Source: Holophagae bacterium (lineage in GTDB: Bacteria > Acidobacteriota > Holophagae > Acanthopleuribacterales > Acanthopleuribacteraceae). From it: 64,000 nucleotides of DNA. Below are positions 1 to 64,000 of this stretch, in pieces (position 1 is the first letter of the stretch; each line of letters starts with the position of its first letter). The notes below the pieces were generated by a model, which made no database searches, was not told the origin of the DNA, and saw only the letters and a list, made by a program, of their open reading frames with translations. The stretch lies in the NCBI GenBank assembly GCA_029263455.1, contig JAJCXM010000001.1:124001-188000 (forward strand), written 5' to 3'. A program made the position numbers and the translations under genes.

Positions 1-158
1 CGTTTTACACGACTAGCTTTCTCGCCGTCTTCTAAGTCCCAGAAGATATGATTATTTTTTGCGACCCGTTGAGCTTCTTGAAGAACCGTTAGTATTTGTC
101 GGTACTCGGAGTCACTCACTACGGTTTTCTGCTTTGGCTCAGTTCGCAGCCTACCCAT
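1..158 (-). CDS. Truncated hypothetical protein (N-terminal 52 residues)
   Basis: The reverse strand has an ATG at 158 preceded 7 nt upstream by AGGAG, and the frame stays open to the left edge of the window. The visible N-terminus is basic (MGRLRTEPKQKT) and then becomes helical, with a Gln/Ala/Arg-rich stretch. A plausible sigma70 promoter lies at 196-224. No family is recognisable from 52 residues. The clear ribosome site and promoter make it a real gene cut by the window edge rather than a chance frame. Confidence 0.55.
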   Translation of the reverse strand, partial: MGRLRTEPKQKTVVSDSEYRQILTVLQEAQRVAKNNHIFWDLEDGEKASRVK

Positions 159-195
159 TCACGTACTCCTGTATGATACAACCCTCGTTTTACTT

Positions 196-224
196 ACCAT
201 AATTGTTCACTATCTCAATGTCAA
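196..224 (-). promoter_or_regulatory. Sigma70-like promoter for the truncated left-edge gene
   Basis: On the reverse strand TTGACA (219-224) is followed after exactly 17 nt by TATGGT (196-201), about 40 nt before the ATG at 158. The -35 is a perfect consensus match. The -10 matches at the strongest positions. Confidence 0.4.
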
Positions 225-653
225 TGATTTGGATCAAATACCACTATAAAAACGTGCAATTAATCGATCGTTTATGGTTTTAGGTCATAAGACTCTATCA
301 CTAAAAGCCAGACGTGAATACATAGATCATCAAGAGACCGCAAGTATCTTGATTTAAATAGTTTAAATAGGCAACAAAGGAAAAACGACAACCTGTTAAA
401 CCCTGATTCTGATCATAACCATACACCAACTTGACCCTCGGCATGTGCAATTCTAGAGGCATAAATGCTGCTAAATATTGCATGTCCAAAAATCGCATAC
501 TATTACTATAAATTGTATATTAATATTACTAACATACAGAATGTTGTGGTTACCCCGTCACGAAACCCTTGTTTGGCTCACAAACACGATGCGATAAACT
601 GGCACAAATGAGACAGCTGTGATACTGATGATCCGCTGCTATGAGGAGCTAAT
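225..653. other. AT-rich intergenic region
   Basis: This stretch separates two divergently transcribed genes. It is visibly richer in A+T than the flanking genes. A 65-codon reverse frame (301-498) exists but has no ribosome binding site and no recognisable features, so it is not called. The region probably holds the promoter of the antiporter gene. The ribosome site GAGGAG at 643-648 belongs to that gene. Confidence 0.4.
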
Positions 654-1895
654 GTGACTGGTTACCAAATCTTCGCTCTGATGATTACTCTGACGACCCT
701 TTTTGCCTATATCAACTATCGTTTCTTGAAGTTGGCACCTACCATCGGCTTAATGGTGTTGTCACTTGTTCATGCGCTATTACTCATCGTACTTGGCTAT
801 TTTGGCCTGGACACGCATGCGCAGGTAGAGGCCCTACTTCACAATATTAACTTTTCAGAGCTATTAATGGACGGCATGTTGGGGTATTTGCTTTTTGCAG
901 GCGCCTTACACGTGAACCTAGACGACCTGTTGGATCAAAAATGGCCCGTTTTGATTTTGTCCACTTTAGGCGTGGTCGCCTCAACCCTCATGGTCGGATC
1001 ATGTGTTTATTATTTGTCATTGTGGCTTGGACTCGGTTTGGGCTTCCTTCCCAGTTTAGTTTTCGGGGCCCTGATAGCGCCCACAGACCCGATCGCCGTG
1101 ATAGGTGCCCTCAAAAGTGCCAACACGCCAAAATCGCTAGAGACCAAGATTATTGGCGAGTCTTTATTCAACGATGGAATCGGTGTAGTTGTTTTTGTTG
1201 TTTTATTAAGTACGGCCACTTCTGGAGAGTCGTTTTCTTGGTCACATGCTGGTTTATTGTTCCTTGAAGAAGCAGTGGGCGGGCTTGTATTGGGACTCGC
1301 TTTGGGAGGACTAGGTTATTTTTTGCTCAAGATAGTTGATGACTATCAAGTTGAAATCCTGATCACATTGGCCATCGTATCTGGAGGATATGTATTGGCT
1401 CAAACCATACACACGTCAGGGCCACTTTCGGTTGTTGTTGCTGGCCTGCTAATAGGAAATCATGGTCGTCGTTTTGCGATGTCGGAAAAGACACGCGAAC
1501 ATATCGACACTTTCTGGTTGTTAATCGATGAAATACTTAACGCAGTTCTTTTTGTTTTGATCGGTCTAGAAGTCTTGGTACTTGCCTTTAGTGGCAAGTT
1601 AATTCTGGCTGGTATCGCGGTTATCTTCATAACACTTATCTCGCGCTTCTTGACCATTGGCGCGGTTGTATCCATCTTGAGACCGTTCCATTCATTTACG
1701 AACCACGCAATAAAGATCATGACCTGGAGTGGACTACGCGGAGGCATCTCGGTCGCCTTGGCGCTATCTATTCCGGAATCAGTTGGCCGAAATGCAATCC
1801 TCACTTTGACATACGTGGTAGTAGCATTTTCCATAATTGGCCAGGGCCTCACCTTGAAACCCATCACCCAGCGTCTGCTTCGAACCGGTTCATGA
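654..1895 (+). CDS. CPA1-family Na+/H+ (cation/proton) antiporter
   Basis: This is a 413-aa polytopic inner-membrane protein of the monovalent cation:proton antiporter-1 family, which exchanges Na+ (or K+) for H+ in pH and salt homeostasis. Family signatures are visible: APTDPIAV at about residues 142-149, the ion-binding FNDGIG at 172-177 (Asn173-Asp174 pair) and GLRGGISVAL at about 360. Roughly a dozen hydrophobic segments span the length, and there is no long cytoplasmic C-terminal regulatory tail. The start is a GTG, preceded by GAGGAG 5 nt upstream; the overlapping ATG at 652 is closed at once by TGA. It stands alone, 67 bp before the next gene. Confidence 0.88.
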   Translation: MTGYQIFALMITLTTLFAYINYRFLKLAPTIGLMVLSLVHALLLIVLGYFGLDTHAQVEALLHNINFSELLMDGMLGYLLFAGALHVNLDDLLDQKWPVLILSTLGVVASTLMVGSCVYYLSLWLGLGLGFLPSLVFGALIAPTDPIAVIGALKSANTPKSLETKIIGESLFNDGIGVVVFVVLLSTATSGESFSWSHAGLLFLEEAVGGLVLGLALGGLGYFLLKIVDDYQVEILITLAIVSGGYVLAQTIHTSGPLSVVVAGLLIGNHGRRFAMSEKTREHIDTFWLLIDEILNAVLFVLIGLEVLVLAFSGKLILAGIAVIFITLISRFLTIGAVVSILRPFHSFTNHAIKIMTWSGLRGGISVALALSIPESVGRNAILTLTYVVVAFSIIGQGLTLKPITQRLLRTGS

Positions 1896-1962
1896 TGTGT
1901 ATCACTGTGATTAAGCCCAATTTGCGGTTAAGATCCACCTGTCCCCACATAGGAGGCGACTG

Positions 1963-4900
1963 ATGTGGCGCCTGTGCTGTTTGACTCTTTTCACTCTTTC
2001 AACTTTGGCGCATGATGTTTGGATCTTAGCGCCTGGACCCGAACCAATGCTACGCGTGGTTAACGGCCAACTTTTTCGCCAGGACGTTGAGGTAACTTAC
2101 TTCGACGCGTTGGGAACAGCGCTCGACACGATTGTGCTGAGCCTTGAGTCCCATCAAGCTACTTGGTTAGCTGCAGCGGCCGAATTATCGCCGCACAGTA
2201 TCCGTATCCGCTCAACGGCAGCCATTGCCGCGAGTGTGGCAGTCAAACAGGGCGACACACTAGATATCCATATGCCACAGACGGCATTATCCATTCCCCT
2301 GACGATCCCACATATAGCCGAGAACACCACGTTTTGGGAAACACGCGCCGATCTACTTGTGGCATCGGGACAAGCGCCCATTCGAGCGCGCACACTGCAA
2401 GGCGAATCACTTATTCCGACCGGACCAAGTGGTTCATCATTGAGTATTGACCTTGAATCGTTATTTACTGCAGGAATTCCCGAGGGACACGGTTGGGGTT
2501 CATTAAGAGCCAAAGGCACTCAGCTGGCTGCGCTGGTCACATTTCATGACCGCTTCCTGAAACAGGGCGCATCGTTGCCCCTTCCCTTTCACCGTTCTAA
2601 TATATTGATTCTTCCACACGTTCCAAGTGACCGAGCGACTTGGTGGTCAGGTTTGGCCTTGGTCAATACCAACCAAGAGCTATTGCGCATTAAAGCTAGT
2701 GGTTACGTTGCTGGCAGCGTGGAAGCGATACGCGCGATCGGCATTCCAGCCAACAGCAAACGCGTCGGCCTCCTCGATGACTTGGTCTCTGAGCCCTGGC
2801 CTGAGAATCTGGATTGGATCCTTTTCGAGAGTGATTTACCCCTGGTTGGTTTTGAGTTGTTTGGTACGCAAAATGGGGAGACGCTTACCGGTCTTCCTAT
2901 GGGCAACAAACTCAATAAGCGGGTCGCATTTACTCAATCAGCCGCAAAAGATTGGTGGAGTGGACTTGCCATGCTCAATCCGGGCAATCTACCCATCGAT
3001 ATAAACATGATTATTCGTAGCGACGATGGCAGCACCTTCAAGACCGACAATTTTAAGCTGATGGGTTATGAAAAAAAGTCGCTCGTCTTAGAAACAACCT
3101 ATGGACTGAACAGTGATCAATACTGGATAGAGCTTCAATCGACTCATGGCTTCATTGCTTTTCAATTGATGGGTGATATCCAACAGAAAATGCTAGGCAC
3201 ATTCGCGGCCACGCCGTTGAAAACAGACGATATTAATTTGTCGATACCAACGCCCTCCGTCGACCTTGCGGAGAATTTGTCGCAGGTGCCCCAAGCGACG
3301 GCCGACATTGACAGCGACGGCGACGATGAATTGATTATTTTGAGTGAACAGGACTTGGCCATTATTGATTGGAGTCCCGCTCCACAACTGAAACTTTCGT
3401 CCCATGAGACTTTCGAATACGTAAACGATACCGGTGTGCCTGCTTATTTATATGTAAAGGATCTCGACAATGATGGCCATTTCGAAGTGATTGTCACCAC
3501 ACGTGACATGACCTTGGCCACACTCGACGACACCTTTGTCCCAAGCCGGTTACAACCCTATCGACCTGATGTGGCAGACGACCCCATCATTCGTGACTTT
3601 GCTGATGTCAACCTAGACGGCATGTTGGACATCCTTACCAACCGGCGACTGTTTAAGTCACAGCTGGGTTTAACCAACTTCTATTATTGGAATACGTTTC
3701 CCTTTATGTTCGATACCACAGGACGCGGCAGTTTGTTCATGACGCTAAACGGAGATATTTTCCCCGACATCCTCACCGTCTTATTTGATAGCTTCTACGC
3801 CATCTTGGTCGATCAACTTGATGAAAACCCCTCACCTATCTATACGCCTCAACAGTTCCGAGACGTGATCGCCATTTACAAGGCAGATCTCGACCAAGAC
3901 GGATCTCTTGAAACCATGTCTCTGATAGCCGATTCCGTTGTCTCGACAAGCGCTGACGCCATGGACATTACCCGGTTTCGGATCGACGGGGCTGACACAT
4001 TGGTGCAATTTGACATCCCTCTAAGCTGGGGATTCAACCAATTTGTTCAGGTTGAAAGACCGGACAAACCGGTCATGTTCGGCCAGGAAATCGGTAACAT
4101 GACACGTTATTGGGCGATCGATCTCACTACCGGCCCATATGTGCACGAGTCACGCGCCTGGCGCGGCATGGACGCCGACGTTAACGGTGACGGTTTGTTG
4201 GATTTAGTTGCTGCCAACGGCGTTCTTTTGTCTGAACCTCATGGTCGGCAAGACGATGTTGCCCTGCCCTTCATCTTGAAACAAACATCCACCGAACAGA
4301 TCATCCCGTTCGTCGACGATTTTGACCTTGACCAGCAAATGGAGGTACTGACACTACGCAGGAGCGGCACATCCAGTTTTTATACGGTTGATTATTGGGA
4401 GTACTCAGGTGATGGCCGTTCTTGGGAGTCCGAACGCTTGTTAACGCTAAACACAACGGGCCTGTCGTTCGCAGACCTTAGAGACATGGACGGTGATGGT
4501 GATCTGGATTTTGTTGTTGGAGGATTTGGGCTCAAATATTACGAGCAGACTGAAACGGGGTTTTCGGATATCCATCGTTTTGTGCACACACCTGACAAAT
4601 TCTCGGTGGGTCCCGCTCGTCGCTTAGAAATCAATGGCAACCAGTACGAAGACTTGCTTGCCGAACACATAAGTGGCTCAAAACAAATCCTGATTGTCCA
4701 AGACGCCTATGGACCCGACCCACATGTTCAACTCTTGAACCTATACGTTTCTATCAACGAACTCGAAGTGTTGGATATTGACGGCGATGGTGACATGGAC
4801 ATTAAGGTTGACAGTCCATCCAGGGGTCGTGAAATGTGGTTGCAAGAAGGTAATTCTTGGATCAAAAAGACCTTTAACTTCAACATTGATACTTATGAAT

Positions 4901-5370
4901 TCATTGATCTCACGGGAAACGGCGAGCTCGACCTCATTGCCTACGTCACCAGCCCTGACAAAACCGTTCAATACCTACGATTCTTGAAAAACCGGGGGGA
5001 CTTAACCTTCAGCAATATCTATACGCTTCAGTTGCCGCCAGACACGCGTTACACGAAAATCGTCACCTTGGATGTGAATCAAGACGGACGCAGAGACATC
5101 CTGGCTTTAGGAGCCACCGAGACAACCACGACTCAGTACTTGGACATTTGGGAAAACCGATTCACAACAGAAGTCACCGAAGTTCCAGTCGCAAGGCTTC
5201 AACGACTTGAATGGCGGAACGAACCTAACCGTTTTGTTCTAAATGACTTTGATTTCGACGGTTTGCAAGACCTGCAATTTTGGGTAGATTATCACTTCCT
5301 GTGGTATCGGGCTCGAACTAGCTATCACCCTAAGCGTGATGTCAATCCCTACCGCTGGCCGCTGGACTGA
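1963..5370 (+). CDS. Secreted FG-GAP/VCBS-repeat protein with two WWSGLAxxN modules
   Basis: This 1135-aa exported protein has a signal peptide (residues 1-16, ending near LSTLAHD). The N-terminal 200 residues are beta-rich and unassigned. Two related modules follow, opening with WWSGLALVN (about 227) and WWSGLAMLN (about 331), each closing with a V/I-x-F-x-L-x-G stretch. From about residue 445 there are at least nine calcium-loop FG-GAP/VCBS units, such as DIDSDGDDEL, DLDNDGHFEV, DVNGDGLLDL, DMDGDGDLDF and DVNQDGRRDI, consistent with one or more seven-bladed propellers of the integrin-alpha type. The role is probably extracellular binding; no catalytic residues are evident. It ends 18 bp before speA, so the two may be co-transcribed, but a functional link is not obvious. 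Confidence 0.75.
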   Translation: MWRLCCLTLFTLSTLAHDVWILAPGPEPMLRVVNGQLFRQDVEVTYFDALGTALDTIVLSLESHQATWLAAAAELSPHSIRIRSTAAIAASVAVKQGDTLDIHMPQTALSIPLTIPHIAENTTFWETRADLLVASGQAPIRARTLQGESLIPTGPSGSSLSIDLESLFTAGIPEGHGWGSLRAKGTQLAALVTFHDRFLKQGASLPLPFHRSNILILPHVPSDRATWWSGLALVNTNQELLRIKASGYVAGSVEAIRAIGIPANSKRVGLLDDLVSEPWPENLDWILFESDLPLVGFELFGTQNGETLTGLPMGNKLNKRVAFTQSAAKDWWSGLAMLNPGNLPIDINMIIRSDDGSTFKTDNFKLMGYEKKSLVLETTYGLNSDQYWIELQSTHGFIAFQLMGDIQQKMLGTFAATPLKTDDINLSIPTPSVDLAENLSQVPQATADIDSDGDDELIILSEQDLAIIDWSPAPQLKLSSHETFEYVNDTGVPAYLYVKDLDNDGHFEVIVTTRDMTLATLDDTFVPSRLQPYRPDVADDPIIRDFADVNLDGMLDILTNRRLFKSQLGLTNFYYWNTFPFMFDTTGRGSLFMTLNGDIFPDILTVLFDSFYAILVDQLDENPSPIYTPQQFRDVIAIYKADLDQDGSLETMSLIADSVVSTSADAMDITRFRIDGADTLVQFDIPLSWGFNQFVQVERPDKPVMFGQEIGNMTRYWAIDLTTGPYVHESRAWRGMDADVNGDGLLDLVAANGVLLSEPHGRQDDVALPFILKQTSTEQIIPFVDDFDLDQQMEVLTLRRSGTSSFYTVDYWEYSGDGRSWESERLLTLNTTGLSFADLRDMDGDGDLDFVVGGFGLKYYEQTETGFSDIHRFVHTPDKFSVGPARRLEINGNQYEDLLAEHISGSKQILIVQDAYGPDPHVQLLNLYVSINELEVLDIDGDGDMDIKVDSPSRGREMWLQEGNSWIKKTFNFNIDTYEFIDLTGNGELDLIAYVTSPDKTVQYLRFLKNRGDLTFSNIYTLQLPPDTRYTKIVTLDVNQDGRRDILALGATETTTTQYLDIWENRFTTEVTEVPVARLQRLEWRNEPNRFVLNDFDFDGLQDLQFWVDYHFLWYRARTSYHPKRDVNPYRWPLD

Positions 5371-5388
5371 GGAAGGTGTCACCTATCC

Positions 5389-7287
5389 ATGGACGAATGG
5401 GATATCGCGAAAGCGTCTAATTTATATAAAGTTGAAGAATGGGGACTTGGATATTTCACGATCAATGATCGTGGAAACTTGTGTGTGCGCTCGACCAAGA
5501 ACGGCCCACACAAGGTTGACCTCAAGCAATTAGTTGATGAACTACGCGCCCGTAAAGTTCAACCGCCCATACTCATCCGAATTTTAGACATATTGCGTGA
5601 TCGAATCAGCGAACTAGCCGGTTGTTTCAACCAAGCCATCAGCGATTACGATTACAAAGCTCCCTACTTCCCGCTTTATCCAATAAAGGTGAACCAACAG
5701 CGCCACGTTGTTGAAGCCATGCTGGAGTTTGGTAAACCCTATGGCCTGGGTTTAGAGGCAGGCTCCAAAGCTGAGCTATTGGCCGTGCTGGCATTGACCG
5801 AAGACCCGAAGAACCCGATTATTTGCAACGGTTACAAGGATGCAGAGTTTGTTGAACTGGTGGCCATGGCGCACAAGATGGGCAAGAATATTTTTCCCGT
5901 CATCGAAAAATATTCTGAGCTTGAATCTTTCATTCGCCACTATAAGGAAACGGGCATCATGCCCAATCTAGGTATTCGTATTAAATTGGCGACCAGAGGT
6001 TCCGGCCAGTGGGCAAAAACGGGTGGTGAAAACTCGAAATTTGGTCTTCATACGCCCGAAGTCTTGCAAGCCATTCGCCGCTTAAAAGAAGAAGATCTAC
6101 TTCACCATTTGAAGCTCCTTCATTTTCATATTGGCAGCCAGGTGACACAGATTACCGTCATCAAGAAAGCGCTCAACGAAGCGGGCAGAATGTTTGTAGA
6201 AATGTCTAAGTTGGGTGCGCCACTTGAGTATTTAGACGTCGGCGGCGGGCTGGGTGTTGATTACGACGGTTCAACGCGAGACACCTTTTCAACCATTAAC
6301 TACAGTATTCAAGAGTATGCAAACGATGTTGTTTATCGAATCCAACAATTATGTGTTGAGAACAAAATCGCTTGCCCAACGCTCTTGTCAGAATCAGGCC
6401 GCTACCTCACTGCGCATTATTCACTGCTGATTACAAACATTTCATCCACAGGTCGTTCAACACCCATAAATCAGCAATTTAAGCTACCCAATAACGCAGT
6501 CAGTTCTTTGACCGAAATGGTCGATATTATTTCGAACATTAAGGCATCAAACTATCTGGAGTCCTATCACGACGCCGTGCAGTATCGCGGTGAGCTAATG
6601 AACTTGTTCAGCCTCGGGTACCTCGACCTCGAGGGTCGCGCCATGATGGAAGAAGCCTATAACACGATCATTGCTAAAGTCATCGAATTTGCGCGCCAAG
6701 ACGAACACGAACCTGTTGAATTGGCGGGCCTTGATCGCGGCCCCAGCGACATCTATTTCGCCAACTTTTCACTTTTTCAGTCGTTACCGGATGCTTGGGC
6801 CATCAATCAGGTGTTTCCTATCATCCCTATTCATCGATTAAAAGAAAAGCCGACCAAGAAGGCGGTGGTGGTGGACCTCACCTGTGATTCTGACGGTATT
6901 ATCCGCGAATATATCGGCGACAACGAAGAGAACCCCTATTTGCCATTGCATCAAGTTGATCCCGAAGAGCCTTATTACGTGGGTATATTCATGATCGGCG
7001 CCTATCAAGAGACTCTTGGTGAGTTGCACAATTTGTTCGGTGACACCCACGCCGTGCAAATTGAAATACAAGGCGAAAACCAATATCGGATCTCAAGCTA
7101 TATCAAGGGTGACACGGTCAATGATGTATTAGGCTATGTGAGCTACAGTACCAAAGACCTCATCCACAAAATGCGCACGCAAATAGAAAAAGCGGTCGAG
7201 AACGGTCATTTGACGTTGGACGAATCTGCTCAAATGATGGACCAGTACGAGCAAGGAATGTACGGCTACACCTACTTCGAAGACTAG
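5389..7287 (+). CDS. speA: Biosynthetic arginine decarboxylase
   Basis: This 632-aa enzyme is a full-length match to the SpeA type of PLP-dependent arginine decarboxylase (alanine-racemase fold), which converts arginine to agmatine for polyamine synthesis. The PLP lysine is in YPIKVNQ (about residue 100). Also visible are the HFHIGSQ and DVGGGLGVDYDGS phosphate and substrate loops, ESGR near 335, and the C-terminal catalytic cysteine in VDLTCDSDG (about 502). The start ATG follows GGAAGGTG. Agmatine-converting genes (agmatinase, AIH/NCP) are absent from the window. Its stop codon directly abuts the stop of the convergent cupin gene with no base between them. Confidence 0.95.
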   Translation: MDEWDIAKASNLYKVEEWGLGYFTINDRGNLCVRSTKNGPHKVDLKQLVDELRARKVQPPILIRILDILRDRISELAGCFNQAISDYDYKAPYFPLYPIKVNQQRHVVEAMLEFGKPYGLGLEAGSKAELLAVLALTEDPKNPIICNGYKDAEFVELVAMAHKMGKNIFPVIEKYSELESFIRHYKETGIMPNLGIRIKLATRGSGQWAKTGGENSKFGLHTPEVLQAIRRLKEEDLLHHLKLLHFHIGSQVTQITVIKKALNEAGRMFVEMSKLGAPLEYLDVGGGLGVDYDGSTRDTFSTINYSIQEYANDVVYRIQQLCVENKIACPTLLSESGRYLTAHYSLLITNISSTGRSTPINQQFKLPNNAVSSLTEMVDIISNIKASNYLESYHDAVQYRGELMNLFSLGYLDLEGRAMMEEAYNTIIAKVIEFARQDEHEPVELAGLDRGPSDIYFANFSLFQSLPDAWAINQVFPIIPIHRLKEKPTKKAVVVDLTCDSDGIIREYIGDNEENPYLPLHQVDPEEPYYVGIFMIGAYQETLGELHNLFGDTHAVQIEIQGENQYRISSYIKGDTVNDVLGYVSYSTKDLIHKMRTQIEKAVENGHLTLDESAQMMDQYEQGMYGYTYFED

Positions 7288-7767
7288 CTATTTAACGTAG
7301 TAGTCAGGTTCAAACTTCTGTGCCTGGCCACGATCGTAAATCTCGATTTGGTCACCACAGCGGATCATGCGACGACCTAGGCGCGGGAAATCAGCCACTT
7401 CCATACCCCTACTTTCGCCGCCCATCAGATACACCAAGTCTTTGTCTGAAGTGTTGCGTAGATGATGTGCGACCGAGGGCGTGGGAAATCCCATAAAGTC
7501 GCCCGCTCCTACCTCATACTCTTGGTCATCGATTTCAGCGATTCCATGGCCCAAAATAATGTAGACCCATTCCTCTTCTGTTTGGTGGCTGTGGTAAATG
7601 AATGACTCTTTGCCAGGTGGCACAGTCACGAAACTAACGCCTGTGCGACTCAATCCTGTCTTTTTGGCTAGCATGTTTCCTTTGACCAACGAATTTGGAT
7701 TCCAAGGGTGGGAAAACTCTTGCATATCCGCTTCAATATCTTGAGCACGCAATAAGTACGACGTCAT
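7288..7767 (-). CDS. Cupin-domain protein
   Basis: This is a single-domain cupin of about 159 residues. Counting from the TTG at 7782, the metal-binding motif 1 is HSHQTEEE (His64, His66, Glu70/71) and motif 2 is GDFMGFPTPSVAHH (His106/107). The intervening strands (WVYIILGHGIAEIDDQ) are typical of the fold. Cupins of this type are small-molecule isomerases, dioxygenases or sugar-binding proteins, and the substrate cannot be inferred. The start at 7767 is preferred because GAGG sits 6-7 nt upstream. The longer frame from TTG 7782 would place this ribosome site inside the gene. It is convergent with speA. Confidence 0.75.
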   Translation of the reverse strand: MTSYLLRAQDIEADMQEFSHPWNPNSLVKGNMLAKKTGLSRTGVSFVTVPPGKESFIYHSHQTEEEWVYIILGHGIAEIDDQEYEVGAGDFMGFPTPSVAHHLRNTSDKDLVYLMGGESRGMEVADFPRLGRRMIRCGDQIEIYDRGQAQKFEPDYYVK

Positions 7768-7911
7768 GGTGAGCCTCGTCAATGTGATGACACGAACATA
7801 ACACGATGATCATCAGGACAATGACTGCAAATTTACCTGTGATCTTGCGTTAGTCCGTCCTAAGATTGCAGTAGTACAAACACATGAATCCTCATATTCA
7901 GGAAGGCTGCA

Positions 7912-8277
7912 ATGGCTTACGACGAAGGTCTGGTGGAGCGAATTAGAGAGGTCCTGCAAGATACGCCCGCCATTGGCGAAAAAAAGATGTTCGGCGGGGT
8001 GTGCTTTACCCTAAAGGGCAATATGGTTTGTGGCGTAAACGGCAACGATTTAATGGTCCGAGTGGGTCCAGAGCAATTCTCGGCGCTCCTAAAACGACCA
8101 CACGCGCGTGAGATGGACTTCACAGGTCGACCCATGAAAGGTTTCCTCTTTGTAGCAGATAACGGAACGGCCGAGGACGACGCGCTATCCTTCTGGGTTA
8201 CAGCCTGTCTTAAATTCGTGTCGACGTTGCCAGCTAAGAAGCCAAAAACTCCTAAGCAGCCCAAGACGCGACCCTAA
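7912..8277 (+). CDS. TfoX N-terminal domain protein
   Basis: This 121-aa protein carries the TfoX-N fold: the conserved KKMFGGVCFTLKGNMVCGV core is at about residues 23-42, followed by DLMVRVGP and the GRPMKGFLFV strand. It lacks the C-terminal TfoX domain, so it is the stand-alone YjhX/TfoX-N type rather than the competence regulator itself. The C-terminal 15 residues are a Lys/Pro tail (KKPKTPKQPK). The start ATG follows GGAAGG. The function of solo TfoX-N proteins is unknown. Confidence 0.8.
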   Translation: MAYDEGLVERIREVLQDTPAIGEKKMFGGVCFTLKGNMVCGVNGNDLMVRVGPEQFSALLKRPHAREMDFTGRPMKGFLFVADNGTAEDDALSFWVTACLKFVSTLPAKKPKTPKQPKTRP

Positions 8278-8308
8278 TTGAATTTTATTGAAAAAGTAGT
8301 TGTATCGG

Positions 8309-8347
8309 GCTCGTCGGTGACAATCGCAATGGATGCCACCAACGAGC
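8309..8347. terminator. Hairpin between convergent genes
   Basis: GCTCGTCGGTG (8309-8319) pairs with CACCAACGAGC (8337-8347), giving an 11-bp stem with one mismatch and a 17-nt loop. It sits between the stop codons of the TfoX-N gene and the nitroreductase gene. No strong T run follows on either strand, so any role as a terminator would be weak or Rho-assisted. Confidence 0.35.
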
Positions 8348-8356
8348 GACGAACAG

Positions 8357-9025
8357 CTAATAGGTATGCATAATATCTGACAGTGGTTTGCGCTTGATGT
8401 CTGGAATGCGTGCACCATCAGCTGGATATCCAACCGGCATTAACAAAATCGGCACTTCGTTTTTGGGTCTCTCGAGTATTTCATTCAAGAAGGCCATCGG
8501 ATTAGGTGTATGGGTTAAGGTAGCCAGGCCGGCATTATGTAAAGCGGCAATGAGCATGCCCGCTGCAATACCAACGGACTCGTTGACGTAATAGTTCTTT
8601 TTACGTTGGCCATTAACTAACCGGTAGTTCTCCTTAAATACAATCACCAATGTGGGCACGATATCGATATATTCCTTGACGTGATCGGTGCCAAAAATCT
8701 CAAGGTCTTCAAGCCAATCTTCAGGGAAGCGGCCCGAATAGTTGACCCGTTCCTCAACTTCAGCTGCCTCACGAATGCGATGTTTAATATCAGGGTCAGT
8801 GACCACGCAAAAGTGCCACGGTTGTTTGTGAGCCCCTGATGGGGCCGTGCCAGCAGCTCGAATGGCGTCTTCAAGGACACCCTCAGGAATAGGATCGGCA
8901 GAAAACTGGCGCACTGTTCGCCTCTGGTCCATAAGCTCGTAATATGAACGTGCCCGCTCTTGCATTTCCGTTGCTTCGCGTCGCTTAAACGCATAGGGAA
9001 TAAATGAATCTTTAATTTGTGTCAT
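8357..9025 (-). CDS. Nitroreductase-family protein, iodotyrosine-deiodinase-like
   Basis: This is a flavin (FMN) oxidoreductase of 222 aa. Family features are RRTVRQFS near the N-terminus (FMN phosphate contact), APSGAHKQPWHF (FMN and active-site loop), and the block YYVNESVGIAAGM followed by LHNAGLATLTHTP. The last block and the EAAEVEERVNY...W segment resemble the iodotyrosine dehalogenase branch (IYD), which reductively dehalogenates halotyrosines; substrate use is inferred. Start choice: ATG 9025 follows GGAAAGG. The same frame extends in phase to an ATG at 9124, but that extension runs through a terminator hairpin and has low-complexity, non-family sequence. Regulation probably acts through the leader described separately. 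Confidence 0.85.
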   Translation of the reverse strand: MTQIKDSFIPYAFKRREATEMQERARSYYELMDQRRTVRQFSADPIPEGVLEDAIRAAGTAPSGAHKQPWHFCVVTDPDIKHRIREAAEVEERVNYSGRFPEDWLEDLEIFGTDHVKEYIDIVPTLVIVFKENYRLVNGQRKKNYYVNESVGIAAGMLIAALHNAGLATLTHTPNPMAFLNEILERPKNEVPILLMPVGYPADGARIPDIKRKPLSDIMHTY

Positions 9026-9065
9026 GGTTGCCTTTCCGCCTTCCCGTGCGAAACGCGATTCTAAC

Positions 9066-9107
9066 AAAAAAAGGGGCCCAGCATTAGGAAATCCTTCAGC
9101 TGGGCCC
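9066..9107 (-). terminator. Strong intrinsic terminator in the nitroreductase leader
   Basis: Read on the reverse strand, GGGCCCAGC (99-107 of the 9000s) pairs with GCTGGGCCC (74-82). An inner AGGA/TCCT helix is also present, and a run of seven T follows at 9072-9066. This is a textbook Rho-independent terminator on the reverse strand. It lies only about 40 nt before the nitroreductase ATG at 9025 and about 150 nt after the stop of the upstream gene. Confidence 0.75.
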
Positions 9108-9111
9108 AACG

Positions 9112-9157
9112 TTTTGACCAACATGGTTTCCCTGTTGGAGGAGGAGTTTGGTCAAAA
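9112..9157 (-). promoter_or_regulatory. Alternative-hairpin leader upstream of the terminator
   Basis: A perfect 10-bp inverted repeat, TTTTGACCAA with TTGGTCAAAA (arms 9112-9121 and 9148-9157), overlaps a second possible hairpin, CCAACA with TGTTGG (9118-9123 and 9133-9138). The two are mutually exclusive because they share 9118-9121. The 26-nt spacer contains a GGGA and an ATG (9124) in frame with the nitroreductase. Such competing helices just before a terminator are the usual layout of a riboswitch or attenuator. No T-box, FMN or other known motif was recognised. Confidence 0.45.
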
Positions 9158-9209
9158 TCGGGGATTGAGTAGAGGGAAATCGGGACGTTCTCCCTCATGC
9201 TCTAATAAC

Positions 9210-9238
9210 AATGTAATGCCAAAAATTATTTCAGACAA
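9210..9238 (-). promoter_or_regulatory. Putative sigma70 promoter for the nitroreductase leader
   Basis: On the reverse strand TTGTCT (9233-9238) is separated by 17 nt from TACATT (9210-9215). Transcription would begin near 9203 and produce a leader of about 180 nt that contains the alternative hairpins and the terminator before the coding start. Confidence 0.35.
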
Positions 9239-9255
9239 AGTCTTCACGCTTTTTT

Positions 9256-9789
9256 TCAGAAAGCAATGAAAGGGAGCGAGCGCAAAACTCTCTCGCTTAA
9301 GAGTTTTAGCGACAAAACAAAATGGCCCGCAGCATCCCTAATCGACTCGTCATCATCGAGTACTTTGGCAGCTTCGCGGGCAGCCAGTGATAAATACGAA
9401 GCGACACTGTCTTGCTGCGCAGCCTGTTCCAAATGGCAGGCGATTTTTTCCTCTTCACCCGTGTGCACCCAGATCGAATGGGTAACTGGATCACCATAAA
9501 CCATAATATGCATGTAGTCTTGGTCGCGGATTTCTAATAACGGACGAGGTCCGTCCGGGCTCATTAAGGGCGACTGTACCACCGAAAACCTGTCCTTATC
9601 ATTCCAGAGACGCAGCTCCAAATCGGCGATCCCCGAGACGGCTGTCATTATTTCTTCTAATTCACCTTTGGCATATAAGGTGCCGTGACCTTCCGGACAC
9701 TGCCAGGCGTGAAAAACTTTGTACGATTTGTGCTGGAGCGTTGCTTCACATTCGGGACAAAGGCGTATCAGTGATTCCGTCTCTTCCAT
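9256..9789 (-). CDS. Zinc-ribbon protein of unknown function
   Basis: This 177-aa protein begins with a zinc-ribbon-like N-terminus: CPEC at residues 11-14 and CPEGH at about 31-35, the layout of TFIIB-type zinc fingers in bacterial small proteins. The remaining 140 residues have no family I recognise. They include a beta-rich stretch (LRLWNDKDRFSVVQSPLM) and a helical C-terminus rich in Ala, Asp and Glu. It is transcribed divergently from asnB; the two starts are about 100 bp apart across a candidate operator. It is upstream of the nitroreductase on the same strand, but a terminator separates them. Confidence 0.6.
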   Translation of the reverse strand: MEETESLIRLCPECEATLQHKSYKVFHAWQCPEGHGTLYAKGELEEIMTAVSGIADLELRLWNDKDRFSVVQSPLMSPDGPRPLLEIRDQDYMHIMVYGDPVTHSIWVHTGEEEKIACHLEQAAQQDSVASYLSLAAREAAKVLDDDESIRDAAGHFVLSLKLLSERVLRSLPFIAF

Positions 9790-9847
9790 TCGTCACCTCA
9801 CAAAACCTTGAGTCTCCACCATATCTGACCAGACCTTCCGCTGCAAG

Positions 9848-9871
9848 TGTGAGCTTGACCGAACGCTCACA
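9848..9871. promoter_or_regulatory. Inverted repeat in the asnB/zinc-ribbon divergent region
   Basis: TGTGAGC (9848-9854) and GCTCACA (9865-9871) form perfect 7-bp arms around a 10-nt spacer. The site ends 19 nt before the asnB start and lies 59 nt upstream of the zinc-ribbon gene. The arms resemble half-sites of LacI- or CRP-type operators, but the spacer does not match CRP (6 nt). Confidence 0.3.
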
Positions 9872-9890
9872 AACCAATAGATTGGCGGCT

Positions 9891-11780
9891 ATGTGTGGAA
9901 TCGCAGGAATCATTTCGATAAGACCAACTGCCGTACAAAAAGTAGAGAAAATGCTAGCGGCCATTCAGTATCGGGGACCAGATCACCTCGAAGCTCGTGC
10001 CTATAGCCTGAATGAGGACTTTCATATTACGGTTGGGCAAGTGAGGCTGGCCATATTGGACCCAAGTCCTGAAGCCAACCAGCCCTTTGAACTTGGCGAC
10101 CACTCCATTACTTTTAACGGCGAATTTTACAATTTCCGCGACCTACGACACGAATTAGAGAAACAGGGAGCTGCGTTCCGAACGACAAGTGACACCGAGG
10201 TTGCGCTTACACTGCTCGCGCAACAAGGTATCTCAGCCTTGGATCAACTGCACGGCATGTTCGCTGGTGTTTACGTGGATCGCAAACACGGAAGAGTGCA
10301 CCTGTTTCGAGATCGACTCGGCAAGAAGCCTCTATACCTCTACCAGCAAGGTGACGAGTTTCTGTTTGCCTCCGAACCACGCGCAATCTTGGCCGTCATA
10401 AACAGCTATCCAGCCATTGATGCGCTCTCGCTTTCGCAATACTTCATGCTCAGCTACATCCCAGGCGGATCCATTTTCAAGGGCATGACACAACTTGCCC
10501 CTGGCCATCGACTCGAGTGTCAATCTCCAAGTGATCGCAAAACCCAGCGCTGGTATCACCCCAACCCCGTGACTAACCCCAACGAAGAAGACCTAGAACC
10601 CCTATTCATGGATGCGGTCGCGAAACGCATGATATCGGATGTGCCACTGGGTGCGTTTCTTTCAGGGGGTTTAGACTCCTCGCTGGTCGTGGCGGCCATG
10701 TCTCGATTATCCAGCAAGAAAGTACATAGTTTCTCGGTCCGTTTCGCTGGACCTCAAGCGTTCGACGAATCTGTGTTTGCCCGTCAATTAGCCAGTCATT
10801 GCAACACCCAACACGACGAAATCACGCTTGACCCACAACGACTTTGTCATTTGGTACCACAGGTTCTGGACCATTTCGACGAACCTTTCGGTGATTCTTC
10901 GGCGGTACCCAGCTACCTCGTCGCGAGAGAAGCTCGACGGCATTTCACCGTCGCACTCAGTGGCGACGGCGCCGACGAAGTATTCGCCGGTTACCGCAAG
11001 TACCTTGGCGAATCCTACCTAAAACGGCTCGGCCCCTATTGGCTACGTCGACGACTGTTGAAACCGCTGGTAAAGTTTCTACCTAGTGGCCGAACTAATA
11101 AGCTGCTAGAGAACGCGCGGCGTATAAAACGACTGCTTGATGGCGATGCAGCAACGGCGGCCGAACGCCATGTTCGTTGGTTACATATGAGTCCCATCGA
11201 TTACGCGTCATTACTAGACCCCGTCCTTGCGCATCACCGCCCAGACATTGTGGCCGGTCTAGTTGAGAAACTTCCTAAGCACGCTTTGTTGAATGATCGT
11301 TTGAAATTCGATCAGGACATCGTGCTGGTTAACGATATGTTCGTCAAGATCGACCGCATGAGTATGAAAGCAAGTCTGGAACTGAGATCTCCTCTGGTCG
11401 ATCACCGCTTGGTCGAATTTGCCAATGGATTGCCCGCTAACCGCAAGTTAATGGGCTCGCATCGGAAACGAATATTGGTCGAACGCTTAGGACACATGCT
11501 ACCGTCATCCATTCTTAAGCGACCCAAATCTGGCTTTGAGATGCCCATCGGCGCGTGGCTCAGAAGCGACTTGAAGAGTTGGGCAGAAAAAGAGCTTTTT
11601 GATCACACGGAAACCGGTGAATGGGTGAATCGAACCGCGCTCAAAGAAATATGGCAGAGTCATCAATCAGGGCGTCATGACATGACCGAACCCATTTGGT
11701 ACCACCTAGTCTTCGCTCATTGGCTCGGTCGTTACCAGTCCCGCAAACTGCATTTGATGCCAGAGAGCGATCATGTCTGA
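9891..11780 (+). CDS. asnB: Asparagine synthase (glutamine-hydrolysing)
   Basis: This 629-aa class II glutamine amidotransferase makes asparagine or amidates a related carboxylate using ATP. The start is fixed by the nucleophile: ATG 9891 gives M-Cys2-GIAGI, because Cys must follow the removed Met. An in-frame upstream extension to 9741 is rejected. The N-terminal glutaminase has YRGPD, NGEFYNF and a TDTE-like SDTE. The synthetase domain has the PP-loop SGGLDSS (258-264) and SGDGADEVFAGY. The length matches the AsnB type found in exopolysaccharide loci. The next gene, a glycosyltransferase, overlaps it by 8 bp, so this copy may amidate a sugar or peptide in envelope synthesis. Confidence 0.92.
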   Translation: MCGIAGIISIRPTAVQKVEKMLAAIQYRGPDHLEARAYSLNEDFHITVGQVRLAILDPSPEANQPFELGDHSITFNGEFYNFRDLRHELEKQGAAFRTTSDTEVALTLLAQQGISALDQLHGMFAGVYVDRKHGRVHLFRDRLGKKPLYLYQQGDEFLFASEPRAILAVINSYPAIDALSLSQYFMLSYIPGGSIFKGMTQLAPGHRLECQSPSDRKTQRWYHPNPVTNPNEEDLEPLFMDAVAKRMISDVPLGAFLSGGLDSSLVVAAMSRLSSKKVHSFSVRFAGPQAFDESVFARQLASHCNTQHDEITLDPQRLCHLVPQVLDHFDEPFGDSSAVPSYLVAREARRHFTVALSGDGADEVFAGYRKYLGESYLKRLGPYWLRRRLLKPLVKFLPSGRTNKLLENARRIKRLLDGDAATAAERHVRWLHMSPIDYASLLDPVLAHHRPDIVAGLVEKLPKHALLNDRLKFDQDIVLVNDMFVKIDRMSMKASLELRSPLVDHRLVEFANGLPANRKLMGSHRKRILVERLGHMLPSSILKRPKSGFEMPIGAWLRSDLKSWAEKELFDHTETGEWVNRTALKEIWQSHQSGRHDMTEPIWYHLVFAHWLGRYQSRKLHLMPESDHV

Positions 11781-12945
11781 ACCGGTTCGCGTTCTACGGA
11801 TTCAATCGCGCATTTGCATTGGTGGGCCCGCATTAAATTCCATTTACCTCAGTGCACACATGAAAGCGCCCTTTCAAACGCTTCTCATTGGCGGCAGGCT
11901 AGAGCCCGGTGAATCGTCGCTGGAACCATTAGCTCACGAACTGGGCGTGGCCATTAAAGTGCTAGATGAAATGGGGCGCTCTGTTCATTGGTACGACGAC
12001 ATCAAAGCCCTAATGGCCTTGATCAAAGTCATTCGCTATTATCAACCACATATCGTTCACACCCATACGGCCAAAGCTGGCGCGCTGGGCCGGATTGCCG
12101 CGTTTATGTGTCGCGTCCCTATTCGCATCCACACGTTTCACGGCCACGTATTCGAAGGCTATTTCTCCCGTTTTGGGAATATGTTAGTGCGTGTCACCGA
12201 ACGAACACTTGCACACATGTCTACCGCTATCATCGCCATTTCTACCCGCCAAAGAAATGACCTGGTGGAGCGCTTTCGAATTGTCCACACAAGAAAGTGT
12301 CACATTGTGCGGCTGGGTTTTGATTTAGACAAGGTATCAAGAGGTCAAAGAGGACAATTCCGGGAATCGCTAGGTCTAAATGACGACGTGTTCTTGGCAG
12401 GAATCATTGCTCGCCTTGTCCCTATAAAAAATCATCGATTATTGTTAGAAGCCCTGGCCATTTGGCGCGTAGACACCAAGCTGACTTCATCCCAAATTCA
12501 GTTTCTCGTCATTGGAGATGGTGAGCTGCGACAAGAACTCGAAGACCTGTGCAAACAGCTCGATTTACAAAACTGGGTCCGATTCACGGGCTGGATTTCC
12601 GACATGCCTATGGTGTATGCCGACCTTGACCTCAACATTTTGGTTTCTAAGAATGAAGGCACGCCTGTCACTCTCATTGAAGGATTAAGTGTAGGCGTGC
12701 CCGTGCTTACCACCGATGTGGGAGGCATCAGAGACGTTTTGGACGACGATTGCGGGACCATTATCGCCGCGGATGCTGACGCTCAGACACTGGCCAGAGC
12801 CATTTCGAGTCGCGTGTATGAGTCATTTCGACTAGACGAAAATCAGCGTGCACGCATTCGCCAAGAATTTGGTGTAGAACGCTTGATTAGCGATATGCAG
12901 CATCTATACGCTAGACTCATCAACAAGGACCAAGTTAACCAATAG
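11773..12945 (+). CDS. Glycosyltransferase family 4
   Basis: This is a 390-aa GT-B fold retaining glycosyltransferase. The N-terminal domain has the HTHTAKAGALGR acceptor-side loop and HTFHGHVFEG. The C-terminal domain has IGDGELRQELE and the nucleotide-sugar motif SKNEGTPVTLIEGLSVGVPVLTTDVGG (E-x7-E pair near residue 300). HTHTAKAGALGR and TFHGHVFEGYFS resemble WbpY/EpsF-like enzymes of surface polysaccharide assembly. Its ATG lies inside the end of asnB (8-bp overlap), which strongly suggests translational coupling. The protein is cytoplasmic or peripheral to the inner membrane; the sugar donor is not determinable. Confidence 0.88.
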   Translation: MSEPVRVLRIQSRICIGGPALNSIYLSAHMKAPFQTLLIGGRLEPGESSLEPLAHELGVAIKVLDEMGRSVHWYDDIKALMALIKVIRYYQPHIVHTHTAKAGALGRIAAFMCRVPIRIHTFHGHVFEGYFSRFGNMLVRVTERTLAHMSTAIIAISTRQRNDLVERFRIVHTRKCHIVRLGFDLDKVSRGQRGQFRESLGLNDDVFLAGIIARLVPIKNHRLLLEALAIWRVDTKLTSSQIQFLVIGDGELRQELEDLCKQLDLQNWVRFTGWISDMPMVYADLDLNILVSKNEGTPVTLIEGLSVGVPVLTTDVGGIRDVLDDDCGTIIAADADAQTLARAISSRVYESFRLDENQRARIRQEFGVERLISDMQHLYARLINKDQVNQ

Positions 12946-12994
12946 TCCGGGTGGTTCGTTTCTCCGACTTGAACACTATCAACACGACGGTCTC

Positions 12995-13837
12995 ATGACG
13001 CCAATCAAGCAATCACACCTGACCATCAAAACACTTAGCTACAACATGCATAAGGGCCAATCCATTGGCAACATGCGTAATGTACTTAAGAAAATGAAGA
13101 CGGCCATTCGCGACATCCAGGCAGACCTGGTGTTTCTACAGGAAGTCAGAGGTTTGGATAAGGATCAGAGAAGCAACGCCAAATCTTCACAGTTCGAATA
13201 TTTGGCAGACAGTATTTGGCACCACTATGCCTACGGCAAAAATGCGGTTACAGATCGCGGACATCATGGCAATGCGATTTTGAGTAAGTATCCTTTTGTT
13301 TCTTGGGAGAACGTGGACATTTCAACCAATCAGCTTGAACGGCGCGGCCTACTCCATGGTGTTATTCGAGTCCCAAACACAAACGTGCAAGTGCATCTTC
13401 TATGTCTGCACCTCAATTTGTTAGAAGGTGGCAGAAGTAAGCAGATCAATCGGCTTTGTGATCGCATTGACATGGTCGTGCCTCACGATCAACCCCTCAT
13501 AATTGGCGGCGATTTCAACGACTGGCGGCAACGAATCTCAGACGTGTTACATCAAAGACTAGGGGTTCGCGAGGCTCACCTTGACGTCCACGACGACCAC
13601 GCCCGTACATTTCCCAGTTGGATGCCCCTGCTCAAACTAGATCGTGTTTATTATCGCGGATTCATCGCAAGAACAGCTTCGTCACTATGCGGTCAACCCT
13701 GGAGGGCCTTGTCCGATCATGCAGCCTATTTTGCCGAACTAGAACTGGTCATTCCCACGCCGTCGTTGAAGCCTGACAGTAAACCTGCAATGTTAGCTAA
13801 CGATTCGGTTTCAATAAAACGCAAGTTAATGATGTAA
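12995..13837 (+). CDS. Endonuclease/exonuclease/phosphatase (EEP) family protein
   Basis: This 280-aa DNase I-like phosphoesterase shows the metal and catalytic motifs of the superfamily in order: YNMHKG (about 17-22), LQEVRG (Glu metal ligand, about 48), HLNLL (catalytic His), GGDFNDWR (Asp/Asn pair, about 172) and SDHAAY near the end. It resembles the YbhP-type proteins that often sit by cardiolipin synthase. Substrates in the superfamily range from DNA to phospholipids and inositol phosphates, so the reaction is not assignable. It has no signal peptide. It follows asnB and the GT4 gene by 49 bp in the same direction. Confidence 0.82.
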   Translation: MTPIKQSHLTIKTLSYNMHKGQSIGNMRNVLKKMKTAIRDIQADLVFLQEVRGLDKDQRSNAKSSQFEYLADSIWHHYAYGKNAVTDRGHHGNAILSKYPFVSWENVDISTNQLERRGLLHGVIRVPNTNVQVHLLCLHLNLLEGGRSKQINRLCDRIDMVVPHDQPLIIGGDFNDWRQRISDVLHQRLGVREAHLDVHDDHARTFPSWMPLLKLDRVYYRGFIARTASSLCGQPWRALSDHAAYFAELELVIPTPSLKPDSKPAMLANDSVSIKRKLMM

Positions 13838-13845
13838 TCTGAAAG

Positions 13846-14778
13846 TCAAAAGGACGTTTCGAAGACGTCCGTGCCCAGGTACTTAAGACCTGAGTCCACC
13901 ATCAAGGTCACGACTTTAGCCTGCGGGCCCAATTTCATCCCAAGCTGAATCGCTGCAAGCACATTCGCGCCCGAAGAGGTACCTGCAAAGAGGCCTTCTT
14001 CTCGAGCCAATCGTCGAGCCATTGCCTTTGCATCGTCGGTAGCGATTGCCACGACCTCATCAACCAAGCTCGCATCCCACAATGGCGGTTTATAACCAAT
14101 ACCGACGCCCTCAATCTTGTGAGGACCCGGCGATTGGCCCAACAAGACAGACGATTCTGCCGGCTCAACGCAACATATCCTTATTTTGGGGTTATAGTCT
14201 TTTAATACGGTCGCGACACCTCTAGAGGAAGCGGCCGTGCCAACACACTGTACAAACGCGTCGACCTCACCACGCGTTTGCTGCCAAATTTCCTCTGCTA
14301 ACGGGTAATAGCCGCTAATGCTATCAACATTATTGAGTTGGTCCGTCCAATAGGTACGTGGTAGGTGACTTAATCGACGAGCAACCTCAATCATCTCAAG
14401 AATTAGTTTCTTGGTTGTACGTCCTCCTTCACTGGCAACCAATGTCAGTTGCGCGCCATAAGCGGCCATCTGGCGTAACTTATCCTGACTAAAGGCATCG
14501 GACGTCACTATGTGCAGTCCGTAACCCTTGGCGACACAAATTAGTGCTAACGAGATCCCTGTACTTCCACCCGTGTATTCAACGATGGTATCACCGGGAT
14601 TCAGGCGACCATCTAACTCGGCTCCCTGGATCATGGCCTGTGCCATTCGATCCTTCATGCTGCCGGTTGGATTCTCCCACTCCAACTTAACCCAAACTTC
14701 GGCACATCCCGCAGGAACCACTTTACGCAACGGCAGCAAAGTTGTATTTCCAATTGCCTGTAAAACGTCGCCTTCCAT
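13846..14778 (-). CDS. PLP-dependent cysteine synthase family protein
   Basis: This 310-aa fold-type II PLP enzyme is similar to O-acetylserine sulfhydrylase/cystathionine beta-synthase. The PLP lysine is Lys42 in NPTGSMKDRM. The substrate and phosphate loops are TGGSTGISLA (about 70) and GTSSGANV near 270, and VDSGLKYLGTDVF is the family C-terminus. It is close to CysK/CysM in length, with the typical QLNN...YY region. OAS or O-phosphoserine use cannot be separated by eye. A small hairpin (GGACGT/ACGTCC) lies over the last codons. It is convergent with the EEP gene. Confidence 0.88.
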   Translation of the reverse strand: MEGDVLQAIGNTTLLPLRKVVPAGCAEVWVKLEWENPTGSMKDRMAQAMIQGAELDGRLNPGDTIVEYTGGSTGISLALICVAKGYGLHIVTSDAFSQDKLRQMAAYGAQLTLVASEGGRTTKKLILEMIEVARRLSHLPRTYWTDQLNNVDSISGYYPLAEEIWQQTRGEVDAFVQCVGTAASSRGVATVLKDYNPKIRICCVEPAESSVLLGQSPGPHKIEGVGIGYKPPLWDASLVDEVVAIATDDAKAMARRLAREEGLFAGTSSGANVLAAIQLGMKLGPQAKVVTLMVDSGLKYLGTDVFETSF

Positions 14779-14880
14779 GCGCTCTTCCCTCTTCTTACGA
14801 CAATAATATTTTCGCTTAGCTTACACCCGGGCTCATCACTTGATGGTGTTTAAGATTTTACGGGAAACAAACGAAAAGGG

Positions 14881-15861
14881 TCAGCAACCAAGCTGTTTGG
14901 CCGCTTCATCGACGGCGGCTGTGATGGCATAATCGAGCCAACGTTTTGTGCCCAACGGCGTTTTTACACCACTTAGATAGCCCATATGACCCCCAAAGCG
15001 TTCCAAATGGAAATGAACACAAGCGGCTGGTTCGGCCTGGCGATAACTATGTATGGGCACCATGGGATCGTCTTCAGCGGTCATCATGAAGGTGGGTATC
15101 TTAATTTCCGACAGCCATGGCCCAGCAGAACAGGTTTCGTAATAGTCTTCACGGTCTCGAAATCCGCCAGCCGGAGCGGTGTAAATATTGTCGAAATCGC
15201 GTAACGTCATTCTTAAGGGGAAATGGGTGATATGGTCAGTAAGGCCTGCCTGCTCACGCCCACGCACCGACTTTTTGCAGAGTCGTGCAAAACGAATGTC
15301 ATATAGTCGATTGATGCCTTGTTCAAGTTCTCGAGCACATAGTCCTAAGTTGATCGGCGCATTAACACTAATGGCCGCGTCGGGAAAACATGTTCCGCCT
15401 TTTCCGAGCAAGAGCAGTAGCGCGTTTCCACTCAGCGAAAAGCCAATAACGATATGGGCCATTGAGGGCCACTTATTACGCGCAAACTTCAATACAGAGG
15501 CAAGATCATCTGAACGACCTGAGTGATAGGGTTGGCGTGCTTTGTCGATGCCTACACCGCAGCCGCGATGATTACCGCGCAAAACATAATATCCGCGTTG
15601 CAACAACCAATGGCTTGCGCGCTTCACATAGCCCGATTCGGCATGCCCTCCCAAACCATGCCATATATGGACCATCAGCGGTCGACTTCCTTCATGGACA
15701 ACAACCGTGATTCTGTCGCCATCGCCCAAGTCTACATCCGTAGGTAATCCCTGCTCTTCTGGACCTTGAGACGGCATAAAACTGCCCAAAATCGTTTGTG
15801 CATGCGCATGACTAAGTAGCGGATGGGGTTTACAAGGCTGAAGTTCTGGCCAATTGAACAT
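14881..15861 (-). CDS. Alpha/beta hydrolase, YheT-like
   Basis: This 326-aa hydrolase of the YheT/ABHD1-3 branch starts with the family's PHPLLSHAHAQTILG segment. The nucleophile elbow is GFSLSGN, the oxyanion region is HGLGG, and the catalytic acid and His lie in TAEDDPMVP and GGHMGYL. The RGNHRGCG motif is also diagnostic. Members are esterases or lipases acting on medium-chain or phospholipid substrates; the physiological role of YheT is unresolved. It transcribes away from mtnA, with about 80 bp between the starts. Confidence 0.88.
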   Translation of the reverse strand: MFNWPELQPCKPHPLLSHAHAQTILGSFMPSQGPEEQGLPTDVDLGDGDRITVVVHEGSRPLMVHIWHGLGGHAESGYVKRASHWLLQRGYYVLRGNHRGCGVGIDKARQPYHSGRSDDLASVLKFARNKWPSMAHIVIGFSLSGNALLLLLGKGGTCFPDAAISVNAPINLGLCARELEQGINRLYDIRFARLCKKSVRGREQAGLTDHITHFPLRMTLRDFDNIYTAPAGGFRDREDYYETCSAGPWLSEIKIPTFMMTAEDDPMVPIHSYRQAEPAACVHFHLERFGGHMGYLSGVKTPLGTKRWLDYAITAAVDEAAKQLGC

Positions 15862-15942
15862 CCGCTCACCTTAGCCGCATCACATCTTAAATTCAATGGC
15901 GTGACGGTGTTAAGATGACGGATCAAATAATTGAGGTGGGTG

Positions 15943-16935
15943 ATGGTAGACGCGATCATATGGAAGGGCTCCCATTTGGAACTCTTGGACCAACGTGTAT
16001 TACCTTTCGAAGAAAGCTACGTACGTTGCCATACAGCCCAGGAGACTGCACACGCCATTCGCGACATGGTCGTCCGAGGGGCACCTGCGATTGGCGTGAC
16101 GGCCGCTTACGGCATCGTCTTGGCGCTAAAGAATGATTCGTCTGAGTCATCCTTTCTTGAGGCCTGCGAGGTATTGGGCGCGTCCCGTCCAACAGCCGTT
16201 AACCTGTTTGATGCCATCGCATTAATGCGCACTCTACTGTCGCCATTTGACAGCGGTCAAGCCGCCGCCACAGCCGAACAAGTTGCGATCAAATACCATC
16301 GCGATGATCAGAACAAGAATCGTGAGATTGGTCGCCACGGTGCAGGATTTCTGACTGGCCAACGCAGGGTCCTTACTCATTGCAATACTGGTTCGTTAGC
16401 CACCGCAGGTTGGGGAACCGCACTGGGTATCGTCCGCCAATTGCATGCTGAAGGACGATTGGTAGAAGTTGTTGCTGACGAAACCAGACCCTATCTCCAA
16501 GGAGCACGTTTAACCGTTTGGGAATGCGAAAAGGATCAGATTCCTGTCAAACTGGTGACCGACGGTATGGGTGGCTATTTGATGACTCATAAGATGGTTG
16601 ATTGTGTCATCGTCGGAGCAGACCGGATCGCCGCCAACGGCGATGCGGCCAATAAGATCGGTACTTTCATGCTCGCCCTGGCCGCCAAACATCACGGCCT
16701 TCCCTTTATCGTCGCTGCACCAACAACAACCATCGACTTAAACACACCTGACGGTTCCAAAATACCCATCGAACAGCGACCTTCGTCGGAGGTGACACAC
16801 GTACGTGGGCAGACGATTACCGGAAAAACAACGGAGGTCTATAATCCGGCCTTTGACGTCACGCCTGCGGCGCTAATTAGCGCCATCGTCACCGAAAACG
16901 GGGTTCACACCTTTCCTTACCATTTCGGCGAGTAA
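15943..16935 (+). CDS. mtnA: S-methyl-5-thioribose-1-phosphate isomerase
   Basis: This 330-aa enzyme isomerises methylthioribose-1-phosphate to methylthioribulose-1-phosphate in the methionine salvage pathway. Recognised blocks are RGAPAIGVTAAYGIVLA, HCNTGSLATAGWGTALG (catalytic Cys region), DETRPYLQGARLT and VIVGADRIAANGDAANKIGT (catalytic Asp). The longer frame begins with TTG 15931; ATG 15943 is chosen because GAGGTGGG lies just ahead of it and it gives the family's usual N-terminus. Other salvage genes (mtnP, mtnB, mtnK) are not in the window. sfsA follows 3 bp after its stop. Confidence 0.93.
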   Translation: MVDAIIWKGSHLELLDQRVLPFEESYVRCHTAQETAHAIRDMVVRGAPAIGVTAAYGIVLALKNDSSESSFLEACEVLGASRPTAVNLFDAIALMRTLLSPFDSGQAAATAEQVAIKYHRDDQNKNREIGRHGAGFLTGQRRVLTHCNTGSLATAGWGTALGIVRQLHAEGRLVEVVADETRPYLQGARLTVWECEKDQIPVKLVTDGMGGYLMTHKMVDCVIVGADRIAANGDAANKIGTFMLALAAKHHGLPFIVAAPTTTIDLNTPDGSKIPIEQRPSSEVTHVRGQTITGKTTEVYNPAFDVTPAALISAIVTENGVHTFPYHFGE

Positions 16936-16938
16936 GGT

Positions 16939-17652
16939 TTGAAATGGCCAGGTCCGGTAATCGAAACGACATTCTTAAGGCGCTACAAACGCTTCTTCGC
17001 TGATTTCGACCATGACAGTCAAGTCATTACGGCCCACTGCGCCAACACAGGCAGCATGTCCACTTGCTTGAAGCCCGGTGCGCGCTGCCTCTTGACCCAC
17101 CATCCCGACCCTAAACGAAAACTGGCTTACAGTTGGCAGGCTATTGAGATGGACGACGGCTGGGTTGGCGTCAACACGGCTGTGCCCAATTCGCTGGTAA
17201 GAGAGGCGATTGAGCGAGGTGTTGTCGAAGAATTGTCTGGCTATTTGGATATTAAAGGTGAAGTAAAAATCAACGCGAAATCGAGACTAGACCTGATGTT
17301 GAGCCGTGGCGACGAACGTATCTATGTGGAAGTTAAGAACGCGACTTTGCAGGTCGGACCCACATTGGCCGCGTTCCCGGACTCGGTAACTAGTCGTGGA
17401 CAAAAACACATCCAGGAACTCATCGAATTGAAGGCTCAGGGCCATCGAGCTGTCCTATTCTTTTGTGTCCAACGATGTGCAGCCCGTCGCATGCGGCCCG
17501 CAGACGAGATTGATCCGGCCTACGGGAAACTGCTGCGTCAGGCAGTCGAACAAGGCGTCGAGGTCTTGGCCTATCGAGCAGAAATCGATTCGATCGGCGT
17601 TAATTTGGTTGCCAGAATCCCTGTTGAGCTTGACCCAATCTGCGCTTCGTGA
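16939..17652 (+). CDS. sfsA: SfsA family protein
   Basis: This 237-aa protein matches SfsA, named sugar fermentation stimulation protein in E. coli, with an OB-fold-like N-terminus and a nuclease-like C-terminus. Family blocks include RRYKRFFADF at the start, HCANTGSMSTCLKPG, RKLAYSWQAIE and VEVKNATL followed by FPDSVTSRGQKHIQEL. The start is TTG 16939, since no in-frame ATG gives the family N-terminus. It lies 3 bp after mtnA and is almost certainly co-transcribed with it. The true biochemical role of SfsA is unresolved; the VEVKN motif looks nuclease-like. Confidence 0.93.
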   Translation: MKWPGPVIETTFLRRYKRFFADFDHDSQVITAHCANTGSMSTCLKPGARCLLTHHPDPKRKLAYSWQAIEMDDGWVGVNTAVPNSLVREAIERGVVEELSGYLDIKGEVKINAKSRLDLMLSRGDERIYVEVKNATLQVGPTLAAFPDSVTSRGQKHIQELIELKAQGHRAVLFFCVQRCAARRMRPADEIDPAYGKLLRQAVEQGVEVLAYRAEIDSIGVNLVARIPVELDPICAS

Positions 17653-17670
17653 TATCTCTATGCGCGTTGT

Positions 17671-17757
17671 GCCGATGTGGTGAAATTGGTAGACGCACTG
17701 GATTCAAAATCCAGCGGGGGCGACCCCGTCTCGGTTCGATTCCGAGCATCGGCACCA
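17671..17757 (+). tRNA. tRNA-Leu (anticodon CAA)
   Basis: This is an 87-nt class II tRNA with the CCA encoded. The acceptor stem GCCGATG pairs with CATCGGC. The anticodon stem CTGGA/TCCAG encloses the loop TTCAAAA, with CAA at positions 34-36. A long variable arm (CGGGGGCGACCCCG) is typical of leucine tRNAs. The T arm carries GGTTCGATTCC. It sits 18 bp after sfsA. Confidence 0.96.
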
Positions 17758-17994
17758 ACTAAGTCTGATCAAACAAAATAAAGACGCCCGTCAGTCTAAT
17801 AGGTTCGTATCGACGCCTTTCGCGCGATTTTCCAGTTAGAGCCAATTGGACAAGCATAGGACAAGGGAGATGTCGTTAGGCCTGCGAGCTAAGTGACGAA
17901 TGCCAAATCAAGGTTCATTCGAGGTGCCATTGGCGTTAAGATTGATATCACCTTTCGGCATACCATTACAGTTCAATTTTTTAGGGCCTGAAAA

Positions 17995-19047
17995 ATGACA
18001 TATTTAATGGCGTTTTTGTGTTTATTGTCTGAGGAATTCCGGAACGAAACAGTCTTGACAATTAACCTTTCAGACTTTGAGGTTTATAGCGAAGGGCCTT
18101 TTGCAGTTAGTGATTCCGGCGTCATAGCGGTTCTTTTGGACGCACAAGAAAAGCAAATCTTATTTATTTCTCCCTCCGGACAATTACTTGGCCGTTGCGG
18201 GCGTAGCGGTCAAGGTCCTGGCGAATTCAATAGTCCTGACGAGATCAGTTATTTGCCCGAAGAGAGCGTATTTGCCGTCTACGACAGTGGCAAAAGCCAA
18301 TTCACGAAATGGAGTCTTGCTGGGGAACTTGTGGTGACATTACCTTTCACGCCTCGGCCCTACCTTCCAAAATTTCAGCCGGATGGGTCGATCATCTACG
18401 CAACCAAGCTAAGTTATGTAAGCGCCCTTGACGGAGGAGAAGTAGCCGCTCCCAGCCTGATTCGTCAGGAACTTACTGCTCCAGTAGGACAAGGAATCTG
18501 GACGTATAGCGGCGCTCTTCATACTGTTCCTGTACTCAAGGTTGAAGCCGATCTTGTTATGCCCATAACTACGCCTTGGGATCCTAAGCTGCATGTTGGC
18601 TATGGGTCCAATTTCATCGCCGTAGCATTCGGTTCAGATCCCCAGTTACACATCCTCTCACTTGGCGGCAAACAGATCGGTGCAGCTGTCGAGATCTCCA
18701 TGAAACAACCTGCTGTCCAGGACCAGGAAATTGATGCCTTTATCGATCAAAGTTTTAGGGTCGTTCAAGCAAAGATGCGCCAACAGCAAGAAGCGCTTTT
18801 TGCTAACACCAGCTGGCCTCCTATTTGCGGCCTGTTTGTCGATTCACAAGATCGTATATGGGTTATTGGGCCCCAACTGGCGAACACGGGCACGTCCCAG
18901 GTTGCTATCTATGAAACGACAGGAAAAACGATTGCCCGAGGAACACTACCTGGAACGCCACGATTTCTTAAAGATGATCAATGCTACGGTTTTGTGAGCA
19001 ATGAAATGGGTGATGTTTGTCTAACCATCACCAAGATCACATTCTGA
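17995..19047 (+). CDS. Six-bladed beta-propeller-like protein
   Basis: This 350-aa protein has repeated strands of the NHL/6-bladed propeller kind: FISPSGQLLGRCGRSGQGPGEF (about residues 61-82; G-x-GPGEF is characteristic of 6-bladed propeller families), FAVYDSGKSQFTKWS, and DSQDRIWVIG near 285. The N-terminus MTYLMAFLCLL is hydrophobic but short, a weak signal peptide or anchor. The function is unknown; such proteins usually bind ligands outside the cytoplasm. It appears somewhat more AT-rich than its neighbours and lies 237 bp after the tRNA gene. That gap shows no other gene. Confidence 0.6.
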   Translation: MTYLMAFLCLLSEEFRNETVLTINLSDFEVYSEGPFAVSDSGVIAVLLDAQEKQILFISPSGQLLGRCGRSGQGPGEFNSPDEISYLPEESVFAVYDSGKSQFTKWSLAGELVVTLPFTPRPYLPKFQPDGSIIYATKLSYVSALDGGEVAAPSLIRQELTAPVGQGIWTYSGALHTVPVLKVEADLVMPITTPWDPKLHVGYGSNFIAVAFGSDPQLHILSLGGKQIGAAVEISMKQPAVQDQEIDAFIDQSFRVVQAKMRQQQEALFANTSWPPICGLFVDSQDRIWVIGPQLANTGTSQVAIYETTGKTIARGTLPGTPRFLKDDQCYGFVSNEMGDVCLTITKITF

Positions 19048-19076
19048 AAATTCAACGTCGGGCCATTTAGGTAACC

Positions 19077-19712
19077 TTACTCGGCGAACTTTTTCCCAAA
19101 TTTGAAACGGCAGACATCTCCGCCTCGCACCATACATTCTTGATGCTCCACTTGACGTCCAGTAGCATGTCGCATCAACGCTAAATCGAATTCACACACT
19201 TGCGGGTAAAGGGCTGCCAAATGGTGAAAAACGCAGTTAAAGGCTTTGATCTCATCAGCCGCAATCAACTGGGCATCGTAACCTAGCCCACACATCGCGT
19301 CCGCCAGAATTTCAACCTCATTCTTACCTGATCTTGGGTCCATAAACTGAGACGCGGCCTGTTCGCCCATGGTCTGCATGAGTTTAAGTAAACCCGTCTC
19401 TCCTGCAGAAGCCCTGACCGACTCAATCAGAAGCTCCGCCATTTGAATGTAGTGGCGTGGAAACAACTCGCGACCTGACGCTGAAAGTTGGTATAGATGG
19501 CGCGGACGCCGTTCCGTCTTTTTTAAACCTGAACGAACGACAAGTCCATCGCGCTCAAGGCCGATTAGGTGTTGTCGCATACCACTTTTAGTCATCGCCA
19601 AATCTGCCGCTAGCTGATCAACATCGGACCCTCGGCTGCGGCGCAACAATTCTCGCAAAATGCGTTGCTGCGTCACACCTAACTGGTCAATAGCGGTGCC
19701 ACCGGATTGCAT
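19077..19712 (-). CDS. Winged-helix regulator with C-terminal cysteine cluster (SufR-like)
   Basis: This 211-aa regulator has an N-terminal winged helix (about 13-75; QQRILRELLRRSRG, MTKSGMRQHLIGLERDGLV) and a C-terminal sensor domain with four cysteines at about 160, 173, 193 and 201. The first spacing (C-X12-C) equals that of SufR, the Fe-S-cluster-sensing repressor of suf operons. The later spacings differ, so the ligand set may not be identical. FNCVFHHLA and GGDVCRFKF are typical of this regulator group. No suf genes are near. The neighbouring upstream gene on the same strand carries a palindromic operator that could be its target. Confidence 0.75.
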   Translation of the reverse strand: MQSGGTAIDQLGVTQQRILRELLRRSRGSDVDQLAADLAMTKSGMRQHLIGLERDGLVVRSGLKKTERRPRHLYQLSASGRELFPRHYIQMAELLIESVRASAGETGLLKLMQTMGEQAASQFMDPRSGKNEVEILADAMCGLGYDAQLIAADEIKAFNCVFHHLAALYPQVCEFDLALMRHATGRQVEHQECMVRGGDVCRFKFGKKFAE

Positions 19713-19757
19713 GAAGCTATCCTAACACTTCAGGTTGTTAACGAGCGATGACCTTAT

Positions 19758-19781
19758 CCAGGGGGTGCGTTCACCCCCCGG
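19758..19781. terminator. GC-rich hairpin after the helical-bundle gene
   Basis: CCAGGGGGTG and CACCCCCCGG form a nearly perfect hairpin with a 4-nt loop, 15 nt past the stop at 19797 and before the regulator gene start at 19712. No T run follows, so it may terminate weakly or stabilise the upstream mRNA. Confidence 0.35.
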
Positions 19782-19796
19782 TCAAGCAAACTCAGC

Positions 19797-20414
19797 TCAG
19801 AATGAGTCTGGAAACTGTTTGGCCAAAGCCACAGCCAAGGCATCAGAAATCACCAACATATGTTGCCGCATGGCGTGCCAGGTCTTTGCTTCCGCTGCCA
19901 AGTCGTCTCCTTTGATTTGTTTTATTTGAGCCACATGATGGCCGCCATGGGCAGAGAGAAGCCCAAAGAGGTCTGCTTCAGGCAAGTGTGGATTGGCGCC
20001 ACTGAGAAATTTCGAGATCTCGCGCGCATTCTCCGTTAATGCCACGACTGCCGACTGCCGTTTTTGCTCACTACTCTCAATGAACGTAGCATCGTTGTAT
20101 CCCTTAACAGCTGTCCAATGACCAGCCAGCAACTCAAACAGCTTTTCGGCGGCCGCTTGTCCGTAAAAGGGCTCTAAGCTATTGGCAATAGACCTCGCAT
20201 TAGCGACCACCTCATCGACAGCGGCCCTTTCCCCATACTCATCTTTGTGGTGCGTGGCAAAAACGTAGTTACGCACCCAAAACACATGCTCCACCCACAA
20301 GTCACGCAAAACCATGCGGGTTTCATGGACTTGGCCAGACATATCCGCAGACACCGTTTCCAGTGCCGTGGCGTGGGTACCATGACCAAGCCAACAAAAA
20401 ATCCAAATTAACAT
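19797..20414 (-). CDS. Exported helical-bundle protein of unknown function
   Basis: This protein is 205 aa from ATG 20414, which has a strong GGAGG. The first 18 residues (MLIWIFCWLGHGTHATA) form a signal peptide. The rest is helical with conserved-looking spots: LWVEHVFWVRNYVFA, LEPFYG, LFELLAGHW, NAREISKFLSGANPHLPE and HGGHHVAQ. This pattern recalls a widespread uncharacterised family of about 150 aa, often mislabelled in databases, with two helical hairpins and histidines that might bind metal. The link to the adjacent Fe-S regulator is suggestive only. An alternative start at 20450 is rejected because it lacks a ribosome site. Confidence 0.6.
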   Translation of the reverse strand: MLIWIFCWLGHGTHATALETVSADMSGQVHETRMVLRDLWVEHVFWVRNYVFATHHKDEYGERAAVDEVVANARSIANSLEPFYGQAAAEKLFELLAGHWTAVKGYNDATFIESSEQKRQSAVVALTENAREISKFLSGANPHLPEADLFGLLSAHGGHHVAQIKQIKGDDLAAEAKTWHAMRQHMLVISDALAVALAKQFPDSF

Positions 20415-20462
20415 GACAACCTCCGTTTCAAGATGCAGCCAGCATAACAAATAAATACATTA

Positions 20463-20482
20463 AAACAAGCGTTTTCTTGTTT
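20463..20482. promoter_or_regulatory. Palindromic operator upstream of the helical-bundle gene
   Basis: AAACAAG (20463-20469) and CTTGTTT (20476-20482) form perfect 7-bp arms separated by 6 nt. On the reverse strand the second arm contains TTGTTT, which with TATGCT 16 nt further on could be a sigma70 promoter of the gene starting at 20414. The arm-N6-arm geometry is like the CAAC-N6-GTTG reported for SufR. Confidence 0.45.
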
Positions 20483-20624
20483 ATTATCTTTGGTGCCCTG
20501 AGAAAGAGCACAAAAGGCTGACTTAACGCCTTCAATACACCCTCTATATTTGAAACGTGAGCGCGGTCACTGGGCAGATTCACGCAGTTGGATATATGTT
20601 TAGGAAAGCATCACGGGAGGCACT

Positions 20625-23600
20625 ATGAAGCGAATCTGGCTGCTGACGTTGGGTAGTTGCTTGTGGGCACAGAATCATGACTTGATTTATCCACCCTCAT
20701 TACCGAGCAGTTTTGAACTTTCATTGGAAGAATCAGCTGCTATTTCACGTCAAGGCGAGGTTGCGTCTTCTGGCGTGCCGATTCCCAGGAGCTTGGCTCT
20801 GACCAACACGAGCTCGTTTGCTATTACTACCAACACGGGTACGCCGGTGCCCGCTTCCTTCGAGGTACTCGCACGCTGGAATGCCCCGCTAAACGAAACC
20901 ACGGCCCCAATCCAGTGGTTGCTAGTCACATTTGTCGCCAACGTCGCTGCTTCAAGTGTTAGCAACTACGTGCTTATAGTTAACGGTTCAGTGGCTAACC
21001 CTACGCCTGTAAGCCCGCTAACAGTCACGCAAATCACTAGTGGGCCTGATCTGGTACAAGTCGTCGTCGATACCGGGGCCGCCGTTTTTTCGATCGGACT
21101 AAATGCGGATCAACTCTTTGACAGCATCGAAATTGGCGGCACGCAGCTGATCAGTGATAGCTCGATGACGGTTTCCGTACTTGATGAAGATACGTCGGGG
21201 TCACAGACCTTTTCTCACTCAACCATCGATGAAATTGAAATTGAACGACAGAGTCCGCTATCGGCAACCATTGTCGTACGAGGACGTTACGACATGGACA
21301 ATCGCGGCGATAGCCCTGCCGGTGGCCTGGCAAGCGAACGGCGTTATCAATTCCAGCTGGATTCGCCCACCGCCCTGATTAGACATGTTATTAGTTGGTA
21401 TGGTTCCTACTGCAACTTACAAAACGAATGGCCTTACGTCGAATGCGATGACGGTTTTGGAAACACGATCCCCAACGGCATCCGACTCGAACAGGCCCGT
21501 TGCCTGCTCGTCCTTGCTTCTACTCCTATTTCTGCGCTTTCTCGCGCCTCAAGTTCAGGCTCAACACTTTCGGAAGCCTTTTCGGGAGGTAGTTTCTCCA
21601 TCACGCAAATGCTCCGCGCAGATCGGTTTGCAGCACGTGCTTACGAAATGATTACGCCTATTGCCGGCACCGAAGCGGGTGAAGCGGCTGACCGTGCCAT
21701 GCTTGCCGCCATCGGCACAAATCACTCACTTGCCATCGCCCTTAATCGCATGGACCTTTACGAACCACAGCAGTTGTCTATCTTGGCCGACGGTTCGATG
21801 GCGATTGATCTGGTATCGGAGGGTGTGTGGCTCTCTGGAAGACAAGGTCTCTTTAGCGAATACGCGGTCACAGCCGTCAGTAACCTGGAAACCACGCCTG
21901 ATGAAGCGACACTGGACCGTGAACTCTGGGCTCCGCTCAATCGCCCCCTACACCCTTGGCCTTCGTCCCAATGGTTTGCGGCCTCAAACACCGTTGAGCC
22001 CTTTCCCTGGTTACCCTTACAAGGCGCATTAGCCCAGTACGACGACGTCATGGCGCGCGTCATGGCCAACACCCGCGATAATATCGCCTTCAAGGGCTTG
22101 TTCGGCTTGACCACTTATGGCTCATATCCGCGTTACTGGGCAGATGCGGTGCGTTCGGACGAACTCGACTGCGATGACATTACGCCCACGTACGATTGGG
22201 ACAACGCCTTTTGGTGCGGCGCATGGACGGATTATCACAACACCATTTCCGCTGTTCCTAACTGGGTCATGCGCTCCGGTGAAACCCATTGGTTAGACAC
22301 ACTCGCCTTTCCCGGTGCCAAACGCATGTTGTATACGCAGGTGATGCAATGCGATAGCAGCGATGGTTGGTTCTATTGTGGCCAAGCCCCGGCCGGGTAC
22401 GGCGGTTTTCGGCGCGACTTCAACAGTTCTCATGCTTATATGGATAATCTGGTGCTCTACTACTGGATGACCGGAGACAAGAGCGTGATTAGGCGATTAC
22501 AGAACGGTGCTGAAAGCATGCGTTCCTTCTTGTGCGTTTCGCGACCTGGAAGCGCCTGTGGGCCTGAAGACACCATCCAGGATTATTGGGCCCAACTCAC
22601 CGGTCGATCCACGTCTCAATGGTATCGAGTTTTTAGGTTTTTGGGATTGGCCAGTGATGATGGCTCCTTTCTAGAAGACTGGCACAACAATCTAGCTCGA
22701 GCATTAACCCAGCACTACGTCGAACAGCAGTGGGCCGATGACAACCAGGACTATGGTTTTTGGTTGGTCGGAGACCAAGGCGCTTACCCTTATTTCTGCC
22801 CACCGTGGCGAGACCCGGGCGATCCAAGCGACAACCCAAATCGACGTTACTGGACGGACCAATTATGGATGTCTGCGCTCTACGACCTGCAAAACGTTTA
22901 CACCCTTAAACAAGGCACAAACGATGAACCTCTAGGGGTTCCAGCGATCTTACCAAGCCAGGTGATCGCGGCAACCGCGCGCATGTATAGCCGTTTTGCA
23001 AGTACGCTTGCTGGTGCGGCCGGAAATCCTGCCGGAGATTGGCCCAACCTATTATGGCTGCTATTCGATGAATCAAATCGAATTGGAGGAATCGCCAACG
23101 AACCATGCTCCACCGATCATCCTGCAGACAACCCACCGTGTATCAACCGCAATCCTCCGGGCGCGACATCTTTGGCCGCTGCCGATCCCACAGCACCATG
23201 CGTCGAATACGCTGCAGTAGGTGGCGACCCTTTGTTATACGACACAGGAAAAGCTTCGCTGACGGCAAATCTTGTACGCGGCGGCCTGATAGCTGAAGAC
23301 ACGACCGTCATTGAAATGGGCCGTTCCATGACTGAATTCGTGTTACCCATTATTTGGAACCAAGTGGACGGACAAGGTGGCGGCACCCAGACCATCGGCA
23401 GCCCATATGGACTTTCGCTGGGTAAACTGATGGGTGAATACTTGGCACGCCTGCATTCAGCCGTCGCTCTGTTGTCCGCCTACGACGCTGGTATAACCAA
23501 TTGCGGTTACGTTTCAGTCATAGGTGGTAGTGCTGTCGATTGCGAAGACGTTTTGGCCTTGGTCTCATGGTGGAACGATGCGCTTCCCCTTCATCCAAGT

Positions 23601-23681
23601 GCACAAGACCTTAACGGCAATGACCGCATCGATGTGGTTGAGTTGATTGCAGCCATGGGTTGCGCCCAAAACTGTCCGTAA
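20625..23681 (+). CDS. Secreted RIFT-barrel/glycan-lyase-like protein with C-terminal dockerin
   Basis: This 1018-aa exported protein has a signal peptide at residues 1-15 (MKRIWLLTLGSCLWA). Residues 25-330 have the beta-rich layout of RIFT-barrel proteins (exo-rhamnogalacturonan-lyase/YetA-like: GVPIPRSLAL, VLARWNAP, ERRYQFQLDSP). Residues about 450-820 look alpha/alpha-toroid-like, with many Trp and Tyr (YYWMTGDKSVIRRLQNGAESMRSF). The last 50 residues are a type-I dockerin-like pair (DCEDVLALVSWWND, DLNGNDRIDVVELIAAM). A carbohydrate-acting extracellular enzyme is likely, but the substrate is inferred only from fold similarity. The ribosome site GGGAGGC precedes the ATG. It ends 1 bp before the convergent GT9 gene. 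Confidence 0.65.
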   Translation: MKRIWLLTLGSCLWAQNHDLIYPPSLPSSFELSLEESAAISRQGEVASSGVPIPRSLALTNTSSFAITTNTGTPVPASFEVLARWNAPLNETTAPIQWLLVTFVANVAASSVSNYVLIVNGSVANPTPVSPLTVTQITSGPDLVQVVVDTGAAVFSIGLNADQLFDSIEIGGTQLISDSSMTVSVLDEDTSGSQTFSHSTIDEIEIERQSPLSATIVVRGRYDMDNRGDSPAGGLASERRYQFQLDSPTALIRHVISWYGSYCNLQNEWPYVECDDGFGNTIPNGIRLEQARCLLVLASTPISALSRASSSGSTLSEAFSGGSFSITQMLRADRFAARAYEMITPIAGTEAGEAADRAMLAAIGTNHSLAIALNRMDLYEPQQLSILADGSMAIDLVSEGVWLSGRQGLFSEYAVTAVSNLETTPDEATLDRELWAPLNRPLHPWPSSQWFAASNTVEPFPWLPLQGALAQYDDVMARVMANTRDNIAFKGLFGLTTYGSYPRYWADAVRSDELDCDDITPTYDWDNAFWCGAWTDYHNTISAVPNWVMRSGETHWLDTLAFPGAKRMLYTQVMQCDSSDGWFYCGQAPAGYGGFRRDFNSSHAYMDNLVLYYWMTGDKSVIRRLQNGAESMRSFLCVSRPGSACGPEDTIQDYWAQLTGRSTSQWYRVFRFLGLASDDGSFLEDWHNNLARALTQHYVEQQWADDNQDYGFWLVGDQGAYPYFCPPWRDPGDPSDNPNRRYWTDQLWMSALYDLQNVYTLKQGTNDEPLGVPAILPSQVIAATARMYSRFASTLAGAAGNPAGDWPNLLWLLFDESNRIGGIANEPCSTDHPADNPPCINRNPPGATSLAAADPTAPCVEYAAVGGDPLLYDTGKASLTANLVRGGLIAEDTTVIEMGRSMTEFVLPIIWNQVDGQGGGTQTIGSPYGLSLGKLMGEYLARLHSAVALLSAYDAGITNCGYVSVIGGSAVDCEDVLALVSWWNDALPLHPSAQDLNGNDRIDVVELIAAMGCAQNCP

Positions 23682-23682
23682 G

Positions 23683-24663
23683 TCACACAGATAAGCGGGT
23701 AGAAAGTAGCGATTCGCATGCTTGCATCACATCGGCTGGTGTCCTGCGTGTTAAACACAACATATCTCCACGGGCACAAGTCTCCGAAAAGCAATCGCCA
23801 CAGCTTAGATCTGAAGAATCCAGGCAGAGCGAGTGAATTCCCATTGGCCGAGACCAATAACTAGGCGTTGAGCCGAACAGAGCAACGGTGGCAACACCTT
23901 GTGTCCAAGCCATGTGCATCAAACCTGAATCTTCACTTAACATTAAGCGGCACTGACGCATCACTTCATAAGCTTGAACAGGAGAAGTTTGACCACAAAG
24001 GTCAACTGAATCAGGATACGCATTTAACATTGCCTCAACCCGCCCACGTAAGCTTGCCAAGCCAACAAACACAAATTGATGGTCCGGATTTTTCTTTTTC
24101 CACATCTCGGCGAATTGCAAATAATAGGCCTGTGGCCAGTGTCTGGTCTCAAAGAATCCCGCTGGATTGAGGCAAATAAGCGGAGCTCCCGTCCAACCAT
24201 TGGCTGTCAGCAATTGCCTAGCTTGACTTTCATCACGCAAGGAAACGTCAAAATTAGGCGCCGAATATTGCAAGCCCAATTGGGACACCGCTTGATGACA
24301 GCGAGTTCCATGCGGAATTCTTGATGCCTTATCAAAACGAACCGTCTCGTCAGGTGCAATTCTATTAGATAGCCAGCCCGATATATGATTGTTCTGCAAG
24401 TCCAGCACAGCATCGTATCGCTGCATCAGCAATCGAGGTAATAGCAGCACTGCGGCGGCCCGTTGGGCCAGATCAAGGCGACCACCAAAGAGAGGCCAAA
24501 CGTTACGAAACATGGTCATTTGTTTCGGGATACTGGCCTGTTCCGCTCGTGTCATAAAGTCGATGATCAGACCTGGGTTCTCATTCTTTAAACCTTGCAA
24601 GTACGGAAAACCAATGATCATGTCACCGAGCGCTTGAAGCCTTATCGCTAAGAGTCGTTTCAT
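23683..24663 (-). CDS. Glycosyltransferase family 9 (heptosyltransferase-like)
   Basis: This 326-aa GT-B enzyme is related to the ADP-heptose:LPS heptosyltransferases. Visible blocks are the N-terminal MKRLLAIRLQALGDMIIGFPYLQGLK, YDAVLDLQNN, INPAGFFETRHWP (phosphate-binding loop), FVGLASLRGRVEA and SEDSGLMHMAWTQGVATVALFGSTPSYWSRP. The last block, with its D-SGLMHMA motif, is diagnostic. It would act at the cytoplasmic face of the inner membrane on a core-like glycan; the sugar is not determinable. A conserved Cys-rich tail (CGDCFSETCARGDMLC) is unusual for the E. coli enzymes but is seen in environmental GT9 proteins. Confidence 0.88.
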   Translation of the reverse strand: MKRLLAIRLQALGDMIIGFPYLQGLKNENPGLIIDFMTRAEQASIPKQMTMFRNVWPLFGGRLDLAQRAAAVLLLPRLLMQRYDAVLDLQNNHISGWLSNRIAPDETVRFDKASRIPHGTRCHQAVSQLGLQYSAPNFDVSLRDESQARQLLTANGWTGAPLICLNPAGFFETRHWPQAYYLQFAEMWKKKNPDHQFVFVGLASLRGRVEAMLNAYPDSVDLCGQTSPVQAYEVMRQCRLMLSEDSGLMHMAWTQGVATVALFGSTPSYWSRPMGIHSLCLDSSDLSCGDCFSETCARGDMLCLTRRTPADVMQACESLLSTRLSV

Positions 24664-24931
24664 AAAACGGATACTCTACAAGGAGCCGTTGGCGGCGTTA
24701 CAGCAAGGCTCAATCGACTACAGCTTGTCATTTTATTCACAGTCGAAATGTGGCATACCCATAACATCTCCAACTCGATTGTATCTTGGTGTTTAAACGG
24801 CAAAAACTTGTCCCCAGCTATGAAAAGAACCATCTTGTAATGTGCTACTCAACATAGCCGATGATTGACAAGCATGACAACAGTTGTTGAGATAGCAGCA
24901 GTCATCAAACAAATCATTAAGGAGGCAGGCC

Positions 24932-26356
24932 ATGAAAGTCGCCTTCATTAAGCCACCCATCGGCGGAATTCTAGGTCTAGAAATGTTGACGTTTGTGGAA
25001 CCGCTCGGTATGGAGTGCGTAGCAGGCTCACTTGAACCCGATGGCCACGAATGCCGAATATTTGACCTTCGCCTCGATGGCGAACAAAAAGGCGTGCGCG
25101 ATTGTGTCGCCTTTGAACCCGACGTGGTCGGCTTGCAGTGTAATTTCACCACCGAACGTCGACGCACACTACGTTTGTCGCGACTCATGAAACACAAGCT
25201 ACCCGACGCAACCATCATCATAGGTGGACACGACGCGTCGCGGGACCCGAAATGGTTCGATGATGAATCCATTGACCTGATCGCCGTTGGCGACGGTGAA
25301 GAAGTCATGCCTGCGCTCATGGACGCGCTTGCAAGCGGCGGTGATCTGTCCAAGGCCCCTGGCGTTATTCGCAATACGTCGGCGGGACAAAGAAGGAATA
25401 TTCAAGCGCCGTCGCGATCTGACCTAGACACATTGCCCATGCCAGCCAGGCATCTCATTAAAGATTACGCACCTAACTACTATATCAATTTTCGTAAGCC
25501 ATTGGCGCTCATGGAAACCGCGCGCGGCTGTCCTTACCGCTGTAATTTCTGTTCCGTTTGGAAGTTCCACGAAAAAACGTTTCGAGAAAAATCGCCAGCG
25601 CGCGTTGTCGAGGAACTTAAAGCCATTGATGCGCCCAACGTCTTCATCACAGACGACATATTTTGGTTAGACGTGCATCGTGGACGAGAAATGGCGCGCC
25701 TCATTAAAGAAGCTGGTATTAAGAAATACTTCACGGTGCAGACACGAACAGACATTATCTGCCGTCACCCAGACTTGATTGAAATGTGGAAGGACTGCGG
25801 CAATTTGGCCATCTTCTTGGGTTTAGAAAAAGTAGATGACGAAGGACTTAAATCAGTTAATAAGAACAACAAGGCCGTCAACAATGTGCGCGCCATCGAG
25901 TTGCTTAAAGAAATGAACGTGGGCTTTGCCTGCAATTTCATCGTTGATCCGTCGTGGGGACGCAAAGATTTTGCGCAACTGCGCGATTGGGTCGACAAGT
26001 ATGGCACCTATAACAGTGGCTTCTCGATATTGACGCCGCTGCCAGGAACAGATCTCTGGAGCGAAGTTGAGAATCAAGTAACAACCGACAATTGGGAACT
26101 ATTTGATATTGTGCACGCTGTTCTGCCTACCCAGTTACCGCTCAATGAGTTTTATGAAGAGTATTCACGCTTGTGGGATTGGTCGCTCGAAGTCCGCTAC
26201 AAGTATCGCGGCAAATTGAACACCTATATGGCCATGGTTGGAGCTATTGCTAGCGGCAAAGTATCTCTAGGCGCTATCCGCAAAGGGATGAACATGGCCA
26301 AGATCTTCAGTAACCCAGAGACCTTTCTTGAAGGTCACGCCAACGCATTAAATTGA
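24932..26356 (+). CDS. B12-binding radical SAM protein (possible hopanoid methylase type)
   Basis: This 474-aa class B radical SAM enzyme has a cobalamin-binding domain at 1-140 (DVVGLQCNFTTE, IIIGGHDASRDP, VGDGEE) and a radical SAM domain with the cluster motif C200-P-Y-R-C204-N-F-C207. It is followed by SVWKFHEKTFREKSPARVVEEL. The C-terminal 100 residues are helical. The layout fits C-methyltransferases or cyclases; the motif context resembles the hopanoid C-3 methylase (HpnR) and BchE groups, but the exact substrate is not provable here. No hopanoid synthesis genes are present. The ribosome site AAGGAGG is strong. It is divergent from the GT9 gene. Confidence 0.8.
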   Translation: MKVAFIKPPIGGILGLEMLTFVEPLGMECVAGSLEPDGHECRIFDLRLDGEQKGVRDCVAFEPDVVGLQCNFTTERRRTLRLSRLMKHKLPDATIIIGGHDASRDPKWFDDESIDLIAVGDGEEVMPALMDALASGGDLSKAPGVIRNTSAGQRRNIQAPSRSDLDTLPMPARHLIKDYAPNYYINFRKPLALMETARGCPYRCNFCSVWKFHEKTFREKSPARVVEELKAIDAPNVFITDDIFWLDVHRGREMARLIKEAGIKKYFTVQTRTDIICRHPDLIEMWKDCGNLAIFLGLEKVDDEGLKSVNKNNKAVNNVRAIELLKEMNVGFACNFIVDPSWGRKDFAQLRDWVDKYGTYNSGFSILTPLPGTDLWSEVENQVTTDNWELFDIVHAVLPTQLPLNEFYEEYSRLWDWSLEVRYKYRGKLNTYMAMVGAIASGKVSLGAIRKGMNMAKIFSNPETFLEGHANALN

Positions 26357-26372
26357 AGGACAGAACGGCTAC

Positions 26373-28097
26373 TTAGTAGCGCCAACTGGTCAGGTCGGCC
26401 CCGGCCGGTGCGCTTTCTTGAATGCGTTTCATGATTTTAGGCACGTACATACTGTTGTACCGCAGCCGAGTAATGTGGTTCGGATTATCGGGATCCCCGT
26501 TCCAACAATGTTCGGCACGGTCACCATATTTAACTTCGCCCCCATAGTGAGGGTTTGAGGTTGATTGCAAGAAGGACTCGGTCAAATAGACCGCGTTGTT
26601 GAGGTAATAGTTGTCCATGTCACCGACGTAGATATGGAGTTTGCCTTTGAGCTTTTCACCAATCGTGGACCAGTCTCGTTCAAGAATATGTCGGAGATCA
26701 TAGTTTTCTCGCCAATATTTTGCGACCTCTTGATTGATTTCACCGGTTTCTTTATTCCAGAGACGGACAGGATAGCCGTCCTCGCCCATGGGCGAATAAG
26801 TGGCCTCCCAGATATCGAACTGACCGCAAGATCTGCCTTTATCGCCTAAAACCCATTCCAAGCGGTTTTGGTCATAGATACTGGAGCTGATATGGCCCAA
26901 GCAGTCTCGATGCCCTGGTCTCAAAGCCTTCTTGAAAGCGCTCTCGTAATAATAGGCGTTCTTATCTTGATAAATGTCAATCGTCATATAGCTGCGAAAA
27001 TCAATAGGATCAGGGCAGGCAATGAAGGCGCCGTTAAACGAATCGGGATAGAAGATCTGCATGGCCATGGCTTCCCAACCGCCTGTCGATCCTCCATACA
27101 GAAAGCGCGCCCAGCCTTCCCCAATCCCTCTAAATTTCTTTTCGATAAAGGGTATCAATTCATGCACAATCGCATCGCCATAAGGACCTTGGCAGGCTGA
27201 ATTGACTGCATACGAATCATCGTAATAGGGCGTCGGGTGCTGAATTTCAATCACCAAATACCTGGGAAAGTCTGGACTTGTCCATTTCTTGTATAGATCA
27301 TGGGCTTCTTGCTGTTGTATTTGGTTGTAACCCTTAACCGAGAAGCGTTCACTATAATCCGGTTCCAAGTTAGGATCAGGCGCTTCTATTCTGAAACTTG
27401 ATGGAGACGCCGGGAAATGACCGTGAAATACCATCAACGGAAAGTGTGCCTGCGGATTCTCGTCAAAACCATGTGGCACCATCACCCAGGCAGCCAAGTT
27501 AACGTCTTCACCCCAAAACTTACTCAGCTTTTCACTGCGCATCGAGACATACTTGAAATACTGACTATCTTTAGGTGCCTCGACCGGATCAATAATTTGG
27601 TCCATCACAATTTCGAAGGACTGTTTCCCCGAGCCATCAACCTGGATCGTTTGAGCTTTGCTATACAAGTTGCCTGGCTTTCGGTTCCACTGTTGGCCTT
27701 CACCTCGATCGGGCGGCAACCAAACTTGCTTGCCGTTGCTTAACTTGAACAGATGGTAACGATTCACAAGCGCCTGAACCCGATAGGTTCCCGCTGGCAC
27801 ATCAGCCAAAGAGGCAAGCGGAAAACCAACGGCCGTTGCATTCATTAAGACTTCTGAACTCGGGGACCACTGAGACACGTTTTGGCCAAAGATTAGTTGC
27901 CCATGAAGGCCATCACTAATCTGGAATCTGGGTTCGTCGGCTTCGTCTTGTGAAAGCATGACTAATAGACGGCCAGTGATTTGTTCTTCTTGCTCAGATT
28001 GAAACATCACCGAAAAGGTCAAGCTCGAATCTTGGGCCATGGTCAACACCTCAATCCAAGAAACAGACATAAATAGTAACAAAAACCGAACGCCCAC
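26373..28097 (-). CDS. Secreted esterase-like alpha/beta hydrolase
   Basis: This 574-aa exported protein has a signal peptide at residues 1-21 (from GTG 28097). After a beta-rich N-terminal domain of about 180 residues comes a putative-esterase (Esterase D/Fes-like) alpha/beta hydrolase. Its segments are PLMVFHGHFP, GDAIVHELIPFIEKKFR, the nucleophile elbow LYGGSTGGWEA (Ser in G-x-S-x-G), FNGAFIACPDPIDF, and DMDNYYLNNA with HCWNGD near the end as acid and His. Such enzymes act on acyl esters of sugars, siderophores or drugs; the substrate is unknown. It is convergent with the radical SAM gene. Confidence 0.78.
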   Translation of the reverse strand: MGVRFLLLFMSVSWIEVLTMAQDSSLTFSVMFQSEQEEQITGRLLVMLSQDEADEPRFQISDGLHGQLIFGQNVSQWSPSSEVLMNATAVGFPLASLADVPAGTYRVQALVNRYHLFKLSNGKQVWLPPDRGEGQQWNRKPGNLYSKAQTIQVDGSGKQSFEIVMDQIIDPVEAPKDSQYFKYVSMRSEKLSKFWGEDVNLAAWVMVPHGFDENPQAHFPLMVFHGHFPASPSSFRIEAPDPNLEPDYSERFSVKGYNQIQQQEAHDLYKKWTSPDFPRYLVIEIQHPTPYYDDSYAVNSACQGPYGDAIVHELIPFIEKKFRGIGEGWARFLYGGSTGGWEAMAMQIFYPDSFNGAFIACPDPIDFRSYMTIDIYQDKNAYYYESAFKKALRPGHRDCLGHISSSIYDQNRLEWVLGDKGRSCGQFDIWEATYSPMGEDGYPVRLWNKETGEINQEVAKYWRENYDLRHILERDWSTIGEKLKGKLHIYVGDMDNYYLNNAVYLTESFLQSTSNPHYGGEVKYGDRAEHCWNGDPDNPNHITRLRYNSMYVPKIMKRIQESAPAGADLTSWRY

Positions 28098-28486
28098 AAA
28101 TCACCATCCATTTGAATATCTATACGCCACTCTACCTGACAACCCTGATCTGTCGTAACCCGAAATTAGTAATCCGTTTGAGTATGCTGGCGTTGGACGG
28201 GCCTGATTTGCCATATTCACAACTTACTCATCACGAACATGAGGTCTTATTGATGGTGATCCCTAAACGGGTGTCACGACTCAATGGAGGTCACATCCCA
28301 CATGGGCATTTCACCTAACCAGAGCTGAGGAATGCTCCAGAGTCTAGAATTTCACTATCCGGCCTCGCAATTCTGTAAAATCTCGATGGGCACTGTTCCG
28401 AACGCTGTTTGGCCCCAATTCCAATCTGCACGTGAGCCGCGCCTCAATTATTAGAGCTGTGACCTACAGCCACCAAGGGGCAAGGG
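28098..28486. other. Intergenic region with a decayed leader copy
   Basis: This region holds the promoter area of the divergent esterase and DUF4010 genes and a diverged copy of the creD leader (see the repeat at 28218-28296). After that copy's ribosome site an ATG at 28302 opens a frame of only 8 codons. A 68-codon forward frame (28112-28318) runs across the repeat but lacks a ribosome site or recognisable motif, so it is not called. The ribosome site GGGGCAAGGG of the next gene closes the region. Confidence 0.5.
28218..28296 (+). repeat. Copy A of a duplicated leader sequence
   Basis: Three blocks match copy B (29921-29999) at almost the same spacing: ACAACTTACTCATCAC (15 of 16 identical), GATCCCTAAAC (11 of 11; 39 nt downstream in both) and GGAGGTCACATC (12 of 12; 28 versus 26 nt further). 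In copy B the last block is the creD ribosome site. Here it leads only to a short frame, so copy A looks like a relic or a free-standing regulatory sequence. Confidence 0.55.
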
Positions 28487-29728
28487 ATGCAATACGGAGA
28501 TTACTTGGTGCTTGCAGAGGCCCTGGCGATTGGTCTGTTAATTGGTGTAGAACGCTACAAGGGCCGTCGCGAAAATGAGATGAAATCCGCAGGCATGCGG
28601 ACTTTTGCCATTATTGCTCTCCTCGGCAGCATTTGTGCCCTACTGGAACAACCCGTGTTGGCGGCAGTTATCTTTGTCACGATGGTCGGCTTACTGGCCA
28701 TTGGCTATTGGCGACAATCCGAAACGAGCTTGGGGCTTACAACAGAAATATCTGCCATGCTTGCGTTTTGGATGGGGTACCTGGTTAGACATCACGAGCG
28801 TTTGATGATTAGTACGGCCATCGTTGTCGTGGTCTTGCTGGCCTCAAAACGATCACTGCATCACTTTGTGCGAGGGAAGGTCACAGATACGGAGTTTTAC
28901 GACACAGTAAAGTTCTTGGTAGTCGTGTTCGTCGTACTACCACTGTTACCCGATCAAGAAATGGGATATCGCGGCTTTTTCAATCCCTACCAGGCCTGGA
29001 TCTTGGTGATTATCGTTTCCACATTGAGCTATATCGGCTATATCCTGATTCGGGTTTTTGGCAGTAAGAGAGGGGTTGGCATAAGCGCCCTAGTGGGCGG
29101 GCTCGTTTCAACAACAGCCGTCACTGTTGCTCTTGCACAGCAAAGCCGACAAAACCCCAACCACTCACGACTGTACGGTGTGACCGCAGTCCTAGCAAAT
29201 TCGGTTCAATTCCCTCGACTGTTGGTCTTAATCTGGATCGTATTCCCTGAATTGGGTGCGCTCATGTCATTGCCACTAGGCGGAATGTTTGTCACCGGTC
29301 TACTGGGCGCTTGGATCATCGGTAGACGAGGCGATTGGCGTAGCAATGAGCTAGACGCTCCTTTGAGCAATCCCTATTCGTTCTTGCCTGCATTAAAATT
29401 CGCCGCTCTATTTGTGATCGTCTTGTTTATCGCCAGAGTGGGCGTTGCAGAGTTTGGATCAAACGGCGTTTTCGTGGTCAGTGGACTATCGGGTCTCGCC
29501 GACGCCAGCGCTATCTCGCTCTCGCTTGCATCGATGGCCAATACAGAGGCGATCTCATTACACGTCGCTTCTTGGTCAATCCTTATAGCCGTAACCTGCA
29601 ACGCAATGGTGAAATGGTTGCTGGCCTTGATGAACGGCAGCCGTGATGTTGCCTTCTGGCTGGGCGGAGGTTTGTTAACCATGCTCTTAAGCGGTGCAGC
29701 GATCCTATTTGCCTTAGCGGCCAGGTAG
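28487..29728 (+). CDS. MgtC/SapB-DUF4010 membrane protein
   Basis: This 413-aa polytopic membrane protein has an N-terminal MgtC/SapB-like part (LAEALAIGLLIGVERYKGRRE, AGMRTFAIIALLGSICALL) and a C-terminal DUF4010 region (GGLVSTTAVTVALAQQS, GLSGLADASAISLSLASMA). About ten transmembrane segments are apparent. The GxRTF and GxERxK motifs are those of MgtC relatives. The family is implicated in Mg2+ or phosphate stress and membrane transport, but its biochemical activity is not established. It precedes creD by 271 bp in the same direction. That gap contains leader copy B. Confidence 0.85.
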   Translation: MQYGDYLVLAEALAIGLLIGVERYKGRRENEMKSAGMRTFAIIALLGSICALLEQPVLAAVIFVTMVGLLAIGYWRQSETSLGLTTEISAMLAFWMGYLVRHHERLMISTAIVVVVLLASKRSLHHFVRGKVTDTEFYDTVKFLVVVFVVLPLLPDQEMGYRGFFNPYQAWILVIIVSTLSYIGYILIRVFGSKRGVGISALVGGLVSTTAVTVALAQQSRQNPNHSRLYGVTAVLANSVQFPRLLVLIWIVFPELGALMSLPLGGMFVTGLLGAWIIGRRGDWRSNELDAPLSNPYSFLPALKFAALFVIVLFIARVGVAEFGSNGVFVVSGLSGLADASAISLSLASMANTEAISLHVASWSILIAVTCNAMVKWLLALMNGSRDVAFWLGGGLLTMLLSGAAILFALAAR

Positions 29729-29920
29729 CTAAACCAAAGCCATAGATGAGGGATGCGAGAAATAGCGAATCGGAGCGGTAGGACTTCCTTAGCTCCTGCG
29801 AGTCAGCCTATACCTCTCTTTCCGTAGTTCAGACTAAAGCGCCTCGAATCAAGATCCTAACGCAGGTGATCGCCGCTTGAACGTCCGACACCCTGTGACA
29901 ACCTCCGGAAACGCTAAACT

Positions 29921-29999
29921 CACAACTTGCTCATCACTCGATTATGGTCCGACGCCCAGCGATCCCTAAACTTGGGTCACAACTCAGGAGGTCACATCA
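29921..29999 (+). promoter_or_regulatory. creD leader (copy B of a duplicated sequence)
   Basis: This is the 79-nt segment immediately before the creD ATG. It ends with GGAGG at 29987-29991, 8 nt from the start. It shares three conserved blocks and their spacing with copy A 1.7 kb upstream. Conservation of blocks upstream of the ribosome site suggests a promoter, operator or structured leader. Confidence 0.5.
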
Positions 30000-31313
30000 A
30001 TGAATGACGGGATTCGCTTCACCATGGGCATCAAGATTGCGGTTATGGGTGGCATCGTTCTACTGCTGCTCATCCCCATAACCAACATAAGACGATTAGT
30101 GAATGAACGACATCTGTATCAGAAACAGGCTGAGCACGAAATTATGAAAAATTGGGGTGGACCTCAGCTTCTATATGGACCGCAACTAAACATCGCCATC
30201 AAAGACACAAGTCAGGAGGAGAACGCGACAAGCTGGATTCATATATTCGCCGATCAGCTAGCTATCAAGGCTCATTTGGCTACTGAACTTCGCCAAAAAG
30301 GCATCTACTCGATGCCTGTTTATCAGGCCAACATCGAATCCACGGGCGCGTTTGTGATCGCCGATCTAAAATCGCTCCTTAACGATCAACAAGAGATCAT
30401 CTGGGACAGTGCGTTTGTGTCTGTTTTCCTTGATGACTCGCGCACGATTCGTAAACCTATTGATCTGCGCTGGAACGGCAAAGACGCAACCTTTGGACCA
30501 GGTCGACAGAATGATCACGATCAGGTGAGTCTTGAAAGCGCCTTAGTCGGATTGACTGAAGAGGACTTTCCGCTCCGTTTTTCGCTTAAGAGCGAGCTTT
30601 CCGCCAGCCAGCAATTGCAGTTTTCACCCACCGCCAGATCAACAAGGATCGAGATGACTTCGGATTGGTTAAGCCCTAACTTCACCGGTTCCCCTCTTCC
30701 CGTCCAGCACCAAATTGACGAACAAGGATTTAGCGCAGAATGGCAGATGATGAACTATGGCAGTCGTTATCCTAGCCATTGGATAGGAGAATGCGACTTT
30801 CAGTCAGTGATTGAATCGGAAGCTTGCGGAGTCAACCTCTACGTCGCCTCCTCCATCTATCAGGTGAGCGAACGATCTGTGAAGTACGCCGTTCTCTTCA
30901 TTCTTCTGACCTTTTTTGGCTTCTTCTTATTTGAAGTTGTTTGCCAACTAAAAATTCACCCGGTCCAATACGGCATGATCGGCGCCGCCATCTGCCTTTT
31001 CTATTTGTTACTGCTAGCGCTGGGCGAGCAGTTACCCTTTGCGCTGGCCTATCTGATATCGTCATTGGCTGAAATCGCACTCGTGGCCGCTTACAGCGCC
31101 ACCGTTCTAAAGACAAAAAAACGGGCCATGATCATCGCGATCATTCTGACGGCCATTTACAGTTACCTCTGGGTGGTGATTGTGGCCGTTGAATACGCAC
31201 TCTTATTGGGCGCATCAGCGCTGTTCTTAGCTTTAGCCTTGACGATGTTCATCACTCGAAATATCGATTGGTATCAATTTGGCCAGCCCAAACCACCCAA
31301 ATTCGTTTCATAA
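30000..31313 (+). CDS. creD: CreD family inner-membrane protein
   Basis: This 437-aa protein fits CreD: one N-terminal membrane segment (about 10-27), then LVNERHLYQKQAEHEI and WGGPQLLYGPQL, a large periplasmic beta-rich domain, and a cluster of C-terminal transmembrane helices (from about 300) with AVLFILLTFFGFFLFEVV, HPVQYGMIGAAICLFYLLLLAL and AYSATVLK. CreD belongs to the CreBC regulon in enterics and affects envelope integrity; the adjacent CreBC partners are absent here. An excellent ribosome site, GGAGG, lies 8 nt before the ATG. Confidence 0.88.
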   Translation: MNDGIRFTMGIKIAVMGGIVLLLLIPITNIRRLVNERHLYQKQAEHEIMKNWGGPQLLYGPQLNIAIKDTSQEENATSWIHIFADQLAIKAHLATELRQKGIYSMPVYQANIESTGAFVIADLKSLLNDQQEIIWDSAFVSVFLDDSRTIRKPIDLRWNGKDATFGPGRQNDHDQVSLESALVGLTEEDFPLRFSLKSELSASQQLQFSPTARSTRIEMTSDWLSPNFTGSPLPVQHQIDEQGFSAEWQMMNYGSRYPSHWIGECDFQSVIESEACGVNLYVASSIYQVSERSVKYAVLFILLTFFGFFLFEVVCQLKIHPVQYGMIGAAICLFYLLLLALGEQLPFALAYLISSLAEIALVAAYSATVLKTKKRAMIIAIILTAIYSYLWVVIVAVEYALLLGASALFLALALTMFITRNIDWYQFGQPKPPKFVS

Positions 31314-31321
31314 CATGAGGG

Positions 31322-31352
31322 AAAAAGGGTTCCGGGACGATCCCGGAACCCT
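31322..31352 (-). terminator. Intrinsic terminator of the SDR gene
   Basis: A perfect 12-bp stem, AGGGTTCCGGGA with TCCCGGAACCCT, around a 3-nt loop lies 14 nt past the SDR stop codon. On the reverse strand it is followed by a T run (complement of 31322-31326). It could also serve creD on the opposite strand. Confidence 0.8.
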
Positions 31353-31365
31353 GCCCAAGCGGGGG

Positions 31366-32109
31366 TTACACTTGGGCTAATCCACCATCAACGGCCAGAT
31401 CGATTCCAAGCACATAACTACTGGCAGACGATGCCAGGAATTGCACCGCATCGGCAACTTCGTCACTGCGTCCCAGCCTTTTCAGGGGCACCATATCAGC
31501 GAAACTAGATTTCATGATCGGCACCTGATCAGCCGGAATCGCCATCTTATCGAAGATGGGTGTCTCAATAGGTCCAGGACTAACCGAATTGACGCGAATG
31601 CCTAACGGCGTCAGTTCGGCAGCTAGTGTTTTGGCGATTGACGACAAAGCCGCCTTGGTCGCGGAATAAACCGACGCACCCGGAATGCCTTTATCTTTTG
31701 CGACCGAAGACATGAGTATGATCGAACTACCCCTCTTCATCAGAGGCAAACTGTTCTGGATGGTGAAATAGGCACCCTTGACGTTGGTATCAAATAAAAG
31801 GTCATAAAAGGATTCATCAACCAAATCAATAGGCGTGAATTGTGCTGTTCCCGCATTAACAACCAACACATCTAACTGGTCCACTTGTGACTCCACCTGT
31901 CGAAACAACTGCTCGCGTTCGATTTTGTTGCGCACATCGGCCATCAGCGGGACCACGTTACCGCCTAATTGATTGGCCGTTTGCGTGAGCGTCTCCTGAT
32001 TACGGCCAACGATAAAAACATTGGCTCCCAATTCAGAAAAACGTTGGGCAACCGCTTTTCCGATGCCTGAATTCCCACCCGTAATCAACACATTCTTGTC
32101 ATGAAACAT
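31366..32109 (-). CDS. SDR family oxidoreductase
   Basis: This 247-aa classical short-chain dehydrogenase/reductase shows the Rossmann cofactor motif TGGNSGIGKA (about 10-19), NAGTA near 85, the catalytic Ser in SSVAKD, and the YSATK pair (Tyr and Lys, about 150-154). VNSVSPGPIETPIF follows. The C-terminus VLGIDLAVDGGLAQV is typical of classical SDRs. Arg in VGRNQE after beta-2 suggests NADP(H). The substrate is unknown. A NemR-type operator overlaps its promoter, which suggests induction by electrophiles or quinones. Confidence 0.9.
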   Translation of the reverse strand: MFHDKNVLITGGNSGIGKAVAQRFSELGANVFIVGRNQETLTQTANQLGGNVVPLMADVRNKIEREQLFRQVESQVDQLDVLVVNAGTAQFTPIDLVDESFYDLLFDTNVKGAYFTIQNSLPLMKRGSSIILMSSVAKDKGIPGASVYSATKAALSSIAKTLAAELTPLGIRVNSVSPGPIETPIFDKMAIPADQVPIMKSSFADMVPLKRLGRSDEVADAVQFLASSASSYVLGIDLAVDGGLAQV

Positions 32110-32130
32110 AAAACACCATCCTATTAATAA

Positions 32131-32146
32131 TAGACCGGTCGGTCTA
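32131..32146. promoter_or_regulatory. NemR-type TetR operator
   Basis: The perfect 16-bp dyad TAGACCGGTCGGTCTA is the TAGACC-N4-GGTCTA pattern known for NemR and related TetR-family repressors. It lies 22 nt upstream of the SDR start and overlaps a TATTAT -10-like hexamer on the reverse strand. No NemR-like gene is adjacent, so a regulator elsewhere would act in trans. Confidence 0.65.
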
Positions 32147-32291
32147 ATTAAAGATTGAACGGATGGCTGACTGTGGATGTTTCATATTATTCTCAAAAAG
32201 ATTCTCAGCTTTAACGAATGATGGACTTAGAGTCATCAAGCCTTACAGTCCATTGACCCGCCTAGCATCGGCTGTTTTAAAACCAACGATC

Positions 32292-35015
32292 CTAATCAGA
32301 GCAATCAATAAGGACATCAGGGTCCAAAACTAAGGTCAACACATCAACAAACGGCCAAGCGGTGAAGTCCCACCGCTGTGGGTTGAGCTGTAACATGGAA
32401 GATGAGCTTGATTGACGGTCCAGGAGTTCAATGATTTCCGGACACGCAAGACGTAACCGGTTTCGGGTAAGCAAAATCGCATCTTCAGCAGCCAAACCCA
32501 ATGTCGGGTTAGCGACGATACCCGTTAACTCGGTTAATTCATTATGGGTTAAATCCAAGACCTCCAAGTTGAGCTGCGACGCCAAATCAGGACTGAGACT
32601 TAATCGATTGTCAGGTGCAACCAAAACTTGTAACGCGGACGGTAGACTTAACTGGCTCAAGCTCCCGACCGATAGGTCGGCGTACTTCAAATGAGGTTGC
32701 GAGTTCAAATTCAAGTTGCTGATCCGAACTCCCCTTAATCGCAACAGTTTCAGTGATCCGGTGACAGGAAGTCCCAGTGAGATCAAACCCACGTCGCGCC
32801 CTTCTACTTGTGTCAGTGGGATTTGCGACAAATCCAATGTAGGTAATGCCGGTAGATCAGTCATTTGCAACTGCCGCAGTTGTGGCAAATCGAATAAGTT
32901 CATCAGTTCGAGCACAGGCAATTGCATTAAGTCCAACTGAGTCAAACTGGGCATTGATTGGAGCAGCGTCGTCGTCAAACTGCTAAGCTCTTGTAAACGA
33001 ACCCACTGCAGTGAAGGCAATTCGGCCAAATTCACCGTGGCTAACTGGTTGCAATTGATAACCTTCATCGATCGCAAATTTGGCAAGGCGGAAAGGTCAC
33101 ACTCAAGTAGCCCAAGGCGCATTAGTACAATCTGCACCAGATTGCTGTAGCCATCTAAATTGAAAGCCTCTAATAGCGGAAGCTCGGAAAGATGCAAGCG
33201 CTCAAGATTTGTTAGTGTTGGTACAGTCGTAAGCTGAGGTGCGTCACGAATTTCCAGCTCTGCCAAAGTCGGGGCCGCGACCAAGTTAGTGAGCCAGGGC
33301 GCATTGTCGATCTTCAGGCTAACGAGATTGGGGAACGAGGCAACATCCAACTCGACGCCTTGATACTGTCTGAGATTCAATTTCTTTGCAGCAGAATAAC
33401 AGGCCAATTGAGCGGAATCCGAAGCCTGTTGAATGAGGATCTCACCCGTAACAGCTATCGCTTCAGATTCGCTGACGACCCCGTTGGCATCGCTATCGAC
33501 TAGGTAACTCTGCTGAGTCGTTTCGTCCCACCAACTGATGGCTTGCGCGCAGCCATCGCCCCACACTTTGCCTGTCAAATCAGGCTCAGGACTCATGTAG
33601 AAGTAATTCACCGAACGCGCATTCATCGATAAATTCTCTGTAGGTCCGGCCTCTAGGTGGACACGAAGGTTGCTGGAGAAGCTCACAGAATCCGAGATCA
33701 TCAATCGAATCATCCCGACAACCGCGTTAGGCTCGTGGTAATAGCCCAACCCGTGAAGCGCAAGGGCGAAAGGCTGCGGTAAGCCAGCCTGAGACCTAAA
33801 ATAGAAACCCCCATTAAAGAAATCCTCGACGCCCGTCCCCTCTTGTTGTGGCGAACTCAGGTCATCAACCCAAATACGTTCATCTCCTTCCAAGATACTG
33901 AGACTACCGATTGGGCTAGACAATTCAAGAAACTGACCGACCCATACACCGCGACCTTGCGAATCGATGACGGTGAAACCTGTCCCCGGAACGGTGGCCT
34001 GCCGCTCGGATTTCAGGGCTCGAAATAACCCAGCACTCGGATGGTCGGGTACGCCAGCAAAGCGCGTATGCAGGTCAACACTTAGACTTTGGCTGAGCAC
34101 ATGATCACGATCATCAATGCTGATTCTTATGCTTCTTTGGTGAGGCATGGGCCAGAAACTATACAGACGCGACAAATCATCACGGCCAATCATCAGGCTT
34201 TGAACGCACTCAACACCCTCTTCACGACAACCGAAATAGTCTTCTATGCGCATTTCGACGGCTAGATCATCATCCGTCTGTATGCTTATCCAACACTTGC
34301 GCAGCTGTTCGGCGTCCTCAAGCATTAATCCAGTCAATTGATCCGCCGCCTGATACTCTATCTGATCATTACCAGCTGGCATAATTGAAAGTTTTTGTAA
34401 CTGCCAGCTACCTGATTTTGAAAATGGGTCGTGCGGCGGGTCGCTGAGTACGTCTGTCCATGACGCAAAGCTAGATGACATGGTGAACGACTTATCAACC
34501 TCAGGAAGAGCCTTCCAGCCGATCTGGTACCAGATACGGCGATCTAAAGCGTTTGTGAGTGAAATCCGGCAGTGGCCCTGGAATTGAATGGGGACGTAGG
34601 CATAATTACCGCCACTAGAGCGTTCGCGATTTCCCACCAAAGGATTCAAGAATGGGGCCGTCTGGCCTGCAAAAAAGTCCACTAAAGGCATGTCAACAAC
34701 CAACACATGGTCGATATAAATACGAAGATCCATATCCACATCTAGTGGCTGGCTGATGCCTTCTCCCTGGGTCATCCAAATGCGTGTGACAACCCCGGGC
34801 CGAAACGTCTCAAACAATACAGACTCATCGCCCTCGACGCGTAAATATCTAATATCGCCTTGAGAACTGCGGTCAAAACGGCAGCCGCTTGGGCAGACAC
34901 TTGAGACTAACTCGGCCTGCCCGATTTGGTCCAACCTCGTGATATTGGACAAGTCTTCCCAGACCCAATCACCAACGAGACACACACTGAAGTAGGAAAC
35001 AATTAAAGCAAGCAT
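32292..35015 (-). CDS. Secreted GH172 (DUF2961)-EF-hand-LRR fusion
   Basis: This 907-aa protein has three parts. Residues about 1-490 are DUF2961, now GH172, with GGNYAYVPIQFQG, EGDERIWVDD and the family motif EGTGVEDFFNGGFYF (near 395). Characterised GH172 enzymes include difructose dianhydride I synthase/hydrolases and D-arabinofuranosidases. A single EF-hand-type loop follows at about 500-512 (DSDANGVVSESEA). Residues about 540-870 are at least a dozen leucine-rich repeats of about 22 residues (LVSLKIDNAPWLTNL, LQWVRLQELSSL). The N-terminus is hydrophobic and signal-like. Activity toward a furanoside is plausible but unproven. No gene of the same pathway adjoins it. Confidence 0.78.
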   Translation of the reverse strand: MLALIVSYFSVCLVGDWVWEDLSNITRLDQIGQAELVSSVCPSGCRFDRSSQGDIRYLRVEGDESVLFETFRPGVVTRIWMTQGEGISQPLDVDMDLRIYIDHVLVVDMPLVDFFAGQTAPFLNPLVGNRERSSGGNYAYVPIQFQGHCRISLTNALDRRIWYQIGWKALPEVDKSFTMSSSFASWTDVLSDPPHDPFSKSGSWQLQKLSIMPAGNDQIEYQAADQLTGLMLEDAEQLRKCWISIQTDDDLAVEMRIEDYFGCREEGVECVQSLMIGRDDLSRLYSFWPMPHQRSIRISIDDRDHVLSQSLSVDLHTRFAGVPDHPSAGLFRALKSERQATVPGTGFTVIDSQGRGVWVGQFLELSSPIGSLSILEGDERIWVDDLSSPQQEGTGVEDFFNGGFYFRSQAGLPQPFALALHGLGYYHEPNAVVGMIRLMISDSVSFSSNLRVHLEAGPTENLSMNARSVNYFYMSPEPDLTGKVWGDGCAQAISWWDETTQQSYLVDSDANGVVSESEAIAVTGEILIQQASDSAQLACYSAAKKLNLRQYQGVELDVASFPNLVSLKIDNAPWLTNLVAAPTLAELEIRDAPQLTTVPTLTNLERLHLSELPLLEAFNLDGYSNLVQIVLMRLGLLECDLSALPNLRSMKVINCNQLATVNLAELPSLQWVRLQELSSLTTTLLQSMPSLTQLDLMQLPVLELMNLFDLPQLRQLQMTDLPALPTLDLSQIPLTQVEGRDVGLISLGLPVTGSLKLLRLRGVRISNLNLNSQPHLKYADLSVGSLSQLSLPSALQVLVAPDNRLSLSPDLASQLNLEVLDLTHNELTELTGIVANPTLGLAAEDAILLTRNRLRLACPEIIELLDRQSSSSSMLQLNPQRWDFTAWPFVDVLTLVLDPDVLIDCSD

Positions 35016-35268
35016 TTGTATCTAATTAGGTATTCACATCAAAATAGCGATACCAAGATTATCATAAATCTATACGCTCAGAATCAAAGCGGTGTTAGAG
35101 CCGGAATCGTTTCCCCACACGTACAAGCTATTGCTAGCTTACTATCCCTCTACCTTAGTGAAGTACAAGTGAATCCGTTCTAATTATCAAGCCATTCCCC
35201 ACGCACTAAACAACTGAGTTAACATAATCGTATCCAATCATGGATGGGACGATGTGTCGGGGGGGAAG

Positions 35269-36048
35269 ATGATTCAGGTCGAGGGACTCAGTAAATATTT
35301 TGGGTCGATCAAAGCAGTCGACAATTTGTCATTTCATGTAAAGCCAGGAGAGATTGTGGGCCTTCTGGGTCCCAACGGAGCGGGCAAAACGACGACCATG
35401 CGATGCATGTGTGGTATTACGCCAGCCAGCGAGGGTCGCGTCATCATCCAAGGAGCCGACCTTGCCGATGACCCCATTACGGCCAAACGCGAACTTGCTT
35501 TTGTGCCATCAGAACCACGCCTATTTGATTATCTTACGGTCCGCGAGCACCTTGGATTTTTTGCTCGTTTGTATAGCGCAGCAGACAGTGAAACAAGATC
35601 GCTTCATCGACAAAAAGTTCAGCAAAGCGAGCAGGCTGGCGAATCATTGTTGCAAGAGCTGGATTTAGGCGATCGCGCCGATTACCTGCCCGGCGCCCTT
35701 TCGCGCGGTATGAAACAGAAGCTCATGATCGCTTGCGCTTTGATTCACGAACCTAAAATTCTCATTTTCGATGAGCCCTTCACGGGTTTGGATCCTCACG
35801 CGATACGCAAAGTGAGGCGCATCATTCAAGCTCATATCGCGAAAGGCGCGGCGATCATTATTTCCAGTCATCTTTTGGGCATGGTGGAAGACATGATATC
35901 CAACGCCATTATTCTCAGCCAGGGGCAAATGCTCGTTGAAGGTAGTTTAAAGGAATTGAGACAGAGACTATCGTCGGAGCATCAAGATGCTGATCTAGAA
36001 GAGATCTTCATTCAATTGACTTCAAACAATGCTCAGTCGCCTGCATGA
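35269..36048 (+). CDS. ABC transporter ATP-binding protein
   Basis: This 259-aa nucleotide-binding subunit has Walker A GPNGAGKTTTMR (about 38-49), LSRGMKQKLM as a slightly altered signature (family LSGGQ), and Walker B ILIFDEPFTGLDP, then ISSHLL with the switch His. It resembles the CcmA/ABC-2 exporter ATPases. The start is ATG 35269, next to a G-rich ribosome site; an in-frame GTG at 35254 is possible. Its TGA overlaps the ATG of the permease gene by 4 bp (ATGA), so the two form an exporter pair. Confidence 0.9.
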   Translation: MIQVEGLSKYFGSIKAVDNLSFHVKPGEIVGLLGPNGAGKTTTMRCMCGITPASEGRVIIQGADLADDPITAKRELAFVPSEPRLFDYLTVREHLGFFARLYSAADSETRSLHRQKVQQSEQAGESLLQELDLGDRADYLPGALSRGMKQKLMIACALIHEPKILIFDEPFTGLDPHAIRKVRRIIQAHIAKGAAIIISSHLLGMVEDMISNAIILSQGQMLVEGSLKELRQRLSSEHQDADLEEIFIQLTSNNAQSPA

Positions 36049-37724
36049 ATCAAGCCCTTTTTTACCTCATACTGCGCTCGACCAAGGGAAGAATCCGCGC
36101 GAAAATCACGCGCCTAAAAAACCCACGCTATCTGATTGGCGCCATCATTGGCTTCGCTTATTTCGCCTTGATCTTTCGGCGGAGAATCATGGGTGGCGGC
36201 CCTAGCATCTCTGAAGTGGTCTTCCTCAGTGAAGGTTTTGCGGCAGTCGCTGCCTGCATTCTCATGTTCGTGTTATCCGTTCAATGGATGCTCGTCTTTG
36301 CTTCCGGCGGCTTAAATTTAAACGAATCGGAAATGGAACTATTATTTCCGGCGCCCTTGTCACGTCGCGCCCTCATCCACTATCACCTACTAAAAGCACA
36401 GTTTGGTTTCTTGGTTCTCTCGAGCATCATTGCCTTGTTTTTGAAGCCAATCCTAGGACAGGCGGGCTATTTGCCGTCGACCTTTATGTTGTTCCTGACC
36501 ATGAATGTTTTTTTGTTCAACCAAACTTTTTTGGACATGCTTGCATTGGTTCAGACGAAACGTTGGCTGTTCCGCAGCCTGCAAGGCTTGTTTGCATTGA
36601 TCTTGCTATTTTCAGCCATTGTGACCCTTATCAGTTCATTGCAGTCGTTAACTTCCAGCGATCCCATATTCCCCGATTACGCCTTAGTCACCTGGGTAGC
36701 GGCCCCTTTCCAATGGTTGGTAAGAGGCTTCGTTGAACCCGGTCTTCAATCTGTATTGATTTCGTTTACCGCACAGTTTTCACTATTGGGTGCCTATTAT
36801 CTGGCCATCACTTCCTTAAGCTTTTCATTCGAAGAAGGCACAGCCCAGAAATGGAGTAAACGAAAAAAGCGGCGCCGTCGATTTCGTCGTGAACAACGTG
36901 AGGTGAATTCGGAGAAACCGCGCGCAGCACGTTCAGCATGGTTTGGTGTATCCCCTTCAATCTGGCGTGTATTGGTTGGAAAATCCGCCATTGGATTGCT
37001 ACGCTACGCCACCAAAGTGCCCATCACCTACATGGTTCCTGGCTTTTTGATCTGCTGGATGTTTGCCCTCATCAGCGGCCCTAGCGAAGTTGCCCCTATG
37101 CTTGGATTCATGGCGCTAGGATTTGGCGGCGTATTAATCCTGGCCGGTGGGCGTCTCTTGCACCTTGATTTCAGGACAGAACTCGAAAACATCGAACTAC
37201 TCAAGAGCTTTCCCGTCAAGGGCTATCAAATGGTGATCTCAGTATTGGTCATCAATTGCCTGGTGCTGGGATCAATCCATCTTTTGCTGTCATTCTTATT
37301 TACGCTGTCTTCAATGCTGATTGTTGACGCCAGCAGTTGGCCTTATTCACCAATCGCCATCGCACTATCTGTCATGATGATATTCCCCATTGTTTCCATG
37401 GTCTTCTTACTCCTAGAGAACCTGCTTTTTCTTTGGTTACCCGGCTGGTTCTTACCTGAAAAAGGGGAACGCCGTAGCCGTGGCTTTGACGTCATGGGTC
37501 GACGCATTTTCAACATCATCATTCGTTTCTTTGGATTTGGGCTGATGATCATATTCCCGACTTTAGTGGGCGTCTCTGCCACCATCTTACTGGGCGGAAA
37601 TACAGGCTTGCTGATTGGCAGTAGTCTGTTCGCCTTTGGCGTCTTGGCCGAACTTGTACCGGCCGTTGCCGTGGCCGGATTCCTTTATGACCGCATCGAT
37701 TCTATTGGCGATGACGCTGTTTAG
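36045..37724 (+). CDS. Putative ABC exporter permease
   Basis: This 559-aa protein has two blocks of transmembrane helices, about 45-260 and 325-555. A highly basic cytoplasmic loop separates them (KKRRRRFRREQREVNSEK, about 268-290). LSRRALIHYHLLKAQF and LFPAPLSRRA are typical of the putative ABC exporter family. It overlaps its ATPase gene by 4 bp. The cargo is unknown; such systems often handle small peptides or lipids. Confidence 0.8.
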   Translation: MNQALFYLILRSTKGRIRAKITRLKNPRYLIGAIIGFAYFALIFRRRIMGGGPSISEVVFLSEGFAAVAACILMFVLSVQWMLVFASGGLNLNESEMELLFPAPLSRRALIHYHLLKAQFGFLVLSSIIALFLKPILGQAGYLPSTFMLFLTMNVFLFNQTFLDMLALVQTKRWLFRSLQGLFALILLFSAIVTLISSLQSLTSSDPIFPDYALVTWVAAPFQWLVRGFVEPGLQSVLISFTAQFSLLGAYYLAITSLSFSFEEGTAQKWSKRKKRRRRFRREQREVNSEKPRAARSAWFGVSPSIWRVLVGKSAIGLLRYATKVPITYMVPGFLICWMFALISGPSEVAPMLGFMALGFGGVLILAGGRLLHLDFRTELENIELLKSFPVKGYQMVISVLVINCLVLGSIHLLLSFLFTLSSMLIVDASSWPYSPIAIALSVMMIFPIVSMVFLLLENLLFLWLPGWFLPEKGERRSRGFDVMGRRIFNIIIRFFGFGLMIIFPTLVGVSATILLGGNTGLLIGSSLFAFGVLAELVPAVAVAGFLYDRIDSIGDDAV

Positions 37725-37736
37725 ATAGTGATTGTC

Positions 37737-38345
37737 TCACTTGATGGCGTCAGGTTTCCTAGGTAGATGGCGCAATCCCATCCAAGCTAACGCTGCAATG
37801 TGGCTTGCCACCTTTTCAACGCTCGGCTTTTTAGTTTCCGTCCACCATTGACCCACGAATGTCACCATACCAACCAATGCATGCGCGTAAACCGGCGCTA
37901 CTTTATCGTCATAGCCTGCCATCTTGAAGTTACTGGCAAATACGTTACCAACTCGTTCAGCCACATCCGTGAGTAAACTCGACATATTCCCACGGCGCAC
38001 GCCGATCGGGGCGTCATGGGATAACACGGCAAAACCGTTAGGGTGCTCCTTGACGTAGTTAAGAAAGCCTAAGGCAGCTCGCTCAACACGTTCACGAGGT
38101 GTACCCGTCGAAATCGCTTCCTTGATTAAAGCCACCACAAACTCAACTTCACGGTCGACAATGACCGCGTACAAGCCTTCTTTTCCACCAAAATGTTCGT
38201 AAACAATCGGCTTAGATATTTTGGCCCGTGCCGCTATTTCCTCAACGGATGTCGCTTCATAACCGCGCTCTGCAAAAACGCGGCGCCCGACTTCAATCAG
38301 TTGAGCCCGTCGTTCAGCCGCCGTAAACCTCTTCTTCTTAATCAT
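37737..38345 (-). CDS. TetR family regulator, likely of the adjacent desaturase
   Basis: This is a 202-aa TetR/AcrR regulator. The DNA-binding domain at about 8-55 has the typical IEVGRRVFAERGYEATSVEEIAARAKISKPIVYEHFGGKEGLY. The ligand domain is helical. The start at 38345 (MIKKKRFT) is favoured; the 28 upstream residues in frame are non-family and cover the promoter. It is transcribed away from a fatty-acid desaturase across a 63-bp region of overlapping promoters and GTTACG repeats. A DesT/FabR-like role in sensing acyl-CoA or unsaturated fatty acid is inferred from this pairing. Confidence 0.85.
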   Translation of the reverse strand: MIKKKRFTAAERRAQLIEVGRRVFAERGYEATSVEEIAARAKISKPIVYEHFGGKEGLYAVIVDREVEFVVALIKEAISTGTPRERVERAALGFLNYVKEHPNGFAVLSHDAPIGVRRGNMSSLLTDVAERVGNVFASNFKMAGYDDKVAPVYAHALVGMVTFVGQWWTETKKPSVEKVASHIAALAWMGLRHLPRKPDAIK

Positions 38346-38347
38346 AG

Positions 38348-38410
38348 TTGACAACTTTACTACGATAGCGTAAGTTACGCAAACGTAGGTTACGGTTACG
38401 TAACTGTCAA
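38348..38410. promoter_or_regulatory. Overlapping face-to-face promoters with GTTACG operators
   Basis: Forward: TTGACA (38348-38353), 17 nt, TAAGTT (38371-38376). Reverse: TTGACA (38405-38410), 17 nt, TACGTT (38382-38387). The -10 elements point at each other 5 bp apart, so only one polymerase could bind at a time. Two palindromes lie inside: GCGTAAGTTACGC (38368-38380) over the forward -10, and GTTACGTAAC (38395-38404) next to the reverse -35. The outer TTGACA copies also form an inverted repeat. Confidence 0.6.
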
Positions 38411-38431
38411 CTAACGCATGAGGGTTCATTT

Positions 38432-39223
38432 ATGTACATCACCGCTTGTATCGTCGTTTTTCTTGTTGCTTATCTCATCAATACCACCACCATTTCCGTG
38501 CTATACCATCGCGGGCTCGCCCACCAGGCGGTGCAATTGTCGCCGCGCACGCGTCTCTGGGTTGCGCGTTTGGGGATTTGGTTTACCGGACTCGACGCCA
38601 AGGGTTGGGTGTGTATGCATCGCATGCACCATGCTCATTCCGACACGCCACTTGACCCTCACAGTCCGGTCAATCACGGCTTGTTCGGCGTTCTGTTAGG
38701 CCAGCTGCGTTCTTATGAGAAGACACTTCGCGGATTGGCGCGCAATAATCCGGAATACACACAACACGTTGAAGATCTCGACTTTCCGGTCAGCTCCATC
38801 ATTCGCCATGGCGTATGGTATTTGCCGTACTTGCTTCATCTCGTTTTTGCGCTTTTAATCGCAATACCAACTGGAGCTTGGGCCCTTGCTGCTTGCTATT
38901 TTGTGGGTATGATGAGTCATCCTGTTGAAGGCTGGATCGTCAATTCCTTAGGACACGCCGTTGGCGGCCGTAACTTCGACACCGACGACCAATCTCGCAA
39001 TAACCATCTGGCTGCTTGGCTGATCATGGGCGAAGGTTACCAGAACAACCACCACAGCCACCCTCGTTCCGCTAAATTTTCCTATCGCCGACACGAAATC
39101 GACCCGGGCTATTTTGTGTGTCGTGTGCTTGAGAAGCTTGGATGGTTAGAGATCGACCGCGCGTCACTCATAGGCACATTTCCAGCAGACGAAAACACGG
39201 CCACATCCTTTGTACAGATATAG
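38432..39223 (+). CDS. Acyl-CoA/fatty acid desaturase
   Basis: This 263-aa membrane di-iron desaturase carries the three histidine boxes of the acyl-CoA delta-9 type: HRGLAH (26-31), HRMHHAH (about 63-69) and NNHHSH (about 206-211). Four hydrophobic segments surround them. It introduces a double bond into saturated acyl chains for membrane fluidity, using O2 and an electron carrier not encoded nearby. The ribosome site GAGGG precedes the ATG by 8 nt. It is divergent from the TetR regulator and probably controlled by it. Confidence 0.88.
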   Translation: MYITACIVVFLVAYLINTTTISVLYHRGLAHQAVQLSPRTRLWVARLGIWFTGLDAKGWVCMHRMHHAHSDTPLDPHSPVNHGLFGVLLGQLRSYEKTLRGLARNNPEYTQHVEDLDFPVSSIIRHGVWYLPYLLHLVFALLIAIPTGAWALAACYFVGMMSHPVEGWIVNSLGHAVGGRNFDTDDQSRNNHLAAWLIMGEGYQNNHHSHPRSAKFSYRRHEIDPGYFVCRVLEKLGWLEIDRASLIGTFPADENTATSFVQI

Positions 39224-39296
39224 GAATTGTGCGAAGGATCATCGCAATCAACTGGATTAGGCATTAGGTTAGTCATACACACAGAGGAGTCCTGGC

Positions 39297-42074
39297 TTGA
39301 TCAGATGGTTCGTTCTATGCCAATTTGCGTTGATTCTTGCAGCTTCAGCCTTCGGAGCCACCTATTATGTATCGAGTTCGGAAGGCGATGACAATAACGA
39401 CGGATTAGCCACGGACCGCGCTTTCGAAACCATCGCACACGTGAACACCTTGTTGCTAAACCCGGGCGATCAAGTGTTGTTCAAATGCGGCGATCGTTGG
39501 CGCGGAGAAACACTACGCATCACACGTTCGGGCAGTGCCGCTCTGCCTATCCGCTACGCAAGCTATCCTGATGGGTGTGCGGACAAACCCATCATTTCCG
39601 GCGCTTTCCCGGTTACAGGCTGGACACCAGTTGGTGGCCAAATATATGTGGCAGATCTGGACCTAGGAGGAAATGCTGGTAGTTTTCCAATGGGCATGAA
39701 TCAGCTATTTCGCGACGGGACAAGGCTAAGCCCTGGACGTTGGCCCAACCTTGACGAGGGAGATGCTGGCTACAGTGAGATTGAAAGCCAGCCGGCCAGT
39801 GACCGAATTCAGGACAATCAATTGCCAGCTGTCAGTTGGGATGGCGCCTTGGTCCATATCAAGGGCATGCGCTGGTACATCATCAACCGTTATGTAACGC
39901 AAACCACCGGCTCGACTTTAGTGCTCAATGAAGATGCTGGCTGCTGGGACAACGACTGCACGGATTGGGGTTTCTTTCTCAATAACCACCCGGCAACGTT
40001 GGACCAAGACGGCGAGTGGTTTTTTGACGCGGCCAGTAATCAGGTCCATATTTACTCAGATAACGCGCCTGCCAATATGGAAGCCTCGGCCATCATGGCC
40101 ACTAACGACGATTTTCGTGGCGGCATTCTCTTAGGCAGGCACCTTCAAGAACACATTTCATATGTGATCATTGATAACTTCGAAGTATCGCGTTGGGATA
40201 TGCACGGCATCACCACGCCAACCAATCTGCAAAGTAGCGACAATTTCAACCTCACCATTCAAAACAACCATGTTCAAGATGTAGACGCGATTGGCATTAA
40301 TTTGCAGACATGGGTGTGGGATGCTGCTGTCGGTCCCAATGGATGGCGAGGTGGCCACGATCACCTTGTGGCCAATAACTTGGTTGAAGGCGCCAACCAC
40401 ATGGGCATTAACACATATACCTACGATTCGGATTTCATTGCCAACCATCTGAGAGATATAGGTCTTATTGAAGCTGCGGGTCTCAGCGGCATTGGTTGCG
40501 GCGACACTAGTTTTGGTGGATTCTGTACCGAATATGGAGATGGCTTTCGCATCAAGATCGATCAGGTCGCCTTCTCAGGCTTCGGCAATTTATTGCAATG
40601 CAACCGCCTTGAACGCATTGGCCACAACGGGGTCGACATATTCGGATCCAATAACGAACTCAGCCAGAACACAATTATCGAATCCTGCTATTCAAAAGGC
40701 GATTGCGGCGCCGTGCGCACTTTTGGCAACGGTAACTTAGCGTCAACGCCTGTCCACGACATTCTGCTGGACGAAAATCTAATTATCGACGTGATTGGCA
40801 ATACCGATGGCTGCGCCCCCTTCTTCAAACCGCTCTTCGGGATTGGCCTGTATATAGACCACTTCTCAGCGACTGTGACAGCCAGCAACAACACCATCAT
40901 GGATGCCACGATCGACGGCATCCTCTACCAAAACTCCTCCGGCACCGTTTCTGGCAACGTGCTCTTTGGCAACAATCGCGGCACCATGTTTCGTGGACAA
41001 ATTGGTCTTTATGGTTCGCCCACCCGTGTTTCGCTGAGTGACAACGTCATGATTGGCCAGCAAGCAAGCGCTAGAACGCTTATCTCAGACGCGTTAGTTA
41101 ACGTCGTTGCGTCCAACTTTAATTACTTCTTTAACGCATTCGAAGACGCCAACATCCACGTTTCCGGGCAAAGAACACTGAGTCAGTGGCAATCGTTTAG
41201 TGGCATGGACGCTCAATCTGTGGCGAATTGGTATCAACTCAACCCGCCAGACCCACCGCTGGCCCAGCTGTTCTTAAACAATACAAAAGATCCGTTGCAA
41301 ATTAACCTCGGCGGCTCCACCTATTTGGATCTGGATCAGAACCTGGTGACGGGTAGTTTCACCTTACAGCCATCCCGCTCACGCGTGTTGGTTCCGCAAT
41401 TCATTTGTAACCCTAGCGCTGTTGTGAGCGGTGATAGCACCATCTGTTTAGGCGACGATGCCGTTATCTCAGTGGTTCTAACCGGCACGGCGCCTTGGGA
41501 TCTTCACTGGTCTGATGGCGGATCACAGCTGGGCGTCATTTCCAGCCCGGCGACACGCATGGTTTCGCCAACCGAAACAACCAATTATGAGTTAACCAGC
41601 TTCAACGACAGCCAATGTGCAGGCATTACCAGTGGTTCTGCCACGATCATTGTTGGTGATTCACAACCTTTATGGATCGAACCAAGAGCTGCGGCACAAG
41701 GTCTTCTACCACTGAGCTTTACTGCTCACATCCCTTGTGTCAATCCAACGTTAGGTTGGACTTGGACGCTGGGCGGTGCCCTTGAGGCAGAGGACGTAAA
41801 CCCAGTAACCCTTAGCTCCGTATTGACATCGTCAACAAACCTCGTTGTCGAAGTCGATCAGGGCGGCATGCCCCTATCGGCCGCAGCTGTGATTCTCGTA
41901 TCTCAACACCCTATTAACCTGGACCTTAATGGCGACGGCTGCAACGATGATCAGGATCTTTTATTATTGGCATCCACTTGGCACATGCCTAGTAACAACG
42001 ATCCCAACGATGATGGCTGGGTCGATATCAGAGACCTACTCTATATCAATACCGACAATAGCGGCTGCCCTTAA
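39297..42074 (+). CDS. Secreted right-handed beta-helix protein with C-terminal dockerin
   Basis: This 925-aa exported protein has a signal peptide at residues 1-20 (TTG start; AGAGGAG lies 8 nt before it). Residues about 21-640 form a right-handed parallel beta-helix of the pectate-lyase/DUF1565 type, beginning with YYVSSSEGDDNNDG and continuing through Asn-rich turns. An Ig/PKD-like region follows at about 690-870. The last 50 residues are a dockerin-like pair (DLNGDGCNDDQDLLLLAS, DPNDDGWVDIRDLLYI). A polysaccharide lyase or glycan-binding role is likely but unproven. It resembles the RIFT-barrel dockerin protein at 20.6 kb in organisation, yet no cohesin partner is visible. Confidence 0.7.
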   Translation: MIRWFVLCQFALILAASAFGATYYVSSSEGDDNNDGLATDRAFETIAHVNTLLLNPGDQVLFKCGDRWRGETLRITRSGSAALPIRYASYPDGCADKPIISGAFPVTGWTPVGGQIYVADLDLGGNAGSFPMGMNQLFRDGTRLSPGRWPNLDEGDAGYSEIESQPASDRIQDNQLPAVSWDGALVHIKGMRWYIINRYVTQTTGSTLVLNEDAGCWDNDCTDWGFFLNNHPATLDQDGEWFFDAASNQVHIYSDNAPANMEASAIMATNDDFRGGILLGRHLQEHISYVIIDNFEVSRWDMHGITTPTNLQSSDNFNLTIQNNHVQDVDAIGINLQTWVWDAAVGPNGWRGGHDHLVANNLVEGANHMGINTYTYDSDFIANHLRDIGLIEAAGLSGIGCGDTSFGGFCTEYGDGFRIKIDQVAFSGFGNLLQCNRLERIGHNGVDIFGSNNELSQNTIIESCYSKGDCGAVRTFGNGNLASTPVHDILLDENLIIDVIGNTDGCAPFFKPLFGIGLYIDHFSATVTASNNTIMDATIDGILYQNSSGTVSGNVLFGNNRGTMFRGQIGLYGSPTRVSLSDNVMIGQQASARTLISDALVNVVASNFNYFFNAFEDANIHVSGQRTLSQWQSFSGMDAQSVANWYQLNPPDPPLAQLFLNNTKDPLQINLGGSTYLDLDQNLVTGSFTLQPSRSRVLVPQFICNPSAVVSGDSTICLGDDAVISVVLTGTAPWDLHWSDGGSQLGVISSPATRMVSPTETTNYELTSFNDSQCAGITSGSATIIVGDSQPLWIEPRAAAQGLLPLSFTAHIPCVNPTLGWTWTLGGALEAEDVNPVTLSSVLTSSTNLVVEVDQGGMPLSAAAVILVSQHPINLDLNGDGCNDDQDLLLLASTWHMPSNNDPNDDGWVDIRDLLYINTDNSGCP

Positions 42075-42102
42075 CCAGAATAAGTCTCATGATTCTGTTA
42101 AG
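42070..42102 (+). terminator. Hairpin over the beta-helix stop codon
   Basis: CTTAACCAGAAT (42070-42081) pairs with ATTCTGTTAAG (42092-42102), leaving one bulged base, over the TAA stop. It is AT-rich and without a T run, so it may be a weak terminator or an mRNA 3' stabiliser. Confidence 0.3.
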
Positions 42103-42216
42103 TGTCAGCGAATCTGCGCGTACACAGTAGGGCCTCACGTATTTTTGTAAACAAACGCAGTCTACTCGGGCCTGTTAGAATAACGATCCCAGTACTTGGC
42201 TTAACAAGGAGACAAG

Positions 42217-42657
42217 ATGAAGTGGTTGGTATATCTATCTGGCGAGATCCACAGTGACTGGCGCCAACAAATTGAGCAAGCGTCCTCTAAACTCGGGCTT
42301 CCGGTTTCTTTTTGTGCGCCAGTAACAGATCACCCGGCTAGTGACGCGGCCGGTGATGTGCTGGGCGCAGAAAGTGTTTCGTATTGGCGCGACCACAAAT
42401 CAGCCAAGGTCAACGGCGTTCGCACCCAATCCATGATCCAAAAATGCGATCTCGCGGTTATTCGCTTCGGCGAAAAGTACCGCCAATGGAATGCCGCATT
42501 TGATGCCGGTCAATGCGCTGCACTAGGAAAGCCCTACATTACGCTTCATGACGAAAATCTCATCCACGCGCTTAAAGAAGTTGATGCAGCTGCGGCCGCC
42601 TGGGCTCAATCACCTCAACAAGTTGTTGACGTAATCCGTTACATTACTTCTAGTTAG
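42217..42657 (+). CDS. ytoQ: YtoQ family protein
   Basis: This 146-aa protein matches the YtoQ family along its whole length: WLVYLSGEIHSDWRQQI at the start, FCAPVTDHPASDAAG, the conserved SYWRDHKSAKVNGVRTQ and KYRQWNAAFDAGQCAALGKPYITLH. The fold is related to nucleoside 2-deoxyribosyltransferases, but no activity is known for YtoQ. The ribosome site AAGGAG precedes the ATG. It stands alone, about 90 bp before a GntR-ABC operon. Confidence 0.88.
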   Translation: MKWLVYLSGEIHSDWRQQIEQASSKLGLPVSFCAPVTDHPASDAAGDVLGAESVSYWRDHKSAKVNGVRTQSMIQKCDLAVIRFGEKYRQWNAAFDAGQCAALGKPYITLHDENLIHALKEVDAAAAAWAQSPQQVVDVIRYITSS

Positions 42658-42736
42658 CAGGCTGATCTTCAAGATCACAACGTCACTAAAGCCGGAGCTA
42701 CGATAAAAGCCCCTTCCTCTTTATCAACCAGCTGTG

Positions 42737-42749
42737 TATACTCAGTATA
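42737..42749. promoter_or_regulatory. Palindrome overlapping the GntR start codon
   Basis: TATACT-C-AGTATA is a perfect 13-bp dyad whose last base is the first base of the ATG at 42749. Its left half reads as a -10 hexamer (TATACT). If so, transcription would begin at or next to the ATG and the mRNA would be leaderless. This suits autoregulation by the encoded GntR regulator. Confidence 0.5.
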
Positions 42750-43141
42750 TGAATATGAACAGTGGCATCGTCTTATCACAAACAGACGGCAGGCCGCTTT
42801 ATCAGCAGCTAATTGATCGCATCAAAAGGAAAATCGCACTTGGCGACTGGTCGCCAGGTGATTTGATCCCTTCGATACGCGCACTAGCTATTGAACTTGG
42901 AATCTCCGTGATCACCGTTAAACGGGCCTACCTTGAGCTTGAACATCAGAACATCATCCACACCCAACAAGGGATTGGCAGTTTTGTGTCGCAAGATCCG
43001 CAGTTAGGAAGCCAGCTTAATAGAACGGAATTAGGCGACCATATCAAGAAAGCGGTGCAACTGGCAGAAACACTTGGTCTCGATGAGGACGAACTCATCA
43101 AGCTGATAAAAGAACACAGCCATAAGTGGAGCAAAACATGA
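42749..43141 (+). CDS. GntR family regulator (YtrA type)
   Basis: This is a small GntR-type regulator of about 130 aa. The winged helix has the family blocks GRPLYQQLIDRIKRKIALGDWSPGDLIPSIRALAIELGISVITVKRAYLELEHQ (about 14-68). A short C-terminal dimerisation helix follows instead of a ligand-binding domain, which defines the YtrA subfamily. Such regulators control linked ABC transporters, which here follow at once. No ribosome site precedes any of the possible starts (GTG 42734, ATG 42749, ATG 42755). The stop overlaps the next gene's ATG by 4 bp. Confidence 0.82.
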   Translation: MNMNSGIVLSQTDGRPLYQQLIDRIKRKIALGDWSPGDLIPSIRALAIELGISVITVKRAYLELEHQNIIHTQQGIGSFVSQDPQLGSQLNRTELGDHIKKAVQLAETLGLDEDELIKLIKEHSHKWSKT

Positions 43142-44043
43142 CCGAACTAGCCCTCGAACTCATAGGCGTCAACAAGGCCTACAAACATTTTCAATTACGC
43201 AACCTCAACCTGGAGCTACCCAAGGGCCAAATTATGGGACTCATCGGCGCAAATGGTGCCGGAAAATCAACCTGCATGCGCATCCTCATGGGCTTGGTGC
43301 ATCAAGACAGCGGCGTCGTGCGTGTCATGGGCCACGAAATGCCAAGCCAACAGGTGCAAGCCAAGCAAGAGATTGGTTTCTTGTCAGAAGATATGCGTCT
43401 CTACGGTCAATCAAATTTACGCTGGCATATGGACTTCATCGCCTCCATCTTCCCCAGCTGGGACGATCTTTATGCTCAAAATCTTTGCGATATTTTTGAT
43501 TTAAATACCGATCAAGCCGTCAAAGGGTTCTCGCATGGACAACGTGTCAAAGCCGGTCTCGTGCTGGCACTAGCCAGACGCCCAAAATTATTGATTCTGG
43601 ATGAGCCTACGACTGGATTAGACGCCGTAGCTCGCTACGAGGTCTTAACCGAACTGATGGAAGTCATTCGCGACGAAGAGAATACGATTTTGTTCTCTTC
43701 ACATAACACCTACGACGTCGAAAAGCTTTCCGACACGATTTGCTTTATCGATCAAGGCCAACTGGTAGCTTCCAATGATAAGGAAAGGTTCTTGGATCAA
43801 TGGCGACGAATTCGCATAAAGCTGCCACAAGGAACTGACCTACCTGACAGCATTCAGGTGGTGAACATAAAGGGATCGGGACAAGAACGATCGATAATCA
43901 CAAATAGTTTCTCTCCCGATCTGGTTTCTAACTGGACACAAGCGGGTCTTGAAGTCATTGAAATCGAACATCTCTCACTGGAAGAAATATTCATCGCGGC
44001 AGTACAAAAGAGCCGTCGACTCAAAGAAGAGGTATGTGTATGA
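43138..44043 (+). CDS. ABC transporter ATP-binding protein (YtrB-like)
   Basis: This 301-aa ATPase has Walker A GANGAGKST (about 36-44), FSHGQRVKAGLVLALARRP as signature region (the LSGGQ motif reads FSHGQ), and Walker B LLILDEPTTGLD, then SSHNTYDVE. The C-terminal 90 residues are an extra domain as in YtrB/CcmA-like exporters. The start ATG 43138 overlaps the GntR stop (ATGA) and follows GGAG. The operon of regulator, ATPase and permease resembles ytrABC, which responds to envelope stress or antibiotics in Firmicutes. The substrate here is unknown. Confidence 0.9.
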   Translation: MTELALELIGVNKAYKHFQLRNLNLELPKGQIMGLIGANGAGKSTCMRILMGLVHQDSGVVRVMGHEMPSQQVQAKQEIGFLSEDMRLYGQSNLRWHMDFIASIFPSWDDLYAQNLCDIFDLNTDQAVKGFSHGQRVKAGLVLALARRPKLLILDEPTTGLDAVARYEVLTELMEVIRDEENTILFSSHNTYDVEKLSDTICFIDQGQLVASNDKERFLDQWRRIRIKLPQGTDLPDSIQVVNIKGSGQERSIITNSFSPDLVSNWTQAGLEVIEIEHLSLEEIFIAAVQKSRRLKEEVCV

Positions 44044-44714
44044 CACACGCGACCGTGCTCCAACTTGCCAAGAAGGACTGGGACTTATGGCGAAACATCG
44101 TTTTTCTGTACGCCATCGGAAGCATCATTGGTCTAGTGGTCTTAGCTTACCCAAGCGAATTGGCCTTTTATAGCGGCAGTGTTTTGATGATCACAGCCCT
44201 GGTGGCTAGTGGCATCCACCTGATCATGGTTAGCGTTATCAACGAACGAAAGCTCAAAACTCTGCCCTTAATCATGAGCTTACCAATTACGGTTAAGGAC
44301 TACACCTCGTCAAAGATGCTGGTGAACTTATTGATGTTCACCGTTGTTTGGGTTGCGGTGGTGGCCGGGACAATCATCGTCACGCTCAGCCGCGAAACCA
44401 TCCCCAACGGCCTAATCACCATTATCGTTATCCTCACGCTAGAAATTTTCATTGCCTACTGTCTCATCCTGGCCGTAGCCATGATTACCGAATCAGAGGG
44501 TTGGACGATTGCGACCATGGTCATGTGCAATCTCTTTCTTAATTTGTTTCTTTTTATGACTGCCAAAATACCAGCCATAGGCAATCACCTAACCGATTCC
44601 ACTGCCGTCTGGAGTCCAGAGGCGCTGCGTTTGATTGCTGTTGAGCTCTTAATGGTTGCAATAATTCTGTTTGCGACGTACTACCGACAGTCAAAAAAGA
44701 CAGACTTCATGTGA
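44040..44714 (+). CDS. ABC transporter permease
   Basis: This membrane protein is about 224 aa with six hydrophobic segments. It matches ABC-2 type exporter permeases in size and in the motif INERKLKTLPLIMSLPITVKDYTSSKM between helices 2 and 3. It overlaps the ATPase gene stop by 4 bp (ATGA at 44040); ATG 44034 in the same frame is an alternative. It forms the third gene of the GntR-ABC operon and is convergent with the M28 peptidase gene. Confidence 0.85.
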   Translation: MTHATVLQLAKKDWDLWRNIVFLYAIGSIIGLVVLAYPSELAFYSGSVLMITALVASGIHLIMVSVINERKLKTLPLIMSLPITVKDYTSSKMLVNLLMFTVVWVAVVAGTIIVTLSRETIPNGLITIIVILTLEIFIAYCLILAVAMITESEGWTIATMVMCNLFLNLFLFMTAKIPAIGNHLTDSTAVWSPEALRLIAVELLMVAIILFATYYRQSKKTDFM

Positions 44715-44723
44715 CGTCAGCTC

Positions 44724-45698
44724 TCACTTTTCAAGCGATTCACACAAATAGTAGAGGCCTTCACATACTTGGGCTAAACGCTGAAAGTCCAAAGTGTCCA
44801 CCGTATCACTCGCTTGGTGGTAGTGATCATTACGGTAAAAGGCGGTATCGGAAAGTAAAACCGCATCTAATCCTAAAGCCCAAAAATTCAAGTGGTCGGA
44901 AAAATCCACGCCAGGAAGTGCGCGTGGCGCATTGATTGAATGAATAGGAAGCTCGGACGCTTTCATGGCGTATTTGACCCGCTGTGTGGAGGAGCGATTA
45001 GTCAAATGCCCCGTTACCACCAAAAAGTCGCCGCGATTTCCATACAACACATTCATGCCAGGGATAGGGTAACTTTGAGAATCTGGTTCATCACTGAAGT
45101 AACCCACACAATCCAAAACGATGGTTAACGAAAGATCGCGCTCCAGCATGCGCTTTGCGAGCGTCACACTGCCCATGTGTTCCGTCCTGAAATAGGGCGG
45201 CTCTTCAAGACTCACAAACGCCAACTCAACAGTATGATCCCAACCAGGCTTATGTAGCGCCATGAGTTCAGCCAACTCCATCAGTGCCGCCACGCCACTC
45301 GCATTGTCGTCAGCTCCTGGGAAAGGGCTACACACATCTATATGTGCGACAAATAGGATGGTTGGCGCCTTCTTCGACCCGTATCGGGCCACTAAGTTGG
45401 GGTATGAAGTAACGCCGACGACGTGATCATGTCGCTCCACTTCAAATCCTAGCTGACCCATGCGGATTTGGATTCTTTCTGTCGCCTCAAACAATCTTTC
45501 ACGATTCAGATAATCGCGAGGCGCATTTGCGTCCGCCAACCAAGCCACTTGATCCCGCAAACGCACGGGGTCAGCCGTGACCTGGTTGCTCGGCACGAAC
45601 ACTTTCCCCGAAGGTGAAGTGACCCAGAAACGCACAAAATATAGGCCGCACCCAAAAGCAAGAATCAGTAAGCAAATAATTCGCCATCGAACTCGCAT
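44724..45698 (-). CDS. M28 family metallopeptidase, membrane-anchored or exported
   Basis: This 324-aa zinc aminopeptidase-like protein has an N-terminal hydrophobic segment (about 6-25) that suggests export or anchoring. Metal motifs are HIDVCSPFPGADDNASG (His and bridging Asp, about 118-134), SLEEPPYFRTEHMGS (the catalytic Glu-Glu pair), DCVGYFSDEPDS, and SDHLNFW near 288 (third His). The set matches the M28 fold. The peptide or acyl substrate is unknown. No ribosome site is obvious before the ATG. Confidence 0.82.
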   Translation of the reverse strand: MRVRWRIICLLILAFGCGLYFVRFWVTSPSGKVFVPSNQVTADPVRLRDQVAWLADANAPRDYLNRERLFEATERIQIRMGQLGFEVERHDHVVGVTSYPNLVARYGSKKAPTILFVAHIDVCSPFPGADDNASGVAALMELAELMALHKPGWDHTVELAFVSLEEPPYFRTEHMGSVTLAKRMLERDLSLTIVLDCVGYFSDEPDSQSYPIPGMNVLYGNRGDFLVVTGHLTNRSSTQRVKYAMKASELPIHSINAPRALPGVDFSDHLNFWALGLDAVLLSDTAFYRNDHYHQASDTVDTLDFQRLAQVCEGLYYLCESLEK

Positions 45699-45883
45699 AA
45701 ATACTTAGACGAACAAACGCGCCGCAAAGCCTAAATTCAACTTCGCCAGCCCTCTCATGGCCCAAGACGCTACTTAATGCGATCGATATGACGAAAATAA
45801 ATGACGAATGTTTTGCATCATCATGACAACTTCACCGGCTCCATAATGCACGATAACGACATCCAGCAGCAGAGGGAATTGAC

Positions 45884-46237
45884 ATGTTAACCATGAAGAC
45901 ACTACGCAAAACTCACGTCTATTTGGGATGCCTTTTTGTGCCTATGATCTTTATGTACTCTTTGAGCGGGTTATGGCAGTTACTAGAATTCCATGACCTA
46001 CCATACCTATCAAACATCACAAGCTGGCACACCCAAAGGCCATTGAAACAAGGAACGTCGTTCACGGGTCCCGCTGTAGCGTCTCTAGGAGTCTTGTTCT
46101 CCATATCGCTGATGACCATGACAGCGCTCGGCGTTAGAATGGCCATCAGCATAGACAAACGAAAACGCATGGTAATCTGGCTGCTGGTTTTGGGCGTCGT
46201 TGTCCCAATTGCCGCTGCACTGATCTCCATGAATTAA
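45884..46237 (+). CDS. Small membrane protein, PepSY-associated TM type
   Basis: This 117-aa protein has three predicted membrane segments (about 10-30, 62-82, 96-114). LRKTHVYLGCLFVPMIFMYSLSGLWQ resembles the first helix of PepSY-associated TM proteins, which are usually far longer, so this may be a minimal or truncated member. The ribosome site GAGGGAATTGAC precedes the ATG. It is divergent from the M28 peptidase and convergent with the PKD-propeller gene. No function is assigned. Confidence 0.55.
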   Translation: MLTMKTLRKTHVYLGCLFVPMIFMYSLSGLWQLLEFHDLPYLSNITSWHTQRPLKQGTSFTGPAVASLGVLFSISLMTMTALGVRMAISIDKRKRMVIWLLVLGVVVPIAAALISMN

Positions 46238-46318
46238 GTGGCTTGAAAATGTACTCTGTGGTTTCTCAGAGAGCCCAAAAGGCACAACGTCCTAAGGGCA
46301 TTCCCAATATCCGCTAAA

Positions 46319-48424
46319 TCACTTCGAGAACTGGATCCGAATCGACCTCGATTCAATCAAGCATCCATTGCTTCCCGCACTAAAAGGCACGCCGCCATAA
46401 TGGTTGACTGTTAATAGCCCTGGCGTATTCGTCTGATTGGGGATCGTCCATTGCAGCCCGTCACGGCTCTCCAAAATAGATGCCCAAGTTGGCTCAACAT
46501 TCACGGGCGGTCGGTAATAGCTGCCGGCATCAGCAACGGCAACGAATTTCGTGCCCGTCCAAGTAATATCACGCAATGGAAAAGCAGGTACATCAACCGT
46601 TTGCCATTCACCACCATCCAAAGAACTGAGAGCCATAGCTCGCTCGGGCTGCCAATGGTGGTTGTTCCCTACTACCACCCACAAGTTTGCTTTGTAACTA
46701 AAGGCCGAGGCATAAAAGTATTCAGGCATGGTTCTCATGCTCCAGTTCCCATCCTCATAACACCAAAGTTCACTGGCATAATATTCAGTCGCCGCGAGTA
46801 GCCACAGTTTGCTGTCAACGATTAGGGCATCCACAAATCTAAGCTGCGCCGGCGTCGGCAGCACTTCCCATTGCCCAGCCATCTCGACGACCAAAAGTCC
46901 ATCAACACCATACGTATAGGTTTTAGACCCATCCGAGACGCCACCAAGAATTAGTGAATGTTCGTCGTTCCACACCTCGTGCCAATCGGTCTGGTCACGC
47001 TCCCAAATAGTCGCTGCTCCCAAGCGATTGCCCAACGCCCAAATCGATGTACCTCTTACGAGCGCACGCACGCTCATCGTGGGTTCGACTATTGAAACTC
47101 GCCAAGGATCATGTGGCTGTTCACGTTCCATAACAGTCCCTTCCCCGCCGGCCAGCCAGGAGCCGTATTCATCTGATCCTGAGGAGGTTAGGGGGACTGA
47201 GGGACGTGGTTCTGGATCATGATGACGCCAGGTCTTGCCATCCTCACTCCATAGAACTAGTCCATTTTCGGCCACGGCCACCCAGCCATCGGAGCCCCAT
47301 ACAACGCCCAATATCGAGTGCTCCGTTACCGGTTCCAGATGGGTCCATAGAAGGCCGTCCTCGCTGTAGGCTATCATTCCGTCTCGGCCAACCGCTACAA
47401 ACATGTCGTCGCCAAAGACAAGATCATGGACCGTCTTTTTTGTACCTGATCCTTCCAGCCATGTCCCGTCGGCTTGCAAAGTCGCGAACCTGCTAAGGGC
47501 GGAAACGATAACGCCGTTACCTGAAGCAAGTTGACCAAGAGAAGAGGAATAATCCAACTCATGGTGTTGCCACTCAAGGCCGTCACTGCTGGTCCAATCC
47601 GAATGACCGGGGTTCCCTATCCGCGACCCGGGAAAGTATCCAGATGCGCGAAACATCGTTCCATCCCAAATCACATCGTGATAAATGCTGCTGCTGACAG
47701 CGACCACTCGTTGCCATACCTCGCCATCGAAACTCTGAAGGATTCTTCCATAACCAATCGCCACGTACACGCCCGCATGATGTACGATGCCATGGAGAGA
47801 ATTAGGCAGATAGGCCAAAGCACGCCAATCCAAGCCATTAGTGCTTTGCCAAACCACGGCATAATTAGAGAATGTGCCCAAGAAATAGAGTGAGTGAGAT
47901 CCGACGGCGAGGTAGCGCGCACCATCCCAAATCACATCGTAAATACGTTCTGGTCGACTAAACGGTGCTTCACACCAACGCCTGCCATCCTCACTAAATA
48001 GAATCACGCCCCGTTCGCCAACCGCTACAAATCCCGGTGCTCCAGCGGTTACGGCAAGCAAGTCGAGACCGGTCCACTCCGCGTATGGCCAATACCAATC
48101 CTGATCACACGACTCATCTAGGTTAACCGTGATTTCTTGTCTAATCGTTTGATGATGCCAGCCGCTCTTAATCCTAACTGTCACCTCATACAAACCACGT
48201 TGGTTGTATCTATGGCTTGGGTTTCTTTGTTGTGAAGTCCAACCGTCTCCAAACTGCCATTGGACCGTGTCTACGGCCGCTTCACGGTCGGATGCGACAC
48301 TGAATCGAATCGTTGACCCAAGCTCTTCCGTCACCAGCCTAAACCCAACTATGGGAACGGCGACTGTATCTGAATCGGTGTCACCCAATAATGTGACAAG
48401 TTGAATCAACCAAAAGCAAATCAT
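46319..48424 (-). CDS. Secreted PKD-beta-propeller protein
   Basis: This exported protein is 701 aa from ATG 48424, with a very strong GGGAGG 7 nt before it. Residues 1-16 are a signal peptide (MICFWLIQLVTLLGD). A PKD domain follows at about 30-105 (VQWQFGDGWTSQQRNPSHRYNQRG). The rest is a series of BNR/sialidase-like propeller strands (VAVGERGVILFSEDGRRW, WQSTNGLDW, AYSEDGLLWTHL, LVLWSEDGKTWRHH) with the S-x-D-G-x-x-W motif repeated at least eight times. No catalytic set typical of sialidases is visible, so a binding role is likely. The longer frame to 48487 is rejected. Confidence 0.75.
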   Translation of the reverse strand: MICFWLIQLVTLLGDTDSDTVAVPIVGFRLVTEELGSTIRFSVASDREAAVDTVQWQFGDGWTSQQRNPSHRYNQRGLYEVTVRIKSGWHHQTIRQEITVNLDESCDQDWYWPYAEWTGLDLLAVTAGAPGFVAVGERGVILFSEDGRRWCEAPFSRPERIYDVIWDGARYLAVGSHSLYFLGTFSNYAVVWQSTNGLDWRALAYLPNSLHGIVHHAGVYVAIGYGRILQSFDGEVWQRVVAVSSSIYHDVIWDGTMFRASGYFPGSRIGNPGHSDWTSSDGLEWQHHELDYSSSLGQLASGNGVIVSALSRFATLQADGTWLEGSGTKKTVHDLVFGDDMFVAVGRDGMIAYSEDGLLWTHLEPVTEHSILGVVWGSDGWVAVAENGLVLWSEDGKTWRHHDPEPRPSVPLTSSGSDEYGSWLAGGEGTVMEREQPHDPWRVSIVEPTMSVRALVRGTSIWALGNRLGAATIWERDQTDWHEVWNDEHSLILGGVSDGSKTYTYGVDGLLVVEMAGQWEVLPTPAQLRFVDALIVDSKLWLLAATEYYASELWCYEDGNWSMRTMPEYFYASAFSYKANLWVVVGNNHHWQPERAMALSSLDGGEWQTVDVPAFPLRDITWTGTKFVAVADAGSYYRPPVNVEPTWASILESRDGLQWTIPNQTNTPGLLTVNHYGGVPFSAGSNGCLIESRSIRIQFSK

Positions 48425-48963
48425 GAATTTCCTCCCTCGACTAACGAAAAGTGCAAATCCATTGCCAGCGCACAACTGGCCTTTCAAATAAGCCCTTATT
48501 CATTGTGCCCAGTCGCCCAAACGGGATCGACAAGCAATAGCGCCAGCAGCAATTTCCTCCCTCAAATTGGGTTCACAGCGACATGGCGAATGATGAAGAG
48601 GTTAAGACTTTTCTTCGTCATCTTGGATGGAGATTCACTGATGGGCTTCTTGTCCAAACTATGTAAGCAACGCAGGCCATCGTGATCAATACCATTAAGG
48701 TTGGCCTGCCCAAAACGCGCTCCAATTTTCCGGAGCAGACGCTTATACTTCAATAGCCAGAGGGGTACGCTTAAATTGGAGAGATTGAGGCGCATATCCA
48801 AAGCCCTACAACCAACATGGCACTTCCAAACGCATACCTTTCAATGCAATAAAAGAACCAAGAGTCCGCCCATGGATAGGATCATCGATCGGGGTTGTGT
48901 TGTATTATTCGAAATCCATGAGGAAGTATCATATTCTCACCAGGATTAGCTTCAAAGCCGAGG
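48425..48963. other. Intergenic region with a short repeat and a possible 18-codon ORF
   Basis: This is a 540-bp gap before the DUF2784 gene. It holds one copy of a 33-bp repeat (48497-48529). On the reverse strand, GAGGGAGGAAA followed by TTG 48552 opens an 18-codon frame, MLLALLLVDPVWATGHNE, which looks like a signal-peptide fragment. The same GAGGGAGGAAATT sequence forms the ribosome site of the propeller gene 120 bp later, suggesting a tandem duplication of a gene start. The rest shows nothing recognisable. Confidence 0.4.
48497..48529 (-). repeat. 33-bp dispersed repeat, copy 1
   Basis: It is 27 of 33 identical, without gaps, to the copy at 49388-49420. Read on the reverse strand both copies encode a peptide ending in the same way (DPV-x-AT-x-x-NE-stop), with TAA here and TAG in the other copy. 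Confidence 0.5.
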
Positions 48964-49371
48964 TTGCTTTTTGTGGGTGATAAGTTGACTCAGCTTGGGC
49001 CAAAGACGAGATGGTATGGATATGCAGCAGATTCCGTCTTAGCCCTTCACTTGCTTATCTCGGTCTATGCCGTTTTTGGAGGGTTACTCACCATTTTGGA
49101 ACCCTCAAATGCCTTATTTCACATCCCCCTTGTGGCCTGGGTGGTCATTGTCAACCTAGCCAGTTGGGTCTGTCCCTTGACACCTCTAGAGCAGAAATTG
49201 AGAATATTGGCCTGCAAGAAAACCTATCGAGAATCATGGACCCAACATTACATTGCGCCGCTTGTTCGCCCCTTAGGAATGCCGAGGAGACTGGAGTTAG
49301 TCGCCGCATTTTCCACCTTGTTCGTAAACTTGTTGATATACACTTCCTGCTACCTTTATAAAACCACCTGA
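48964..49371 (+). CDS. DUF2784 membrane protein
   Basis: This 135-aa membrane protein matches DUF2784: ADSVLALHLLISVYAVFGGLL (first helix), then PLVAWVVIVNLASWVCPLTPLEQKLR with the family motif W-x-CPLTPLE, and HYIAPLVRPLGMPRRLE. About three transmembrane segments are present. The start codon is uncertain: TTG 48964 gives the full frame and GTG 48973 is possible; neither has a clear ribosome site. The function of the family is unknown. Confidence 0.82.
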   Translation: MLFVGDKLTQLGPKTRWYGYAADSVLALHLLISVYAVFGGLLTILEPSNALFHIPLVAWVVIVNLASWVCPLTPLEQKLRILACKKTYRESWTQHYIAPLVRPLGMPRRLELVAAFSTLFVNLLIYTSCYLYKTT

Positions 49372-49387
49372 CCAGGAGACACTCCTC

Positions 49388-49420
49388 TATTCATTGCGGT
49401 CAGTGGCCCGAACGGGGTCG
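49388..49420 (-). repeat. 33-bp dispersed repeat, copy 2
   Basis: This is the partner of 48497-48529. On the reverse strand it forms the end of an open frame reading Q-I-T-P-C-Y-G-D-P-V-R-A-T-D-R-N-E and TAG. It lies just past the DUF2784 gene, so the two copies bracket that gene. No longer open frame is attached. Confidence 0.5.
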
Positions 49421-49499
49421 CCGTAGCATGGCGTGATCTGTGTTTTCAAAACCTTCGAGCCTCTGACTCTTGGCGCACTGACAAAAAGCAAGAAACGTC

Positions 49500-50423
49500 A
49501 TGTCGCGCAATCGCCTTGTTCCTATAATGCAGATCATGACGAACGTAGCCGCCCACGAAACGACGCAGTCGATCACGCACTTGTTACCCATCCTTGTGCA
49601 TATCCAGAATCACCTGGACTTAGATTTATCGCTCACTAACCTCGCTCAACGTGCTTGCTTCTCTGACTTCCACTTCCATCGCATGTTCAAACAGCATGTA
49701 GGTGAAACATTAAAAAGCTATACCCAAAGGTTGAGATTGGAACGCGCCGCGTTCCACCTGCACTTGCATAGCTCCAACGTTACCGAAATCGCATTTGAGA
49801 TGGGTTTTAGCAACCCCGAAACATTCAGCCGTGCCTTCAAACGACGATTTGGGATGGCGCCTAACCATTATCGACAATCAACCTTCCCTACTTCGCCCCA
49901 GGAAACGCCTAAGAACGCGATTAACGCATTCACCCAGCAATACCAACTCTCTCAAACCACGGTCAAACCACTAAAGAGCATTCACCTCGCATTTATCCGT
50001 AACACCGGACCCTACGTGGACGTCGATCCGGGCCTTTTCGACGAGTTATTGACATGGCGCACAAGGCACCAAAAGGAATCGTTACCCACGCAACTGATCG
50101 GCATCGGCCACGATGCGCCTGGCATTACGCCCAACCATCAGCTGCGCTTTGACGCTTGTCTGCACGTTCCGTATCCGTTCCAACCGCAAGGCAGGGTTGC
50201 ACATCAGTTATTACCAGCCGGTGACTACGCAGTCACCACCTACATAGGGCCCTTGGGGCAAACATTGGTAGAAGCCTATGTGCAAGTTGGGCAGCAGTTG
50301 AGAGAGCTGAGAAACATCGAGATCATCGGCCTACCTGTCATAGAAATCTATCGCGAGACCCGCATAAACCCGGAATACGGCCTCAATCATACGGACATTT
50401 GCATCCCCGTTAAACGCCTCTAA
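49500..50423 (+). CDS. AraC family regulator with GyrI-like effector domain
   Basis: This 307-aa regulator has an N-terminal pair of AraC helix-turn-helix motifs (about 35-135; LSLTNLAQRACFSDFHFHRMFKQHVGE, VTEIAFEMGFSNPETFSRAFKRRFG). A GyrI-like effector-binding domain occupies about 155-307 (LKSIHLAFIRNTGPYVDV, LPAGDYAVTTYIGP). It is the Rob/MarA-type arrangement with the DNA-binding domain first. The effector domain binds small hydrophobic ligands. The SRPBCC gene follows at 27 bp and is probably co-transcribed. Confidence 0.9.
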   Translation: MSRNRLVPIMQIMTNVAAHETTQSITHLLPILVHIQNHLDLDLSLTNLAQRACFSDFHFHRMFKQHVGETLKSYTQRLRLERAAFHLHLHSSNVTEIAFEMGFSNPETFSRAFKRRFGMAPNHYRQSTFPTSPQETPKNAINAFTQQYQLSQTTVKPLKSIHLAFIRNTGPYVDVDPGLFDELLTWRTRHQKESLPTQLIGIGHDAPGITPNHQLRFDACLHVPYPFQPQGRVAHQLLPAGDYAVTTYIGPLGQTLVEAYVQVGQQLRELRNIEIIGLPVIEIYRETRINPEYGLNHTDICIPVKRL

Positions 50424-50450
50424 CTCACGCCAAAACTTAGGAGTCCATAG

Positions 50451-50993
50451 ATGAAAATTTTTCTCATCGGCATCGCTATTCTCGCATTATTAGTCGGCTT
50501 GGCAGCGCTCATCAGCGGCTTGCTGAACAAGACATGCCACTACGAAGTACAAACCACGATAAAGGCCACACCCAACCAAATATTCCCATTTCTGACTGAA
50601 ACCACCTACCTGAAACAATGGGTAAGTGGTCTAGTGGACAGTCAAGTCATTCGCGGCAGCGGTACCGAACCTGGCGCTGTGGCGCTCATGACCATCAAGG
50701 AAGGTGATCGCATCATGAAAATGGAGTCGGAAGTATTAGAGGTGGTCGCGAATAAAAGACTAGTCGTAAGACTGACCTCTTTGGATGGGCCCAAATATCA
50801 GGGCGTTTCAAACTACCAACTGCAGGAAGAGAACGGACAAACACGATTGACGGCCAATATGGACTTCGAACTAGGATCCTTCTTCCTACGCGCCATGGCC
50901 CCGCTCTTCAAAATGATCGGCAACAAGAATTTATGCTCTGATTTCGACAAGCTCAAAAAGCTGGTTGAATCGAATCATGCAAGCACACTGTGA
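50451..50993 (+). CDS. SRPBCC family protein with N-terminal membrane segment
   Basis: This 180-aa protein has a hydrophobic segment at about 2-22 (KIFLIGIAILALLVGLAALI). The rest is an SRPBCC (START-like) fold: YEVQTTIKATPNQIFPFLTETTYLKQWVSG, then SQVIRGSGTEPGAVALMTIKEGDRIM. The fold forms a pocket for hydrophobic ligands. Together with the AraC-GyrI gene 27 bp upstream it may sense or bind a lipophilic compound; this is inference from pairing only. The start ATG follows AGGAG. Confidence 0.82.
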   Translation: MKIFLIGIAILALLVGLAALISGLLNKTCHYEVQTTIKATPNQIFPFLTETTYLKQWVSGLVDSQVIRGSGTEPGAVALMTIKEGDRIMKMESEVLEVVANKRLVVRLTSLDGPKYQGVSNYQLQEENGQTRLTANMDFELGSFFLRAMAPLFKMIGNKNLCSDFDKLKKLVESNHASTL

Positions 50994-51056
50994 TTTACCG
51001 ATTCACGCATAGGCCCGGTGACAACTTGGCCAATAACCGCTGCGTATCCGGTTCGA

Positions 51057-51407
51057 CTACTCCGGAACGCGATGATCGACGCCGTCCATTTCAACTAGGC
51101 CCATCGGATTACCTGCTGGGTCGCGAAAAAGGCCCAAAACGACCACGCCAGGAACCTCGAATCGCGGCACGTCGATGGAGCCACCAGACTCTTCGATGAG
51201 CGACAATGTCGCGGTTACATCAGGTACCCCAATATAGACGCGTTTCTCGGCCGGGTCTTTGCGGATCGCTCCTACAAAAGGCGATACAACGGAAACAGTG
51301 AATTGTCCTGCCTGATCGAATTCCCACTCAAAGATCGATGCATAAAATTCTTTAAGCGCTTTGTCATCAGGGCCAGCGATGTCAAAAAACACGATGGGTT
51401 GTGCCAT
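51057..51407 (-). CDS. VOC family protein (glyoxalase-like)
   Basis: This 116-aa vicinal-oxygen-chelate protein comes from ATG 51407, preceded by AAAGGAG. Family features are VFFDIAGPDDKALKEFYASIFEWEFD (first beta-alpha unit), KRVYIGVPDVTATLSLIEESGGSI, and FRDPAGNPMGLVEMD at the C-terminal metal edge. The size is a single VOC module pair. The substrate is unknown. The longer frame to 51530 is rejected because it lacks a ribosome site and family sequence. Confidence 0.85.
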   Translation of the reverse strand: MAQPIVFFDIAGPDDKALKEFYASIFEWEFDQAGQFTVSVVSPFVGAIRKDPAEKRVYIGVPDVTATLSLIEESGGSIDVPRFEVPGVVVLGLFRDPAGNPMGLVEMDGVDHRVPE

Positions 51408-51610
51408 TACATTCTCCTTTGAGGTTGGCTTGATTCTATCAAAGACAATGCCTGTCAAGTCAGCCCAACCGGGTTGGACCCAACCATCATCCGTAGCCAT
51501 GAAGACTACTGATGACGGTCCACTAGGCACAGATTAAGTAAACGCCCAACTAGGGGCAGGTCGCAGCGTTTAAACAGTTGAGCTTAGGTTCAATCTACCC
51601 GATACTCTAA

Positions 51611-54274
51611 ATGGTTAGACCTATGAACCTTAAACCAAACATCCAAGAATTACTTAGCAAGGTCCGCGACCTTACCAATGACCAGCAAATCGAGTTCCTG
51701 AATGATCAGGACCCCGAAGTGGCTAACGAACTACGCCAACATTTCAAGACAATCGCGCCAGATCAAACAATCGCAAAACCCGTCGAATTGACAAGTTCAG
51801 AACGGGCACGCACCATCGATGAGCTGCCTCGGCAAATGGGTCCGTTCCGCTTGGAATCGGTCCTTGGCGAGGGCGGCATGGGTCGCGTCTATTTAGCCAG
51901 CCAGGATGAACCCGTGCGCCGTAAAGTCGCCGTCAAAATCTTACGCTATTCGATGGACAGCGAGCTTGCACGCTTTCGTTTTGAAGCGGAACGCCACGCC
52001 ATGGGACGGCTCGATCACCCCAACATCGGTATGCTGCTTGAGGCCGGGACCACCGATCATCAGCAACCCTATTTCGCCATGGAATTCATCGATGGACTGC
52101 CCATCAATCAATATTGCGACGAACACAAGTTAAGCATTGAAGCCCGTGTCCAACTGTTCGTCGATGTTTGTCGTGGCACAGACCACGCCCACAACAAACT
52201 ACTGCTGCATCGTGACCTTAAGCCGACTAACGTGTTAGTGACCGAAATCGACGGGCGAGCCTTCGCCAAGATCATTGATTTCGGCGTTGCCAAAGAACTC
52301 GATAACCAAAAACCTGGCGAGCCTGAAACGCTCAATCAGATGATCGGCACACCCGCCTACATGAGCCCAGAAGCGCTTGGCTTACTCGGAAAGAGGGAAC
52401 CCGATACGCGATCTGATATTTTTTCCTTAGGCGTGATGCTCTACGAGATTTTGACGGGCCGTCGGCCTTGGGGTGAAGACGCCGCAACCATGGCCCAGGT
52501 AATGACCAGTCAAATGGATTCATTGGTGCTGCCACCGAGCCTATTGGTCCGACGACTCGATCAGGACCAACGCGACGAAGTGGCGGGCAGCCGCAAGCTG
52601 GAAGCAAGCGCACTGACCCGTCAACTTAGCGGCGACCTGGATGGCATTGTCATGCACGCCATCGATAAGAATCCCAAGCGACGATATAGTTCAGCAGCCG
52701 AGTTGGCTCAAGACCTAGAGCGCTTTCTTACAAACGAACCGGTCAGTGCCCGTTCTGCCACTTTGAGTTACTTGGCCGGAAAACTATTTCGGCGCTACCG
52801 ATTGGCGTTTATCGCTAGTTTTGTCGCTTTGTTAGCCATCATCACGGGCACAGTTTCCACGACCGTCGGCCTCGTACGGGCGCGCGAAGCCGAGTCCCAA
52901 GCAAGAATTGAAGCGGCATCCGCCAACCGAGCACGAGATGAAACACAAGCAGTAACGGACTTCTTGCTCGGTCTCTTTCGTGATTTTGGTGTTGACGGAG
53001 CGTCTGCTGTCAAGTCGCCCGCCGACCGGACCGCTCGCGAGCTACTTGAAGCAGGAGCAGAACGCATTGAGAACGAGCTTACTGACCAGCCCATCGTAAA
53101 AGCATTGGTCAAAGCCCATATCGGCAACGTATATCGCGATTTGGGACTATATGAATTGGCAGAACAACAATCATCTGAAGCTTTGGAACTCTTGCAAGCT
53201 TCGCCCGGATCCACCATTAAGGACCAAATCGGAACCTTAGTCACGCTTGCCACCATTGCCATTCGAAAAGCTGATCTCGAAGGGGCAGAGAACCACCTTG
53301 ACGCTGCCACAGCCCTGTTACCGCCAGACCAAAAAAAAGAAATCGGTAACGCCTCGATCCTGGACACTTTGGGCCGCGTCAAACGCGATCGCCAACAATA
53401 TCCAGAAGCTGAGGCTGCCGGGATAGAGTCGATCGCACTCTTCCGTCGGGCGGGCGAGTCGGAGCGTCACAACATGGCAAAGGCCATCAATAACTTGGGC
53501 GTCACCTATTTTCGACAAGGCAAATGGAAACAGGCCGAGGCCCAGTTTCGCGAGTGTTATCAGGTAATGAAGGCCATTCGACCGCCAGGGCACACACTCC
53601 GTGCTCACAGCGCTCAAAGTCTGGGCGCAGCAATCGCCAGCCAGGGTAGATTAGAAGAAGCTGCACCGCTTTTTCTGCAGGCACTCGAGGAACAACGCAT
53701 CATCTTCGGCGATGAACATCCCACCGTCGCGGAGACATTGAACAGTTTGGGTGTCATGAACGCCGATATGGGTAAGCCCGAACTTGCTGAGTCATACCAT
53801 CGCAAAGCGCTCAGCATCCGAGAGAAGATGTTAGGCAGTGATCATCCTGCCGCGGCGTGGAGTTTGGATAATCTCTCCAGGGCCGTCAGTGATCAGGGTC
53901 GCATCGAAGAGGCCATCGAAATTCAGCTTCGAGCAGCCAACATCCGCGAATCAAAACTCGGTCCCGACCACGCTCAACTCGCACGCAGCCTGGCTTTTCT
54001 CGGCGAGCTGTACTTGATGAAGAGCGATTCTGCGAAGGCTAGAACGTATTTTGAGCGCGCGCTTGAGATCCGCCGCACATTGTCGGGACCTGATCATTGG
54101 CAAGTAGCCCAGTACGAGCTGCTCTTGGGTAAGAGCGACTGGCTAAAAGGCGATCGCGATCAAGCCAACAAGTTGTTTGAAGATGCGCTACGCATTCTCG
54201 AAGCGGGCGGCGAAGAATCGGCTGACGACTTGAAACAAGCAAAAGAATTGATCGCATCGTTAAGTGAGGAATAG
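51611..54274 (+). CDS. Ser/Thr protein kinase with TPR C-terminus
   Basis: This 887-aa Hanks-type kinase has its kinase domain at about 80-380: GEGGMGRVYLA (P-loop, 86), AVKIL (Lys 109), HRDLKPTNVLV (about 200), DFGVAK (about 222) and GTPAYMSPEA. One transmembrane segment (about 395-420; LAFIASFVALLAIITGTV) places the rest outside the cytoplasm. Some six to eight tetratricopeptide repeats follow (LGNIYRDLGLY-like helices such as NLGVTYFRQGKWKQAEAQFRE). This kinase-TM-TPR layout is common in Acidobacteriota and Planctomycetes. The target is unknown. Confidence 0.9.
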   Translation: MVRPMNLKPNIQELLSKVRDLTNDQQIEFLNDQDPEVANELRQHFKTIAPDQTIAKPVELTSSERARTIDELPRQMGPFRLESVLGEGGMGRVYLASQDEPVRRKVAVKILRYSMDSELARFRFEAERHAMGRLDHPNIGMLLEAGTTDHQQPYFAMEFIDGLPINQYCDEHKLSIEARVQLFVDVCRGTDHAHNKLLLHRDLKPTNVLVTEIDGRAFAKIIDFGVAKELDNQKPGEPETLNQMIGTPAYMSPEALGLLGKREPDTRSDIFSLGVMLYEILTGRRPWGEDAATMAQVMTSQMDSLVLPPSLLVRRLDQDQRDEVAGSRKLEASALTRQLSGDLDGIVMHAIDKNPKRRYSSAAELAQDLERFLTNEPVSARSATLSYLAGKLFRRYRLAFIASFVALLAIITGTVSTTVGLVRAREAESQARIEAASANRARDETQAVTDFLLGLFRDFGVDGASAVKSPADRTARELLEAGAERIENELTDQPIVKALVKAHIGNVYRDLGLYELAEQQSSEALELLQASPGSTIKDQIGTLVTLATIAIRKADLEGAENHLDAATALLPPDQKKEIGNASILDTLGRVKRDRQQYPEAEAAGIESIALFRRAGESERHNMAKAINNLGVTYFRQGKWKQAEAQFRECYQVMKAIRPPGHTLRAHSAQSLGAAIASQGRLEEAAPLFLQALEEQRIIFGDEHPTVAETLNSLGVMNADMGKPELAESYHRKALSIREKMLGSDHPAAAWSLDNLSRAVSDQGRIEEAIEIQLRAANIRESKLGPDHAQLARSLAFLGELYLMKSDSAKARTYFERALEIRRTLSGPDHWQVAQYELLLGKSDWLKGDRDQANKLFEDALRILEAGGEESADDLKQAKELIASLSEE

Positions 54275-54635
54275 GCGATCGTCGTCTTCGATGTTCCGTG
54301 TTCACTTGTGCGTGATTAATTATCCTGATAGATCCACTCAGACAGGCAAGAAATCCGTCCCTAGCCCAGCCCATATACCAAAACCTGTCCCTGCCAATTG
54401 TCACGGAACGAGCTGATGGAGCCCAAGCGGATTGCTTAACGTGGCACTTCCTTAATCCAACCTTAATGGCGCCTGCGCCATTCAAATAAGCCAGCATTCA
54501 GGTTTATTGTCATGTATGAAGACATCAGGGCTAAACGGATAAAACTCTTCCGATGGGATTCGGAATGGGTATGCGTTATGATGGATCCGGGCCACAAAAA
54601 TCCCGGTTGCGACTCTAATCCAACCACGGGAATTC
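54275..54635. other. Intergenic region, no gene identified
   Basis: This 361-bp gap lies between the kinase-TPR gene and the CheB-CheR gene. It contains no start codon with a ribosome site that leads to a sensible frame. A 17-nt match to 60446-60462 is noted elsewhere. It presumably carries the promoter of the downstream signalling genes, but no convincing -35/-10 pair was seen. Confidence 0.4.
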
Positions 54636-57596
54636 ATGATCCGGTCAGGAATGGCGGCTAATATGCCGACAAAAAAGAAAAAGGTGTTGCCTGTCGACGC
54701 TAGCCTTTTGGATATGGCCAAGCCTGAAGAGAATTCAAACGAGGACATCAAATTCCCGATCGTCGGAATCGGCGCCTCGGCCGGCGGCTTGGAAACACTT
54801 AGCGATTTCTTTTCCATCATGCCACCCGACTGCAATTTTGCATTTGTCGTCATTCAGCACCTGAGTCCAAACTACAAGAGTATTATGGCGTCGCTCGTGG
54901 ACAAACACACGCAGATGAACGTGGTGCAAATAGAAGACGGCGTTCAGGTTGAAGCCAATCACGTCTATCTGAATCCGCCCGGCATGAACGTCGCCATGTT
55001 CAATGGCTGCCTACACTTGATGGCACCTGTCAAATCCAAATCAATCAATATGCCCATTGATTTCTTTTTCCGATCTCTGGCCGAAGATCAGCATGAAAAA
55101 GCAATTGGCATCATCCTTTCGGGAACCGCATCTGATGGCGCGCTTGGGATCAGAGCCATCAAAGGCAACAGTGGGATGGTCATGGTGCAGAAACCTGAAA
55201 CCGCCAAATATGACGGCATGCCAAAGAGCGCTATTCAAACAGGTCTTGTTGATTTCATTCTTCCAGTGGAGAAGATGCCGGAAACATTGGCTCGTTATGC
55301 CAAGCATCCAATTATTGAGTCCCTGGATAAATTCCAACTCAACGAGCCCCCAGTCAACAGCCAGATGCAGAAGATTTTTGCTCTAATTCGCAGTAAGACT
55401 GGCCACGACTTTTCCCACTACAAGTCGAGCACCATCGCCCGGCGTATCGAACGCCGACTGGCAATTCAACAGGTAAAAACCCTACCCGATTACATTCTTT
55501 ATCTTCAGAAGAACCCAGCGGAGATCGATGTCCTTTTTAAGAATCTGGTGATCGGAGTTACCAGCTTCTTCAGGGATCCGCAAGCCTTTGACATACTTTC
55601 GCAACAAGTGCTGCCTGCTATGCTGGAGCGTCAGGAACCTAATTCAACAATCCGTTTCTGGGTTGCTGGCTGTTCAACCGGGGAAGAAGCTTATTCACTG
55701 GGCATCTGTTTATGCGAAGCACTTGATAAGACCACTCATCAACTTGACATTCAAATCTTTGCCACAGATATTGACGCAACGGCTCTTGACAGCGCCCGTA
55801 AAGGGGTCTATCCGGACAGCATTGCTGCAGATGTCTCGTCGCAACGACTTAACCGCTTCTTTGATCGAAAAACCGGTTTCTTCAAGATTAATAAGCAGCT
55901 CCGCGACATGGTTGTTTTTTCGCTGCACAATCTCATCAAAGATCCGCCCTTTTCAAGATTGGACTTAGTTAGTTGCAGAAACTTAATGATCTATTTGGAT
56001 AATACGCTTCAAAGAAAGATCCTGCCTCTTTTTCATTACACGTTAAAGCCCAACGGCATCCTATTACTGGGCACATCTGAAAGCATCGGTGATCACACGG
56101 ACGTTTTCAAACCGATCGATGCCAAATGGAAGATTTTTGAGCGTCAAAAAGGACGTACGGACACCATACCCACCCGCTTCTCTGAAATCGATTACCCCGC
56201 CCGACCTAATGGGGAACCTGACGAAAAGGATGATACGTCGCAAGCCAGGACTATCCAGGCAATGGTAGAAAGAGAGATCCTAGATCAATTCACCCCCCCC
56301 GGGGTTGTGGTTGACCATAAATTTAGAATATTTCATTTTTCAGGCAAAACCGACCGCTACCTAACCTTACCTACAGGTAAACCGATCTTTAATATCTTAG
56401 ACATGGCCCGTAAAGATCTAAAGCCTGCCCTCGCAGCGACTCTGTACAAAGCGGCCCGGGAAAACTCGAATGGCTACTGTAAGGACATACGGATCACGGA
56501 TAACGGCGGAACTTCCATCGTCGACTTGTCGGTAAAACAGATTAGCCCCGGTCTAATGCTCGTGGTCTTTGAGGATAAGACACCGAAAGAAAAAGCAGAT
56601 CAAAACAAACCTGCAGCATTGAAAACGCAACGCCCTGAAAGCGATTTGCAAATTCTAGAACACGAACTACAGTCTACTCGTGAATATCTGCAGGCCACCA
56701 TCGAGGAATTGGAAACTTCCAACGAGGAACTCAAATCGACAAATGAAGAGCTGCAATCGGTCAATGAAGAACTTCAGAGCACCAACGAAGAATTAGAGAC
56801 CTCCAAAGAAGAACTGCAATCCACTAACGAGGAACTGGCTACGGTGAATGAGGAACTACAGAGTCGGCTGGATGAATTCACTAAAGCCAATGATGATATG
56901 AACAATCTTCTAGCCTCAACTGAGATCGCATCACTTTTCCTGGACACCGAACTTCGCATTCAGCGATTCACACCATCCGCAGCCAATATTATCAATCTAA
57001 TTCAGACGGATGTTGGCAGGCCGTTAAACGATCTTAAAACTCGCTTCCCAAATGTCGATTTCGTGGATCTGGCCGCGAAGGTCCTCAAAGACCTCAATAC
57101 AGTAGAGGTGGAAATCCTTTCACTGGATGAGATTTGGCATGCCGTCAAGATTGTCCCCTATCGGACGACCAAAAACGTCATTAGCGGTGTAGTGATGACA
57201 TTCATTAATATTCACAAGGTCAAGAAGGCGGACACAATCAGGCGTCTGGCAGCGATTCTTGAAGATGCCAATGATGCGATCACCGTGCTGGATTTGAAGG
57301 GGCAGATTCTTTCCTGGAACAAAGGTGCGCAGCAACTTTACGGCTGGAAGGAATCGGAAGCGCTGCAAATGAAATTTTCGGATTTGGCGCCTAAGGACCG
57401 TTGCGCGGATCTGGAAGAAATCATTCATAAACTGGCTAAAGGTGAAGCTGTAAAGTCGTTTAAGAGCCAGCGCAAAACCAAGGACGGTTCCATGGTCGAC
57501 ATTTGGCTGACAGCCAGCGCATTAACCGATGAAAACGGCCGCTTGGCCGAAATTGCAATTACGGAGCGCAATCTGGCCTGGCTAGCTAAGGAATAG
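54636..57596 (+). CDS. CheB-CheR-PAS fusion signalling protein
   Basis: This 986-aa protein joins a CheB methylesterase domain (about 40-230; VGIGASAGGLETL, GIILSGTASDGALG, PETAKYDGMP) to a CheR methyltransferase (about 250-510; IARRIERRLA, FFRDPQAFD, WVAGCSTGEEAYSLG, CRNLMIYLD). A long coiled coil at about 670-755 is built of near-identical S/T-NEEL-x-S/T heptads. PAS domains follow at about 755-985. The CheR S-adenosylmethionine motif is intact, as is the CheB Ser in GASAGG. There is no receiver domain. Its stop overlaps the start of the next gene by 1 nt. Confidence 0.9.
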   Translation: MIRSGMAANMPTKKKKVLPVDASLLDMAKPEENSNEDIKFPIVGIGASAGGLETLSDFFSIMPPDCNFAFVVIQHLSPNYKSIMASLVDKHTQMNVVQIEDGVQVEANHVYLNPPGMNVAMFNGCLHLMAPVKSKSINMPIDFFFRSLAEDQHEKAIGIILSGTASDGALGIRAIKGNSGMVMVQKPETAKYDGMPKSAIQTGLVDFILPVEKMPETLARYAKHPIIESLDKFQLNEPPVNSQMQKIFALIRSKTGHDFSHYKSSTIARRIERRLAIQQVKTLPDYILYLQKNPAEIDVLFKNLVIGVTSFFRDPQAFDILSQQVLPAMLERQEPNSTIRFWVAGCSTGEEAYSLGICLCEALDKTTHQLDIQIFATDIDATALDSARKGVYPDSIAADVSSQRLNRFFDRKTGFFKINKQLRDMVVFSLHNLIKDPPFSRLDLVSCRNLMIYLDNTLQRKILPLFHYTLKPNGILLLGTSESIGDHTDVFKPIDAKWKIFERQKGRTDTIPTRFSEIDYPARPNGEPDEKDDTSQARTIQAMVEREILDQFTPPGVVVDHKFRIFHFSGKTDRYLTLPTGKPIFNILDMARKDLKPALAATLYKAARENSNGYCKDIRITDNGGTSIVDLSVKQISPGLMLVVFEDKTPKEKADQNKPAALKTQRPESDLQILEHELQSTREYLQATIEELETSNEELKSTNEELQSVNEELQSTNEELETSKEELQSTNEELATVNEELQSRLDEFTKANDDMNNLLASTEIASLFLDTELRIQRFTPSAANIINLIQTDVGRPLNDLKTRFPNVDFVDLAAKVLKDLNTVEVEILSLDEIWHAVKIVPYRTTKNVISGVVMTFINIHKVKKADTIRRLAAILEDANDAITVLDLKGQILSWNKGAQQLYGWKESEALQMKFSDLAPKDRCADLEEIIHKLAKGEAVKSFKSQRKTKDGSMVDIWLTASALTDENGRLAEIAITERNLAWLAKE

Positions 57597-59335
57597 TGGA
57601 GAAGAAATTGGCAAACAAAAAAAGTCCACCGGTTGGCAGAAAACCGAGATTGACCGAAGCAGACATGAAGGAAGCTGCCGATGAGGTTAGAAATGTTTTA
57701 GAACCATCTCCCCAGGACACGCAGGCTTTGATCCATGAGCTTCGTGTGCACCAAGTCGAGCTCAAGACCCAAAACGAAGAGCTGCGCCGCATTCAGAGAG
57801 AACTTGAAGAAGCGCGGGATAGATACACTCATTTATATGATTTCGCTCCGGTTGGTTATTTGACCGTCGGCGAAAAGGGCATTATCGCCGAGGCAAATCT
57901 CACCGCCACCATGTTGCTTGGCTTGGAACGCGCCAATCTTGTGGGCAGCCCATTTAGCCGTTTTGTTCATGATGAGGACCAGGATATCTTCTATTTAAGC
58001 CGCAGGCAGCTTCTAGACACGGAACAGCCTCAGACATGTAGACTGCGCATGAAAAAAAAGAACAATAACGTATTTCTTGCGAGCCTGGAGTCCATTGTCG
58101 TTGAAGGGCGTTCTGCCTTACCAAAACAGATCAGATTAGTGATTAGTGATATCTCCGAACAAAAGAACCTTGAAGACCAGCTTCGGCAAGCCCAAAAACT
58201 GGAAGCCATTGGCACCCTGGCTGGCGGAATCGCTCACGATTTCAATAATATCCTGGCCTCGATGATCGGTTTTGCCGATCTGGCGCTTGATGACGCGCGG
58301 GAAAACATCGATTTGCAAGATAAATTGCACGAAATCCTGGCCGGGGGAAAAAGAGCCAAACTTTTGGTTCAGCAGATATTAACGTTCAGCCATAAGTCTC
58401 CACAGAAACAAGCTCCACTGCGCTTGGATACACTGGTCCAAGAAACGGCTGGGCTGATCAGATCCATCCTGCCAGCCACTATACGGATTGAAGTGGGCGT
58501 CCATGCGGAAATGGACCTGTGGGTCACTGGAAACGAGTCGCAAATTCACCAGGTCCTCATGAATTTGTGCACCAACGCTGCCCAAGCCATTGAGCCAGTA
58601 AGTGGCCAGCTAACCATCACACTCGAAGACTATGTATCGGATCATTCTCATGCAGACCATTACTTGAATCTGCCAGCTGGAAACTACGTCAAACTCAGTG
58701 TCAGCGATACAGGAGCCGGCATGACACCGGCAACCCTCGAACGCATTTTCGAACCCTATTTCTCGACCAAAGATCCAGACAAAGGTAGCGGTATGGGACT
58801 TTCCGTGGTGTCGGGGATAGTAGAAGCCCACAATGGCCACATTTTCGTAGTGTCTCAAGTACAGCAGGGGACCACCTTTTCTGTCTATTGGCCCAGACTC
58901 GAGAATCCTCCACATGTACAGCTCAAACAAACGCCGCTGATGCTGCCAACAGGATGCGAGCGCATCCTTTTTGTCGACGATGAGTTTGCCATCAGAAAAC
59001 TAATGGAAATGGTTCTCGAGAAACTCGGCTATGCGGTATCCAACGCAGCCGACGGCTTGCAAGCGCTGGAACTATTCCGCGCCGCCCCCCTACGCTTCGA
59101 CTTAGTTATATCTGACATGACCATGCCGGACATGACCGGTGACCAATTGGTTGTGGAACTCAAAAAGATAAGGCCAGATCTTCCGGTCATTATTTGCACC
59201 GGCTATGGAAAGTCGATGTCTGAAGAGTTGAGCGAGCAAATCGGCGTCAACGCATTCTTGGGCAAACCAGTTAACAAAGAAGAATTGGCACGAACGATTC
59301 GGAAAGTACTGGACGACGCCAAAGGATCGATTTGA
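57596..59335 (+). CDS. Hybrid PAS-histidine kinase with receiver domain
   Basis: This 579-aa protein starts at a GTG that shares its first base with the upstream TAG. Order: an N-terminal coiled coil (about 35-70; IHELRVHQVELKTQNEELRR), PAS at about 75-190, HisKA with His214 in AGGIAHDFNNILA, HATPase (MNLCTNAAQAIE, GAGMT, GSGMGLSVV) and a C-terminal receiver domain (about 455-575) with Asp507 in LVISDMTMPD. It would autophosphorylate and pass the phosphate to its own receiver. It is translationally coupled to the CheB-CheR fusion and probably acts with it. Confidence 0.92.
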   Translation: MEKKLANKKSPPVGRKPRLTEADMKEAADEVRNVLEPSPQDTQALIHELRVHQVELKTQNEELRRIQRELEEARDRYTHLYDFAPVGYLTVGEKGIIAEANLTATMLLGLERANLVGSPFSRFVHDEDQDIFYLSRRQLLDTEQPQTCRLRMKKKNNNVFLASLESIVVEGRSALPKQIRLVISDISEQKNLEDQLRQAQKLEAIGTLAGGIAHDFNNILASMIGFADLALDDARENIDLQDKLHEILAGGKRAKLLVQQILTFSHKSPQKQAPLRLDTLVQETAGLIRSILPATIRIEVGVHAEMDLWVTGNESQIHQVLMNLCTNAAQAIEPVSGQLTITLEDYVSDHSHADHYLNLPAGNYVKLSVSDTGAGMTPATLERIFEPYFSTKDPDKGSGMGLSVVSGIVEAHNGHIFVVSQVQQGTTFSVYWPRLENPPHVQLKQTPLMLPTGCERILFVDDEFAIRKLMEMVLEKLGYAVSNAADGLQALELFRAAPLRFDLVISDMTMPDMTGDQLVVELKKIRPDLPVIICTGYGKSMSEELSEQIGVNAFLGKPVNKEELARTIRKVLDDAKGSI

Positions 59336-59634
59336 GGATCATGATCGATCCAACGGTCCTGTCACACATGAATCTCGTCTGCTCTGGATGATTGACAATC
59401 AATTCCAACTGACCGCCGATCAGTTTTCAAGATTCGTAAAACCTCAAGAATATCCTCGATATTACGGCCTTCGTTTCTAAAGACATAAAACACTATCGAC
59501 GCCAAAAACTCGTGCTTGAAGACATCGATATAAGCACTAACTGGACCGTGTCACAGTATGACCTAAACCAAAACAGGATCACAACGAACGCTCTTTTCAC
59601 TTTTGATTCGGTTGGTCATCATTCAAAGAACCGG

Positions 59635-60567
59635 TCAATCGCGACCACGAGAACTTGCCCGCAACTGGCTGATATATGGTCCTTGCACGAATCGATAGGG
59701 CTGATTTTGGCCCGACGACTGTAAATCGTCTCGGGCCATTACTCCCCGACAAAATGCTTCAGATCCCAAGACTAAACTGGTCAGCCATTCCGTCCGACGC
59801 AATACCATGTCCGTCATCACGTCGAGATCTAACGCCCTCAACACCTTGAGTAAATCAGAGGAATCAGGCGGTAGTCGTGTTTTGGGGTCACGATCATAAT
59901 CGGCCAGATGATCAACAAACTTTCGAAAGGCTTCTTGGCGTTCGGATTGAGGTTCGACTGACTCAAACCCCTTTATTTCAGCAATGTTCACGCCCGCAGC
60001 CTCTCGACCAAAGCGATGAAATCGACCGCTAGAGCTCCACTTGAATTCCGAAGGGCGTTCACAAAGGCCAGCTATTACGGGTGATGTCTCAACATAAAGC
60101 ATGCATTGCAAAAGGCCGCAGCCGTCGTCAAGTAATATGGAGCTAAATCGATCACCCCACACAGGACCCCTATCATTGGTTCGACGTTTCACGTATCGTG
60201 CAATGGAACTATTGAGATCTTGCATGAATCGCGACAGATCACTCAGCCGCTGAGCCCATTCATCAAACAGCCATTCCCGCCACTTCCTAGGATGCCGCAA
60301 TCGACGTTGGTAAACGTCAAAGCGTGCTTCGACTTCACTCTCGCTGAAGCTCGGCTTATTCACACTAAGTACGATGTGGTAGTGATTGCTCAAGACCGCA
60401 ATAGCGTGGAGGTCGACGGTATAGATCTTGGCTAACGCCAAGATTTCCTGATAGATCCACTCCTTGATGACCTCATCATCAAAGAGCAACACCTGATTCA
60501 CCGTTCGATTCATAACGTAATAGGCTTGTCCATCATCATCCGACTTAAGACGCGAAACCCGAGACAT
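59635..60567 (-). CDS. REP-associated tyrosine transposase (RAYT), Y1 type
   Basis: This 310-aa HUH-endonuclease protein of the IS200/RAYT group has YYVMNRTVNQ near the start, the catalytic HUH motif in VLSNHYHIVLS, the nucleophile Tyr in SIARYVKRRT, and GPVWGDRFSS (family G-x-VW-x-x-R-F). The length is typical of solo RAYTs rather than IS200 (about 150 aa). The start ATG 60567 has GGAG 5 nt upstream. It is a single copy, with no terminal inverted repeats recognised. A structured sequence at 60730-60788 could be its cognate REP. Confidence 0.85.
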   Translation of the reverse strand: MSRVSRLKSDDDGQAYYVMNRTVNQVLLFDDEVIKEWIYQEILALAKIYTVDLHAIAVLSNHYHIVLSVNKPSFSESEVEARFDVYQRRLRHPRKWREWLFDEWAQRLSDLSRFMQDLNSSIARYVKRRTNDRGPVWGDRFSSILLDDGCGLLQCMLYVETSPVIAGLCERPSEFKWSSSGRFHRFGREAAGVNIAEIKGFESVEPQSERQEAFRKFVDHLADYDRDPKTRLPPDSSDLLKVLRALDLDVMTDMVLRRTEWLTSLVLGSEAFCRGVMARDDLQSSGQNQPYRFVQGPYISQLRASSRGRD

Positions 60568-61176
60568 AGGCACTCCAGTGACGGGATTGAAAAGACAAAT
60601 ATGATTTATTATGAAAGAACAATCAAGTGTTTATAACGATTTCCCGCCCACTGTCCCGACAGATTGAGTTTGGCGCAGACACGACACGCCCGTGACTTAA
60701 AGTGCTTATTTTAAACAGTTTACCTTCCTGTTTGCCGAAGGCAAACGGAGTGCGCGAGTCGACAGGAGTACAGCGACTGAGGCTGCGCTTTAGACGAAGT
60801 GCATGCCACAATGAAGGGCCAACACCGGGCATCGAACACAGTGAGGTGCTCGGGCAATTGCGGTCGAAACCCATGCAACACCCTTGCCTTAACCGTCAAC
60901 GCAGCCATTTCAAACTCATGAAGCAGCCTTGGCGTGCATCGCGATCCATGCCAGCTCAACCCATAAATACAGGCATCTCACCCTCGCTTGGGTTTCTCTC
61001 TCCATCACCCCGTTCAATGACTACCGCTTTCAGTGTCCTATCTCACCGTATAACGCAGACAATTAACATGGTTGTATCGCGCTCGTGTCTCTTGCCCCAA
61101 ACGCCATAGCGCGACAGGATATAGCCCCGACCGCCAGGTCGCTGCACAGGCGCTCCTTGACCCATCCCCAACCTCG
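60568..61176. other. Intergenic region upstream of RAYT with hairpins
   Basis: This 609-bp region holds a tight hairpin and a second palindromic block (60730-60788) and no convincing gene. A 135-codon forward frame (60702-61109) has no ribosome site and a composition unlike the neighbours' proteins, so it is treated as spurious. The frequent stem-like sequences are consistent with REP-type DNA near a RAYT. Confidence 0.4.
60730..60788. repeat. Putative REP-like palindromic element
   Basis: GTTTGCC-GAA-GGCAAAC (60730-60746) is a perfect 7-bp hairpin with a 3-nt loop. It is followed by GCGC and AGTCG (60752-60761) pairing with CGACT and GCGC (60774-60788) in a second stem. The block starts 163 bp upstream of a RAYT gene. 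RAYT-linked REPs are paired palindromes of this general kind, but a second copy in the window was not found. Confidence 0.3.
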
Positions 61177-61437
61177 TTAATCAAAGGGAACCAACGGGTT
61201 ATAGTCCATTTTCATATATACATTTCCTTGCATGAGTTCGCGCAACATTTGCTCTAGCCGCCTCTCAACTGTAGCCGGGCGCTTGGCCCTAGTGATCCAA
61301 CTCAGATAATCGTTTTGTTGGTAGGCGGGTCTGGAGCGAAAAGCCAGCATAAGCTTTTGGTCAGTAAGCGCAACTTCAACGAAGGAAGGCATTTCAACCC
61401 TAGGTCTTTTCAAGCGTGAAAAATCTCTATCGGTCAT
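61177..61437 (-). CDS. Short YdeI/OmpD-associated-like protein
   Basis: This 86-aa protein comes from ATG 61437, with AGGA 7 nt upstream. The core AYQQNDYLSWITRAKRPATVERRLEQML matches the C-terminal part of the YdeI/OmpD-associated family (bacteriocin-protection type), where the S-W-I-x-x-AKR-P-x-T motif is conserved. The full family member is about 200 aa, so this is either a small stand-alone C-terminal domain or a remnant. The longer frame to 61467 is possible. A 212-bp gap separates it from the amidohydrolase gene. Confidence 0.6.
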   Translation of the reverse strand: MTDRDFSRLKRPRVEMPSFVEVALTDQKLMLAFRSRPAYQQNDYLSWITRAKRPATVERRLEQMLRELMQGNVYMKMDYNPLVPFD

Positions 61438-61649
61438 GGCTTCGTCCTGAGTCTTTGTTGGTCTCAATTCTATCCTAAGTAAGTACCGCGTTAGTTAGCA
61501 TGCTGACACAGAGCTGTCATTAGAATTGCGGGTCTGCCTCAACAAGTACTAACTACAACATGTTGTGGCGTCCACCTCTGCAGATTTGGTTTAGGTGCAA
61601 GATTGCTTTTGACCTCTCGCACAATTTGACGTCATTATCGAAAATCCAA

Positions 61650-63272
61650 CTACTCTAGAATCTCAATCGGCAGGCCAGGATTGGCCTGGAGGCGATCAAC
61701 TTGGACGGCCAAGTCATTGCGGTTGCTCGCTATTAGGAAGAGCTCAATTTCTTCCAGCAGGTAGTCAGGATAAGGGAATCCACCTGACTTCAAAGCCTTC
61801 ATCTCTTCAACCAAAGTTACCAGGCTTTCCTGCCTCAAATCGGGGATTACGTTCTTGTCGCTAAAGATTCTTTCCAGCGCTGATTCGATCTTCATCAAAT
61901 CAGCATGGCTCAACCAGGTGCCACGAATGCCAACGCCCCAAATGTCTTTTAAGTTCTTGGTCGTCTCAAGCGGGTTCTTGTCCAGAATCACGAAGTCTCC
62001 ACGTTTGCCAACTTCAACGGTGCCCATTTCCTTTTCCGCGCGCATGGCAAGCGCCGGATTGATGGTTGCCGTCTTCAGACCTCGGTACGCCGAAAACCAA
62101 TATTCCTCAAAGATCCTTACTTCCTCATGCAGCGCATAGCCTGGCACCATAAACGCATAACCTCCGCTGTCAGTGCCGGCAAAGAACTTATCAGTGAACT
62201 GCAGGAGGTTGGTGAAGATTTCGCGCTTCTTGCTTAAGGTTCCTTGACGTAATTCGGTGAGTGCGTTCATGGGTTCACGGGCCGTCTCATGCCAACTGTT
62301 TCGCATCCAGCGGGGAACCAAACGTAGTGAATTCTCTTCATTTACCAACTTGGTCGCTTCATCACCACGCACGTGCTCATGGTAAGCGGCAAAAGAAGGC
62401 GCATTCCAAAGCTCGGAGGTTGCCGTGGGTGTCAGATAATCCTGAACCGTAATTTCCAAGGTCATATCATATAGATAGCCTTTGAAATGCTCATTGGTTC
62501 GCATACCCGCTTCGATGGCCTGTTTAATGGTGATTTCATTGGGGATATGGCCAACCACATCTAGACCTACCTCTTTGGCTGCCGCGAAGATCGCTGAAAA
62601 TAGGGGTTCCGGCATGGAATTATGGATTTTGATGAAGTCATAACCTAAGGCCGCTTGCTCGCGCACAGCTTGGTGGGCCTGATCGACGCGATTGATTTGC
62701 GTCATATAGAATGGCCAGGCTCGGTTGGAAAGAATGTGGCCGGCCACGTATAGGTTGGGGATCAAGAGCTTGTCCCTTTTCGCCAGTTCGCGGGCATTAA
62801 TCATCCAGGGGAATCCATCCATTTCACGAACGCTCGTCACCCCTTTTGTTACATAAACAAGAAACTGGCTGAGGCTGAGTTGAACGTGCGAGTGACCTTC
62901 GGTCAGTCCAGGAATCAAATATTTTCCGGCCGCCTCTCTGATAACAAGGGCCTCTTTGGGAATAGCCACTTGATCCAGCGGACCAATTTCTGTGAATTTG
63001 CCATCCTTCACAATGACCGTTTGATTCTCTAAAACCGTTTCATCAGTCATAGGGACGACGTTAACTCCCACAATCGCGATCGTTTGTGGTATGTGTCGCG
63101 CGCTCAATTCGAGCATCAATTTATGGGTTTGGTGTTCTTCCAAAAAGCGCTGCCAATCCGTGCGGTTCTTTTTCGTCAGTACGAGGTCAGCATCTGTGCT
63201 GGAAGCTGCTGAAAGCAGACCAAAACTTATGGCGAGTGCGCATAAAACCTTTGATAGTTTGTTCTTATCCAT
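61650..63272 (-). CDS. Exported amidohydrolase family protein
   Basis: This protein is about 540 aa from ATG 63272, with a signal peptide at residues 1-27 (MDKNKLSKVLCALAISFGLLSAAS). It is a binuclear or mononuclear metal hydrolase: GLTEGHSHV (His126 and His128 metal ligands), FIKIHNSM with the Lys that could be carboxylated (about 213), DVVGHIPNE, NEHFKG and the final Asp in AGTDSGGYA. A composite beta domain flanks it. Members cleave imides, dipeptides or lactones; the substrate is unknown. Its start lies 8 bp inside the end of the GntR regulator gene, indicating one operon under that regulator. Confidence 0.85.
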   Translation of the reverse strand: MDKNKLSKVLCALAISFGLLSAASSTDADLVLTKKNRTDWQRFLEEHQTHKLMLELSARHIPQTIAIVGVNVVPMTDETVLENQTVIVKDGKFTEIGPLDQVAIPKEALVIREAAGKYLIPGLTEGHSHVQLSLSQFLVYVTKGVTSVREMDGFPWMINARELAKRDKLLIPNLYVAGHILSNRAWPFYMTQINRVDQAHQAVREQAALGYDFIKIHNSMPEPLFSAIFAAAKEVGLDVVGHIPNEITIKQAIEAGMRTNEHFKGYLYDMTLEITVQDYLTPTATSELWNAPSFAAYHEHVRGDEATKLVNEENSLRLVPRWMRNSWHETAREPMNALTELRQGTLSKKREIFTNLLQFTDKFFAGTDSGGYAFMVPGYALHEEVRIFEEYWFSAYRGLKTATINPALAMRAEKEMGTVEVGKRGDFVILDKNPLETTKNLKDIWGVGIRGTWLSHADLMKIESALERIFSDKNVIPDLRQESLVTLVEEMKALKSGGFPYPDYLLEEIELFLIASNRNDLAVQVDRLQANPGLPIEILE

Positions 63273-63954
63273 GATTGTGCACCTTCTTTTCGTTTTCAAT
63301 CCATTGCGTGACCGTCTCAATACCGCTATTCCAATGAACGATTAGCCGTTTTGCTGCCAAACCCATGTCACCAGCCTTTACGGCATCTATGATCGTCAAA
63401 TGCTCGCGGTAAGCCAGTTCGGGATTGGCCAGGCCACGCTTTAATCCGCCATCAAAACGACTAACTTTTTCGTTGCTTTCAGCGATGATGGCTAATAGCT
63501 CCTTGTTCGGGCAGCTTGAAATCAGCAGCGCGTGAAAATCTTTATCTAGTTGGAACTGTTTTGAAGATGGGGGTCTATTAATTTGTTGATTAATTTTCGC
63601 CAGAGCCTTGATGTCTTTTTCCGATGGAGCCTCTGACAGTGTGAGCGCCATAACTTCTAGGTTCGCCAACACCGGGTAAAGCTCTAGGACCTTCGCTGGG
63701 TCGTGGCTGGCAACAAAAAAGCCGCGATTGGGATGAGAAACGACCAGCCCTTTTTCCTCAAGCTTGAATAGTGCCTCGCGAACCGGCGTACGGCTCACAG
63801 CAAGCTCGCGGCACAAATGAATTTCACTAAGATGGAATCCTGCCTCATAGCTGCCGTCCATAATTTTGTCAGTCAACAGCGCCAAAACCTGCTGGCCCAA
63901 CCGCCTTCTCTCAATACGCTCAATCTTCAATCCCAACCTACCTTTGCTAACCAC
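63265..63954 (-). CDS. GntR family regulator, FCD domain
   Basis: This 229-aa GntR/FadR-type regulator has its winged helix at about 15-80 (LGQQVLALLTDKIMDGSYEAGFHLSEIHLCRELAVSRTPVREALFKLEEKGLV). An all-helical FCD ligand domain follows at about 95-215, with the metal-site residues (D and H) seen in DKDFHALLIS and AYREHLTIIDAV. FCD regulators respond to small carboxylates. Its stop overlaps the start of the amidohydrolase by 8 bp, so it probably regulates its own operon in response to a metabolite of that enzyme. Confidence 0.9.
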   Translation of the reverse strand: MVSKGRLGLKIERIERRRLGQQVLALLTDKIMDGSYEAGFHLSEIHLCRELAVSRTPVREALFKLEEKGLVVSHPNRGFFVASHDPAKVLELYPVLANLEVMALTLSEAPSEKDIKALAKINQQINRPPSSKQFQLDKDFHALLISSCPNKELLAIIAESNEKVSRFDGGLKRGLANPELAYREHLTIIDAVKAGDMGLAAKRLIVHWNSGIETVTQWIENEKKVHNHG

Positions 63955-64000
63955 ATAGTTCCGACCTGCTCGACCGAAAATCTTTGGGTCTAATTATTGT

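Follow-up and report, generated by a model that had tools for sequence, protein, structure and literature searches.

A stretch of 64,000 nucleotides from a Holophagae bacterium (the window) most likely encodes a small RNA that is restricted to its lineage and previously unlisted. It lies on the minus strand, between a gene for a 177-aa protein and a nitroreductase gene. On the sequence evidence, it is probably a free-standing, trans-acting anti-Shine-Dalgarno (anti-SD) RNA of approximately 138 nt, with the nitroreductase gene transcribed separately; we infer its transcription, Hfq binding, the trans anti-SD mechanism and the targets. At the sequence level it has the features of a bacterial small RNA, namely its own promoter, its own intrinsic terminator and conservation in sequence or structure. 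Compensatory changes in its stems and the lack of coding-type substitutions indicate a conserved RNA structure that does not code for protein. It was recognised from sequence alone, through conservation that matches that of tRNAs in a pair of genomes whose synonymous sites are largely randomised. To our knowledge, regulatory small RNAs of Acidobacteriota have scarcely been described, and this RNA offers a clear starting point for tests of anti-SD control by small RNAs in that group.

Architecture of the small RNA

The whole unit (about 9203–9066, minus strand) comes with a conserved promoter of its own and comprises three hairpins and an intrinsic terminator. A preliminary description had listed a promoter, hairpins, a terminator and a start codon for the nitroreductase (ATG, 9025), and all are present on the minus strand at the positions given there. 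The small-RNA promoter (9210–9238) consists of a −35 box, TTGTCT (9238–9233), a 17-nt spacer and a −10 box, TACATT (9215–9210). The start is predicted at about 9203, which would place hairpin 1 at the beginning of the RNA. Hairpin 1 (9172–9196, minus strand) has an 8-bp stem, GAGGGAGA/UUUCCCUC, and a conserved loop, ACGUCCCGA. A 59-nt core (9108–9166, minus strand) is made up of a linker, AAUCCCC, and hairpin 2 (UUUUGACCAA/UUGGUCAAAA), which carries an anti-SD loop, ACUCCUCCUCCAACAGGGAAACCAUG. The intrinsic terminator (9066–9107, minus strand) is a 9-bp stem, GGGCCCAGC...GCTGGGCCC (9107–9074), followed by a C and seven Ts (9072–9066).

Computed folds are stable. The terminator, with its 16-nt loop, folds at −24.2 kcal/mol (z = −4.2), and the 139-nt RNA from 9203 to 9065 at −54.7 kcal/mol (z = −5.3), a value that none of 200 shuffled sequences equalled; the copy in the sister genome, described below, gives z = −5.0. 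The cut-offs of a simple promoter and terminator scan were such that it missed both the promoter and this terminator. When Rfam 15 was used to query the window, the sole match was a tRNA elsewhere; no family exceeded its gathering threshold at the element, where the best relaxed matches were far below threshold.

Hairpin 2 can pair in two registers, an outer pairing written in DNA letters as TTTTGACCAA/TTGGTCAAAA (9157–9148/9121–9112, minus strand) and an inner pairing, CCAACA/TGTTGG (CCAACA/UGUUGG in RNA; 9138–9133/9123–9118, minus strand). These had been presented as mutually exclusive hairpins. Both pairings exist, but they compete for UUGG alone, while UUUUGA/UCAAAA persists in both. The UUGG arm is able to pair with either of two CCAA copies that flank CUCCUCCU (the CUCC repeat), and the two registers differ by 3.2 kcal/mol (−15.6 versus −12.4 kcal/mol). 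Neither touches the terminator stem.

Upstream of the small RNA is the 177-aa gene (9256–9789, minus strand), and downstream is the nitroreductase gene (8357–9025, minus strand), which encodes 222 aa and matches Pfam PF00881 (E = 1.5e-22). The 177-aa gene was found in 7/7 genomes of the family, but it is beside the RNA only in this genus. Its product has no Pfam match, includes an N-terminal CPxC...CPxGHG zinc-ribbon-like motif and is 54–71% identical to its counterparts outside its own genome.

Conservation and distribution

The window is from a 6.2-Mb genome with one same-genus relative, here called the sister, among the genomes compared. An exact 21-mer scan located the sister copy on contig JAGQSC010000003.1 of the Acidobacteria MAG HKST-UBA04, where it is flanked by the same two genes. 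The two genomes have diverged extensively, and the third codon positions of their nitroreductase genes are only 39% identical. Identity varies sharply by segment. It is 47% just upstream of the small-RNA promoter (29/62 columns), 75% in the promoter (27/36 columns; TTTGTCGGAAATAA...GGAATTACATTGTTA in the sister), 59% in hairpin 1, 100% in the linker and hairpin 2, 47% in the terminator hairpin, 90% in the T run and the extended −10 motif that follows it, and 46% in the 5′ UTR of the nitroreductase gene.

Hairpin 1 and the terminator have changed in a manner that preserves their pairing. In the sister, the hairpin 1 stem is GCGGGUAA/UUACUCGC, with 2/8 pairs changed on both sides, 2/8 changed on one side and none broken, and the loop is the same. 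The sister terminator has a different 7-bp stem, GGGCUCC/GGAGCCC, in which two pairs are changed on both sides, and ends in six Us. Four pairs in total are thus double-changed, and none is broken in hairpin 1 or the 7-bp terminator core. The linker and hairpin 2, including both stem arms, are invariant (59/59 nt). In a comparison of the two genomes over 1.29 Mb and 1.20 Mb of sequence, with 217 reciprocal best hits, the only identical runs of at least 50 nt were this core and four runs in tRNA genes; the next longest was 35 nt. The tRNA runs were identified by their sequence, and one is the Rfam tRNA match in the window. Only tRNAs rival the 59-nt core, and we conclude that tRNA-like constraint acts on it as an RNA (or DNA) element. 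The suggestion in the preliminary description that an undescribed regulatory RNA lies here is well supported by the lack of an Rfam match at threshold, the co-varying stems and a core conserved like tRNA.

Two other shared sequences were noted in the comparison. At G000:C26:124673-124761 (in L085; G000 is this genome), two 29-nt identical runs approximately 31 nt apart are common to sister contig C63. The second run is AT-rich and probably non-coding, and the pair is unusually conserved for these two genomes. One 34-nt sequence lies near contig starts in both genomes (G000:C1:20-53 and G000:C14:20-53; G001:C27:47-80 in the sister, G001), which suggests a repeat that broke the assembly, possibly an rRNA operon.

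The element is present in a single copy in each of its two carriers. When 93 genomes from the class and 396 from the phylum were searched with a covariance model, only this genome and the sister scored (120 and 127 bits). Matches of 18–25 bits were rejected, as two of the strongest fall within a coding sequence or across its end and their count is within chance expectation. An exact 21-mer scan of a genome collection covering 85k species returned the sister MAG alone, and a plasmid collection contained no match to the element. The 177-aa gene occurs in all five of the family's other genomes and a nitroreductase orthologue in 4/5, with the two genes apart. In these other genera, the element is near neither gene, as judged at the four nitroreductase orthologues (G003, G004, G005 and G006) and in the 3′ regions of the 177-aa gene. 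As a nitroreductase leader, the element is thus kept in the sister but absent upstream of the orthologues in the four genomes from other genera.

Candidate targets and mode of action

We propose that the RNA has a sigma-70-type promoter of its own, from which it is transcribed from near 9203 as far as the terminator (9107–9066), and that this terminator is active at all times and not conditional. In this model, a scaffold would be formed by hairpin 1 and the terminator, with hairpin 2 as the working part. The large loop of hairpin 2 includes CUCCUCCUCC, the complement of Shine-Dalgarno sequences. By trans pairing with mRNAs at their ribosome-binding sites, this loop most likely blocks translation, probably with Hfq. 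An hfq gene is present in both this genome and the sister (76.9 bits), and both terminators are U-tailed (U7 here, U6 in the sister). Sliding of UUGG between the CCAA copies may alter the exposure of the CUCC repeat that they flank.

Within its own genome, the loop finds its best complement at UCCCUGUUGGAGGAGGAUUUAUG, the ribosome-binding site of a gene for a 147-aa membrane-type protein on contig C9. The pairing is perfect over 17 consecutive pairs (−36.4 kcal/mol). Among 966 other ribosome-binding sites no run exceeded 10, and 30 control loops reached at most 14. The 147-aa protein (L009:1521-1964; G000:C9:20364-20804, plus strand) has apparent membrane segments. Contig C9 is plasmid-like or integrative (ICE-like), as it carries ParA/ParB, a RepB primase and a TraG-type ATPase. 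The sister lacks this candidate target gene. Among 204 orthologous pairs of ribosome-binding sites, a comparison that covers about one-fifth of each genome, the real loop paired no better than control loops. Two further matches were rejected as targets, one because it lies inside a conserved-protein gene (C22/C10, FEEEL codons) and the other, a strong duplex on C34, because it falls within coding sequence, close to where the protein starts, and not at a ribosome-binding site. Given a single outstanding match and no excess in the 204 pairs, we favour trans anti-SD control, as a candidate mechanism only.

An alternative that leaves the free-standing RNA in place is that the core acts via a bound protein or ligand, as a sponge or structured RNA, and not by pairing with mRNAs. 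We regard this as rather unlikely. Both arms of hairpin 2 are invariant while the other stems drift, which is more than a simple pairing loop needs, and conserved targets are not enriched among the 204 pairs; against this, the loop consists of anti-SD sequence and no known RNA family in Rfam matches. A CsrA sponge was set aside, as the GGA motifs are not all kept in the sister, nor retained in every hairpin. The core might also be a register-switching RNA, in which UUGG slides between the CCAA copies and a bound factor thereby covers or uncovers the anti-SD repeat. This appears improbable, though if true, a chromosomal small RNA with a register switch would also silence a gene on a plasmid or integrative element resident in the cell.

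Transcription of the nitroreductase gene and relation to known systems

The preliminary description saw too little space behind the terminator for a promoter, so that any transcript would have to read through, and took the region for a conditional-terminator leader of the nitroreductase gene. The first claim is wrong, and the second is not supported. An extended −10 motif, TGTTAGAAT (9058–9066, minus strand), fits directly behind the terminator, beginning at the last U of the run and 32 nt before the ATG at 9025. It is conserved as TGTTAnAAT, with TGTTACAAT in the sister. TGTTAnAATCGCG is conserved there too, and the sister keeps TGTTACAATCGCG though the preceding terminator stem and the following leader differ. 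In this genome, the motif TGnTAnAAT occurs at 0.181/kb upstream of genes in the sense orientation and 0.057/kb in the antisense orientation, compared with 0.009/kb in coding sequence, an enrichment of about 20-fold upstream of genes relative to coding sequence, and mostly lies 7–54 nt before the start. We therefore propose this motif as the nitroreductase promoter, from which the gene would be transcribed independently and not by read-through.

An attenuator controlled by a ligand or protein, in which the core senses and the terminator is the output, nevertheless has some points in its favour. The order of the parts, first a conserved core and then a terminator whose stem has been rewritten, is reminiscent of a riboswitch and its expression platform, and the linker CCCC could pair with the first Gs of the terminator 5′ arm. 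The downstream gene is the same in both genomes and, as there are only two carriers and both have the same neighbours, the synteny within the genus is compatible with a cis link to the nitroreductase. However, no antiterminator was found. Holding the terminator 3′ arm open costs 17.5 kcal/mol (best fold −37.2 versus −54.7 kcal/mol), and the best open-arm fold sequesters only the first few bases of the 5′ arm. Prefixes that stop before the 3′ arm fold into no strong competing structure, both registers of hairpin 2 leave the terminator free, the gene has its own conserved extended −10 behind the T run, and four orthologues in other genera of the family are without the leader. We thus consider attenuation unlikely; given the lack of an antiterminator and the conserved extended −10, it is simplest to assume that the small RNA is a transcript in its own right and that the gene behind it is transcribed independently. 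The locus also shows how a terminator that closely precedes a start codon may be taken for an attenuator by mistake where an extended −10 promoter follows it.

The RNA might instead be processed or terminated from the mRNA of the 177-aa gene as a 3′-UTR-derived product, or the region might simply be a terminator and spacer. The 177-aa gene is the conserved upstream neighbour within the genus, and no other terminator was seen between its stop codon and 9107. However, neither the 59 identical nucleotides nor the conserved promoter can be accounted for by a plain terminator, and outside the genus the 177-aa gene is without such a 3′ region, making this origin doubtful.

Two reading frames were considered. 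The ATG at 9124 is indeed in frame with the ATG at 9025, but the SD-like GGGA is only a few nucleotides away from it, too close for a normal ribosome-binding site, and the 33-codon extension is not conserved as protein. A small protein from the 45-codon frame at 9198–9061 (minus strand), which is open through the whole RNA and across the core in the sister, is very improbable and was set aside because the identical core contains no synonymous change, against 39% third-position identity in the neighbouring gene, while the sister RNA holds no start codon in that frame and the frames end at different places; we judge the open frame to be chance or a by-product of RNA conservation.

Like the attenuators with premature 5′ terminators surveyed previously (PMC2965389), this locus has an intrinsic terminator shortly before a start codon and structured RNA upstream. 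Unlike them, it has a promoter motif behind the terminator and no antiterminator was found. Among small RNAs, 6C/B11 of Actinobacteria has two C-rich hairpin loops that pair with the G-rich 5′ untranslated regions of mRNAs (PMC10470900). The RNA described here also has a C-rich hairpin loop, but it combines one CUCC-repeat loop, one UCCC loop and a third hairpin with a U run, and the 6C/B11 Rfam model did not match it at the gathering or relaxed threshold. NfeR1 (alpha-r14) of alphaproteobacteria has three hairpins, each with CCUCCUCCC, and silences mRNAs at the translation initiation region independently of Hfq (PMC10746234). In its proposed mode of action the RNA resembles both alpha-r14 and 6C/B11, but the features that define them are not those seen here, and it belongs to neither. 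No sequence relation to NfeR1, which is from a different phylum, was found. The two are nevertheless alike in length (approximately 120–140 nt), three hairpins, an unpaired anti-SD sequence and sequence-variable stems (PMC10746234), and differ in that here hairpin 2 alone carries CUCCUCCUCC (a CUCC repeat), on a stem that is invariant.
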